Made by a program: the position numbers and the translations under genes | NCBI GenBank assembly: GCA_016987375.1 | Contig: PJRA01000343.1 | Span: forward strand, 888,036 to 952,035 | Source of the DNA: Brachionus koreanus | Lineage: Eukaryota; Rotifera; Eurotatoria; Ploima; Brachionidae | Direction: 5' to 3' | DNA length: 64,000 nucleotides | Notes under the pieces: model-generated | What the model was told of the DNA's origin: nothing | What the model saw: only the letters and a program-made list of their open reading frames with translations | The model's database searches: none | Shown: positions 1 to 64,000 of the stretch, piece after piece | How the letters are laid out: each line of letters starts with the position of its first letter | How positions within the stretch are numbered: position 1 is the first letter of the stretch

Positions 1-960
1 TGAATTAACTGAAAAATAATATTTTCAAAAGCAGCACATCGAGTTCTATAAAAAAATCAAATAAAATAATTAGACTTTGTGTAATAACTTTTTTCGGCCT
101 AAATTGCCAACTAGCCTTTTTTAACAAAATCAATAAAAATTAAATTTATATTATTGCAAAAAGAAAGCTTATATTCAACATTGATCTCTTGATCACAAAG
201 CTATTTATCAATCTTGAGTAAAAAAATCCTAATGTTTTCTCTCCACTATTAGATTTTGCCATTGTTTCTATTTAGTTTTCGCTATTCCGTAAATTATATC
301 TTTAATATGGAAAAATAATAACTATTATTTAGTTTGATTATTGCCTGAGCTCGATAGAAAAAAGACTGTTTATCCTATGAACCAAAAAAAATAAAATTGT
401 CGATTGAATTTACTCATAAGAATATAAATCCTAGTTTAGTAAAATCAGTAAAATTTATAATTAACAAAATCTCGTATCTAATTGAATCTAAGGAAAATTT
501 TTTTAATTTGTATAATCTACTTAATGTTTTACTAAAAGTTGATTCAGTATTCAGTCTCAAGATTGAGGTATTTGTCAAATTTGAATTGAATTGATTAAAA
601 TATTTTTTATTTCTTATTCTTTTGTAGTATAAGTATTACTACATCTTCTTTCCAGTTAATTCATAGTACTTTCTCTCTGCTTAACCTTCACCCAGATGGT
701 GATGCCATCCGATTGACTATATATTTATATGTAAAATATTATTAATAAACATTGCATTACACAAAGAAACCTTTTAACATGACCCTTTTGAACGAACCCC
801 GTTTGACAGTATTTTGAATTTATGTAAGCTTAAAAGTGAGAGAAAGCTAACGATATATAAGTATCAGCAAATAAAGCGTCAGTATTATTAAAAAAATATA
901 TATTTGAATTGAATTCTAAGCTAAAGAAAAATTTTAAAATTTATTCACTTATTTGGTTAG

Positions 961-1215
961 ATAGGCTCGAGCATGTTTAGAAGAAATGGTAATGGTCTAG
1001 TATTTGACGGCAAGAGTCAAGACGTTGATGAATTTTTAAACAGTTTTCTTTACGAGACGTTGATGTTCGGATGGAACAAGGAGTCTCAAGTGGTAGAAAT
1101 TAAATGTTGCTTGGTTGGTAAGGCGTTACAGATATAAAATGGTTTATCAAATGTTGAAAAAACGGATGTTGATGAGATTATGCGTGCATTGAGACAAGGC
1201 TGTTTTAAATTTATA
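961..1215 (+). mobile_element. LTR-retrotransposon gag fragment (decayed)
   Basis: An open frame from the ATG at 973 encodes a Gag N-terminal-like stretch: FDGKSQDVDEFLNSF, then GWNKESQVVEIKCCLVGKAL. This follows the order of the capsid-like region of Ty3/gypsy-type Gag (F-G--DV-EF---F, GW, L-GKA). The frame meets a stop at 1135 and continues recognisably to about 1200, so the copy is dead. Just upstream (about 855-885) lie a TATA-like GATATATAAG and an AATAAA, an order seen in LTRs, but I could not find a matching second LTR, so LTR borders are unassigned. No pol region was found downstream. Assignment to an LTR element is fairly sure; the superfamily is inferred. Confidence 0.55.
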
Positions 1216-1363
1216 AAACTTTCCTTTTCTCAGCAAGCCCTAACCCTATTCACAAAAGGACAGTATTTTCTACTTTGACCAAAAAAAGTACAACAAAGGA
1301 CACTTTTGAATGAAAGTTGTTTAAATACATTCCGTACTGTACTAAAATTTCACTTTGCTAAAT

Positions 1364-1390
1364 TTAAGTCAAGTCACTGACTTGACTTAA
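1364..1390. repeat. 27-bp perfect palindrome
   Basis: Arms of 13 bp (TTAAGTCAAGTCA and its exact complement) flank a single C. Related AAGTC/GACTT words continue to about 1415. It lies between the gag remnant and the 3' end of mlst8 and may be part of an LTR or a small foldback element; no function is evident. Confidence 0.6.
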
Positions 1391-1602
1391 GACTTGTGAC
1401 TTAAAAACAAGTCTAGTTTTTTCTGAGTAATAAAAAAATTTTTTTTTTAAATTTTTCTATTTATTTTAGATCATGGAAGCTATTCAAAATTTATAAAAAC
1501 AGCCAAATAAATAAAATATAACAACAATATTTACATTGAAGAAAGTTTTTGATTCGCAAGAAAAATATAACCGGTTGAACTTTGTGTTTGAGGAGAAAAA
1601 GT

Positions 1603-2793
1603 TTAGGTATCGGAGAATGCCAGACAAACAATTGGTTTTTGATGACCGATAAAGTCACGTTTAATTTCACCTGTTTTGACGGCCCAAAGTCTGGCTACTT
1701 TGTCTGACGATGCCGTGAACAAATACTCTGAATCACAAGTGAAAGCCAAATCCCAAATCCATTTTGTTCCACTCGATTTGTTTTCTTTGCACTCGCTTAC
1801 CAAACTAAAATCCACTGTTCGCCAAATTTTAGCTGTACCATCTGCCGATGAAGTTGCCAAAAGTCTAAAATAAATTAAAGAAAAAAATTTTTGTCTCTAA
1901 AAAAAATTAAAAATAAAATTTACGTAGAGTCAGGACTAAATAAACACTTGAGAATATAGCGCTTGTGAAATTGATTTATTTGGCATCTACGCACCATAGT
2001 TGGGCTATCACCTTGACCACCTGATAAAAGCCAATAGAAACAATATCCCTAACAAAAAAAATTTTAATTAAAAGAACTAAATCAAATTTCTTTTATTTTA
2101 CTTCATTATTAACTGCTGCCATCATTGTTCCTTCTTGATTTATGGATATACTTCTAATAGTGCTTTTTGATTCTTCAGGCTTTTTAATCCATTTTTAATT
2201 AATTTTAATTTTGAGTCAACAACAAAAAAATACCATTGTAATAGGCTCTGCAGTGTCGGTTCGAATGTCCCATCTGTACATGTTTCCTTTGTCGTCACCA
2301 TAGACAAATTCAAGTTGATTAGGATGAATAGCCAGTGAAGTAATCGGCATTGAATGATCAAAGCTAGTTGAACATTTAACGTTTCTCATATCCCAAAGCT
2401 TTATGCTTTTGTTTTCACCAGCTGTGTACATACAAGTTCCTTTGTCCTTAAAGCCTATAGAAATCGTGTTCTTAGCCACACCATCCAAGTTCATAAACAA
2501 ATTCTGATTGCTTGATTGAATGTCATAGATACAAACTTGTTGATAGCCACCAGTTACAAGCAGATTTTTGTTCGGATGAAAAGCCATGCAATTAACGTGC
2601 TTAAATAAGCTCAATTAATTTCAATTCAATTTTAAAAGTAAAGTAGATCAAAATTTTTTTTGCAATTTTAGATACTTACACTTTCATTGTGTTGGAGAGT
2701 TTTGTAGCACATTGCATTATGTGGGTGCCACAAACGGATCATGTGGTCGTAGCCCGAAGTGGCAAACAAAATTTGGTTACTTGTCAAGTTCAT
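1603..2793 (-). CDS. mlst8: mLST8 / GbetaL, WD40 subunit of TOR complexes
   Basis: WD40 propeller protein expected to bind the TOR kinase domain in TORC1 and TORC2. Five exons read on the minus strand: 2793-2680, 2599-2234, 2179-2102, 2048-1924 and 1864-1603, with introns of 80, 54, 53 and 59 nt, all GT-AG, giving 314 residues (human mLST8 has 326). The start [20 protein letters not shown] matches the family start ILATAGYDHTVRFW. Other matches are [12 protein letters not shown] in exon 2, MAAVN in exon 3, LSGGQGDSP and FSPDST across exons 4-5, and the ending [20 protein letters not shown], which is nearly diagnostic (human [20 protein letters not shown]). All repeats are present and no frame is broken. 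Exon 3 and the exon 2/3 junction are the least conserved parts. The gene stands alone; the next gene is nearly 8 kb away. Confidence 0.95.
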
Positions 2794-2829
2794 CGTACGT
2801 TCAGAAGCAGTTTTAATATTCTTGTTTCG

Positions 2830-4660
2830 GTACACCCTATTTCTATAAATTGAAATCTATTTAGTTTTTGTAAATTTTTTTAAATAACTAACATTCCTAT
2901 TGTATCTTAATTTAATTTATCAAACAGTACTTATATCATACGATTCATTGAGAAAAAAAAAGAGAATATTGAGTCTATATTAAAGAATTTAGAGAAAAAA
3001 TTCAAATCACGTGCTATTACATTATTTAAGTATTATGCAAGTTTATAATAATGAAACCAACATAACAAAATTTTAATAAATGATTTAGTTTAGAATTTTT
3101 AAATTGAAAGTTTTGAAAAAAATTATTTATTTTTTTAAGTTAGCATTTAAAAGACTGGATTTAGTTATTCATAATTTCAATCCTTTTTTGCTTAAATATT
3201 TTTTCATTTTTATTATTTCAAGCACAAGTATAAACTTTATTTTAATTGTTAGAGAACAATTACAAATTAATTAAAATTAATTCAAAATAATAATATTATT
3301 TTAAAAAATGAATTCAATCCTACACATGGATGCTTAAAAATAAAATTAATCGTATAGAAAAATTTATTATTATGTTTAAAAGTTCACTTTAAAAGGATTG
3401 TCATATTTAATAATTAAATATATCAAATTGAATCAATAAAAGTTAATCTTAAAAAAATAAAGATAATAAAAATTAAGAAGCAGTTGAATTAACATTTAAA
3501 AGTATCAAAATAACAGCTCTTTTCACTTTTAAAATTTAATTTTGCTTAATTATTTATTTGTTTTCTGTACCGAGCTAATGCCTCTTTATATATTAAAATA
3601 AAAAAAAAATAAAAAAAAAAATATTTAAGTAAAAATAAGATAGACTAAAAAATAGAAAAAAATAAAATAAAAATTAGATAAATTTAGATACATATTTTGC
3701 TTAGAATTAAATTTTAGTTTAAATATAACAATGTTTCCTGTTATTATTATTTTTATTTTATTTGTTTTTCTGTTCGAGAATAAGCTCCTTCAAATTAAAA
3801 AAGAAAAACAAAATTTGAATATTTAAAAAAAAACGTTTAAAATATTTTAAATATTGAATAATAATGTTTGTTTAATACATAAGAAATTAATATTTAGATG
3901 AGAAACAAAAAATAATAATTAAAGAATTGACTATTTAGGCTATTGAAGGTATTGTCTAAATAAGTAAAACAAATAAGGTAATATGAGAATCAGAAAAAGA
4001 TTAACATGGAAATGATTTTAAGAGTCAGATAAAATTTTGTATTATTAAATAGAAGCTATATAGAGGAGTAAGATTCTGTGTCTCTTAAAGCCCATTTATA
4101 ACAGATTTAAACTGTGTAATATTAAGCAAAGTAAAATTTTAGATCAAATTTTAATTTTCAAAAATGATGAAAAAATTTTAAATGCGCAATTAAATTTCAT
4201 TGCAGATTTTTGAATTTTTGTAACGTTTCAGAGCTTTATTTTTGAACTGTTGAAAAATAATTTTAGAAATAAATTCAGTGACTTATATCTAATTTTTCTT
4301 GTATATTTTTCAAAAATTAAAGTTAAATGAGTTATTGTATAAAAATTATTTAGACATCGATATAAGAAAAAAATATTATATTAAAATTCAGTAAAAAAAA
4401 CGTTTATACAGCATATCTTATTTTGATGTTTTTAAAAAATTAACAGTTTGGTATTCTTGACTAAATTGTTAAAAAAATTGAATCAATTTTCACACTTCAA
4501 AATTATATTATAAAATTACGCCACGTTCATGTATTCGGCGATGACAAAAAAAGATCTACGGTTATTTAATTTAAATCATAATTAAATAAGAATTTAATTT
4601 TAATTTTTAAATCTATTAATTAATTTTTAACATCATTTTTTAATACTATATTTTACTATA
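2830..4660. other. AT-rich stretch without recognisable genes
   Basis: Homopolymer runs and short A/T words upstream of mlst8. I see no ORF with coding character, no RNA gene and no clear transposon. The mlst8 promoter and 5' UTR should lie within the first few hundred bases, but no specific element can be named. Confidence 0.6.
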
Positions 4661-4663
4661 TTT

Positions 4664-4710
4664 ACATCGCCTTTTGGCGTTTATTGATTTGAATAAATAA
4701 ATATATAATT
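4664..4710 (+). repeat. LINE-type 3' tail with stem-loop and TAAA run
   Basis: ACATCGCCTTTTGGCG forms a short stem-loop and is followed by TTTATTGA and an AATAAATAAA run. A closely related copy lies at 52999-53057 in the same orientation. Conserved stem-loop plus simple-repeat tails are typical 3' ends of non-LTR retrotransposons; the body of this element is missing. Confidence 0.45.
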
Positions 4711-4724
4711 TATATTTATACTTG

Positions 4725-5250
4725 ACTATGGCATCAAACAGAAACATAGAGAATGGACTGTCTAAAGTTAAAAGTGCCTTTGCAAGACTCAAACCAGTTA
4801 CAGCAATAAAGCAAAGCTTAAACTGTAAAAAAGTATAGTAAAAGCAAAACTAATGTATGGTAATGAATGCTGGGGATGTCTGAAACTGACAGAAATACAT
4901 TACACACTTGTAGCTTAAGAAGTATTTAAAAAATACACTAGCCTGATACACTAACAAATGACGAACTATACAAAAGAACAAATTCGGAATCAATAAGCCT
5001 GTGCATAAAAAACAAAAGATTACGATAGCTAGGACATATACTTAAGATGGAAAAAATCGAATAACAAAAAGAGCTTCGCAATGAACATCGCAGGGCAGGC
5101 AAAAGGTAAGAAGACTGGCAATGACTTGGAAGGCAACAATAATGAAAGAGCTGACTGAAATGAGAATGACATTGAGTGAAACAAAGGTAGAGGCAAAAGA
5201 TCGACTTAAGTTGAAATCATAAGTAATAACCCTATGCACAAGTAGCGTAA
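4725..5250 (+). mobile_element. Non-LTR retrotransposon, 3' end of ORF2 (decayed)
   Basis: Translated fragments follow the C-terminal region of LINE endonuclease-reverse transcriptase proteins in order: words resembling TNEELYKRTNS, then LGHILRM-like (about 5030), then a GR-P-like stretch, TWKATIMKELTEM and AKDRLKLKS near 5210. Many stops and frameshifts interrupt it. Positions 4765-4895 match 13190-13321 closely, so at least two copies exist in this window. The exact LINE clade cannot be set by eye. Confidence 0.5.
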
Positions 5251-7547
5251 AGGGAAAAAAAATTTACTTAATTATTTTTACAATTTTTAAGTAATTCAGA
5301 CACAGGTAACCGTAATAGGAGAAAGGTTCGCTGCATCTATTACCAGCACCTCAAATGTGTAATTAACAAGCAATTATGAGAGGATACGGATCTAAAATGG
5401 TTAGGTTTATAAACTATTTAATCTAAAACTTGAGTGAAAAATTCTTAACTAGATTAAACAAAAATATTTTGTTAACTGTTGAAAAAAAAAAACAATAAAT
5501 ACCAATCGAAAGATAATCTCACAAACTTGAATTATTTGTTATAAATAAAAATGATGACCTGAAAAGATTTTTTTTTTCAAAATATAATTTTTTAAATAAA
5601 ACTAATTTCTATATCAAATTTATTAATAAAAGACCAAATTAATCTACTCTATTTAGTTCAAAACAATTTTTTTTTTTTCCATTCTTAAATTCTAAAAAAA
5701 AAAGTCATTTCAATTATTTAAAAAAAAAATCAATAAGTAGACTCTTAGTTAAATTAAATTGCTTTAAAATTTCTCACTGAGGCGTTAGATTATTTTGTGC
5801 TAATTTAAAAAAAACTGTCTCGGAGCTTAATTTAAACCTAATTTTTTTCGGACAACATAGCTGAATTTGAAACATTCTTTGAAAATTTGAGGAAATAATT
5901 AACCCCATGAACGAAAGTCAGATTTTTACTAAACTGGCAATCAATACGAACACTCCATTCATACTTGTACTTATATTTAAGATGAACAAAATTAAAACTT
6001 ATAAGAGCAAAATAAATTAATTTATCAATTCTCAATAGGATTCAAGATTTTTATATAAATAATGGCTTTGTGATAACAAGATGTTTTTAATTTACAAGAA
6101 ACACTGAATTAATTATGGTGGGAAAGTGAGAAATTTAACAACGGTAATAAGGCTATGTTTTTTTGTATACAGAAATGTGCTTTATTTAAATATTTGACTT
6201 ATGAAAATTAAAGACAGATAGATGTGTCTGCTGAGCCATGTGTGGATATGGATCTAGTTATCTTAATTTGATTTAAAAATTTTAGACTTCTTAAAAAAGA
6301 TTAGATTATCTTTAAACAAAAGAAAAAAGAAATATTAATGATAAGAAAATAATAAACAAAAAGAATTCTAAAATAAACTAGTTAACAATTGTTTTGATTC
6401 CTATGCGGAACTTTTTTTCAAGTTTATTGTGCGATTCAGTCAATTAAATTGAAAAATAATATTTATAAATGTTCTAAATTGATCAAATCATAAACAGTAC
6501 TCTCAGGCATTCTAAATTTTAACAATTTTGAAAATTTCCTCAAAAATTGTAAACAAAATTGTCAGCTTTAATTTTAAAATAATAATCATTAAGACTGATT
6601 GAAGCTGACGTAGATTATCTGACTCAAAAGTTGATCTGTCCGACTAAAATTGATCATTTTATTTTTCTTTTAGTAATATTGAATATTGAAATAAATCATT
6701 TATTTCAATATTCAATTGATAAAAATTAATAAAAATTTAAAAATTTTCAAATTCTACTTGGTCTACTTTTTTTTTTTGCTTTTCAGCATTTAACTAGTAT
6801 TTATCATTTTCACATAATGAACTCTATGTGATAGCTAATTGACCTTATATTTGTTTAATTTTATTCGTTTAATAAATATGTTTTTTACGATGATTATTGC
6901 GCCTACTTTGTTCATTTTGATTTTATATTTTAATTTCTTACATTTACTTGTTAACAAATGCCCTTCAGGTTTAGTGAAATAAGATATTTTTGGTATTTCG
7001 TCAGATATGAAATAATCAATTTTTTATCAAAATTGTCAGATGTTGCTTTAAAAAATGTCAGGTAATATTAGATAAAAAAAAAATTTACTACAACTTATTC
7101 AAGATTCTAGTAATTACTTAAAGTTTAAGCCACATTGTCAATTATTTTATCGATATAGAAAGGGATTTTTATCATAAAATAGTTACAATTACAAAATGAT
7201 TTTTTCCAAAAAATTCTAAATTTTAAATAAAAATTATACATCTTAGTCAAAATTATCTCACACTTTATATTTTTTTATCTGCCAGTTAATTAAATTATTC
7301 ATTTGAGAAGTTTCCTAATACATGTAGTTACAGTAAATTTATGTAAACATTTACTAAAAGCTAAAACACTAATGCATTAAAGCATTTTGGATTTAACAAT
7401 GTATTTAGAAACAAGCATTCATGATATTTTTTCTTTTTCTTTGTATTAATTTTATCATTTTTCTTTTTCCGCTCTAAAAGTTACTTTAAAAAAAAAGAGA
7501 AAAAATTGAAAACTCGAAAGCTTAAACTTATATCATTAAAAAACTTT
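5251..7547. other. Gene-free AT-rich stretch
   Basis: Low-complexity A/T sequence with long A or T runs. I see no coding exons, tRNAs or complete transposons. Confidence 0.55.
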
Positions 7548-7555
7548 TTACTTTA

Positions 7556-7892
7556 GGCAAATTGAAGTTTATGATCAAATTAAAATGATCATGCTCAAGA
7601 GTTATCATTGAAAAAAGATTTTAAAATATTTTTGAGTAAAAAATTTATTGCAGAAGCATGTTTTCAAATTAAACATTCAATGCTCAACTTGATTTTTTAT
7701 GTCTGCAAGTTTCTACAAAAGATTTCTGAATGCAGAATTATCCACAATAGATGGATATCGTTTAACTTGTTATGCTAAACATGAAAACATTTTTCTGCAT
7801 TTAATTTTTCATTTAAAAAACTTCTTAGAAATTTGTAAAAAAATTATATTTGAGCATGATCATAAAATTTTGATCATAATCTTCAATATGCC
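7556..7892 (+). mobile_element. 337-bp MITE, full length, with 8-bp target duplication
   Basis: Begins GGCAAATTGAAG and ends CTTCAATATGCC, with terminal inverted repeats of about 43 bp (inner ends at TGATCATGCTCAA and TTGAGCATGATCA). It is flanked on both sides by the identical octamer TTACTTTA (7548-7555 and 7893-7900). A second copy of the same length lies at 58957-59293 in the opposite orientation, and a broken one at 32703-33248. An 8-bp target duplication fits hAT, P or Merlin superfamilies; the GG start of the termini would fit Merlin, a remnant of which lies at 13.5 kb, but that link is inference. An open frame of about 80 codons crossing the right part is not a gene. Confidence 0.85.
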
Positions 7893-9032
7893 TTACTTTA
7901 GAAATAAAATACTATCATTTATTTATGCTAAAACATTTTAGATACTGTGATAGTAATAGCTATCAACATGAGATAAATTATATTTCAAATTAAATAAAAT
8001 AAGAAATATAATAAATTTAATAATAAATAAAATTCTGAATGATTGTGCCTTATTGGAATTTTTTAATTTATTCCTACAATTTTTAAAAATCTTTTGGGTT
8101 TAGAGTTCAAAAGTTTTGATGCATATTTGATATTGATATGAGACTATTTTTCAATTGAAAACACATTATTCTTAAAGAAGATTTTTGTTCTAATTTTTTA
8201 AGCAAGCTTAAACTAATTTTCATTTAATTGATTGAACTATATCCAACTTATATCTTTCAATTTGATTGAAAATTAATCTGAATCTGAAATGATAAAAAAA
8301 ACTCTAAGAAATATTTGGATTTTAGGATTGATAAATGTCATGATATTTTTTTGTTTCAAAAATCAATTTATTTATTCGAAGATTTTTTTTCAATAAAAAT
8401 ACAACAAATAAGATCAATTTACTAATGTTTTGATTCAAAACAACATTTTAAATCCTTTATATTTTTATTTTGAAGTATAAATCAATAAAAATTTTGTTTG
8501 TGCAAACGAAATAAAAGTAAAAAATGCGTGTTAAAATAAAGCCGACATGCAACAGTACTAATAAAAAGATTTTTGAATAGTGTATAGGAATTAAACCAAC
8601 TCAATTTAATTTTTATTCCATATTAAATAAAACAAAATTTAATTAAGCAAAAAAAAATTTCGTGACTACACTATGGGATTAATGATTGATTGAAATATAA
8701 CTAAATAAAAATTAAAACCCAAATGACCATGCGAATGCTGATTAAAAATTACATTTTTTGTTTTTACTAGTCTGTCAACTTAGTTTAATTTTATAAATGG
8801 CATGATTTGGTCGTTTTTTCAAGCTAGACACTTCAAATTTTCGCCAAAATGCTCTAAATAGAATGAAGACTTAAAAAACATATTTTTTTTAATATAACTT
8901 AATTTAAATACCAGAAAAAAAAACAAAAAAAATCCTAATTTTTGTGTATGGTCAGTTTGTGACTTTTTAGACCCCCCATGTCATGGACTCGTCGATTTAA
9001 AAAATAAACTTTTTTATCTATTGTTTAACACT

Positions 9033-9649
9033 AGAAGCACCAAACGAGTCAAATGAAAAATTCTTTCTAATTGTAATAATTATTGGTTGAAAAATACCAA
9101 AAAATTGATGAATTTTTTTTCTTTTTTTTCTTGATTTTTTATTCAAGAAAAGAAAAAATATATATTTTAATCAGTATCTGAGATTTCGTTTTCTGTTAAG
9201 ATAGAATTTTCATTATCTCTATGGTCACGGTCACAATCTATACAAATATGATACAGATTTACAAAAATTAAATTTCAGAAAGAAAATTTTTTCTAATATA
9301 GCAAAAATGATTAAATTTCTGATGTATTAATTAATTATCTGATGTTTTTCTGATGTAAAATTTAACCATTTTTAATTTTTATGCAATTATATCGTCATTA
9401 AATGTTATTTTTTTTCAGAAAAAATTTGTTATCATAATGTTTTAATATGTATATATAATTGTAAAAAATTTGAATTTCTATGTACTAATTGGATTAAATT
9501 AAATAATTTAAAAAAGAGAAATAAATTTAGAATATTAAAATAGATTTCGTGGTATCCCAACATTTATTTAAATAGTAAAAGAAAATTATTAAACTATTAT
9601 CAATGTAAAAAAAAAATCCATGATTTTTTTAAACCCTTTTGGTGCTTCT
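9033..9649. repeat. Inverted-repeat pair AGAAGCACCAAA, possible MITE
   Basis: AGAAGCACCAAA at 9033-9044 is exactly inverted at 9638-9649, with weaker similarity inward. A TTAA stands just outside the left repeat (9025) but not the right one, so target duplication is unproven. It sits immediately upstream of a piggyBac-like coding remnant and may be an end of the same element. Confidence 0.35.
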
Positions 9650-9774
9650 TTTGCTTATTGCTCATTTACTTTAATGATTTTTGAAAAAATTTTTTTTCAT
9701 AAAAATTAAAATCAAAAAATTTTCATAATCAATTAATTTTGATTATAAAATTAAGCTCTTTAGTTCCTAAGAAA

Positions 9775-10330
9775 TGCTGATAAAATCCAATAAAAATGAT
9801 TATGAGGATAATGATTTTATGGAAAAAATTGATTTATCTAATCAACCTAATACTGAATATGAGTAAGATAATTAAAACCCTGAAGAAGAATAACAAACAA
9901 ATATAGATAAAACTTCTAAAAATGAAACGATGTGGATAAGATTGAATGATGGAGAAGAAACAAGTCTGAGAAAGAGATAAAAGTTGAACCAACAAATTTT
10001 GCTGCACGGCAAATAAATGAGACTAGATTGCAATTTTATAGATTTTTTTGATTTCTGTGCATGCAAAATTAATTATTGAATTGTACGAATTTTAACTCGA
10101 AAGCTGTGAATCCTAAAATTTGATTTCCAAAAGAAGATATATTAGATTTTATGTGTTATCCTTTATGCATTTTAGTACTTAACGTACAAAAAAAATTTCG
10201 GTCTTTGAGTAAAAAAAAAATCAATTTTGAAGTGGTTCATGTCTTTTTTAATAAAAAAAAATTCCTGCATTTGAAAAAAAAATGGCATCAATTCTTTAAA
10301 ATAAAATTAGTCAAAAATAATAAAAGCTAA
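9775..10330 (+). mobile_element. piggyBac-like transposase remnant
   Basis: Acidic words resembling the piggyBac N-terminal region are followed by MWIRLNDGEE and, in another frame, by PTNFAARQIN, CTNFNSKAVN and KEDILDFM-like words. Their order resembles PGBD proteins (an -P-N-ARR- segment, then ---TN------, then W---E---F-G). Several stops and at least two frame changes are present and the catalytic aspartates are not visible. The assignment rests on weak motif order only. Confidence 0.35.
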
Positions 10331-10623
10331 AATTATATATAAAAATTGAATTTGAATTTTTTTAAATAAATTTGGCGTGTCATTCCAATTTTTTATTCTA
10401 TAAGACAAATTAAATGTCGCTCTTAGACTAATTTTATTCATGTGTATAAACGAAAAAAAAAATTTTTTAATTTATATAAATAGTTATTTGAGAAAATTTT
10501 TAGAACAAAAAAATGAAATTGCAGATTATTGGCTAATATTCATAAACTTGTTTAAATTTTAAAAAATCCTAATCCATTTAGACCATTAAATATTGGCAAA
10601 AGCAAAAGTTTCTAAGCATTAGA

Positions 10624-12256
10624 ATGTCAACTAAAGATGAAAACAGTCCCACTGAGTCTTTGGACATAAATGACCAAAATGAGCTCGACTATGAAGAAGA
10701 CGACCAAATGAACAATTCCAAAGCAAAAACCAACAGTGATATGAAACAAGAAGAGGAAAGCGATGGAGAAATTAAATCGGATTTGGACGATGGAGAAGTA
10801 GTACGGGTTTTTTTGCAAAGTCTAAATTAAATTCAAAATTTCTAATCAGTATATTATTAGGAAAGTCCTAGTTCTAAGAAACACGATGATTCTGAAGAAA
10901 AAAACGACCAACATGAAGCCAAAATAGAGGATAAAAAAGAGGAAAAAAATTCTGAAGAAGAGGGTGAGATAAATGATGGCGAAAAGGTCAAAAAAGCCTT
11001 CATACCCAAAGTTTTGTGCAAATATTATCAACGTGGTAAATGCAATTGGGGCCGAAGCTGCAAATTTCTTCATCCAGGAGTAAACGATACAGGCAACTAC
11101 AACTTTCTCGAATTTCAAGATCCGACCGCACAAATATTCGCTCAAAGATCGGCTCCTCAAATGGAGTCTACGACTGGTCTTGCTCGACCTGTTGAGGAAA
11201 AAACCGAAACCGCTTGGGAACGAGCCCTTCGACAAGCGAAGGAAATGAAAGAAAAAGCCATGAAACGCAAACAAATGGAAAAAGATCAGTTTGATGACAA
11301 AAAAATGAATTTAAGCTTAAAAGACTTTGAAAATGAAAAAGAAAATGACGAACGCTATGTAAATGTTGAAACAAATTACAATGTTGATGATGAAATGGAA
11401 GATCAGGAAATTTTAGAATTCAAATCGCGAAGATTAGACAGTCGTGGAGATGATACTGATCATTATCAATCATTTCGAAGTTCCCATAAAGTAATCAATA
11501 AATTTATTAATAAAAATTTTTTTTTTTTATTAATTTTTTTTTATCCACAAGTCGCATGATTCTTATAATCAAAATAGATCGAGAATGAACAAAAATTTTG
11601 ACAGAAGATCTCCTTCGCCTAGAACAAGAACGATCAATTCAAACAAAACTCGTGGAGATTCTTGGCACGACCCGTGGGATAGGTCTAGAGCAGGACGAAA
11701 AGGACAAGAGAGAAGAAGATCTGACAGCTATAGTTCATCAAGTTCAAGATCTAGGTCGCGATCAAGGTCTAAAAGCAGATCGGCCAGTCGAAGTTCTTAT
11801 TCGAGTAGAAGTTCATACAGTTCGCGAAGTAGTTCCAGGTCGTCACGATCTAGATCTGCGTCCTACCGAGGCAAGAAAGGTGTTGACAAAGGCAAAAAAG
11901 ACTCATCCGGATCAAAGCCTTTGCCTGGACGACAAGTTTCCGACTTGTCGATGAAAAAGGCGCTAGGAGGAACTAAGCGAAAGACAAGAAGTAGAAGCAA
12001 TTCATCGGCGAGTAGCTATTCGTCTAGTAAGTCAGATGAATCATCGTCATCTGGATCAAGTGACGATGGATCCTATAGCGATGAAGACAAGCAAAAACAG
12101 ACCAAGTCTAAGAGATCATTGGATTCGAAACAATCGCAGTCAAAACGAGCCAAAATGTCACCAAGCAAGTCTAAAGGAGACAAAAAACAAATGATCAAAG
12201 ATCAGCTCAAACTGTTGGAGAGTGCTTTGAGCAAAAAGAAAGCAATGGCCAAATAG
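10624..12256 (+). CDS. zc3h18: ZC3H18-like CCCH zinc-finger / SR-rich nuclear RNA protein
   Basis: Homologue of ZC3H18, which links the nuclear cap-binding complex to RNA export and exosome decay. Three exons: 10624-10797, 10861-11490 and 11552-12256, introns of 63 and 61 nt, 502 residues. Order along the protein: acidic N-terminus rich in E/D/K; one CCCH finger (CKYYQRGKCNWGRSCKFLHP, about residues 110-129) with the family's HPG---GNY sequence just after it; AWERALRQAKEM, matching the human AWERGLRHAKE block; a charged middle; WHDPWDRS, matching human WKDPWRRS; a long RS/SR-rich tract; and a basic C-terminal helix KDQLKLLESALSKKKA, matching human LLKQLKAVEDAIARKRA. These blocks in this order make the assignment strong. 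The protein is about half the human length, mainly through shorter low-complexity parts. An AATAAA at 12327 is a likely poly(A) signal. Confidence 0.92.
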
Positions 12257-12539
12257 ATCTAGATTAATAGATTAATTAATAACGACACAAACTCGTTATG
12301 TCTATAAACGTTTATTTGTTTTTGAAAATAAAAATTTTGTTAATTATTGTTTTAGGCATTTGGTCTCTAAGCGTACAGATGGCCTTGCTTGTCACATTTT
12401 TAAAAATTCTTAATATATTACTTCAAGTTTGAATAGTTGTATTGTTAGAAATTTATTTAAAATTTTTAATAAATAAATAAAAATATAATTATTATTTAAA
12501 AAAAAAAAACAATTTATTTTAGAAAAAAATTTTCTCAAT

Positions 12540-12860
12540 TGTACCACATGAGATTAAACGGATGAGCGGGAGATTTTTGTAACAATGCAGAATAATTTCG
12601 AAAATAAATTCACTTCTCATCACAAATAATGATCCGTTTCAGAATTTTTTTTTAGTAGTTTTCTTTTAAAATTTTAATGCGTTTTTGAATGTCGAAATCT
12701 GTCAAATCATGAGGAACAACTATGAAATGTCTGTTAGCTTTGCTAATCAAATTAAGGTGACGAGATATCGTAGATCGTGATATGTAAAAGCAGAGCGTTT
12801 TGATCTTGACTAACCTATGAAGAATGGTTGGTCTACTTGATACATTCTTAAACTGAATGT
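12540..12860 (-). mobile_element. mariner transposase remnant
   Basis: On the minus strand, words in order match mariner transposase: a helix-turn-helix stretch SRSTISRHL, then KANRHFIVVPHDLTDFDIQKR, then IICDEK followed by a stop and IYF. The last corresponds to the GDEKW block holding the first catalytic Asp. The Trp after DEK is a stop codon and the rest of the catalytic domain is missing, so it is dead. It lies about 280 bp beyond the 3' end of zc3h18. Confidence 0.6.
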
Positions 12861-13189
12861 TCGTATCATCAAAATTAAATTAAATAATGACATTACAGTG
12901 GCAAAATTGCATAATTTTTATCAAAAGTTTTCTTTTTATAAGGTTTTTTAGAATCAAATAAACAAACAATTAGACATATCTTGATTTTTTGAGAAGCATT
13001 TAATACTGTTTATTTTAACATTTAATATGACTTAGAGATTTTGAATTACCAAAGTACTAAAATCGAAAATATATTACCTATTAAAAAGTGCAAAATTTAA
13101 TAACCTAAAATTAAAGTATAAATTTAGAAAAAGAACTTAAAGAAAATCTTGGTATTAGATGTGTTTTAATTTGCTTTATTTCTCTTGTC

Positions 13190-13321
13190 AAAAAGTGCTT
13201 TTGCAAGACTCAAACCGGCATGAAAACCAGTTACAACAATAAAACAAAGCTTAAACTTTAAAATAGTATGGTAAAAACAACGCTAATGTATGGAAGAGAA
13301 TGTTGGGGGAATGCCTGAATA
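13190..13321 (+). repeat. Second copy of the LINE fragment at 4765-4895
   Basis: Shares GTGCTTTTGCAAGACTCAAA, AAACAAAGCTTAAACT and ACTAATGTATGG-like words with 4765-4895, with a 15-bp difference near 13228. It is a short, non-coding piece of the same non-LTR element. Confidence 0.6.
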
Positions 13322-13499
13322 TAGTTATACTAATAGTTTGACTTTTTTTTTAAATGGAAAACGAAAATGATGAAAAAATTTTTTTAATAAACTTGTAAAC
13401 TTGGGCTTAATATTTATCATTTTTGCAGTACAAAAATGCAAAACAAATTTGCAAATAAAAAGATGAAAATATAAACTCAACAACTCGCAAGGATTTAAA

Positions 13500-13825
13500 T
13501 CAATGCCTTTTATTTTGGCGATGTAATAGTTGTACTACGTATGAAAAAAATTATGATGAATCTTTTTTTATTTCTTTTTCAAAAACCACTAAAAATTGTG
13601 TTAGCAATAGTCAAATGATGGGAAGCTCAGATATCAATTGCCAAAACAGTTGACTAGATAAAATTGCATTTTGAACACGAAGTACATCAAAATACAGCAG
13701 CAATATTTTTTTTTCGACTAAGACAACTGTGCACTGTCGACATTGACAAAAACAATCTCAAAATTGGTGGTAAAGGACAAATCGTAGAGATTGACGAGAG
13801 CTTTTATGATCGAATTGACTGATAC
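13500..13825 (+). mobile_element. Merlin (ISXO2/IS1016-like) transposase remnant
   Basis: FWRCNSCTTYEKNYDESFF (from about 13513) resembles the WRC--C zinc-ribbon end of Merlin proteins. LRQLCTVDIDKNNLKIGGKG then QIVEIDESF (about 13719-13805) matches the highly conserved IGG-GKIVEIDES segment of ISXO2-like transposases, where the Asp is catalytic. A stop at about 13647 and another right after the DES block break the frame, and the downstream RG----WVFG region is absent. Confidence 0.6.
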
Positions 13826-13944
13826 AATTTGATATTAAATACTATAGCTAAGTACTTTTAAATCTGGCTCAAAGTAATTAACATTTAAACTCTGTTTATT
13901 TTTTTTTCGACTATTTAAGCTTAAGTGACTTTTAAAATTTTTAC

Positions 13945-14455
13945 TTAAAAAGCAATAAAAGTAAACTTGATGATGAAAATCCTGTGCAGTATGTTGAAAT
14001 TGACGAAACAGATAAAAATGAAGATGAAGAAAAGGCAGAAGATAATCAGTCTATATTTGGTTCTTTTAAAGGGTCAGATTATGGGCCTGAGTCTGGTTCT
14101 GAATTTGGTGATCAGATAAATGTAATGGAGATCAATGATATGGATAATAATGAATTTGAATCGTCAGAAATTTTTGGGTAATGCAACAGATTCCGGTGGA
14201 GTAGAAGAAGATATTGAATCAGCTGTTGAAGAAATTAATGAACCTTTTAATAAGCTTAAAATAAATCCGAAAATGAATAAGTTAGCGAAATATTCAAAAT
14301 TTGCATCAGAAGTTTCAACTGCTCCTAAAGAGACCCAAATGGCTGTAATAAGAGCCCTAAGCAAACATACAAACCCAATAGCTTGTCCAGAGTGCGGTAG
14401 ATTAATGAAAAATGTCCGTGGTGTCAAGCAATACATTACCAGGATGTTTAAGTAG
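13945..14455 (+). pseudogene. Acidic protein fragment with zinc-finger end, one frameshift
   Basis: Two overlapping frames look like one former protein. The first (about 13948-14181) is acidic (EIDETDKNEDEEKAEDNQS) and has no ATG; the second takes over near 14170-14185 and runs to a stop at 14455, ending PIACPECGRLMKNVRGVKQY. The CPECGR---N-RG-KQ-I-R pattern is like the N-terminal zinc fingers of transposon-encoded proteins (for example non-LTR elements), but the final His of a normal C2H2 finger is replaced. The codon-like composition stands out from the surroundings. Most likely a piece of a mobile element; a host gene exon is a weaker alternative. Confidence 0.4.
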
Positions 14456-14695
14456 TAATTTAAATTTTTTCCAATAAAAAATATATTTTATAAAATGGTT
14501 ACATAAATTTTATTACTGGACTCAAAAATAAAAAAATCATTAAAAAAAATTTCATCCTTAAAATTCTTTATTACACAGGCGAGACCCGACATAAGTTACT
14601 TTTTTCTTTTAGACCTTTCTTGTTTAATTAAGACTCTTATTTAATTCAAAAGGAGTTCGCTTCTTCTCTTAAGTTAAAATGTTTATACAAACAAG

Positions 14696-15173
14696 TAGTG
14701 TTGGAAGCCGTGTTAGGCTAAACAGACATTGATAAAGGCGGAAGGCCAATTTGGCGGTCAAAAATACTTAGACTAAAATTCCTCAAGAAGCTTCAAAATA
14801 TTAGTATTTTCTTATAAATTTTAAAAAATTTTTGTCTAATTTCTGGAATCAAACAAAGATTTGAGATAATTCACATCTTTGTGAAAAAAGTTTCATTTCC
14901 ATTAATTCAAGTTTTGCAAAAAAGACTTGTTTAATAATTTTAGACATTGTCAGCTAATTTGTCAGTAATTTTCTGAAAAAACATTGAATTGAGAATTTTT
15001 AGTCAAAAAATTTGACAAGTCATGTACGCGGTTCAACCGCTAAATTGGCCGCCGTTTATCATTTGACGGGCAAACATCGCGGTACAAAATTTTGGCCGCC
15101 GGTCTGATTGTCATATTGGCCGCTTAATTCTGGCCGCGTTCGGACCGGCTAGGCTTGGCCGCCACCAACACTA
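14696..15173. mobile_element. hAT-type non-autonomous element (478 bp) with 8-bp target duplication
   Basis: Starts TAGTGTTGG and ends CCAACACTA, flanked by identical octamers CAAACAAG (14688-14695 and 15174-15181). TAGTG termini and 8-bp duplications are hallmarks of hAT elements. The right half is unusually GC-rich for this window, with repeated ATTGGCCGC and TTGGCCGCC words. A degraded copy of the right half lies at about 59430-59545. No transposase is encoded. Confidence 0.8.
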
Positions 15174-15783
15174 CAAACAAGGTTAAAATTGATTGAATGA
15201 AAACAGTAGAAAAAATTTGGCAAAATTTTTTTTATTTTCCTATACAATAGTAAGTCTTTATACAAAATAAAAAATAAAATTTTTCAAAACTTTTGTGAAT
15301 ATTATCTAAAACTAAAACGATAAGATACTATCTTTTTTAAAAATAAAGAGAATAATTAAAAATTAAATCTTTTTCAGTCTTTTTTAAGATGACTTAAATT
15401 AGAATTTATCTAATTTTCATTAAAATTTGAATGATTTGATATTAGTGAAAAATTCGTGATAGCATTGTGGTGAGCTAATCAGTCTGTAATTAGACAAATT
15501 GTGATTCATAAATTTTGATCGAGTTTTTCAGATTGTCTAATCTAAATTCTTACTTCAAGATCTCGCATGGTTCAACTGGTTCTAAGTTTAATATTTGACG
15601 CTCTCATCGTCAAGGCTCAATTTTGCGGCACAAGAAAATTTTTTCGTTTTTAATTTTTCATCGCTTCTCAAATGATATAAATTGCTTGGATACTATCACA
15701 AACAGTTTATCTATTAGCGATTAAATATTCGCAAATAAGTGAAAATTTAGTTTTTAACTTTTTTTTTTTGGGAGCTATTAGAA

Positions 15784-18231
15784 ATGAGCTTGTATGAAGA
15801 AAAATATCAAGATTTCACGCGCTCTGTTAAATACTTTAAAAAGAATAGAGATCCGTATCAATTAATGGAAGACACAGAGGCATTTGAATGTCTATTAAAA
15901 ATAAAAAATTTGATTCAAGACGATTCATTTTTGGAAAAAAATACCGACTGGAGCTATTTGCTCAAGTACGAATTCGATAAAATTTTAACAAGTCTTTTTT
16001 CTAGCTACAGTCAAATTTGCAACTCGTTCAAACTCAAAAACTATGAATATAATGAGAGCCTAGAAAATCTAGAATCAAAGCCTAATGATAGAACAATTTC
16101 CATGCTTGTTTTCATCATTCAAATAACCTATAATTTGACCCAAATGGCAAGTTTAAATAATGAACTGGAGCTTTTCAATAGGCAATTGATAAACAACCAC
16201 ATAATAGATATTCTGTTGGAGTTTTATGATAAAGACATTTTTCTCAATGAGTACAACAAAAGCCTGGATATTCATCACCTTATGATATCGATACTGAAAA
16301 TTTTCAAAAATTTAGCCGAGCACAAATTTTTGGATAAAAAAACCTGGACCGAATTGGACATGGACAGAATACTGGCCGAATTTAGCAAAAAATGTCGCCT
16401 AGAGAGCCAATTTAACAAAGAGCTTAATTTTGTTTGCTCAAATTTAAACGAAGACTTTTCGGCTAAAAAGCTATTGGAAAGCCTTGAAAATTGCCAAGAG
16501 CCTGGTAGAATAATGAAAAATTATGACATTTACTGTATGTTTTTGAAATTATTTAAAATGACTCAGACAAAAAGCTTTCAACAATATGAGTTGTTTTTGT
16601 CTGATGAATTTATGCTTTACTTTGAAAAAATGCTCTCCTATGTCTCCGAAAACAGATTCAAATTTGACTTTGAGGATCAAGCTATTGAGCTTAACTATCC
16701 GAAAAATTCTCTGAGCTCAAATGAAACTCGAGTGTCAATACTGCACTATCTAACTTCATTGATAAACTCAATTTACTATTTTAAATCAAAGCGTAAAGAC
16801 TGCCTTACTGTCACAGAAAATAAGTTTTTTTTTATTTACATGAATATGTTGGGCGATAAGGAGTTTATTCAGCGTATGATTCAATGCCCTGTGGACATTT
16901 GCTACAACATTGTTGAATTTGTTTACTTAGTATCTAGAAATTCGCATAATGAAAAGGGCATTTGGTCCGAAATTCAAGCTTATGACACTTTGCAGCGCTT
17001 GGCCAAATTTTTACTTAAAACAAACGACAAAATGGACAATAAGGTATTTTTGTGCTATTGGGTTATGTGCTTTATTAGAGGAGAGACTTGGCCTGACAGT
17101 GACAAAATAGTTCGAACTACTATGGACATTTTGTTCCAACAATTGGATCCGGACAACATGAACGAAAATTTTTTGTTCGGACTTAAAATTCCGAAAAAAA
17201 ATCTTCTCAATTGTTTACGCCGCTTGGCCCTAAACGGCGAATTCAAAAGAGCAATTTACAAAAAATTTAAAATAATCAAAAGCTATATTTATGATGGAGA
17301 TGACAAAGAAAAATTTTACGCTCTAAGACTCTTAATTCAGCTCTGCTTTGATCCAGATTTGGTCGAACATATTCTTCAAGAGAGGGAATATTGTGATTTT
17401 TTGAAAAATTTCTACGAAATCGAGCTTAGCAAGAACAGCAAACTTTTTCACTCAGCTGAGTCTGTTTTATGGTTGCTCAATTTAATCAAGGACAGCGATG
17501 ATCCTAGCTTTGAGCCGGGCTATCGCACAGTGGTCATGATTTCTTTTGATAAATGTGACGAAAATCTGTGCCTGAAACTGAAAAAAAAATTAGAGAGTGT
17601 GGACTTTTATGTCATCACAAGTCAAAATAGCGTTCGATGCTTTGGTGTGCAAAATTGCCACGTTTTCCTAGCTTTAATTAACGAAAAGTATAGGTTGAAT
17701 GAATACTGTCAGATAGAAGCCCGCTATGCCGAGCATATTGGCAAACAACTTATAAGACTAAACACGCAGGAAAATTTTGACGAAGACGACGGTTGGATTT
17801 CAAGTGTTTTCAATCAAAAATTTTCTCTCAATCTACTCGGAAGCGATTTGGATAAATCCATAAAAGTGCTGCTGAATCATATGAAATCTTTGAGTTTAAT
17901 GGATGAAAAGCTACAACGCAGCAAGGATTCAAAAGAGTCTGATAAAACAAAATCTTCAGTTAGTAGAAGAGCAAGTGATGTTTTACCCACTTATACCTGG
18001 TCTAGCGATCAAGTTTCTGAATGGTTTGAGAAAAAAACTATAAATAAATCAATTGTTGCTAACTTGGGCAAGATAGATGGTAAAATTTTGGCCGAAATTT
18101 ACAAGATCAAGTGTGAAAGTGTTGACTTTTTTTATCAACGATTACTAGCAGAGAACGGAGATAACATAAAATTGAGTGATATTGCTCTATTTAAAAATTG
18201 TCTTGACGAATTATTTGAAAGCTCGAACTAA
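15784..18231 (+). CDS. Helical-repeat / TIR / SAM domain protein
   Basis: Intronless frame of 815 residues starting at the first ATG after stops. Residues about 60-570 are Leu/Ile-rich helices without low complexity, as in ARM/HEAT arrays. Residues about 578-690 form a TIR-like domain: YRTVVMISFDKCDENLC start strand and helix, then CHVFLALINEKYRLNEYCQI and EARYAE. In the family (HVMISY..., NCR-EAEYA) the Glu three residues after Cys is the position of the NAD-cleaving Glu of SARM1 and plant TIRs; here it is Glu645. Residues about 737-812 resemble a SAM domain (TYTWSSDQVSEWFEKKTI..., GKILAEIY). The BB-loop segment W-D---M-GS is shortened to ITSQNSVRCFG. The ARM-TIR-SAM order differs from SARM1 (ARM-SAM-SAM-TIR) and is, to my knowledge, an expanded invertebrate family. 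NADase activity is inference. AATAAA at 18245 is a likely poly(A) signal. Confidence 0.8.
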   Translation: MSLYEEKYQDFTRSVKYFKKNRDPYQLMEDTEAFECLLKIKNLIQDDSFLEKNTDWSYLLKYEFDKILTSLFSSYSQICNSFKLKNYEYNESLENLESKPNDRTISMLVFIIQITYNLTQMASLNNELELFNRQLINNHIIDILLEFYDKDIFLNEYNKSLDIHHLMISILKIFKNLAEHKFLDKKTWTELDMDRILAEFSKKCRLESQFNKELNFVCSNLNEDFSAKKLLESLENCQEPGRIMKNYDIYCMFLKLFKMTQTKSFQQYELFLSDEFMLYFEKMLSYVSENRFKFDFEDQAIELNYPKNSLSSNETRVSILHYLTSLINSIYYFKSKRKDCLTVTENKFFFIYMNMLGDKEFIQRMIQCPVDICYNIVEFVYLVSRNSHNEKGIWSEIQAYDTLQRLAKFLLKTNDKMDNKVFLCYWVMCFIRGETWPDSDKIVRTTMDILFQQLDPDNMNENFLFGLKIPKKNLLNCLRRLALNGEFKRAIYKKFKIIKSYIYDGDDKEKFYALRLLIQLCFDPDLVEHILQEREYCDFLKNFYEIELSKNSKLFHSAESVLWLLNLIKDSDDPSFEPGYRTVVMISFDKCDENLCLKLKKKLESVDFYVITSQNSVRCFGVQNCHVFLALINEKYRLNEYCQIEARYAEHIGKQLIRLNTQENFDEDDGWISSVFNQKFSLNLLGSDLDKSIKVLLNHMKSLSLMDEKLQRSKDSKESDKTKSSVSRRASDVLPTYTWSSDQVSEWFEKKTINKSIVANLGKIDGKILAEIYKIKCESVDFFYQRLLAENGDNIKLSDIALFKNCLDELFESSN

Positions 18232-18480
18232 AAATATTTAAAAAAATAAATTTAAAAAAAAAACTATTTTTAAGTGATTAATAGATGAATGAATGCGACC
18301 CATTAATTCCTCCATGGGACTTTAAATCAATTCAATTTTCTATTGAACTTAAAGCTCAAAGCTTCATTTTTAAATTTTTATCATTTTGTAAATATTAAAT
18401 TTTTTGAGCAAAAAATAGAAATAAAAGTATATTTTTTTTCTACTTTAAAGAGGCCATAATAAACATCTAATTAACGGAAT

Positions 18481-18820
18481 TGTGAGTTTTGGAACAAAAA
18501 AAAACAAAAATTTTGAATTAAAATAGCTTTTTTTCTAAGGATCGAAAAATCGCTCTGCAAAATTTATCAACTGATACAAGATTTGTATTGCCCAACTTTA
18601 ATCTGTATACAAACTCTGCAACTGTGAAAAACAGTATATGCATTAGAAAGATATTTAAATTAAATTGCTCAGTTTTTACACAGATTAAAGTTGGCCGATA
18701 CAAATCTTGCATCGAATTTTATTAAATTAATTTTTCATTAAATTTTGCAGAATGATTTTTCGACTCTCAGAAAAAAAGTTATTTTAATTTAAGATTTTTG
18801 TTATTTTTCCACAGCTCACA
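18481..18820. mobile_element. 340-bp foldback/MITE element
   Basis: Long inverted arms of over 100 bp: the left arm runs from TGTGAGTTTTGGAAC through GAAAAATCGCTCTGCAAAAT, and the right arm ends CAGCTCACA and mirrors it, with inner matches such as GATACAAGATTTGTAT and CCAACTTTAATCTGT. No clear target duplication and no coding capacity. The DNA lies about 250 bp past the end of the TIR gene. Confidence 0.65.
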
Positions 18821-21800
18821 GCGCCTAAATAACTTAGTTAAGTTTCAGAAATTCAAAAATTGTTATCTGAATTTCTAATTTTTTACTTGAAATTCGTTAA
18901 CTACGTCTGAAGCTCTAAATTTCTTTTTTGTGTGAGGCTAAAAAAAAATTGTGTATCCAGGGGTCTAAAATAACTAACCCTTTAAAAAGTTGTGAGTCTT
19001 TCAGATCCAGGTATTCAATGAATATTTTTCGATATTTTTATATTAATCATATTAATTCCGAAAGAGCATAAAGTTTTCTATATTTTGGTGTATATTTTTA
19101 TTTTAAAAAAGGGATGTGGTAATTTTATTTTTTTTAAAAAAGGTAATATAAAAAGCTTTTTTCAATTTAAATCGTATGTAGTCCCAAGAATCACTTACTA
19201 CGCAACTTCGTTTTCCTTTTTTGAATTAATGTTTTATTTTTTTAAAAATAAAGTTTCAAAATCATGTATTTGATTTAAAGTTTGAATTTTGAAATATTTT
19301 GATAATTTTTTGAATATTTTTACAAAATATTGAAACCAATCACTTTAACAATTATTAATATGCCAATTTTCAAAAATTCACGCCACAATTGAGGATCATA
19401 AGTCGCTTGATCGCTTTATGACAAGTTTTTGTGTTCCCTGCCAGGCTATCTTCACTATCTGAAATCAGCTTTTGATTCTCATTGATCAATGGTTGTGTGT
19501 AATTTTATGCAGTTGAATGTTATCACCTCGCCTGCGTCTCTCTTCAAATGTACTTAATTCTATAGTCTCATTTCTCTCTAGGTAGGGTTTTGATTTAAGT
19601 TCAAATTAAATATAAAATCAAATATAAAATGATTGAAAAATTTAAAGTTTAATTTAATAAAATTCATTAATTAAATCTCATATTAATTTACACACATTTT
19701 TATTAATTTGATAAAATTTAAACAAAAATTTTTGGAGATGATTTATTTGATTATGGATACCAAATTAAATATATCCCATTTAGATAAAAAGATAAAATTA
19801 ATTAAAATTCAGCATGTATTTTAATTTATGGGAAACTTTTTCTGATTACATCTTTTCAATTAATTTTTTTATTGTAAATATCCTAATGAATAAAAGTATA
19901 GAATGATCGACTGCATGTACCAATCTTTTGACATTTCTTTAAAAAAATTATATAAAAGATTCTTGAACTTTGGTTAAAATAGTTAACTAAAAAGCTAGCT
20001 TTTGGAATGTTTTAAATAGAGATTTTTGCAGACTAAAAACAATTGCGACAGTTTACCAAAATTCAAATAAATTGATTTTTATACAAAAACAGAAATTTTT
20101 AAACAGATATCTAAATAAACTTACAAAATTTTATTCAAAAAATTTTCAATTATAAATCTAATATTTAACTTCTATTGCTAAATAGCTAATAAATTTATAT
20201 ATAGCAATAGAAAAATCGAATGCTTGAATTAAATTCACTACTTAATATTTCAAAAGTATTCATGCTAATTCAATATATTTGCTAATGATAAATAGGTTAG
20301 CTTAAAGAACACACTTTTTTTAAATTTATTAATTTTAGATACAAATTTTAAAATGAACAAAAATTTTTCTAACTGATTCATTGAGAATTTGTTTAATTTC
20401 TAAAAAAAAGAACACAACAGCATATTTGTATCATGAAATAAACCATGCATTTTAGTTTCCTGTTTTATTTTAGTCTTTATTATATTTATTTATTGATTAT
20501 GAATTTTTTTTTTTAAATTTAATAAATAAAAGAATCAAACAAAAAAATAAATTAAATTATTTTTATACAAATTTTAATTCAAAATATCTCTTTTATTTAA
20601 ATGCTCAACCAAATAAAATCGTTACTTTTAATTTTAAAACTATTTATTCCTTGACATATTAAAAAGTTTTATTAAGATGAATGAAAAAGCTATTGTCAAC
20701 TGTCAATGCTTCAAGAGACCAACAAATTCTTCATTTATTTAAATTCAAATCATTTTATTTAATTTTTTCGATTCAATTCGAAGTCAAATCATTCTATTAA
20801 ATAAAATAAATTAAATGATTAAAATTAATAAATATAAATTAAAATTTATGATAATTTTTGTCTATATATGTGTTTCATATGCTACTAGGATTTATGAATT
20901 ACGGCAGTTAATAAAAAACAGAAAGTTTTTAGGCAGGATGAGTTAGAATTAATTTTTGAATTTTTTTTTCAATTTGTTTTGGTTGAGTACCATGAAATAT
21001 ATGACCTAAAAACTATGAGCATTCTTTAATTTTAAGCAAAAAAGAGCTTGAAAGTTCATGAACTGTTAATGTATTTTTTTCTAAAAAACCTCTTGGGCTT
21101 TCTTGTGTTTATTCTAAAAAATATTATAAAATGAAAATTTTGGTACTTTAACGTTATATTGGTAAAAATACCTATCAAGACAATTTATTTAGAAACAATT
21201 TATTTAATTTACTCACAACCAAATTTTGAATACGTGTTAGCTGATTTTTAGTCTTTTTTTGGCATAGATATGGATTTTAAATAAAGCAAAAACCTATATT
21301 AAAAAATAATTTTAGGACTAAATACAAAAATATTAAAAAAGAGGTAATTTTTACTCTTTTTTGGGGTAAAAATTGATATTATTTTTTCTAAGTTTTTTAA
21401 AAATACTGTAGTTTTCTAGGGAATTTAATTTTCTTTCAGAATATATGCCCATGTGTAGGGTTAGATAGTGTCGTTTTTGAGAGAAATAGGCTTAAAGGGA
21501 GAGTACTTTTTGGATCTGCAGATAGTGTGGACGTTTTGCATTTCTTGAACCTTAACTCAATAAATTTGTCTAATAGAAGGTGAAAATGTGCTTAAAGTAA
21601 TAAAGGTACAAGTTTGGTTTAAGAAATTTAATAGTGCTTATTGAAGTGTTATTTGGTCTTTCATGGGATGTTGACCAAAATAAGCGATTCTTCAAATATG
21701 CATTAAAAATTTATTAACTTGTTGTTTTAAAAAAAAAAATTATTAACAATCAAAAGCTTTAAAATTTATTCAAATTAATTTTGTTGTACAGTTAAACCCA

Positions 21801-23745
21801 AAAAATATCTCAAAGGGGTTTTTACATAGATTCAAGCCTTTAATTATGTCAAGTAAAATAATTTGTTTATTCTTCAAAATTTTTTTAATTGTTTTTAAAA
21901 TTAAAATTTTCATTTTCTGCCTTTTCATCAAGTGCCTACATTGATTAGACTAGGCATAAAAAATTCCAAAAAAACAATAAATTATTTTTAATTTAGTGTA
22001 ATTAAACTCGATTGTCTAGATGAGAATTATGCAATCAATAGCTGAAACAAATCATTAAATCCAATGGAAAAATTTCAAATGAACCATATATTTTTTATTG
22101 TTATTTTTGTCTAAGAGTTTGTGTAGGTTAAGGAAAGATAAACTAGTAAAATTGAATATTTGGTTCGATTGATTGACAGCAAACATAGCGTTACTTTTCT
22201 CAGGTACACTCTTCTTTTCCCAGAAAAACAAGCTTTACAACTACTTTAAGAGTACACGTGAGAAAATTATTTTCTCAATGCATTCTTTTTTTTTGAGTTT
22301 AAGATTTAAATAATTTTTAAGCTATTTAACTTGGATTTTTTTAACAAGTTTCATCATGAATCAAATAAATTATGTAAAATTAAATTAGCTCAACTCTAAA
22401 TTTTACTATTTTCTCTTCAGGATTACACCATTATATCTAATTTTATTTTAATCTTTAAGTATCAATTTATCTGGGTAATGCAAAGATTAGAAAAAAAATT
22501 ATCTTTGTTTTAATTTGTTTGAACTACTTAGAATATCGATTTTGTGTACATTCAAAAATTTATTTCAGTATTTTTGTTGATAAAAATTCACAAACTCTTT
22601 AGATTGAAAATGAATTTATTCAAGTGGAAATTTGATTTGAATATAAATAGCACTAATGAGTGTTAAGTGAGGAAGTTATTAGTTTTTTTACGCAAAATAT
22701 GCGTATTTCAAGTCGTTTATTAAAAAATTTCATAATTATTTTATTTTTCTAACAGATTTTTAGCAAAAATGCTAACAGCCTAGAATAAAAAATTCGAATT
22801 TGTCCTTATAAAACGAAAATAAGTGTTTTAATAAAATTAAATTTTTGCTTGTTCAAATAAATTTTATCTTATTTTCGTTTAAATTATTCCCTAATCAAAT
22901 TTAAAAATAAAATCAAAGTTTTTTTAGGTCTAGATTTTTGAAGGCTTTATCTTTCAAAGAAAAAAAAACAGTCAATATTGACATTTGCTGGTTTTTTTGA
23001 ATTACTTAAACTTATGATATTTTTAAATCGATTAATTGAATCTTTAATGATAAATTAATGGATGTAAGATCCTAGGCAAATAAACACACAATGTTCAGAA
23101 TATTTATCTTTTCAGCTAAATCTTCTAATATGAAAGGTATTAAAAATAAGTTTTCGTTTATGATTTATGTTTGTTTCATAATAGACCTTCAATTGTATTC
23201 GACAAATGTATTTGCATTTGATTATTTAGTCTGATGTTTTCAAATTTATTTCAATAAATATTTTAGCAATTCTAAACGATTTATATTTAATAAAAAAAAA
23301 ACTTTAAATTCTTGACAATTTTTAATTTAGCCTAAAATTAGACTCAGTTATTTTTTTTTTTTATAAATTTATTGTTGTTCAATTAGAAAAATATTGTTTA
23401 AAAGAAAATTAATTTATCAAAACCAAATCTTTAACTAAAATAAAACATTAGGTTGATTTTTGATTTTGCGTTTTTATCTAATCTTTAAAATGCTATGAAG
23501 CTTTTATCCATATATTGGCAGAAAATTCGATTCCTGGACCAGTTAGCTTTTCAACTTTATCCGAGCTTCTACTTTCTGTATTGTGTCTTATGATATCTTG
23601 AAACAAAGCAGACTTCCGGTTGACTTAAGTAGAATATTTTCACATGAAATTTCTCCTTAAGCACAAAGAGTTAGCTATTTATCCAAGCTTCCTCTATAAA
23701 TAATTATTTCTTCTTTTCTAATAAGGTACTAATTTCTTTTTCTAG

Positions 23746-23884
23746 AATCATTTTGAACAATGAATCCAATCTGACACAGAGGTTACTGCATCAACTTAAT
23801 TGTTTACACCGCAATTATTATCCAGTTTTTGATGAAGGGGGTTTAAAGTGCAAAGAAATTTATAATCCTCGATCCTCTGCTTGA
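23746..23884 (+). other. Possible isolated coding exon
   Basis: After a pyrimidine-rich acceptor TTTCTTTTTCTAG, an open frame of 45 codons reads ILNNESNLTQRLLHQLNCLH, continues with RNYYPVFDEGGLKCKEIYNP and stops at 23882-23884. Its amino-acid mix is not the Lys/Asn/Phe/Ile mix of random AT-rich frames here. No partner exon is certain; a 33-residue frame from ATG 23495 is a weak candidate. It may be the last exon of a small gene or a chance frame. Confidence 0.2.
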
Positions 23885-26714
23885 ATGACTAACACACAAA
23901 CCAATCTCCTATATGAACCAGTTTAACTATCTATAAAGGTTCTATCCTAAATCTGGTAATTGACATGTACTAAGCTTTAGGAATTCTTTCTAAATCCGAG
24001 TACAAAGCCCTAAAAGCACCAAAATTTCAAAATTTTCATCTAAAGTTCTTGAATCAGAGTTAAGCATTTTGATTGATAAATTTTACTTAGGAAAAGACTA
24101 GGTCTACTCTTTAGAATCTGAGTGAAAATTTTTTTTTTTTATCAGTAAGTTGGATTTAAAAAAAATGCTCAAAAAATATTTTCATTAGTTTTTTTTACAA
24201 ATGTAGCAAAAAAAAATCGTCTTTTGCCTGGATTTGGTATTGAGCACATATGCTCGCAAAAACTGTGATATTTCTTTAGGTTTATTAAATACTGCTGTTC
24301 AAAGAAACGAAGATTCACATTTTCATGTAAATATTTTTAATTAATGTTGTAAGATAATTCAAACGAGCTTCAATTAGGTTCGGATTTCAGCATTCAATTA
24401 CTGATTAGTTCATTAATTCAAAATGATGCATCCCGTTTCAATTAATATTATGTATTATTTCTCTAACATTATTTCAAATCATCAAAAAGTCAAGTCTAAC
24501 TAAAAATTTGGCTTACTCAATCATTTAGATTAATCATTATTTTTAAGTAACTGTTTGATATTGCACCAAATTGCATCAGCAAAACAACAAAGAGAAAATT
24601 TTGACTTTAAAGTAGCTTAAATACAATCCATTATTTCAGTTATTACTTTGTCTATTAAATTAATTTTAAAGCGACAAGAACATTTTCCGAACAGGAAAAT
24701 ATTGCATGCTAAATAACAAAATAAAGTATTTAATTTATATGATGTTGATTTATTAAAATAAGAAAAATGAAGTTTTATTGTACTATTTTATTATGCTTAT
24801 GTAGAATTATTTTTTATTAACTAAAAGCTTTAAAATAATTTAAACAATGCACAAAAAAAATCAAAACAAGAAAGTATGAATGAGATCAGTTCAAAATTCA
24901 ATTACTATTTGAACTAGTGAATTAGTTTTGATCAATAAATTCTAAGTATTTTCCGAATGAGTTTATTATTTTGGCCTAATTAAAGATCATAAGAATTACA
25001 AAATTAAGCTCTTATGGGTAAGAAAAAGGGCCTAGAATGAAATTATTTGTATTTTTAGTTTAACAAGTAATAGTTTTTTATTATTAATTTTAAAATAAAA
25101 TAAACCAGTAGCGTAGAAAAGGCAAAATTTTGTTTCTCAACAATGTGTTTGCAATTAATATATTAAAAATATTAATCAACAATGAACTATTGCAATAAAA
25201 TCTATTGAAATAAATAGAGTTTTTTAATTACTTTTTTCTTATAGTTTATCACTTCTTTATTTAACAAAAAAAAAGAGATCTAAAGCAAGCATTCTTAGAA
25301 ACAAATAAATTTAAATGTTAGCTTTTTTAGAATAAAATTTTATCAGTAAAAAAAATAAAAAGTTTTGTTATTTTTAAAAGTTCTTATCTTCTTTCATTTG
25401 ATTCTTTTATTTTTGGAGAAAAAAAAATATTTAATAGAGAGATACCAAGATAATTTTGATTATAACAGTGAGAGAGTGGAGATATGTAGAGGCTTTAAAA
25501 AAAAGAATCCTCTAAAACGCTTTTTTTAACAAAGTTTATAGCTTATTCAAAGCTAAAATAAATTTTTTAAATATTTATGAAATTAATATACTAGAAAGGA
25601 GTTTTTTTTAAAGTTGAAGTAGTTTGAACGCAAATAAAATCGAATAGAATATATGACTAAATAGAAATTGTTTGTCAAAATATATGAGAATTTCAACTTT
25701 GAAAATCTAGTCTAATGATAAACTTTTTTTTTATCGTTCTAATTCAGGAGCATTTTTCAAGATATCTTTTTGGCGTCTGTCTTGATTATTGGGTAAAAAA
25801 TCTCCTAATTTTGAGTGTTGAATATTCAAGCAGATGAAAAATATTTCAATTAATTTTCTTCATTTTTTGAGTTTTAAATGAAAAAAATTTAATTTCATTT
25901 AGTAGGTTTAAGGCTATTTTAATTTTTTAAAACAGAAGGCCTAAATTAAATAAAGAAGAGAATTTCACCCTTTATCAAAACAAGAAATAGAATTAGACTA
26001 ATCCTTTTAGAATTATTTTTTATTATCTATAAAAATTAAAGAAAGATAAATTAAAAAATTAAGTTTATTTTTGTTTATACTTGTAGTTAGATAATTTTTG
26101 TCAGTTATATAAAAAAAAATTTCGGATATTAATAAAAAATTTAAACGTTTTATTGAATAAGAATTATTGATTTGAGAAATAAATCAAATTGTATTGTAAT
26201 TATTGTCTGTTAAATCGTATGTCGTTACAAAATAAAGATTATAAAGTAGTTTCAAAATTTTGTTAATATAAATTTTGTTTTTTTAAATCTGAAGGAGCAT
26301 TAGTTCGGTACAGAATAAAAAAAGGAGAGACTGGCTCTCCAATTATGATTATTATGACCATAATTCGATAGCAAAAATTTACTTTTTTTTGGAAACAATA
26401 TCATCATTTTTTTTTATTTATGAAATTATTAGCATTTAATTACCAAAATTTTTTAAAAATAAAAATGAATATCTTAAAATTATTTGATTTATTAAATAAA
26501 TTTGTTATTTAAAAATTTCAAGTTAAAATAGTTTAAAAATTAACAAAGTTATTGTAAAAAAATCAATTCATTTTTGTTGTCTTCTTTTAAAAGTTTACCG
26601 GTTTAAAACTGCTTTAGAAACCGGTTCTGAAATTCAAATTTTTTGTTTTCCTGACAGTCATATACACACTGCTTTTTTTTGTTGCTTTTAGAACTCTTTA
26701 CAGTTAAGATTATA

Positions 26715-26820
26715 TTTCTGATCATTTTGAATTAAGATTTTAAATCATTTAAAATCTTACCTCAAAATGATCAGAAAGGTTCTTGCCTTAACACAATAGT
26801 ATTGTGAAAGGGCAAGAACC
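26715..26820. repeat. Two adjacent nested hairpins
   Basis: Hairpin 1: perfect 16-bp arms at 26715-26730 and 26762-26777 (TTTCTGATCATTTTGA) enclose a second perfect 12-bp stem at 26733-26744/26748-26759 (TAAGATTTTAAA). Hairpin 2 follows at once: GGTTCTTGCC at 26778-26787 pairs with 26811-26820, enclosing CACAAT/ATTGTG. A smaller ACCGGTTT/AAACCGGT pair lies about 100 bp upstream. It could be a small foldback element or a structured RNA locus. Confidence 0.65.
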
Positions 26821-28093
26821 TTCCAGTATATCTAACAAAAATTATTTTAATAAGTAGAAAAAAGATTCAATTCTTCTATGAAAAATGATTATACTTTTTC
26901 AAGCGTAAAATAATTAATTTAAATTAGGTTTGTGTTGATTTTAAGGTCTTTTAGAAAATTTAAAGATATAAAAATATTTTTTAAATCTTTCTAATATTTA
27001 ATAGAATCAAATTTTTTTTGTTTTTTTATTTGATGAGCAAAATTTTTAAATTTTAGTCACGAAATTCTTTTTTTTCAGATATTACCAGATAAATTTTACT
27101 TTTTAGTTGAAAAAAAAGAGTTAAAAACTTAGTCTAATAAGATTAATAAAAGTAATTTTTTTCTAATTTTTCATACAAAACTATTAAAAAAAGTTCTATC
27201 TCAAAAATTCTCATTTAGAAATAAAGCAAATTGAATATTTACACGCGCAACCAATATTAAATCTTTTATAGAGATTAAAACTCTTTTTCTTAAATTAAAC
27301 AGAAAAACTTTCAAGTCACTTAATTAATATTTGTAATTTTTCCATTGTTCAAATTGATATACAGCTGATATAACGTATCCCATTAGTTAAAAGTGAATCA
27401 AATCAAAATTTAACTGATGTAATGAAAGTAATTTACTACTCTTTTGTTGTTTAAATTCTGATTATGGTTTCTTAATTATGATTCTTAGAATTTTAAATTA
27501 CTAAATCAAACAAATCGCTCTGAACACCGCCACGAATTTTGTAATAAAAATTAACAAGGAAAACTTAAAATAACTCTAAGATTGCCTTTTAAAGCATTAA
27601 AATATAAAGTAAATATTAAATTTTTTATTCATTTAAAATAAATGTTATCTTGCACTAGACATAAACTAATTGTTGTTTTTCTAGAAAAATGCTTTTGAAA
27701 TTAAACTTGGATTTTTGTTCATACTTACTTAAATAAACAAAATTAAATTTTAACTATTTTGTTTTCATTTTAAAAATATGAATCATAAAAAACTCTGAAA
27801 TCGAAGAAACTTTGTTTATTTGAAGATATTTTTTAATGAAAAAACAAAAATATAACAAGAAACTTTCTTTTAGAATTAAACAAGGAACTCTTAAGATTTT
27901 TTAAATTTTCCTGACTAATATTAAATTAGAAAATAAAAATTTTTTTTTTTACTAAAATTTAATTTATGCTTTTTTTTCCAGAATCTGGTTTAAACCAAAA
28001 TATTTAATTCCGTTAATTAAATTAAACTAATAAAATGAAACAAATTCCAGTGACATAATCACAATTTTTTTTTTCGAGTTTTAATTATTGAAT

Positions 28094-31000
28094 ATGACAA
28101 AAAAAATTTTTCTAATTTTTATAACATTATTTTTGTGTCCTGATGAATTAAAGAGCAATTATTCCCCTAACAATGTTAAACTAGACATATCATATAGCAC
28201 AGAGTTTTATGATTATATGAAAGTCTTGGTCGAGCCTGATAAATCCATTTTATTCTGGTCAAAAAATCAATCCCACATTTTTTTTGAAATACATGTCCGA
28301 CTTGATGGCTGGATTGTTTTTGGTCTCAGTCCAAACGGTTCTTTGAATGGTTCCGATGTAATAATTGCCTGGTTGAATAACAATGGTATAGGATATTTTT
28401 CAAGTAATGCTAAATCTAGAAAGACAAAGTATACTACTTTTTTTTGTTAGATGGTCATATTGCTGATGAAATGAAACTGAATTATGATATAGGCTTTGAT
28501 TGGAAATTAATTTATTCAATGCGTAATGATGAAATAACAGTTTTTAAATTAGTTCGTAGAATTAAGTTGTGTAATCAAAATAATAACAAACTCGCATTCA
28601 ATAAAAATGGAAATTATATGATTTTTGCTTGGGGAAATTTGGATCAAGAAGTTTATTTTAACAATTCAAATGAGAAATTATTTTTTGATAGTTTTGTTAG
28701 CGAAAATTTTGAAGTAAGTTCTGATTTCTCAATATTTAATTTAATTAAAAATGTCAGTTTATTTATTTTATTAAAAATTATAAATCATTAATGAAAATAA
28801 AAACTTATGTCAGTTTGATAGTCCATTTTCTTTAATTAATTAAAATGTTTTTCATATTTTCAAAGTGTGAAAGCAATGATTTAAGAATAAAAAAGGAAAC
28901 TTTTGGTTCAAAACCAGTCGAAAATTACGAAAATTATGCTGAACTTCAAAAAGATGCTTATCATTTGTATTGGAATATATCAAATGGTTTTCTAATTGCT
29001 GAAATTCATGTTAAAACAATTGGATGGGTTGGATTTGGTATTAGTCCTGATGGGAAAATGAGAGATTCAGATGTTTTTATCGGATGGGTTAGAGATGGAA
29101 AAGTATATTATTCGGTAATATATTTGTATTTTCTTTTCTAAACAAGATATATGTTATAGGAACACATGTTTTCCTCAAAAACAAAATCAATTAAATTCAT
29201 ATTCTTAATCTAAAAGCTAAATTTTAATAAAAATTTATCTTTATCTTTAATAAATAACGTAATCATCCGAATTTAGTCACAAAAGAATCTTTTACATGTT
29301 ATAACAGCGTGTCACTAAAATAGAGTACTCTATTTTAAAGACATGTCATTAAATTCGGAAAATTACGTTATAATAGAATATTATGAGTAAAAAAATTTCT
29401 CATCAAAAAATTGCGTGAATATTAGTTAACGCCGCACTAAAATCTCAAAAAAAAATGATTTAAGTGCCTAAAAAAAATAGCTTTTTTGTTTTTTTTCAAA
29501 ATAAAAATTTAAAATTTCGAGATTTAGAGAAGATAGATTTTAAACTTTACTACTTTAAGCCATGAAAATTCTATTTTTTTAAGGCACTAAAACCAAATTT
29601 TTGTCGTTAAAAACATAGATTTGTAATATTTTTTAACTTTTCAAGTAAAATTTTATCCCTAAAATCAGTAAGAATTTCTAGGTTGAATTATAAATAATTG
29701 TCTTTTTTCTACATATTTGGATGAATTAAAATTAAAAACATTCATTGTTGCAACTTTTTTCCATAAAATATTTTTTCTAATAAACAAAAAAAAGACAAAA
29801 AATAGAACATCAATACAATTTAAATTGATTTGTCTTCCTGAAATAAAAAAAGGTTAAGTTTTATTTTAGATAAACAAGCTTTGTTGCAACAAAAAAGTGT
29901 GTTGCACTTTGGTGCAGTATATTTTTGAATGTATTTAACTTTTAATCAAAAAAAGAAAGAATTTTTTTAAATTTGTATTTGAATTTCATAATACAGTTAA
30001 AGCTTTTTAACCCGAAATATCAGGCACCCAAAAAAGGATGGTTCGGATTAATTTTTCCGAATAAACTTTAAAAATTGGAATTAAAAAAAATTAATTACTT
30101 GCAGAGTAGGTCAAAAGTCATAGTCAAGTCTGTACTTCAAGTGTGAATTTTAGATTTAGAAAAAACGTATTTTTTTATTTTAAAAATAGAAAATCAAACA
30201 AAAATGTCAATTAATAGAAGAGACCATTTAAAAAAAAGAAGTTAAATAAAGTGATCGTATTCTACTCTTTTTTAACATCTAAATTTAAATAAAAATTTTA
30301 GATTAAAGGATAAAATATATATGTTTTTTTTTTAGAAGATGCTGTAAAAATTTATATTTCAGTCAAATATTGAAATATTTTAAATTTTTAATTCGTCTGA
30401 ATCTCTTTTAGCTTTAAAACTGTCTATATTATTGAAACTCAGACTTTAACTTTAGCTTAAAATAATTTCAAAGTCAAATTTAAAGTCTGACTTTGACTTC
30501 TGACCAACTCTGATTACTTGATTGAATTTTAAAAACACTTTTTAAGACTTGAAAACTAATTTAAAATTGATATTGATATAACGTTTTATGAGTCTGATAT
30601 TTTTATCTAATAATTTTTACAGTTAAAAAAGCTTTGATTGTAAATTTTTTTATTTTCAAGTTATTTTTTCAAAAGATTTAGTCAATCTTATAAAATAACG
30701 GGTGTTCAAAAAGTAATGGCCGTTTTTTTTTAAATTAAAAAAAATAATTATGTTCCTCTAATCAAATGACTATAAAATTTTATACGAATGTAACTTAAAT
30801 TCTAATTTAAAAAAATTAATCATCATTTAATTTGAATGTTGTTTATTAATTGAATTAGACCAATGACATTGCCTAAGACCCTTTCATTAAAATGTCTCGG
30901 CAAAATAATTTTTAGGAAATTAAGTTTTATATATCATCTTATAATAGCTAAATTATTAAAAGTAGAACAAGCTTGTTATTCAAGCTTTTTGAAAAACTTT

Positions 31001-34000
31001 TTTTGTATTTTAATTGAGTATTTAATTACAAAATTGATGAATTTATCTTATTTAATTCAATAGTTATGATCAAATATGCTAAAACACTCGAATTTTTAGC
31101 AACAAAAAAAGTTTACCGTTTTGTTGAATTAAGTAGAATAGAACAGAACAAAAAATTGAATATTTTTATAACTTTTTTCAAAATGATCACTTGACTTTAA
31201 AAGTTCTTTAAATGCAGCATGGTACAACATTCATAGTTGTATAATTGAGAACAATATTCTGGTAAAACTGTGCAAATTTAGCATAATATAAATTAAAACT
31301 TTTTCACTTTTTCTTCTCCCAAATGAAATAAAGTTATTTTATTATTTGCTTTTTGTTCCAAAATTCACAATGCCGATTAATTTAAATATTTATTTAAAAG
31401 AAAAAATTTAATAAAATATTTAAGGATAGATACGTTTATGGTCGTAGATCAATAAATGACATAAACAATGATATTGAGCTGCTGAATGCCTTCGAGTCTA
31501 AAGGCTATACAGTGTTCAAAATAAAACGACCATTGGTTCTATGCGATCCCGATGATCGATCCATTGAGGTAGTTTATTCAAATGAATAGTAATTTGCACT
31601 AAATTTATTTATTTAGACGGGAACACCTTTTGTAATTTTTCCGTGGCACAATCATGATCCTGTAAACTCATATGAAATTTATTTGAACAATGATAATCAG
31701 TCAACTCAATTAAATTTTTTCAAAAAAGATGTAAAAATTTATTCTGGTGACAATGAGCATGTTTATACAATCAATTTACACAAAAAAATAATTCCTGTAA
31801 ATTATTTTCAATACTGTCAAGCTTTTCAAATTGCTAAAAATCTAACCAAAAAACATATCTATAAAGTAGTTAAATTGAGTAATTTTAGTTTAATTTAGAA
31901 AGCTAATTTATTTGTTCACAAGTGGTCAATTGAACTACCTCTGATTGATCCTCATTTAATTGCAGCTATAAAGCTTTATGAATGCTCACATGAATATTTA
32001 TTTACTAATGAAGTAAACTGTGATCTAAGCTTGAATTTAGCTTTTTGCAGTGAGTCATCAATAGGCTGGAGTCCAGGCGCAGAGCTAGTTGTCTCCTTTC
32101 CGGATGACACTGGCTATCCAATTGGCGCAGAAACTGATTATGGTTTTTTCATATTGAATGTTGAATTTATTGACGACGAACAGCCTTTTAGTAATATTTA
32201 CATAAATAATTTTTTACTAATTAATTAATTTTTTAATAAATAAGAATTCATTGATAATTTATCTATACATTTTTACTTGACTGATATATTGAGAAAAAAT
32301 GAATTGGGAAGTGTTACTTTGGGTACTGAGTCCGATCCTCTGGGAATATTGATTCCTCCCGGTCTTGACCGCTTTCCTGTCAATACATATTGCTTTAATT
32401 CATGCTTTGAAAATGTGAGATAATTTTAATGAAAATCGCTTTATTTTAAACTTTAATTAGCAGAAATTTGACTACGTTACATTTGTAATGGCTAGGCCGC
32501 AAACCCGTTTAGCTGGTATTCAAATATTTACCAAAATAATACGAAACAAAACAGATTTTGGTTATTTGCACAAAAGTCTCAATCACAATCACAAGTTACA
32601 ACATTTTTATGAACTAAATCCACGAGTGGTTGTCACTAAAGTAAATACTTAAAATATTACTAATAAAAGTTTAAAAATTAAGTTATAAAAAATTGCAAGT
32701 TTAGGCATTATTCTGCATTCATAAATCGTTTAAATAAACTAAATTTAAATTAAAATTAACCCAGAAAACAAATCCTAATAAAAATCTTAAGCACGACATG
32801 TCAAGTTCTTAATCCAGGACGTTATAGGATCCTAAAAGATTCCAAAAGATTTAAGATTCTTATGCTTTTCTTGAATTTTCTTAACACAAACTTTCTCTAA
32901 CTTATAAGATCTTATAAGATTCAAACCAGTTCTTGATTGACTTTCTTATGAGTTTTAATTAACTGATCCTTTTTAGATCTTAAAAGATCTTATAAGTATG
33001 AAAAATTTTGTGCTAAGAAAATTTAAGAAAATCATAATAATCTTAAATCTTTTGAAATCTTTCTAGGATCCTTTACCGTCCTGGATTAAGAACTTGACAT
33101 GTACTGCTTAAGATTTTTATTAGGATTTCGTTCCTGGGAAGTTTAACATTGAGTGCTTACTCTAAAAATATGCTTCTGCAATAAATTTTTTACTCAAAAA
33201 TATTTTAAAACCTTTTTTCAATGATTTGATCATAAACTTCAATTTGCTCAAATTTAATCAAAATTTGATGCAAAGTTAATTTTTAAAAAAGGGTTTCAAG
33301 TATATTTACACTAATAACAAGTGTAAATAAGTTAAATTTGATAAATTAAAAAATTGAATTTGAGAAAATTTTTTTAAAATCTACTTTTTGATTTTTTTTT
33401 TATTATTTGCTAGGATTTTCCCACATATCACAATTAGGTCTGGTATACAATGTATCCCAAGCCTTTCTATAATATTTTAATCAATTAATTTTCTCAAGAT
33501 ATTTCTAGTATTGAAATTTTTAATATAAGAAATTTGGGTTCAAAAGAATCGTAGTCCCGTAGTATCCATGTGATCTTGTAACCACAGTTAACATTAATCA
33601 TCTTCATTATGAAATTAACCGAGTAATGACTAAGTCTATTCAGATGTGAATTTATGTTACTATTTGTTTGGAAATGAATTTGTAAAGCAACAGAATGAAT
33701 TTGAAGAAATAAAGATAAATGTTTAGTCAGGCACATTGTCTTACCCGATAAAACTAACAAATATTGTATATTAAATTTTGGCTTCAAATTAGAAGTTTTG
33801 AAAAAAATTCTCGAAAATTTTCCTTTCTAATATTCTTTATCTAAAATCTTGGATTTTGATGTTTAAACGTTTTATTGATCAAGAATGACTTTCTAGTTTT
33901 TTCATCATAATTGCTGAAAAAACCTTCTTTAATAAGCAAATTATACCTTAATTAAATTTATAGTTTGTAAAAGATATTTTAAAAAATTTTATTTCTATCT

Positions 34001-34915
34001 TTAACATGTTTTTGGAGCAAAAGAATAATAAATAATAATAATAATTTTAAAATGGGTGAGATGGTGTTAAATGGTGTTAAATGAGTTTACTCTCAATTCT
34101 CAATCAAAAAGAATTAAGAAAAATTTTGCTTTCCAAAAAATATTGAATATAAATTTTAATTTTAAATCTAATTCTTTTTATTTAATTTAATTTTATTTAT
34201 TTAAGAATGACAGTTTAATCACCCAATGTGTTTATTCAACAAAGAATTTAACAAAAATAATTCAAGTAAAAATTAAAAAAATAAAAAATTTGAATAATTT
34301 TAAAATTAAAAAAAATCAAAGGGTGGATTGGGCCTGAATAAAGAAGTGTGTTTGTATAGTTATTTTTATTATCCGCGTTTAAACAATTTTAAAACATGTA
34401 AATCAATTCCGACATTCAATGACCAGATGCGAGTCTTCAAAAGACTCAGAGAGTTAGTTAAAATATTTTGTTAATATTAAAAATCTAAACCATCTTTTAT
34501 TTAGGCAAAATGTTTTAAATTTCACAAATTTTTTTAATAATTCCAAACTAGCTACACTTTATGAAGCGTATGATAGTTTGAATAAAGTTGAAGAATTTAA
34601 TGACAGTCTGCTTCAGAGTTTTTTTTCTATTTATTTATCAAGCAATTTCTTCGCCATATGCGATGTAAGAATTTTCTTTTAAATTTTTTTTTAATTTCTT
34701 GATTTTTATTTTAGGGTTCATTCAACTATGAGTCTCATGAACGTTTGCTGGTGAAAAGTTTTAGCCAAAAAATGGACCAATGTTATTTGAAAATAAATAA
34801 ACAAAAGAATATATTGTCTCTATTTACTTCGAAATCAACATATGTAAAGCAAAGTTTTAGTTTTATTTTGTTTTTTCAAAGCGCAATAATTGTTTTAATA
34901 AAAATATTGCTTTAA
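28094..34915 (+). CDS. moxd1-like: DBH/MOXD-family protein with two DOMON domains, copper ligands lost
   Basis: Twelve exons: 28094-28403, 28451-28713, 28866-29114, 31425-31568, 31617-31865, 31899-32190, 32245-32414, 32461-32640, 34206-34265, 34322-34452, 34505-34664, 34715-34915; 802 residues (human MOXD1 has 613). Order: signal peptide MTKKIFLIFITLFLC; DOMON 1 (about 35-190, EIHVRLDGWIVFGLSPNG); DOMON 2 (about 210-345, EIHVKTIGWVGFGISPDG); the two copper-monooxygenase domains (IGWSPGAELVVSFP, ILIPPGLDRFPV, RLAGIQIF, SLITQCVYSTKN, GGLGLNKEVCLYSYFYYP); and a hydrophobic C-terminus (about 780-800) for membrane or GPI attachment. Fold-defining Cys and Gly are kept, but all six copper ligands of PHM/DBH are replaced: HH by Ala427-Ala428, H by Glu494, HxH by Gln573-x-Arg575, and Met by Val648. 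Introns and frames are intact, so it reads as a secreted or cell-surface pseudoenzyme rather than a pseudogene. The phase-0 join at 28713/28866 is inferred; two separate genes are possible. Confidence 0.85.
29254..29371. repeat. Short foldback element in intron 3 of the MOXD-like gene
   Basis: ATAACGTAATCATCCGAATT (29254-29273) is inverted at the right end (29350-29371) with 20 of 22 bases pairing over the full arm. The centre holds a perfect 22-bp palindrome, TAAAATAGAGT and its complement, at 29316-29337. No coding capacity; probably a small MITE. Confidence 0.6.
30698..30725 (+). repeat. mariner/Tc1-like terminal repeat (single end)
   Basis: ACGGGTGTTCAAAAAGTAAT followed by GGCCG resembles the terminal repeat of mariner-type elements. 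I could not find the opposite end in the following 2 kb, and the frames that follow are broken. It lies in the 2.3-kb third intron of the MOXD-like gene. Confidence 0.25.
32703..33248. mobile_element. Broken copy of the 337-bp MITE, split by another insertion
   Basis: 32713-32735 (TTCTGCATTCATAAATCG) and 33150-33248 (TATGCTTCTGCAATAAATTT through GATCATAAACTTCAATTTGC) match consecutive parts of the MITE at 58957-59293. The intervening 379 bp is an unrelated foldback element. The left terminus of the MITE is missing. It lies in intron 8 of the MOXD-like gene. Confidence 0.6.
32760..33138. mobile_element. 379-bp foldback element inserted in an older MITE
   Basis: Begins CCCAGAAAACAAATCC and ends GGATTTCGTTCCTGGG; arms of about 150 bp pair imperfectly (for example ACATGTCAAGTTCTTAATCC with its complement at 33072-33101, and CTTATAAGATCTT words near the centre). 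TTAA occurs just outside both ends (32756 and 33143), but four extra bases stand at the right side, so a TTAA duplication is only possible. No coding capacity. Confidence 0.65.
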
Positions 34916-35386
34916 AATATAATTTTATGAAAAATATAATTGTTTAATTTTCTTCTTTCGATGTCAGAGAAAAAGTTTTGAACAGCAAAAAATTAAAAAC
35001 CAATCTGCAAAATATTAGAAATTTATGGCCATTGTGAATTTTGAACAAAAAAAATATCTAACTTTGGTAGCTTTTTTTCGATTTTAAATTCAGTCGGTAA
35101 ATTGTACCATTTGATAAAAATTTGTATTGAATGCAAATTTATTTTCTGCAATTACTCTGCATTTTATCTTTGATAGTTTTTAATAAGTATAGTCCGTTGC
35201 ACCTTTACAAAGTTATCAAATAGTTGAATTTGGGTGATAGGGACTTTTTATCAACTGATACAATTAAGAAAGCGAATTTTAGATCTTTAGAAAAAGAGTT
35301 TTTTAGTTTAGTTAACATAAATGTTTGTAGAAATAATCATATCAAATAAAAGATCAAATTTTAATTATTAAACTAGAATTAAAAAA

Positions 35387-36152
35387 ATGGCTTTTCTAAT
35401 CAAAAATGAAAATTTCTGTTGAAAAGCCATGTTCCCTTGTCAAAATACAACAACAAATATCCTGATTTTGATCTTAAGTAATGAATTTGCAGATCAAATT
35501 GTCGCAACTCAATGTTTTTAGAGATTTATGTATTTTGATCTCAGACCACTTCAAATATTGAAATCAAATCAATTATTCGGTATATTGGTCGGACATTGAA
35601 TTTTATTTTAGATGTTAAATTAATAGCAGAAAGCTGATGTTGCTGAGGTTGTGTGATGATAATTCAACGATTTATACCATATACAGGCATTAGAAAAAAA
35701 TTTTCAATGCAATAAAAAAAATATTTATCAAAATTCTATCATCATATAAAATAAAATCAAGTTTGTAATGAACACAAACTTAAATTATGGCTTTTCAAAT
35801 GAAAAAAAAAATTCTGTTGAAAAGTCATGTTAAGTGGTCTTGTCAAAATACAACTAAGAATATCCTGTTTTTGATCTTAATTAATAAATTTGCTGATCAA
35901 ATTGTTGCAACAGAATATTTTTAGAGATTTATGTGCTTTGATTCCAGACCATTTCAAATATTGAAATCAAGTCAATTACTCGGTATAATGGTTGTACATT
36001 GAATTTTAAATGTTAAATTAACACTAGAAAGCTGATGTTGTCTGATGAGAATTCATTGAGCTATATCAAAGATACAGGCATTAGAAAAAATTAATCAAAA
36101 TTCTATCATCATATAAAAAAAATCTAGTTTATAATGAACGAAAGCTTAAAAA
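35387..36152. repeat. Tandem duplication, period 400 bp
   Basis: The unit starting ATGGCTTTTC at 35387 recurs at 35787 and the two copies stay similar to about 36152. Shared words include TTTTTAGAGATTTATGT, TTCAAATATTGAAATCAA, GAAAGCTGATGTTG, ACAGGCATTAGAAAAAA and AATTCTATCATCATATAAA. Each copy begins with a short hairpin (GGCTTTTC with GAAAAGCC in copy 1). Indels separate the copies, so the duplication is not recent. No coding potential is seen in either. Confidence 0.75.
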
Positions 36153-36899
36153 AATAAAATCAATATATTAGCTTGGTTAAATAAATATTTGCTTTTTTTT
36201 TGTTTTTCCTAATAAATATTTTCGATGCTGCTAATTTAAATCAAAAAATGTTTCGTTTGGTAACAGACACTTAAATTTTTATTTATGATAAGAAAAAAAT
36301 ACCAAATAATAAACTAAAGTCGTAAATAGGATAAAATCAATTTTCTTTTTCAAAATAAAAAAAATAAAACACTTAAATTTATAATTTTGTATTCTATAAC
36401 AGGTGATCTTCAGATTTAAAATACTAAATAAATTAAAAATACCTTGTCATAGAGTAAGACATATTGTCAATGAGTAAAAACCAGCATGGGAATTTTTTTT
36501 GAATATATAGCAATGGTTTTCAATGGCAGAAAATAAAAAAATAAAATTTTGGCTGGAACATACTGGCTTTTCTTTATGTTGAGAAATACTTCTAGATTAA
36601 ACAATGCTTAAGAAATCATTTTTGAATATCAAAAAAACTTCTTGGCTACCTTTGAGTGTTATGTACTTTATGCCATGTGAAACAATGTATTTCAAGTTCT
36701 TGTATGCAAATTTTCAAAATTCATCTCGAAAAAAAAAAGTTCAATTTTTTAATGTTCATTAAAATGTTCAAAACATTTAAAAAGACAAAATTGCATGAAG
36801 TAAATAAAAGAAGCACGATAGATGAAAATACTAGGAGCAATACTAGGATTCAATGAAGTCATTGACAATAGATGGAAATAAATAAAAAAACTATAGCGT

Positions 36900-37285
36900 G
36901 CTGATATAAAAAGAGAGATATTACAAAATTTGTTGATTTGATTTTTCATTTCTTCCATAAATATGGATACACTTGTTTTCTTATACCAATTTATACTATC
37001 CATTTTATTTAGTTCTTTATATTTCTGGATTAAATCACCTATAATGCGTCTCAATTCAAAGCTAGTTGGACCCAAAGTCGTACAACTTTCTCCATAATTT
37101 AAATTCCTATTTAATTTAGGTATTCTAGTTAACCATACAGGCATATCATTTTCAAGGTTTGGTCTAATATAGCAAATATAAAGTCTTTTCCATATATCAG
37201 TTTCACGTGTTTTAAAAGTTTTCTTCAATATACTAAGCTTAAATAGTAAACCATTGTGTGTTACAGGATCGACGAAATTCAAGAA
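36900..37285 (-). mobile_element. LINE reverse-transcriptase C-terminal remnant
   Basis: Minus-strand translation gives LKKTFKTRETDIWKRLYICY then IRPNLENDMPVW, then, after a deletion, FELRRIIGDLIQKYKELNKM. It matches the region after the RT core shared by the LINEs at 42.3 and 55.5 kb (LY-SYVRPHLEYA--W, RRKRGDLI-TFKI). The part linking these blocks is deleted and no catalytic motif is present. Confidence 0.6.
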
Positions 37286-37289
37286 TATA

Positions 37290-39573
37290 ATGTCAACTTT
37301 TTGTTTAATTGATATCTTATATGTGCTAAATAGTCGATTGTTTCTAGTTTCTAGATTGATTTAGCTGATAATTTATTAAGAACAAATGTAAACCATCAAC
37401 ACCATAACTTTTTTCAGCCATATGACATATAATAAAAATATGACATATGACATATCTTGTGGCAACTTCTTGTTTTCAAATATTTAAAAAAGTTTATTTA
37501 AAATCCACATTGTTAATTTTTAATTTAAATATTTTTAATTAGATAATGTAAGTCACTAAATTCTTAATGCTTCAAAAATTCCAGCTTTTTCTGATTCCTT
37601 TCTCTATCTGTAGATTTTTTTTTTACTTTTTTTCACTAAGTTTGCTTAGTTCTTAACTGTTTCCAATTTTATATGTAAAATTGAATCTACGAATTTAACA
37701 AAAAACAAATATAAAAAATTTACTAAAAATTGCCATCTTTTCAAACTATGAAAAAATCTATTTTGAAACAAGTTAATTAAATTTTAATCAAAAAGATTTT
37801 AGGGAAAGTTTTTTTTTCTGTTTTTCATCGAAATAATTGGTATAAGATAGTGTATTTCATATCTTTGCTTTCAAAATTGTCCGAATAGATTTATTTCCAA
37901 ATAAATAATCTGATGTTTTGTCAATATTTTAAACTTCGAATCCATTCAAGTAATTTTGGATGATATAGATGAAATTGTTTAGTTACAGTTATTTTTTTTT
38001 GGTTTTTAAAAATTTAAATTTGGGGAATTTTTTGATTTAAGCAATAATTTTTTATCAACTAAAAATAATTTTTTTATTTTTTTCTGATATCTAACAATAC
38101 TTGAGAGAAAAACAAAGCAACAAAAACAACACGTTTTTTAGCTGTTTTTTAATTTTTTTGTGGATATTAATAGAAATATTGAAATAAAAAAAAGATTTAC
38201 TTATGTATTAAATACCTTTTTAACTTATAGTTTATTAGAATTTAATGAATAAATAATTTGTCTCTAGAAAACGTCATTCCAAATTTTTGTTTAAATAAAG
38301 CCAATAATGTTTATTTGTATGTAAAATTTCAAATAAAAATTCTCAATAATCCAAGCATATCCAGCATTTAAATAAATATCAATGATTGATTTTCATTTTT
38401 TGGCTCATATTTAACTTAATTAATAATTAATTGTTATTAATGACTTAAGACGAAAACTAATAATTAACTTAAAACTAATCTTTAGATTGGAAGGTTAGCT
38501 AATATTAAAAAAAAATAAAAAGAATTTTCAGAATATGTTATGATCAATTAGTTGAATATAAAATTTCATAAACGTGGAAAAAAAATTTTTGGTTATTATT
38601 TCTCTTCAATTGCAAGCTGCAATTAAAAAATAGATAACAGACTGACTGAAAAGAGCTGCCAAGAGGATCTTTTCCCTCTAAATTATATTTTATAAAATAA
38701 TAATTTTAAGAAAGATATTGCTTTACTTAAGAGAGTACAGAGAAAATTTTTTTTCCATTTATTTATTGTTTTTAATCTAATTTAAAACACTTAAATTTAT
38801 AAAACATATTGATCATGTGTAATATCTTTTATAAAGTATGTAATATAGTTTAAATTATTAAATAATTGTTTAGTTCTAACAATTTATGCATGTCTCGTTC
38901 TGAAAATTGAATCAATAATTATACAATAATTTCGTGTCAAAAAAATAAACTTATGATTAAGATATTATATAAGAATCATGCAAAAGGATTTTTAGCTTTA
39001 CAGTTAGTTTAGATTAATTAGAACTAAAGATGTTCAAATATACAGTATTTATAATTGTCACTGTCAAATTTTAAAATATGTCATTTTATAAAATAATTTG
39101 TCAAAATTGTAAAATCTGAAAAAAAAAGAACTTATTTTGCATTTTGACAAATTCATGTTTTCAAGGCTAATCAATAAAAATCCTTTGTCTAATAGACTGA
39201 TTAACACTTCATTTATTTAAATTTTATATAAAACATTAAAAAGTTTTAAAAATAAAATAGATGTTTTGACTAATTAAAAAAAATTAAACATTCAAAAATT
39301 TAAATCAAATCTTTAATAAAATTGTATTAGTTAAAAAAATTTGCGAAACGATTTTTAGACTTTAAGTAAAATTTAGTTTTTGTTTTTTATTATATAATCT
39401 ATAATGTACATTTTCATTTTTATTAAATAAAAATTTTTTTTATATATTTGGTTTCAACTAGTGTTAAAAAGTAAAAGTTTTTGTTAAAATTAAAATTTGT
39501 TAAAACAATTCATTTAGAATATAATCCTTAAATAAGGATGTTTTTCATGATCCATGCTTTTCATTTTCTCCTC
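37290..39573. other. Gene-free AT-rich stretch before the gap
   Basis: No coding exons or complete repeats recognised; a short tandem of ATATGACAT words occurs at 37419-37459. Upstream exons of the WD40 gene seen after the gap could lie in or before the gap, but none is visible here. Confidence 0.5.
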
Positions 39574-40377
39574 NNNNNNNNNNNNNNNNNNNNNNNNNNN
39601 NNNNNNNNNNNNNNNNNNNNNNNNNNNNNNNNNNNNNNNNNNNNNNNNNNNNNNNNNNNNNNNNNNNNNNNNNNNNNNNNNNNNNNNNNNNNNNNNNNNN
39701 NNNNNNNNNNNNNNNNNNNNNNNNNNNNNNNNNNNNNNNNNNNNNNNNNNNNNNNNNNNNNNNNNNNNNNNNNNNNNNNNNNNNNNNNNNNNNNNNNNNN
39801 NNNNNNNNNNNNNNNNNNNNNNNNNNNNNNNNNNNNNNNNNNNNNNNNNNNNNNNNNNNNNNNNNNNNNNNNNNNNNNNNNNNNNNNNNNNNNNNNNNNN
39901 NNNNNNNNNNNNNNNNNNNNNNNNNNNNNNNNNNNNNNNNNNNNNNNNNNNNNNNNNNNNNNNNNNNNNNNNNNNNNNNNNNNNNNNNNNNNNNNNNNNN
40001 NNNNNNNNNNNNNNNNNNNNNNNNNNNNNNNNNNNNNNNNNNNNNNNNNNNNNNNNNNNNNNNNNNNNNNNNNNNNNNNNNNNNNNNNNNNNNNNNNNNN
40101 NNNNNNNNNNNNNNNNNNNNNNNNNNNNNNNNNNNNNNNNNNNNNNNNNNNNNNNNNNNNNNNNNNNNNNNNNNNNNNNNNNNNNNNNNNNNNNNNNNNN
40201 NNNNNNNNNNNNNNNNNNNNNNNNNNNNNNNNNNNNNNNNNNNNNNNNNNNNNNNNNNNNNNNNNNNNNNNNNNNNNNNNNNNNNNNNNNNNNNNNNNNN
40301 NNNNNNNNNNNNNNNNNNNNNNNNNNNNNNNNNNNNNNNNNNNNNNNNNNNNNNNNNNNNNNNNNNNNNNNNNNNNN
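39574..40377. other. Assembly gap (804 N)
   Basis: A run of undetermined bases. It removes all but the last part of a WD40 gene. Its printed length may be an estimate rather than the real distance. Confidence 0.99.
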
Positions 40378-40544
40378 GTAATTTAGCTAGTATATCAAAT
40401 GATGGAAAAATAAAAGTATGGGATCTGGAAAATCAATTAAATTACACTCTCATGTCCAATATGAATGATATTTCAGCACTTGCCGTTCTAAATAACGGTG
40501 ATATTGTAAGCGTTGCAAAAAACAGTATTAAAGTTTGGACATGA
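40378..40544 (+). CDS. WD40-repeat protein, C-terminal end only
   Basis: Directly after the gap an open frame reads NLASISNDGKIKVWDLENQL, continues through ISALAVLNNGDIVSVA and ends KNSIKVWT with a stop at 40542-40544. LASISNDGKIKVWDL is a textbook WD40 strand d (GH-A-x-SxDGxIKxWD type) and the final IKVW closes the last blade. The start and all earlier blades are lost in the gap, so the family cannot be named. Confidence 0.75.
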
Positions 40545-41005
40545 ATCCGAGATTCAATGATATTAATAAACTATTTAAAATAAAACAAGTTTATAAAATA
40601 TTAAAAAATATATTTTTTTTAAGAAAAATGTTCTATGAAATTTGGAATAAAGTAAAAAAAAATCTCATAACTTTTATTCTAAAGTTTTTTACTAGTTCTG
40701 TAAATGCAAAGTTGCATCAAAAGTAAATTTTTCAAAGCTGGAAAAAATTGCATTAATTTTTTAAAATGCTTAGATCTTTAATTATATAAAATTAAAAAAA
40801 AATTGATATTATTAGAATTGAGAAATTTAGGCAAAGTTTTTGATAATCAATTAAAAATAATCATCGCAAATAGACTTATTTAGAAAGTACTGTAATATTT
40901 TTTTTTCTAAATTGATTAAATTTAATTTATTTATTAGAATATTAGTCAACACTGTGATATTAACTAAAAATAAAAAACAAAATTTGAATTATCAACTAAA
41001 ATAAA

Positions 41006-44000
41006 TTAATCGCTAGTTTCAGATTTGACTTGAGAAAAATACATCGGATCTGAAAATATCCATTTTTGAGATTTGCTGTCAGGGTCACAATTCATCGTCA
41101 TTATTACTGAATTTCTTAGTTCACTAATTCCCAAACAAAGACCAGATCCTCGGTTTTTTAAAAATTTTCTATGTTCATCGTAATCCCACACTTGAAGCGC
41201 TTCGGATTCTCGACAAGTACTTAATTTTACTGTGCCACCTTTGACTGTAGATTCCAAACACAAACCCATACCTATTAGATTTTTTTTTATCGAATATTCA
41301 ATCATTTGATTTCCTCCTTTTCCATGACACGATGAAGCTCCGCAGTCTTCGCCACTTTTTCTTTTTAAAACATCCAAACAAAAATTATATTCTTCATTTT
41401 TTATCTATTAATAAATAAAATTTTAAACAAAATGATTTATAAATTATTTGAATTTTTCATACACTTCCTAGATGATAATAGTACAAAGGTAAATGTGTTT
41501 CAGGATAAATATTGTCCAAATACCATCTGAAAGATTTACATTGTAATTTTTTTCTTAATTCAACTCGGTTAGTTATGTTTCCAGCTTCAACTGTTAGCAA
41601 GTCTGGCATAACATTGTAGAAATATTTTGAGTATTCATCGGTCCATACCTCAATAACTCGTCGTGTGTTTCGGAAAATTACTTTATTGGTACCACCTGGA
41701 AATTTGTAAGGCGTTTTTTTTCTAAAAACGTGACCAACATGACTACAAGGTAGAATCAACAAAGTTCCGCCACACATCCAAATCTTAAAAATATTGTCTC
41801 ACTTTACTTTGCTTAAATGAATTTTTTTTCTAATAAATACTCTGAGAGACAATTCGATGTTTTCAGCACCCCAGATATCCATGCCTTCGTCATAAGCACC
41901 AAGTTCATAGAAAAAATTCCTTTCAATAACAAACAAGCCGCCAGCCATTGTTGGAGTTCTAAAATTCACTAAATTATATAAAAATTGAACTTAAAATTGC
42001 AGTGTCAAGATGAAACAGAATGACTCAATCCTGTCCTGATATATATATCTCACTCAACTCAAAAAGTCGTTTAGAGACTGTTAGTAATTTAAGTTTTTTA
42101 TTTGATTATTTATTTGATTAAAATTTTATTATTTTAAGTGTTGAATTGCATCGAGTGTTTTTAAAACATTTACCATTGGGCTAAATGTGAGTTTTGAGTC
42201 AAGCTTAATGCTTAACTTTTTCTTCACATTTTAAATTTTAAGGTCTAAATTAATTTTTGATTTAGTACATACTTAGAGAGTGCAGTGATGTTATGAAAGA
42301 GTGCAGTGAACCGCTGTCTTTTTGTTTAAATTATCATTCGAGTCTAGTATGATACCAGCTTGTTGGAAAAGAGCTAATGTTACTTCAGTATACAAGAAGA
42401 AAGGTTGTACAACAAATCATGAAAACTACCGTCCAATATCGTTTTTATCGATATTAATAAAAATAATGGAGAAGCTAATAAGAGATGAAATGGTAATGCA
42501 TTTATCGGAACAAAAATTACTTTCTGTTCATCAACATGGTTTTATGCGTGGTAAATCCTGTGTAACCAATTTGTTAGAAACTTTAGATATAATCACTGAG
42601 GCCCTGAATAGAGGATTCAGTGCTGTGGTAGTATTTTTAGATTTCTCGAAGGTGTTTGATCGCGTTTTGCATAAGGTACTAAAGATCAAGTTAAACAGCT
42701 ATGGATTCACCGGAAAGCTTTTGGTGTAGCTCGAAAATTTTCTACAAGATAGGAAACAGAGAGTAATGATAGGTCAGTATAAATCTGATTGGGTTGATGT
42801 GCTAAGTGGGGTTTCACAAGGTTCAGTTCTTGGTCCGTTACTATTGACAAGATGGTTGAGTGGTCGAAACGTTTGAGTATGGAATTTAATGAATCTAAGT
42901 GTAAAGTAATGTATATTGGCAACTCAAAAATTGCTAGGCAAAAAATCTCAATGTTAAGTGCAGATAATTTCAGAGTTGAATTAGCTGAGACTAATGCTGA
43001 GCGCGATCTTGGTGTAATTGTGAACAACAAACTCAAATGAAATGATCAAATTGACATCTGCGTTAAAAAAGCTAACAACATGCTTGGTATGCTCAATTGT
43101 TTTTGCAGCTTTACAAAACATATGTTAGAAGAGGGATATATTTAGACTTGAACAAGTACAAAGAAGAGCAACGAAACTTGTTCCACAAATAAGAAGTTTG
43201 AATTATGAGTCAAGATTAGCTAACTTGGGATTAGAAACAATAAAAGATTGGCGAGGGCGTGGAGATCTTATTCAATTTTATAAAATCCACAAAAATTACA
43301 ATCATGTCAATTGGTACTAAAATGCGAAACTCATGAGCTCAGTGAAAAATGAAAGACCAAGTGGAGGTGTAAGAGGAGCAAAGCATCGCATATGCTCGAA
43401 GCTAACAAAATGTGAAACAAGACGAAACTTTTTATCAAATCGAGTAGTGAACAATTGGAATGTGCTGCCAACGTAGCGGGAGTAAAGAAGTAATCCTATC
43501 AAATGACATAAACGAATTTATCAAAGTGGATTCTGAAACTCCAATTCATTATTATTATATAAAAAATATTGTACCTTAAAGGTAACGATTCGTCATTACT
43601 TCTTCTGAGATCTTCACGCTTAGGCACTGGTACCCAATGAAATACAAATTTTGCATCAAAACCTCCATAGGTTTTTTCCGAGCCGGATGCATAACCAAAA
43701 TTTTGATATGATATGACATCTATTATCGGATTTACAACTGCTTTTCTATTACGAAAAAAAAAATTTTAAATGAAAAAATAATTAATTTTTAAATAAAAAT
43801 TCAAAAACCTATTTTTTTTAATTTCAAATAGCAAAGGCGGCAGCCATCCATTTGTGCATTCAATATGAGCATCAAGAAACGTGATTGTGTCCCCACTGGC
43901 CGCATTTGCACCCCTCAATCTAGATCTCATTAAACCCATGCGAACCTGGTTGCGAATTATTTTGACCGGCACAGGCAAAGTTTTAACAAATTCATCAAGT

Positions 44001-44795
44001 GGTTCGTGCAAGTATTCTCTATCCACACTGGCGTCATCAACGAGAATTATTTCTTTCAGATACCGTTTTGGACTTTTGTTGCAAATGCTGGTTAGTCCTC
44101 GCAATAAAGTCGAGTTTCCTTCATTGTGGTAGACTATAACCACACTAGTATTTGGAAGATCTATCGGATAAGAACGTTTTTTACATCTTAAGAAATATGC
44201 ATAAAAAAAAAAGATACTAATTTATTTAAATTAAATAATACGAGTCAGATCGAATGTCTGGAATAGACCGATTCAAAGCGATTAAATCCGAGGCAACAAT
44301 ATCAAACTCGTTTTCTTTAAATCTTTCCTTAGAGCTTTCTTTTAAATTATCAGGTATGTTGACCCCTTTGCCGTTTTCGCCATGCCAATCGGGTGGGTTT
44401 GTCGACTCGTTGGAAAACTCTTCAACCATCCACTCAGAATTATCATTGTCTGCTTTTTGTTTTTCCAGCTCAGGGCCTCTGATAAGCAGTTCTTCTAAAG
44501 ACTTGGGCTGTATGTCTAGTTTGGGTAAAATTTTATATTCCTTGGTAAATGATTCATTTTCTTCAACACTTTCTTTTGGCAGCAATTTGAAAAGTTTTGA
44601 ATACATTTCTTGATTTTGAACTAGTTGCATTTCAAGATTGTTGATTCGAAATTGACACTCATCTGTAATTGAAACTTTGGTTCGAATGTTGAATAAAGTA
44701 TGATAAAAACCAGCACCAACTATCAGCCATATAAAAGAGGTTAAAACGATTGCTTTGATGATTGATGTTTGAATGTCATTTTTTTTGGTGATCAT
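41006..44795 (-). CDS. galnt: Polypeptide N-acetylgalactosaminyltransferase (GALNT family)
   Basis: Golgi type II enzyme that starts mucin-type O-glycosylation by moving GalNAc from UDP-GalNAc to Ser/Thr. Six exons on the minus strand: 44795-44242, 44186-43809, 43745-43575, 41958-41841, 41783-41463, 41404-41006; 646 residues. Order: short cytoplasmic tail; signal anchor ([17 protein letters not shown], about 15-32); an unusually long acidic stem to about 175; GT-A catalytic domain with ILVDDAS, the metal-binding LDAH of the DxH motif, [17 protein letters not shown], a [13 protein letters not shown] motif (WGGEN in most relatives) and [20 protein letters not shown]; and a ricin-type lectin domain ([29 protein letters not shown]). 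The body is closest in my memory to the GALNT1/13 group. [10 protein letters not shown] replaces the usual HNEAWSTLLR. All catalytic blocks look intact. Intron 3 (1.6 kb) carries a dead LINE; the others are 55-63 nt. Confidence 0.93.
42280..43566 (+). mobile_element. LINE (CR1/Jockey-type) in intron 3 of galnt, defective
   Basis: On the strand opposite to the host gene. RT blocks in order: [91 protein letters not shown], then a jump straight to [20 protein letters not shown]. The segment that should hold the catalytic (Y/F)ADD box is deleted. Later blocks are [34 protein letters not shown] and [16 protein letters not shown], with several stops. The 3' end is ATT-repeat-like (about 43548). It is 5'-truncated before the RT domain. 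Confidence 0.8.
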
Positions 44796-45740
44796 TTCAA
44801 ATCTTAAAATAAAAGCTCACGTAGTAAATTTGTTAGAAATTCATTTAAATTATGACTAGTTTTTAATTTAAAAATTTTATATATAAATTATGGCATCTTT
44901 TGTGTTCAGATATGCATAGAAATTTAAATTTTTTCATAATTTTTTTTTGCTCATTTGTATTTGTAGAAGACCAAAGTCAAACTTTTTTTTTAACTATGTA
45001 GCAAAGTTAATTATGAAAAATATTTTTTTTACGGTGAATCAATTTTTAGATTTGAATGTTGTTTTTAAATTGTTCCCCTAGCCATTTAATTATTCAAGAA
45101 ATTTTAAATTAAGATAAAGTTTTTTTTTCAATTTTAATTTTTGATATTTTAAAATTATTTGAATTAGTGATAGACCTAAAAAAAATAACTAAGTTTAAAT
45201 TTTTTTTCTATTACGGCAATTCATATATTAAAAATTCTTATTTCTTATTTTTAATTTTTTAAAATAAAATTATTAAATATTTCTTAACATTCATATAAAT
45301 ATGTGTTATACTTTTTTTATTTTTAAGATTTTTTTTAGAACAAAGGTAAAAACAATTATAAACAATCCTGATAAAATTAAACAAGTAATAATTTAAACTA
45401 AAATGTGGTGATTTGTGATCAACAATTTGTGATGTGGATTTGATAAATTCACGAAATTCTAACAACAAATTCAATTTAAAAATAACCAGCGATATTTAAA
45501 AAAAATTTATTTTGATTTTTTTTTCTAAGTGTAATTGCAGATTAAAAGATTGATTTGAAAAAAAATATTAAACTTTATTGCAAATTTTGTTGATAAAAAA
45601 AAAGCCGCGAGAAAATTTTAGAAGCTAACGAGTGTATTGTTATAAGAGTGGACAAGACCTTTCCCAATTTTTTACAAAATTTAAAATCAGACTGATACTA
45701 GCTTTAAAATTAAAAAATTATTTCAAAAAGTTGAATTTTT
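44796..45740. other. Gene-free stretch upstream of galnt
   Basis: AT-rich with long T runs. It should contain the galnt promoter, but no element is recognisable. No exons seen. Confidence 0.5.
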
Positions 45741-45759
45741 GATAAGCTATAAAAAATGT

Positions 45760-46110
45760 TCTACAATTTGCCTAAAGATGATCTTGTAAGACGATTCATT
45801 GTTGTTGGATACAAAATATGTTCTGTTTATCGTTGGCTTGATAGTATAGAAAAAGATATAATTTTCAAGAGAAAAAAGGAAGTAAAATACCTGCGATAAT
45901 AGCAACGAAACTAAAGGTGGGTAAGCTTTGAACCTATTTCAATAATAAATCGAGTCGTTCTCAAAGAAAACTGTCTAGAAAGTTCAATTGCCACTTTATT
46001 TATATCGGAAATAAATAAATAAAGATGTTAAAGAAGTATACAAACATCAAAAAGTATAAAAAAAACGAGACCACATTTAAATGCTAACCAGGAATGATAT
46101 TTTTTATAGC
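45760..46110 (+). mobile_element. Tc1/mariner-type transposase N-terminal remnant
   Basis: DDLVRRFIVVGYKICSVYRW reads as the first helix-turn-helix of a Tc1/mariner transposase. KKGSKIPAIIATKLKVGKL takes the place of the GRP linker, and SSRSQRKLSRKFNCHFIYI matches the second helix-turn-helix pattern (S-RK-A-KF-vS---I). Stops at about 45897 and 45930 break it and no DDE region follows. It lies about 350 bp upstream of uri1. Confidence 0.5.
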
Positions 46111-46462
46111 AGTAAAATTAGCAACACGCCAGAGAGTGTACATTTTTTTAACAATTAAAAAAAAAGTATTTTATAAAAAAAAACGTAAAAAGAAAAAAAT
46201 TTTGCTCATTTTGTATTTAAATTTCTGTAATTTTGAATAAGGGCTGAATATAGCCTTATGAATAAAAGCTTTCAAAAAATAAAATAAATAAATAAATCTA
46301 TTTAAAAAATTATCAAAATTTGATTTGGTAGTTTTTGTAAATTATTGTATTCTTTAAAATAAAAAATAATTCAAATTTTGATCAAATCACGTGTTATTTT
46401 AGTTATAAATATATTTTAATTTTAATATCATAATTTAAATTTTGAATAAATCATTTTCAAAA

Positions 46463-47840
46463 ATGTCCGCAAATTTTGAAAAATTGGAACATTTTGTTCG
46501 ACTTCAGACAGAACAACAAAATGTAAATGTCAATTCATTTATGAATTTTATTTATTATAAACATTTATTTAAAGTACATGCAACTATGTCTTAAAAAAAT
46601 TAGCGATTGGCAAAGGTTCAAAGATGACTATTTGAATTTAAAATCACGATTGGATACACTACCCCATGAGCTTAGATACCAAGTCACTGTTCCCTTATCC
46701 AAAGTAGCATTCATGCAAGGAAGATTGGTTAACACAAATGAAATTTTGGTTCTTCTAGGTGACAACTGGTTTGTGGAAAAATCAGCAAAACAGGCTTGCG
46801 ATGTTATTGATCGAAGATTGGAAAATATAAACAAATTCCTCGATGATCTTGAAAAAGAAAAAAATAATCTAACTGAACAAATAAACTGGACTAAAAACTT
46901 ACTCAAAGTAAAGCATGATTTTGAGCTTTTTTAAGTTGAAAATTAATTTTTCTGCTAGGAAAAAGGAGATTATGTGAATATTGAGGAAAAGTACGAGGAA
47001 AATAAACCCACACAAGTAAAAAGAAGTCTAACTGATGGGCAAAAGAAAGAAATACGCCGCAAACTTCAAGAAAAAGCTTTGAAAACTTCGTTAGAGCTTG
47101 AGAATGAAAAAAAACAAAGACTAAAAGAATTCCATCAGCCAAAACAACAAGTAGTAGAAGAAAAGGAAGAAGAAATTGAATTCGAAAACAGAAATGAAAA
47201 TTTTATGCAAAAACTTGAGGAAGACATTAAGAATTTAGATTTGGGAGAAAAGTTCGAGGAGGACAATCTTAGAGAATTAATTAAAGAATATGACGAAATA
47301 ATAGACAGAAAAAATAATGCAAAAGTAGAAAATTCTTTGAAAAAACAAGTAAAATGGTCAGATGTTGAACGAAACAAAATAAAGATCGAAGAGATCAAAG
47401 ATGAAGATAATGAAGAGGATGAAAATTTTAGCGAGGAAACTGAAACTGACGAGAGTGAATGTCAAAGTGTAGAACCGATTAGAATAGAAATAAAACACAC
47501 AAAAGACGAAATAACTGATCAATTAGATAGAAAGCTAAAATTTTCCCGCGACAAAGACAAAATTAATTCTCCAGCTGATATCTTTACTTTATTTAATAAG
47601 CCAAAATCAATTTTAAAAAAGACTGATTCATTTAATTTAGTTGAACAGACTTTCGAGCCCGATTCTGTCAGAAGAGAGACTAAAAATGCTAAAATGGAAA
47701 AATTCGAACCTCAAAAAGCTTTTACTGGAGAAATAATTGAAAAAAATGTTTCCTTAATTGAAAATGAAAAGAGCTGTGAAAGAGGATCCCATAAGCCTGT
47801 TTCAAAATTTAAAGCTTCTAAATTCAGTCAAAATAAATAA
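46463..47840 (+). CDS. uri1: URI1, unconventional prefoldin RPB5 interactor
   Basis: Scaffold of the R2TP/prefoldin-like complex that helps assemble RNA polymerases and acts downstream of TOR. Exons 46463-46522, 46575-46907 and 46959-47840, introns of 52 and 51 nt, 424 residues. Residues about 5-145 form an alpha-prefoldin fold: coiled coil, then ISDWQRFKDDYLNL, VPLSKVAFMQGRLVNTNEIL, VLLGDNWFVEKSAKQA and a second coiled coil. This matches human DWQRFK, FMPGKLVHTNEVTVLLGDNWF and SAKQA. The acidic middle (SEETETDESECQS) precedes the C-terminal family signatures SPADIFTLFNKPKSILKK (human TPADIYRAF, PRKSILK), AFTGEIIEKN (human AFSGTVIEKE) and the end VSKFKASKFSQNK (human VSKFKAARLQQKD). No breaks. 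The 3' end lies 169 bp from the end of the convergent gene on the other strand. Confidence 0.95.
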
Positions 47841-48009
47841 TTGTTCTCATTGCCAAATTTTTATTTTTTAACTCCAAAAGTCACTCTAAATAAATTAGTT
47901 AGTTTTTGTTTTTGTTTTCATAAATTAAAAATCACTTTAATTTAAAAAAAATTTAATAAGTAAATTACTTAACAACATTTATTTATTAAAAAACATAACA
48001 AAATTTGAC

Positions 48010-48763
48010 TTAAATTGGAAGTTTGGACTTTTTTATCGACTTTTTTTCCTGTATTACGCTTATACGCGACTCTCTATACGGTTTTTTTTCACCATTTAAA
48101 TTCTTCAGCACATGATATTTTAAAATGAGTTCATTTTTTTTGAAACATTTTTCAATAAAAGATTTGAGTTTTATCATCATTAAAATATTGTTAGTCAAAA
48201 TGAATATGAGCAAAAATAGAAAAATCAAAGAAGTCAAATCATTAACTTAAAATTTAAATTGATTTTTTTTACTTCTAAAAAAGTCTTACATTCATTGAAA
48301 TGCTTGATTAACTGTCTCAAATGCAATAAGCAAGCATTATTCGATATTTTAAGATCAAAATCTTTAAAATCCGGGCTTTTTTTGCTGTTAATAACAACTA
48401 GAATAGTTTTAGAAATAAAATTAAGTTAAAAGTGAATGGGTTTACTAAAGTGAAGTGAATTACTTAATGTAAACAATAGGAAAGCGATTGCTCCAAAAGC
48501 CAAAATATAAAATTTAATATTTTCATTTTTGTAAGTTTTTTCAACACTTTTTGGTCATATGAAAAATTATTTTCAACATAAAAAAAAAATGAAAAAATAT
48601 TTTACTATTCGTCTATTTGAGCCAAGTGTTCTTTGCTCAAATTTCTCGAAGATAATTTGAAAGCATTGGACTTGGTGGAAATTCTTTTTGTTATCGGCTC
48701 AAATTTTGTCTCTTCAAATTCATCATCCTGATCAGAAAATTTATTATTTATTTTACTATTCAT
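48010..48763 (-). CDS. Unrecognised small protein with two membrane segments
   Basis: I do not recognise this protein. Four exons on the minus strand: 48763-48606, 48546-48464, 48397-48290 and 48245-48010, with introns of 59, 66 and 44 nt. All sites are GT-AG and all phases agree, giving 194 residues; this agreement across three joins is the main evidence that the gene is real. N-terminus (1-62): charged, acidic then basic (DQDDEFEETKFEPITKRIST), probably cytoplasmic. First membrane segment about 65-80 (FYILAFGAIAFLLFTL). Then a loop with two Cys and HLRQLIKHFNEF. Second segment about 120-137 (SLIFLFLLIFILTNNI). Then a very basic tail (ESRISVIQEKKSIKKSKLPI). It is convergent with uri1. It could be a divergent organelle or nuclear-envelope protein, but nothing supports a specific function. 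Confidence 0.5.
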
Positions 48764-51358
48764 TTTTCATCATCAAATTACAAAAATTAAATATTTAATT
48801 TTTATTTTTTTTAAATTCTGCTGTATCCTTGGCAAATTTTTTTTTTTAATTCTTTTTAATGAATAAAAAAAATACAAACAAAAGGAAATTGACTCATTAT
48901 TTAGCAAAATATTTGAATCAATCAATTTTTTTCATATCAAAAATCGAACAACTCATTCAGTTTTGGGTAAATAAATTTTTGGCAATTTTTTTTCTAATTG
49001 GTAAACAAAATTTTATTTTTTTAATTGCAAAAAGATCGGAAAAAATTGAAATAAAGTTAAAATTTTACCATTAAATTTCTTTTGCATTGCCCACTAGGAC
49101 TCGTGCATGTGAATTTTAAAAATTATTTAAATCAAGTTGCTAATTATTATAATTATTAGCAAATAAACAAAATTTGGTTTTTAAAGTTTTAAGATCGTAG
49201 GATAAATAGTTTCTTGACGACATACGTTCATGACTTAGCCGTACTCTGCGTCATGTTCCATTATATGACAAGAATTAAATTATTTATTTAATATTTTATT
49301 AAAATAAAAGAGCACATATAAAAGGATTTAAGAAGAAAGTTAATTATCATCATAGTTTGGAAAAGTTAGAATTTTTTTTCAAATTAATGAATTTTTAAGT
49401 TGATAGAAAAATTCGACTAACAAACTAAAAATAAAAATAAATAAAAATATTCATTAAAATTTTTGTATCTGCGGGAGGCTAAAAATGTGACTAATACTTA
49501 ATTAGAAAAATGCTAACTTTTTCATTAAAAAACGTTTAAAAAAATGAATTATAAAATCATTTAGATATTAAAATTTATTATTTATTAAATAAATGTTAAA
49601 TTTTTATTTTGGAATAGCATCAATTTTTGAAAAAAATATTAATCATATTTTATCTTGATTATTCAGTTTTTTTTTTAAATGTAATTACTGTTTAATTAAC
49701 CTATTTAAGACCTGAGTGAATAAAAAAATTGACCAAAATTATTTTTTGAAAACTGGTTTCAAAAAAAGTGTGTTTTTTTTTATTATTTTTTCAACTAATA
49801 AAACTTATAAATTGATTTTGAAAACTAGTTTTATGATTTTTGACAAAAATTTATTTTTATTATGAATCTTATTAGAAAAAAAAAAGTAGACAGTGTCATG
49901 AACAGTGTAGTTAAACGCATTGCTTGAACGAGTTCAAGCCTAATTGCTTAAGAAAAGATTTAGCCTCAAGTTATTTTTAAATCTGTAAATAGTCTTCTAT
50001 AAGGTGATAATTTAATTTTATGTCTAGTTCGTAATTCAGACTCATTCATTAAATATACAAAATTTGGAAACAAACACCATTTATTTGGGCTTTATTTAAT
50101 TCATTATTTTGAAATCAAGATAAAATTATTGTAAAAACGATATTAATTAGAAATTGGTTAATTAGAAAATTATTTTTGGTCAAAATTTTAAATTAATTTA
50201 ATCAGTGATGATGACTATAGTAAAATTCAATGTTTTTTTAAAAAATTGCAACTATAAAAGTTATTTAGAATTTTATTTAAAAAAGAAAGTATTTCCTGTA
50301 TTAAGAAAACAAAGAACAAAATATTTTCCAATTATTAGTAATATTGACTAAGTTTAAATAAGAAAATATATTAGCTGAAAATAAAAGGCTTTAAGGTTTA
50401 AATCTTAACGACACTCATTATTTCCTAAGACAATCGCTCAAATAGAAGCACTAAGAAAATTTTAATCTAAATTTGTTTACATAGGCATTTGAATTTCTTA
50501 ATACAATTAACGTAAAAGTCAAACATGATATTCAAATTTTTGTTTAAAATACCTCTTGATCAAAAGTTTGTTTTTTTTTTCGTGTTCAGTTGCTATTTAA
50601 TAATTGGATTTGAAATAAAAACTAGGAAAAATTTAAATATTTTTCTATGGAATTTTTTTTGTTTTTTTATCCTAAATTATTTTGAAGAAAAAAATAAAAA
50701 AAAATGAATCTGAAAAAGTGACAATCTGTAACCTAGGTTTTGAGTCTCATTTATTTGTACAATTTATTTTTATTTATTAGAATCTGAGCCAATGGTTATT
50801 GCTCAACAGTTGAGTAATGTTTCATTTTTTTTCAAAAATTTACTCACATAAAAACTGTTCAATTAAAAAATAAATTCAAAAGTTTAAATTTAATTTTAAT
50901 TTGTTTACTCATTTGAAATTTATCTTACGTTTGAATAATTTTAAAAGTTTTTTTTTTTTTACGTCATTGTTATTATTTTGCGTATTTATTTCATTATTAA
51001 GTGATATAATCTTGATATATTATTACTGTTGCTTTTTTATTTTTTATAAAATGTTTCCTGTATTATAATTATTAGTAATAAAAATTTAAATTATTTATAT
51101 GCTTAATTTAAATAAACGTTGACTTCCGTTCGAAATAGGGGAGTATAGTTCTTTCAAATTTTTGGATTGAAATTACATCCAAGGATTTCTCGACTTGGAT
51201 TGTGTAACAATCTGGCTAGAGCCTTGATGCATAGGATTAAATTCAGAGAGACTAAATATTGAAAATAAAATTAATTTGTCTGCTAGTTCGATCGTACAAT
51301 TCAATCACCAATTTTATTAATCAAGTGTTTTAAATTAATAAAAATTTTAATTTAGAAA
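48764..51358. other. Gene-free AT-rich stretch
   Basis: No convincing exons or complete transposons. It contains the divergent promoter regions of the two-TM gene and the neuropeptide-like gene. A mixed-composition patch at 51118-51300 directly precedes the latter and may be its promoter or 5' UTR. Confidence 0.5.
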
Positions 51359-52007
51359 ATGAATAAAAAGGAGAGCTTAGAATTTTATTCAAGTAAAAAT
51401 TTTATGTCAAATTATAAAATTAATCGAAATGGTACAAATCAACAAACTGGCGGTACACAACTAAGTGTTAAAAGAATGTCTAAATTTGGCTCAATGAATT
51501 CAGTGCTAAAGCTGGATAAGATGGTAATTTACCTGTTATTGTTGTTAGTGTCACTGCGTTCTTTAGAAGCTAGATATATTAGTTATAAAAGTTTTGAAAC
51601 CTTTTGCCGGTAAGTTTTAAGAAATTAATTATTAAATAATTTGACGATAAATTAATTCAAGAAATTTTCCACTTCATATGGCCTGTATGGGTGCTTTTGC
51701 CGGCGGAGGAAAGAGGTCATTCGACATGGATTCAGTTCCAGTTGAGAATTTTCAGTCAAATGATCAAAACAAAAAGAGTCTAATTGAAAGTATTTTGTCA
51801 GACATTGACACGTATAAGCGAAATAAAGGTCTAAACAAAAAAGATTCAAAATTTTTCAAAATAAAACCATTTGAATATGAATATGAGTCTAGCCTAATAG
51901 ATCCAAGCTCAGATGAATATGAGGACAAACTGAGTCTTAAACAAAAAGTTCATCTTTTAAAATTATTGAACAAGCTATCAGAAAAATATGAAAAGGAAAA
52001 AAAATAA
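51359..52007 (+). CDS. Neuropeptide-like precursor with two-cysteine peptide (elevenin-like candidate)
   Basis: Exons 51359-51609 and 51662-52007 (52-nt intron, GTAAGT donor) give 198 residues. The Met55 codon at 51521 starts a clean signal peptide (MVIYLLLLLVSLRSLEA), so a 144-residue secreted precursor is the likelier product and the upstream 54 codons may be an in-frame leader. Directly after the signal comes RYISYKSFETF and then CRNFPLHMACMGAFAGGGKR, where Gly-Lys-Arg (100-102) is a classic amidation plus dibasic cleavage site and Cys83/Cys92 can form one disulphide. The intron splits the Arg84 codon inside the peptide. The C-x8-C-x-G spacing and the Phe after CR- resemble elevenin (C-R-F-F-P-C-G), with some likeness to GGNG/CCHamide peptides; the family call is tentative. 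The remainder is acidic/basic spacer without Cys. Confidence 0.6.
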
Positions 52008-52998
52008 TTATTTTTAGATTTTTTAACACTTTTTTTAAATATATCTCTTCTTGAATCATTTTTTTTTAATTTAAAATAAATCTTGATTTAATCTTTGTAT
52101 TTAATTTATAGATTAATTCAAATCATTTAAAACTCTTTACTATAAATTAAATAATGCACAAATTTTTAAAGTTTGAAATTTTTTGCCTGACTAATTTTTA
52201 AAAATTATTATCCTTTATCGGTTACTCTTGCTAAAAAGATTTTCACAATTGAATTTTTTTTTCTCGTAAAAAAATTCAACTTGGTTTTTTTTTTGAAATT
52301 TATCATCAGTTTTTCATGTTTTTATTGTTTCAAGTTCATTTTGAAGCTATGATTTTTTAATAAATGACTTTTTAAATTAATGCAGAGCAAGTGCATGAAT
52401 TTTGAACGAATTAAAATAAAAAGGATTAATACTAGAAATTAGTTTAAAAACTAAGAAGCTTTTATGAAAATTTTTAAATAAAAATTCAAAACTTAAAAGT
52501 TTATATTAACCCAGTTTATACTGATTTAAATTGAAAAATTAAATTTTAATGAAATAATTTATTGTAAATAATTTATTTTCAAGATTTTCAAATAAGATTT
52601 CATTAAGAAGTTTCATATAAATAAAAATGAAAGTTAATTAACAAAAAAAATTTTTTTTAGTTTTTTAATAATAATGAAACATAGAATTTATTTAGACTAC
52701 TAATATTTTCATATAACAATTTCAGTAAACTCCTGATTAATTTAGTCAAAATAAAATACTAAAAAGACAATTTTTTTATTTAAACTTTGTTATTTTATAA
52801 TAAAAAATAAAAAAAATAAAAATTTACTAAAAAGTTTATTCTAGAAAATTTTTATAAATATTTAGAAATTGAGAAAAGTTCGCCTCCTAGTTCGAAATTG
52901 AACATAATTAGCATTATTTACACAATTAATTCAGAACTGTTTCAAAAACTTGTCTTTAATTTCTCTAAACTTTTTTACTTTATTTTTCTTTCTTTTTA

Positions 52999-53057
52999 AC
53001 ATCGCCTTAAAGGCGTTCATTGAAATAATATATAAATAAAATAATAAAATAAATAAC
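52999..53057 (+). repeat. LINE-type 3' tail, second copy
   Basis: ACATCGCCTTAAAGGCGTTC forms a stem-loop and is followed by ATTGAAATAATATATAAATA and AATAAA-type repeats. It matches the tail at 4664-4710, with a compensating stem change (CTTTTGG versus CCTTAAAGG). The element body upstream is not recognisable. Confidence 0.45.
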
Positions 53058-53084
53058 TGTCAATTATATTTCACACAAATAAAT

Positions 53085-53600
53085 TATTAATGAGACTGAG
53101 ACAATATTGATTTCGTGGAAATATTGTAAGATGGATAAGTGACTTTCTTTCTGATCACACACAAAGATATGTTTTGGGGAATATTAATTCTTCAAGGCTC
53201 TGTCCTGGGTCCTCTATTGTTCATTATTTATATCAACTAGATTCTCGAACAAATTGAAAATGAATAAAAGTAATTGCAATCATTAAAAATTCTATATCCA
53301 ACTTGAGATTTCAAGACGATTACTAAAATTTTTTAATTAATAATTAATTTGGTCAAAAAATTGGTCAACAGTACTAGACGCAGAAAATTGCAAGGTCTTA
53401 CAATTGGATAAGACCAACTGTAAATTTGATTTTAAATTTGAAAAGCAACTGGATGAGATACAAACATTAGCTTAAGTCTTTTGTGAAAAGGATCTTGGAA
53501 TATTTATAAAACTTTATATGAAATGGGATGTTCAAGTTAGACATAATAGTGCAAAAGCGAATAGGATGCTGGGTTTAATCGCGATAGTTTGGAACAAATT
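53085..53600 (+). mobile_element. LINE reverse-transcriptase remnant
   Basis: NIVRWISDFLSDHTQRYVLG (about 53110-53165), SVLGPLLFIIYIN (about 53198), then DAENCKVLQLDKTNCKFDF, CEKDLGIFI and AKANRMLGLI (about 53380-53580) follow the order of RT blocks in CR1/Jockey-like LINEs. The catalytic ADD block between PLLFIIYIN and the CKVL block is not seen, and there are several stops. Confidence 0.6.
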
Positions 53601-53839
53601 ACCACTATTTCAGTTATTTTTTTGTCACAACCGTTTGAAAAAAAAGTCTCTTTTTTTCGCTATCTTTTTTCATTAAGTACATAACTGATTATCATTTCTA
53701 TGAAACTTTGGATTTATTTTTGTGGACAGTCATACTTACCTTTGAAAACAAACAATCAATTAAATAGAAAAATAATAATAAATGATTATCCCTATAGACT
53801 AAACATTTTTTAGATTAAATTAATTAAATGATTATAATT

Positions 53840-54390
53840 TAAAATATTTATTTATTTATTTAAAAAATTATTTAGGAAAGTTTTCAGGGCAGTTCCGAAT
53901 GGCGGCGTCTTTTCAGCCCTCATAATTCCAATTTTATTATAGAAAATTATTTAATTTATATGTATATATGTACAATTAGTGGGAAATAAATAATTATATT
54001 AAATTACATTTTCAGGATAGAATCGAAGGGCGTTTTATGTACCTTAGGTTATTAGTGATTGAGCTTTCAATCATAAAATACAGGATCACCCGGGCTATTA
54101 ATTCATGATTTTTCCTGCTGGAGATAAATTTTTAAAAAAGCTTGGTAGCTCTGTCATCAATCAAATCGATTCTTAGCTCTTTGTGGATTGTTATGATACT
54201 AGTCTTCATCGAAAAATATTTGATGATTCTCAGTATACGATTTTGAATCTTTTGTATTTCAGATTTTATCTACTGAGTACTTGATAGAAGAATTACAAAA
54301 CAGTAATCGAATCTTGATCTTATGAGTCACATATATAGAATTCTGTTAAAAATTATGAATTGAATAAAAAAATAATTTTCGTTTTTTATT
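53840..54390 (-). mobile_element. Jockey-like LINE 3' end with TAAA tail
   Basis: Minus-strand translation of about 54310-54010 gives IQNRILRIIKYFSMKTSIIT, then HKELRIDLIDDRATKLFKKF, then a run ending in KRPSILS, the usual C-terminus of Jockey-type RT proteins (LQRIQNK-LRII----W--T---LH-EL-I--L--R). The 3' UTR that follows (GCCGCCATTCGGAACTGCCC, TGAAAACTTTCC) and the TAAATAAATAAATAAA tail at about 53850-53885 mark the true element end. It is heavily 5'-truncated. Confidence 0.6.
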
Positions 54391-55403
54391 ATCATGGTTT
54401 AAAATTTATTTTATCGCTCTCATATGATTCCATAAATGACATTGCATCCATCAAACAATTATTCAATTAGTCTTTCGAAATCTGTTTCTAATTTTTTTAA
54501 CCAATTTTATAAAATATCGACAATTAAGATTTAACTTCAGTTAAATAAAGCAAGGAAACTGAAAAGAAGGTATTATGGCGTTCAGACTAGTCCCGCGATT
54601 TTCCAAAAACTAATTTTAAAATTAAAGCATTTATTTGATAAAGAAGGTTACTTATTACTTAGAAATAAACCCAAGTAAACTTAGTTTTAAACAGTCTTTA
54701 AAGAAATTTTAGAGGTTTTTTAGAGATTATTGTACTAAAATATTAATTTTTCTATTAAAAATCATTAAAAGGACTATGATAGTAAAGATGAAAATCATGA
54801 TCACCAAAACTACTAAAACTTAAATTTCAAATTATTTTTAATTTTCTACAATTAAGAGATAATTCAATTGTTTAATTCAAATAAGTTATCATGAACAGCA
54901 TACTTGAATCAGAACTACTACCTGTTGTTTGTAAGTTTTTATGACCATAGGATGTCATCATTATGATGATAATAAAACCCAATGAATGATGAGTAGAATA
55001 TAAAATTTTTAGACAATGACTTTTCAATTACTTAAAAATTCAAGACGGATGATTTTTGTAAAGCCTGAATTTAATTAATGTTAAATTTGTTCTGTCTTAC
55101 ATTAAAATTACTAGTTTAACGCCTCAACGGTTCATTAATATTTTTTCAATCTAAATATTAATAAATATTTTGTGATAATACTATTATTTTTTTAAATTAT
55201 TTTTTTTAAATGACTTTTAATGCACAGATCATGATCAAAATATGACTTAATGCCAAAAAAACGTAAATACAAAATATATTCAAATCAAGAATTATATCGA
55301 TTCATGCACTTGGTATTCCTTCTAAAATCTAAAATATTTATTAATTAAGAATTGTTTTTTTATTTTCTGAAATTCAAAAATTCACTTTTTTAGCATCTGA
55401 CAA

Positions 55404-56400
55404 ATAATAATAATAATAAGCTACTGCAGACTAACTGCGGAGCAAGGCGATAAGTGCCTTGCTATGGTAGCTGTCTGATTTAACATAAACCTTAATAATG
55501 ATAAAATATGTTAATAGAAAAAATTAATTATTTTAGTTTCAAATAAATATCCAGTTTGTTTTTAAATTCATTCTTGGATTTTGCGTTAGCAACTTCAACT
55601 GGTAAAATGTTCCACTCGTTTACCACTCGATTTGTCAAGAAGCTATTTCTGTTTTTGTTTCTTGTCAGTTGTTGGGTCAGTCTTCTTGGATGTCCTCGGA
55701 TTCCTCCAGCTGGACCATTGGTTGATAGTGCGTGACTTTTAATGTACGGATTCTGTAGATGAATTTCACTTAGACCGTTCATTATTTTAAATGTCTCTAT
55801 TAAGTCTCCACGTTTACGTCTTGTGTTTAGTGTCGTTAGTCTCAATCTTGTAAGTCTTTCTTCATATTTTAAATTTTTTAAGCTAAATACTAATTTTGTA
55901 GCTCTTCTTTGTACTTGTTCTAAGATTTTTGAATCTCTTTTAGTATAAGGGCTCCAGGCTGCTGCTGCATATTCAAGATGTGGTCTAACAAACGAAACGT
56001 ACAATTGTTTGAATGTATTTAATGACCAGCATTTGAAGGCCTGCTTTAATTGACCCAGAACTGCGTTGGCTTTATTAGCCGCTTGTGTCGTTTGGAGAGT
56101 TCATTTCAAATTATCTGTTAGATAAATTCCAAGATCTTTTTCGACTTTTGTTTGGGGGAATGGGTAAGTTGTTCATTGATAATTCGATTTCATTAATAGA
56201 TTTATTTTTGAAGAACATAAATTTGCATTTGTCTTCGTTAAATTTCAACTGCCAATCGTCCGACCATTTAACAATTCGGTCAATATCTGTTTGCAACTGT
56301 TCAACATCAAGACGGTTTCTAATGATATTAATCAGTTTGGTGTCATCCGCAAACAGTTTGATTAAGCTTGTTGAGACGATAATCAAATGATAATCAAATA
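55404..56400 (-). mobile_element. 5'-truncated CR1/Jockey-type LINE, the best-preserved copy
   Basis: On the minus strand it starts just before the catalytic box LIKLFADDTKLIN (about 56363-56325), then RIVKWSDDWQLKFNEDKCKF. After one frameshift near 56155 it runs intact from YVSFVRPHLEYAAAAWSPYT to a stop at 55528, through [38 protein letters not shown] and RNSFLTNRVVNEWNILPVEV. The 3' end carries two stem-loops (AGCAAGGC/GCCTTGCT and CTGCAG/CGCAGTTAGTCTGC-type) and an ATT microsatellite at 55406-55423. 5' truncation is the usual result of failed target-primed reverse transcription. It looks younger than the other LINE pieces here. Confidence 0.8.
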
Positions 56401-56618
56401 ACTTGAAAAATATAAAATTTTTTATTTGAAAGATATCAAATCTATACAAAATTATTTAACAAAATAAAATAAAATAAAATTTTAAACATTAAATAATTTA
56501 TTATATTAATAATTTGAGAGAAAAAAAAGTTAAGATGATTAGATATTCGGCGACACATACTAAAAACATTACATCTTTTTACACAGGTGTCTCAACAATG
56601 AAACACTGTAGAACAATT

Positions 56619-59600
56619 CTAGACTAATTTATATGAATTAAGCAAAACCGACTCAGTCTGGCTGTTTATTTCACAAAGTGAATCAAAGTCTTTAAATGCA
56701 TATTTTTCGTTTGTGAAAATATTTTCTGGATTAACCATATAATTACTATCGGCAAACGGTTTGCTTTTTTCCCTTGAAGTAGTTATCGAGGGGGAATTAA
56801 TAGCTGAAGAATCGGTCGAACTAATCGGATAATGAATATAATAATCATTTGTCTTTTTCAAGCATCTCTTATTTTTTTTTATTCTTAATTGTGAACTTTT
56901 AAGTGAATTGTCGTAATCACTTTCTTTGTTCAGAGGAAGTGGAAAACGAATACTCGTAATGTTTGATTGATTCATATTGCAGCCATCTAAATTCCTTCTT
57001 TTAGATGAATACTTAAAAAAATATTATATAGAGATAAAAAAATAAATTTTTGATACAAAATTTTAAATAAACTGATCTAAGACTTAAAAAATTTTGTCAT
57101 TAATTTTTTAATTTTATTTTACCTTTAATTTTTACAGAAAGAAGAAATAAGTGAATCGAGAAAAGAAATAAATAAGAAAATAAGAAAAAAGGGATCGAGT
57201 TTTATTTATCATGCGTAAAAAATTATTAATGGAAGAGTTTTTTTGAATATTTTTTGGCAATCAAATTTACTACTAAAACAAATTTTTATAGTTTTGATCT
57301 TGGATCTTGGTGTTGGTCGTATTGATGACCGTACACAAATAAAATCCAAAAATTTTCAATTATAAAAATTGGATAATTAAAATAATTGAAAAAAAGAAAA
57401 TAAGTTAAAGTTTATTATGAAAAAAAATTTTTCCCTCACGGCCGTCAAGACGGTCAACACCAAGATTTAGCGGTCCAGTGGTCGTCACTGATGATACTCA
57501 ACACTATTAAAATTACAGAGAAGAGATTTTGGGTGAGATTGTATATGTTCATGGTGAGACTACACAGTGCAGACTTGTAAGTCAAGTATGAAAAAGGATG
57601 TTAATGTGTTAGAAGAAGTGAGAAGTATGTCGAATGAAATGAGGCTGGAATGAAATTGACAGAGAAATTGAAAGAAAAGGCTGGAAAGAAAAGTATGAGG
57701 GGATCTGATTATAATTTTCAAACTAGAAATGATATGGCATTTGTGGAAAACGCTATACATGGATTTTTCTCAAACAAAGTAATTACGCATTGAACAAATT
57801 TTCAGATATTTGGTAAAATCTACTTTTGGCTGTTCTTATAACTTTACCTTTAAAAGTCAAAAGCAAACTTAGAATGTTGCACCATGTTGCATTTACAGAA
57901 CTTGCTTTTGACTTTTAAAGTTATAAGAAGTTTTTACAAGCTTATATTTTTAAGACTATCTAATTTTTATTTTTGTATCAAAAATGCTACTTTAAGTATA
58001 ATTTAATAATACGAACTATGTTTATTAGCAAAAAAACTAAACTAAACTAGATTGTCATGACTGAATCAAGCAGCATTGAATTTGTTTAACTATTGGCAAA
58101 TAATAGTGATAAATTATTGTTGGATGCCGAAGGTTTCTAACAAATAGAGAATAAAAAGAATTGAAAAATAGGGTTTATGAGCAATTTTGCGCTTTTCGTT
58201 ATTTTAAGGCTACGGATTGTGGCTTATTTTCAATTAATGATTAGACAATATATATGTTCTATTCAAATTATAAATTTGAAAGATTAATAAATTTACCTAT
58301 TCAAATTGTAAATTGTCAAATTGGGCATGCAATTTGAATAGATAGAGGAAGTAGTCACTTACCAAAATTACCTGGGAAGTTAGTAACGAAGGAGAATTTT
58401 ATGAGATAGTTACGGAATATTCTATGTGCTTGTGATTTGGAAATGTATCATGGTCCATTAAATTCTGATTATAATAAATGTTGAAAAATAAAAATTGACT
58501 ATTTTTATTTAATTTTTTGTTTAATTGACTTTTTATTAAAATTTGTTTATTATTAATAAAATAATCATTGATTTTATAAATCATTTATAATAAACTTGTG
58601 AATTGTATACATGGCACACTACAATTTGGCAAAATGAAAATATCTTTGACAATTTACCATTTGAATAGGTAAATTTATAAATCTTGCAAATTTATAATTT
58701 GGATAGAACATATATAATTTGATATTAGTTAAAACAATTAGATATCAAAAAAAATTTATTTACTTTATTTAGATACAATGAAAAAATAAAAGTCTTTTTT
58801 ACATTTTGTTCTGTTCTACTGTACTAAATTTCACAAAACCTTAACTGACAATGTCTCAAATTATTTAACAGATTTTTTTTTACGAACCTTAAATTAAAAG
58901 AAATGAAACTTTGTTTTTTCAAAAAGAATTGAACTAGCTTGAATCTTTGTTTAATTGGCATATTGAAGTCTATGATCAAAATTTAATGATCATGCTCAAT
59001 TATGATTTTTTATACAAATTTTTAAGAAGTTTTTTAAATGAAAAATTTAATGCAGAGTAATGTTTTCATGAGTAGCAAAATATGCTAAACCTTATCCAAC
59101 TATTTTGCATAATTTTGCATTCAGAAATCGTTTGCAGAAATTTGCACACCTAAAAAATTAAGATTAACATTGAATGTATACTTTAAAAATATGCTTCTGC
59201 AATAAATTTTTTACTCAAAATATTTTAAAACCTTTTTTCAATCATATCTTTTGAGCATGATCATTTTAATTTGATCATAAACTTCAATTTGCCGTTTAAT
59301 TCTAGAAAATAGCCTAAAATTTGGTAAAATTTATAAAGAAATCTTTAACTTTTACTAATTTGTTCATATCAAAAAAAAATAATTCAAAGGTCTTTGAGAA
59401 ATTTTGGTCAAAATAATTTTCCGTTCAGTCCACCTTTTGTCCGCCGCCAAATTGGCCGCTTTATTTTGGTCGCATTTGGATAATAGTGTTGAAAATATGC
59501 TTCTGTTCGAGCTATAATATCGGGCTTGGCCGCCACCCAACACTATTATTTAGCATATAGCCCAGATTTTTCTCATTCTGATTATCATCTTTTTCGCTGA

Positions 59601-61703
59601 ATGACTTATTCTCGTAGAGAAATGCTTTTAACTAACCAAGACCTAATTGAAAAAGAGTGTGATCAATTTTTTGGCTCCAAAAGCCGTGAATGGTGCAAGA
59701 GAGAAATCGATAAATAGATTAATTGATAAATGACTCAACCCAATAATTAATTTAGAAAAAAAAATAGTTACCATTTGATTAGGCAAAATTTTTTTTGTTT
59801 TTGAATTAGATTCATTTAAATATGGTACGGGTATGTTAGCTCTATCTTGGCTGTATTGAAAAGCCGAATGGGGTCGATGCAGCGAATCTAACAAACATTG
59901 AATATTTGTTTGAATATTATCAAAGTCAGTATCACTATTTGACTCGGTTTCATTGATTAAATTTTTAATAAAATTAAACTCGTCTTCTTTTTCACTTTTT
60001 TCTCTTTCTTCCAAACTATCAAGCATAAAGTATTTAAAATCAAAGCTTTTCTTGTCCATATTACGATTGTTCACTTGTGACAAAAGTCCAAATTCATTTT
60101 TTTTTCGATGATTTTTAGTAGATTTAAAATAATATGAGTTTAAATTTTGGCCTTTTTTTTCACTATTGTCACTTGATTTGGCCGATGCATCACTACTACT
60201 CTCTACTTTGATGGACGATGTTGGTATTTTGGTAGTAGTCTTGGTTGTAATGGTCTTGTAAACGGGCAATTCCATGCATGAACACTTGCAACAGCAACAA
60301 TGATATTTGGTCTGTTCGACAGACTTTTTTAAAGGTATCATTTTCAGTTTGTACTCATTGCTGTGCCGTTTTGAGCTTGTGCAGCCAAAATCATGCACTG
60401 GCAATTTTTTTAAACTGTGTCTTTTTCGTTCATCATTTAAATAGGAATCTCTTTTTTTCAAAATTTTGCTAGTTCGCTTGGTCTGGTAGACATCTCGACT
60501 GCTAGACGAAGACAAACTTGAACTAGACTCAATTGTTTTTCTAATCGGCTCTAGATTTACATAAGACATTCTTTTGTCTTTTTCTAAATTTCGACTAAAT
60601 ATTTTTTTGAATATATTATTATCATCTAGTAAATAATCTGCATTTTGTCTCAATTTATTATCGTCCAAACTATCTGATTCCAAATGAGCCATTTTTGTTT
60701 TGTGCTGAAATCGTGAATTTTTGCGGCTAGTGTCTGCTGAAGACAAATCCGACTCATTCATTGAACTTAAATTGTATTTTTTGTTCAAATTTTTTATTAA
60801 CGTGAGTGCTGGTAAATTGGACCGATTGGCCTTGTTGCAACTGTTTGTCTCACTAGGGCTCTCAATAACTGGCATAAAATTGTTGTAGCTAAAGCCATTT
60901 GTTTCTTTCAAAGCTGATCGTTTAACAATATCTTCATCTTCTTCTTCTTCGTCTTCGTATTTTATTTTAAACACAGCATTGGACATGGATATTTCTGTAT
61001 TGATACCAATTTCGTTTGTCTGAACCAATCTGCTTGATTCATTGTACAATACTTCATTTTTAAATGTGCTAATCTCGTTAATGGTTTTGTCTATTTCTGT
61101 TTTAAGCGCGTCCAATTTGTTAAATTTACTCTTTTCGTAGTGAGAGCCCGAAGAAGATGAGGAATTTTTTTCGTCAAATGCCGAAAACAGCCTCAAATCG
61201 TGACTGCACGAGTAGCTCAATTGGCTAGTCGATGGCTGCACTATTTGACTAGGAGGTGACAACTGGGCCGAAATTGAATTTCTTGCCTGTTTGAAATTTT
61301 CCATCAATCTTGTCACTCTTTTTCTACTCGGGTCTATGTTGCCCAGGTGAATTAGCGGCAAAAAAAAATGCGACCAGCTCTCATTAGCCTGGGTTATTAT
61401 CTCTTTGAGATGTTTGTTTGTATTCGGATCGGGGCTCGACGAACGCTTTTTATCAAATATATGCAGACAATTGTTTTTTGAGAAGGATTTTTTGGCTGAT
61501 TTGGTCTTTGGTCGACCGAGCGATTCGGCCCGGAACGGCGGCTCGATCACAATCGAATCGGTGAGCGGCTCTGCGATTCGTTCTGGATTTGCCGCCCGAT
61601 CGAGCAAATCAATTGTCAGGCGTTGCTCGTCTTGGGTTATTTTTAGATTTAATTTTGACTTTTTGGAGCTTTCACCCAAGCTGGATATCGAATTGGGTGG
61701 CAT
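56619..61703 (-). CDS. Large, mostly disordered protein of unknown function
   Basis: I do not recognise this protein. Exon 1 is 61703-59772 (644 codons), ending at an ATG|GTAACT donor; exon 2 is 57011-56619 (130 codons) after a TTTTTTTAAG acceptor. Both are phase 0, giving 774 residues; the join across a 2.76-kb intron is inferred. The sequence is polar and Ser/Lys/Asn-rich with acidic runs (KYEDEEEEDEDIVK) and Ser runs. The most structured-looking parts are residues about 97-145 (LKEIITQANESWSHFFLPLI, KRVTRLMENFKQARN) and a cysteine cluster YHCCCCKCSC near 467-476, which could bind metal or be palmitoylated. It ends SYKLV, compatible with a PDZ ligand. Base composition is clearly richer in G+C than the surroundings, supporting real coding. 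If exon 1 read through its donor it would end after 686 residues. The intron holds at least four MITE-like repeats. Confidence 0.6.
57305..57465. repeat. Foldback repeat, arms of 27 bp
   Basis: TCTTGGTGTTGGTCGTATTG (from 57305) is mirrored by CGGCCGTCAAGACGGTCAAC followed by ACCAAGA (57439-57465), with a few mismatches. Words from its right flank (GACGGTCAACACCA, GGTCCAGTG) recur in reverse at 62810-62850, so this is a dispersed family. It is in the intron of the disordered-protein gene. Confidence 0.5.
57835..57927. repeat. Hairpin with about 30-bp arms
   Basis: CTTATAACTTTACCTTTAAA and AGTCAAAAGCAAACTT pair with AACTTGCTTTTGACTTTTAA and AGTTATAAG (57899-57927); the loop of about 28 nt contains GTTGCACCATGTTGCA. 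No coding capacity. Confidence 0.65.
58246..58721. mobile_element. 476-bp MITE with about 70-bp inverted termini
   Basis: Starts CAATATATATGTTCTATTCA and ends TAGAACATATATAATTTG. The arms continue inward through AAATTATAAATTTG and AATTTACCTATTCAAATTGT on the left, and their complements at 58651-58721. The flanks share ATTAG (58240 and 58724), but an exact target duplication is not clear. Confidence 0.6.
58957..59293 (-). mobile_element. 337-bp MITE, second full-length copy
   Basis: Starts GGCATATTGAAG and ends CTTCAATTTGCC, flanked by the identical octamer GTTTAATT (58949-58956 and 59294-59301). Same length as the copy at 7556-7892 and similar throughout when reversed (for example TGCAGAGTAATGTTTTCATG and GCATTCAGAAATCG). 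No transposase is encoded. Confidence 0.85.
59430..59545. mobile_element. Fragment of the hAT-type MITE
   Basis: CCAAATTGGCCGCTTTATTT then TGGTCGCATTTGGA and CTTGGCCGCCACCCAACACTA match the right half of the element at 14696-15173, with about 40 bp of extra sequence inserted (59481-59523) that itself begins TAGTGTTG. No target duplication found. Confidence 0.55.
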
Positions 61704-64000
61704 TTTGGTCAGCAGCTTCTAAACTAATCTATCACATTAGGCTCTAGATGTCATCTAAACAAATAAAACCTAGGCTAAATTTTTAGATTTAATTATGTGA
61801 ACTGAACATAAATCATTTGAAATAGATGATTAATTTATTAAATTACTCTTTGGTGTTGAGATAAAATTTATGATGTCAATGAGTGTTGAGTGCAGTCCAG
61901 CGAGCTGGCTATTTGCGCGACATGCAATCTAGCGATTATCGAGCAAACAAAATCTCTTAGTTGAGATTAAGCTACTTGGAAAGAGAAATCTGTTGATTTT
62001 AGCTTTTTCTCTAATCGATGTGCAAATTTATAAACCTAAATTTGGCTAAAAATTCACCCAATTTTTCTTATCTTCACGCCTGTATCTTCCTATGTTTGTG
62101 TTTATTTAGAGTCCTATTTTGTGAGAAAACACAATTTCGATGATTGCTTTGACCCCTATCACTCAAAATCAATAAAATAAAATTATTTAATAAATTTTTT
62201 TCAGTTAATTAATTTTTAATTAAAATTAATAAAACAAAATTTAATCATTTTATTTAAAAAAATATTTCTCAAAAAATTTGCATTAAACTTACCACTTAAG
62301 AATAACTTTTGAACAAGACTGGTCCGAATACTTTTTCGTGAAAATGAAACAGTTATTTTTTGTTAGATGAAAAATTTGCTGTCAAACAAAATTTATTCAA
62401 AAATATATGAAAAAAATATTATTTGGCCCGAAGAGCTCTATATTCTTCTCTATCGAATGAAAAATAGCATCTAATTTGCTACGATTTAAAATCTCAAATT
62501 AGACTGTCAGTTTGATAAAATTAGCTATTTATTTAAATAGAAAAATTGATAAATTAACATTTTTAAAAAACAATGATTTTCGTTCAGAATTTTAGAGCTT
62601 AGGCATTTTGAAATTTATTTTAAATTAGAATTTATTGGTCTTAAACAAACGCTTTAAAGTAAATAAAATTTTTAAAGTCTTTAAAAAAAAAAGCTGCGAA
62701 AATTAAATAACTAAAATTTAACCTTTAAATTTTTTTTTTAGATTTTTTAGTTAATGATAGAAGGATTATTTTTTTTATTAATTAAACTCTTGTTGACTGT
62801 CTTCAACGCACACTGGACCTCCAAAATATGGTGTTGGCCGTCTTGTTATTTTTTTTTCTCAAAATCTCAACTTGTTTTCTTACGCTCAATTCTTTTATCC
62901 ATCAAATTTTTAATTTTAGGTTTTTTTTTTATTCTATTTCTGTATGCTATCATCCAGACAACCCAATACCATTTTTCGGTCAGTGGCCGCCACTAACAGT
63001 ACCCTACTATATATGTACTATATTTTTACTATATATAGACTTCGCTATTTTGAAACACTTTTTTTCATTTATTATCTCTAATTAGAGATTTTAGTGAGAT
63101 ATTCCTTAGTTGATTAGAATTGTCGTACAAATTTTGTTTAATTGTTTTTATCTGGCCAGCACGCTTATTATTATATAATTTTATTTTAAAAGCATTGTAA
63201 TAAAAAAATGATGGTTTAAAGTGAAGGCTATTGTCATTCGAGCATTTCCTAGGTTTTCCAAAATTATTTTTAAAAAATTCAAATATTGAATTAAATCTTA
63301 GATGAGCGTGACCGTGATTTATCAATAAATCATCAATTTAGAGCACTTTTCTAGTAGACCATTATCAATTTAACTGACCTATTTAATAATAAATGGCCAA
63401 AAATTATTAATTACTTGATTTTACTTAATGACTGTCATTTTTGAATCAATAGGACAGAACATTAAACTGATTTTTTTTTTTTGATGAAAATTTTTTTGTA
63501 ATCAGTTTTAGTCTCACTTGAAAAGAGTGACAAATAATGAAAAACAAGTTTTTAGACATATTTAAATGCTATTTTGTTTAAAGGTAAATTTTTGTTTTCT
63601 AATTTGATCAGTGTTTGTAATTAAGCGACTACATGGAATGTTATTAATTCCAGAAGAAGGCCCAACAAAAAAATAATTTATTCGATTACAATAATTTAGT
63701 ACTTGAAGTTATGCTTGGTTGAACACTCATAGCTTTCCTCCAAAAAAAAGAAAACTAAACAAAAAAGATGATTCTATTTGAATGTTGTTTATTTAATCAC
63801 GACAATTATTGCTAATTTTTTCTTTTATAATTTTTTTTAAATAAAGAAAATCAATTAAAACAAAAGTCTAGTAATCATCTGTTTACCTAATTTGTTCTTT
63901 TAAATTTTTTTTGCTAGTTAATGGATAATTTTGGAATAGTTTCATCTTTTAAATTTTTTCAATAGAATAAATCTAGATGGTCAATCTCGATTTCAATAAA
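61704..64000. other. Gene-free end of window
   Basis: Probable promoter region of the disordered-protein gene at 61704-62100 (more mixed base composition), then AT-rich sequence. A frame at 63065-63325 (minus) without an ATG has less biased composition but no recognisable domain. 62807-62995 carries words of the foldback family at 57305-57490. Confidence 0.4.

Follow-up and report, generated by a model that had tools for sequence, protein, structure and literature searches.

The window analyzed here, a 64,000-nucleotide stretch of the genome of the rotifer Brachionus koreanus, carries on its + strand a gene of 12 exons (positions 28094-34915) in which all 11 introns are GT..AG and the translation contains no internal stop. 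A spliced aligner written for the purpose reproduced this 12-exon model, and neither stops, frameshifts, nor broken splice sites were present in it as marks of a pseudogene. The sequence-only reading of this DNA had proposed 12 intact exons encoding 802 residues, of which the exon count and the open frame held while the length did not. The most likely acceptor of exon 6 is 31923 (cacaag/TGG) rather than 31899, since the resulting join HIYK/WSIELPLIDPHLIAA is a gapless residue-by-residue match (by eye) to HIYK/WELVFPKINAKRIHH of the paralogue L016, and since the intron falls at the same position in the models of five paralogues (L014, L016, L017, L018, and L019). Relative to an 801-residue model with the acceptor at 31899, which the sequence-only reading apparently also used, the corrected protein is eight residues shorter, at 793 residues. 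Overall, four introns (after HIYK, CFEN, VVTK, and KIIQ) are placed identically in several paralogue models.

Exon 1 (28094..28403) encodes a signal-peptide-like start (MTKKIFLIFITLFL, by eye) together with the first part of a DOMON domain (DOMON 1), whose remainder lies in exon 2 (28451..28713). DOMON 2 begins in exon 3 (28866..29114; gene model, Pfam, and tblastn), continues in exon 4 (31425..31568; model and alignment), which includes the equivalent of C154 of DBH, and ends in exon 5 (31617..31865; model and Pfam), where the CuH domain starts. Exon 6 (31923..32190) continues the CuH domain, while the CuM domain is encoded by exon 7 (32245..32414; model and alignment), with the equivalents of DBH C390 and C394, exon 8 (32464..32640), whose two flanking introns are both placed as in several paralogue models, exon 9 (34206..34265; model, alignment, and tblastn), with the C466 equivalent, and exon 10 (34322..34452; likewise), which holds the end of the domain and the equivalents of C488 and C503. 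Exons 1 to 10 were all matched by paralogue proteins in tblastn searches. The same search, made with four paralogue queries, gave no match to exon 11 (34505..34664) and only a chance-level match to exon 12 (34715..34915), which together encode the C-terminal region and the stop; these two exons rest on the open frame and on the L010 locus elsewhere in the genome, which residues 616-786 match at E 1.5e-17 and 26% identity, with exon 11 also included in the spliced alignment to L010. The C-terminal 21 residues (773-793) form a hydrophobic stretch, with a Kyte-Doolittle mean >1.6 (17-residue windows) only for windows starting at 773-777, and are a possible GPI signal or tail anchor. Because of its signal-peptide-like N-terminus and this hydrophobic C-terminus, the protein is likely to be secreted and tethered.

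A Pfam search, scored on the 801-residue model that preceded the exon 6 correction, identified two DOMON stretches as well as Cu2_monooxygen (34.9 bits, cut-off 30) and Cu2_monoox_C (76.1 bits, cut-off 23). Among PDB sequences, phmmer matched residues 224-676 to human DBH (4zel) with an E value of 1.3e-25, and PHM entries at E 0.012 or worse. In a protein tree, the gene clustered with the B. koreanus loci L010, L016, and L017 (100/99), and in a larger, 34-row tree it was located inside a 12-row clade (100/99). By its domains above cut-off, its core cysteines, and its tree placement, the gene belongs to the DBH/MOXD/PHM fold family. It shares with human DBH the order DOMON-CuH-CuM, ten aligned core cysteines, and six DOMON aspartates, but differs in having two DOMON domains, a hydrophobic C-terminal end, and none of the copper ligands. 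Among named proteins, the gene and its paralogues are closest to the Brachionus DBH-like monooxygenases 1 and 2 (MOXD1/MOXD2); unlike the rotifer gene, the MOXD-named database matches that cover the six ligand positions retain 6/6. MOXD2 is described as membrane-bound (PMC4125168), and apes, toothed whales, and birds are reported to have inactivated it through loss-of-function mutations or by losing the gene (PMC4125168, PMC4830563).

The 83 Mb genome assembly (92 contigs) was searched with the two copper domains, and the resulting locus counts are lower bounds. At least 11 other copper-monooxygenase loci could be modelled: one canonical DBH/Tbh type (L009), two PHM types (L011 and L013), and eight DOMON-bearing MOXD types (L010, L012, and L014-L019). 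All 11 of these retain the HH, H, HxH, and M ligands, judging by visual inspection of their spliced translations. The genome search revealed no near-copy of the gene elsewhere, the best other locus having 38% identity. Three DOMON-only genes (L020, L021, and L022) were not counted as further ligand-less members, as no copper domain was seen after the DOMON. A bdelloid spliced-leader motif was absent from the genome, which says little. The closest named proteins come from Brachionus, as fits a monogonont rotifer of this type: across 77% of its length, the core of L010 is 85% identical to a protein of B. plicatilis annotated as DBH-like monooxygenase 2-like, and across the whole of its length it is 70% identical to a B. 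calyciflorus protein. Since the 34-row tree placed the rotifer gene outside of the group formed by L010 and these two proteins (97/94), the duplication that produced it may be older than the split of these species, although the long branch of the gene makes this placement unsure.

The six copper ligands of DBH are H262, H263, H333, H412, H414, and M487 (numbering and residue roles from PMC4846438). In the multiple alignment, the adjacent pair H262/H263 corresponds to A419 and A420 (GCA GCT, 31962..31967) and H333 to E486 (GAA, 32163..32165), both within exon 6, while the His-Thr-His of 412-414 is replaced by Q564-T-R566 (CAA ACC CGT, 32500..32508) and M487 by V639 (GTG, 34346..34348); L010 has CAT at the five His positions and ATG at the sixth. 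The five His and one Met ligands that define copper type II monooxygenase enzymes are absent from this protein (0/6). The sequence-only reading had claimed a recognisable monooxygenase fold in which all six ligands were replaced, and both parts were borne out by the domain scores and the alignment. Its residue numbers were only partially accurate: 427, 428, and 494 agree with the 801-residue model, whereas 573, 575, and 648 were each one too high (572, 574, and 647).

An alignment of nine paralogues and human DBH, from which the two PHM types were left out, contains 43 invariant columns. The rotifer gene retains none of the six ligand columns but 34 of the 37 others (Fisher p 1.4e-5, for columns that are not fully independent). 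The three additional losses correspond to T228, Y230, and N336 of DBH, which are probable copper-site neighbours. When each of the other proteins was left out in turn (together with its near-identical sister where one existed), every one was found to retain 6/6 ligands and 80-100% of the remaining columns. The gene has also kept all ten core cysteines aligned to the DBH disulphides (bonds taken from PMC4846438), the full set of six aspartates that surround the putative metal site of the DOMON domain, and counterparts of 14 of the 15 L010 cysteines, including both C-terminal ones (matched by eye). The ligand loss is therefore targeted: the copper site has been removed and most of the fold residues have been kept.

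A young or ongoing pseudogene could in principle present an open frame by luck, and certain features of the gene are those expected of one. Its branch in the protein tree is long, at 1.48 changes per column versus 0.26 for L010, and its constraint is looser than that on the live paralogues: of the columns that do not vary across five subfamily enzymes, it has kept 35/53 in DOMON 2, 20/33 in CuH, and 39/52 in CuM (66, 61, and 75%), whereas any one of these enzymes, when omitted from the reference set, keeps ≥83% of such columns. Furthermore, no orthologue was found among the database proteins searched, where the full 801-residue model gave 0 matches and its 468-residue core gave 9, with the Brachionus matches among these being 39-42% identical and retaining the ligands; this search depended on short words in common and on protein lengths of 0.55-1.75 times that of the query, such that an orthologue present only as a fragment or a poor prediction could escape it. 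However, decay would have to account for 793 codons without a stop and for 11 intact GT..AG introns, when under neutrality the frame would stay free of stops with a probability of only about 3% after 0.02 changes per base and of <0.03% after 0.05. Using the L010 codons as the ancestor, distances from 0.005 to 2 changes per base, and ignoring indels, the joint probability under neutral decay of losing six ligands, keeping ≥34/37 of the other columns, and remaining free of stops over 793 codons is ≤1.7e-9, a calculation that leaves room for a former pseudoenzyme very recently freed from selection. The concentration of losses at the copper site is likewise at odds with a pseudogene. In a codon model that gave the branch of the gene its own omega, each of three topologies led to rejection of omega = 1 (2 delta lnL of 31.4, 22.6, and 28.3), in a test that spans the periods both preceding and following the ligand loss. 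The omega value itself cannot be read, as the estimated branch length reached its bound. Examined by part under one topology, the same test gave 2 delta lnL of 26.9 for the copper domains (280 codons) and 6.4 for DOMON 2 (161 codons), while a free omega on this branch was only slightly better than the background omega (2 delta lnL 4.0-4.3). Taken together, and standing in for a between-species comparison, these tests, which include time before the loss, speak for a protein that has probably been maintained, and we consider the pseudogene explanation improbable. The earlier suggestion that the fold has been kept for a use other than hydroxylation, with binding, secretion control, or scaffolding as candidate roles, rather than simply decaying, is supported at the level of sequence by the ligand specificity of the losses, the rejection of omega = 1 (22.6-31.4), and the improbability of neutral decay.

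The protein might alternatively remain an enzyme, having acquired a new chemistry in the same cleft that is either metal-free or dependent on another metal bound by E486, Q564, and R566. The fold is mostly kept and these replacements are indeed polar or charged, but A, A, and V are no metal ligands, which leaves neither half with three ligand-type side chains, and the probable site neighbours T228, Y230, and N336 have been lost as well. In addition, a parallel loss in a tardigrade protein (described below) exhibits other replacements at the six positions (S, S, R, H, G, T). Accordingly, we judge a new chemistry to be an unlikely explanation. Least credible of all is a gene model with wrongly joined exons whose true transcript restores the ligands, because, despite two long introns (2.3 and 1.6 kb) and an exon 6 acceptor that did require correction, the codons at the ligand positions are internal to exons 6, 8, and 10, which align to the paralogues on both sides of them, four introns are positioned as in the paralogues, and tblastn with four paralogue queries detected no further homologous exon in the introns that could restore His or Met (matches outside of the modelled exons had E ≥ 0.34).

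From the sequence comparisons, we are fairly confident that the gene encodes a pseudoenzyme of the DBH/MOXD family that is maintained by selection. It would be a secreted and probably membrane-tethered protein that originated by duplication within the Brachionus-type double-DOMON subfamily. Since neither copper should be retained without the six ligands, it is presumably incapable of hydroxylation by the known chemistry of the family. A stable ligand-free fold appears feasible, as apo-PHM is reported to closely resemble the holoenzyme (PMC6123673), and both apo-PHM and the PHM mutants H107A, H108A, and H172A demonstrate that the fold survives minus one or both coppers (PMC6123673). It should be noted that these mutants are laboratory-made and affect one ligand each, whereas the rotifer gene is a natural case with six ligands changed. 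The pseudoenzyme would presumably act through its surface, most likely by partnering or scaffolding the active double-DOMON paralogues without catalysis of its own, or else through ligand binding by its DOMON domains. A role as a substrate decoy seems less likely, since in the work of PMC6123673 peptide substrate was observed bound neither to copper-free PHM nor to the H108A or H172A mutants. The distribution of the kept columns across DOMON 2, CuH, and CuM fits a protein whose whole body matters. By analogy, the most economical mechanism would be a tethered partner or scaffold of the live double-DOMON paralogues, but provided that the protein is a selected pseudoenzyme, this role is a guess to which we would give somewhat less than an even chance against DOMON ligand binding or anything else. 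The trypanosome AdoMetDC prozyme, a dead paralogue that activates a live enzyme, offers a precedent for such regulation (PMC5201418, PMC6221367), albeit from a protein family and pathway unrelated to DBH/MOXD.

Domain searches label this protein a copper monooxygenase although every copper-holding residue of the family is absent, which is a caution against counting such genes as amine-synthesis enzymes. Judging by titles and the openings of abstracts in the open-licence literature, we found no description of a naturally copper-ligand-less member of the DBH/MOXD/PHM family. According to PMC10244343, the MOXDs lack functional characterisation, and PMC4846438 describes the function of DOMON domains as largely unknown.

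Protein database searches yielded 71 relatives, 34 of which fill all six ligand columns over ≥331 aligned residues. The remaining 37 were dropped as DOMON-only, partial, or misaligned, and include a partial protein with six ligands (P0067) and the second isoform (P0071) of the tardigrade protein discussed next. All six ligands are present in 32 of the 34 retained relatives. One of the two exceptions (P0038), a bdelloid protein with I at H333, was not counted as a loss, as it has gaps at 7/37 invariant columns and a CuH match under the Pfam cut-off, and was treated as a faulty gene prediction. The other is RvY_16507 (P0070) of the tardigrade Ramazzottius varieornatus, which has kept just 1/6 of the ligands and adds a second point of interest beside the rotifer gene. 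Its DOMON and both copper domains all score above the Pfam cut-off, and it retains 9/10 core cysteines and 30/37 invariant columns. An AlphaFold2 model of this protein (mean pLDDT 79.6, 26 sequences) retrieved human DBH as the first Foldseek match (E 1.4e-43; TM 0.64 by query and 0.80 by target) with PHM next, a fold match that is weak evidence alone given that the input alignment consisted mostly of enzymes. The tardigrade and rotifer proteins have lost the same three non-ligand positions (chance overlap 0.0045), which also vary among the six-ligand matches, albeit in at most 3 of 33. In the 34-row tree, two separate losses are required by the starred branches, and RvY_16507 is united with the rotifer gene in 0% of 200 bootstrap replicates. 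It pairs instead with the other tardigrade protein (P0037), a join itself flagged as one of long branches. Hence, the two ligand losses seem to be independent, although both rows are long branches. We see about an even chance that rotifers and tardigrades have each turned the DBH/MOXD fold into a copper-free extracellular protein with a binding or regulatory function, making at least two such conversions among animals, in which the copper sites and the same three neighbouring residues were removed while the disulphide frame was kept, and that the resulting proteins are now misnamed monooxygenases. Two independent cases would provide a natural test of the non-catalytic surfaces and DOMON domains in this family. 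The tardigrade protein differs from that of the rotifer in having a single DOMON instead of two, in the identity of its replacements, and in having lost both glycines of the GG motif, which the rotifer gene has not.

In the tardigrade Ramazzottius varieornatus, a DBH-like protein (RvY_16507) has lost five of the six copper ligands, and the tree indicates that this occurred independently of the loss in the window gene. Within the B. koreanus genome (G000), spliced translations and alignment revealed that all six ligands are present in both L016 and L017, which are double-DOMON DBH-like genes located in opposite orientation on contig C24, one at about 389-391 kb and the other at about 397-401 kb. 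These two loci are near-identical in sequence with several kb between them and are probably the result of a recent inverted duplication. L014 and L019, both MOXD-type copies having a single DOMON each, are near-identical as well and located on separate contigs of this genome (C53 and C5, respectively); one of the two may have arisen by duplication or may represent an alternative haplotype. At three additional loci (L020, L021, and L022), stretches of about 9 kb showed a DOMON of MOXD-like type but no copper domain; these loci are possibly DOMON-only descendants of the DBH/MOXD family.

Elsewhere in the window, an open frame of 826 residues is located on the + strand (15751-18231), and a Pfam search of its last 816 codons yielded zero matches at E 0.001. 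Exons encoding a Ricin-B-type lectin and a family 2 glycosyltransferase (41006-41404 and 43766-44221, - strand) perhaps belong to one GalNAc-transferase gene. Between these exons sits a reverse transcriptase fragment on the opposite, + strand (42310-42729).
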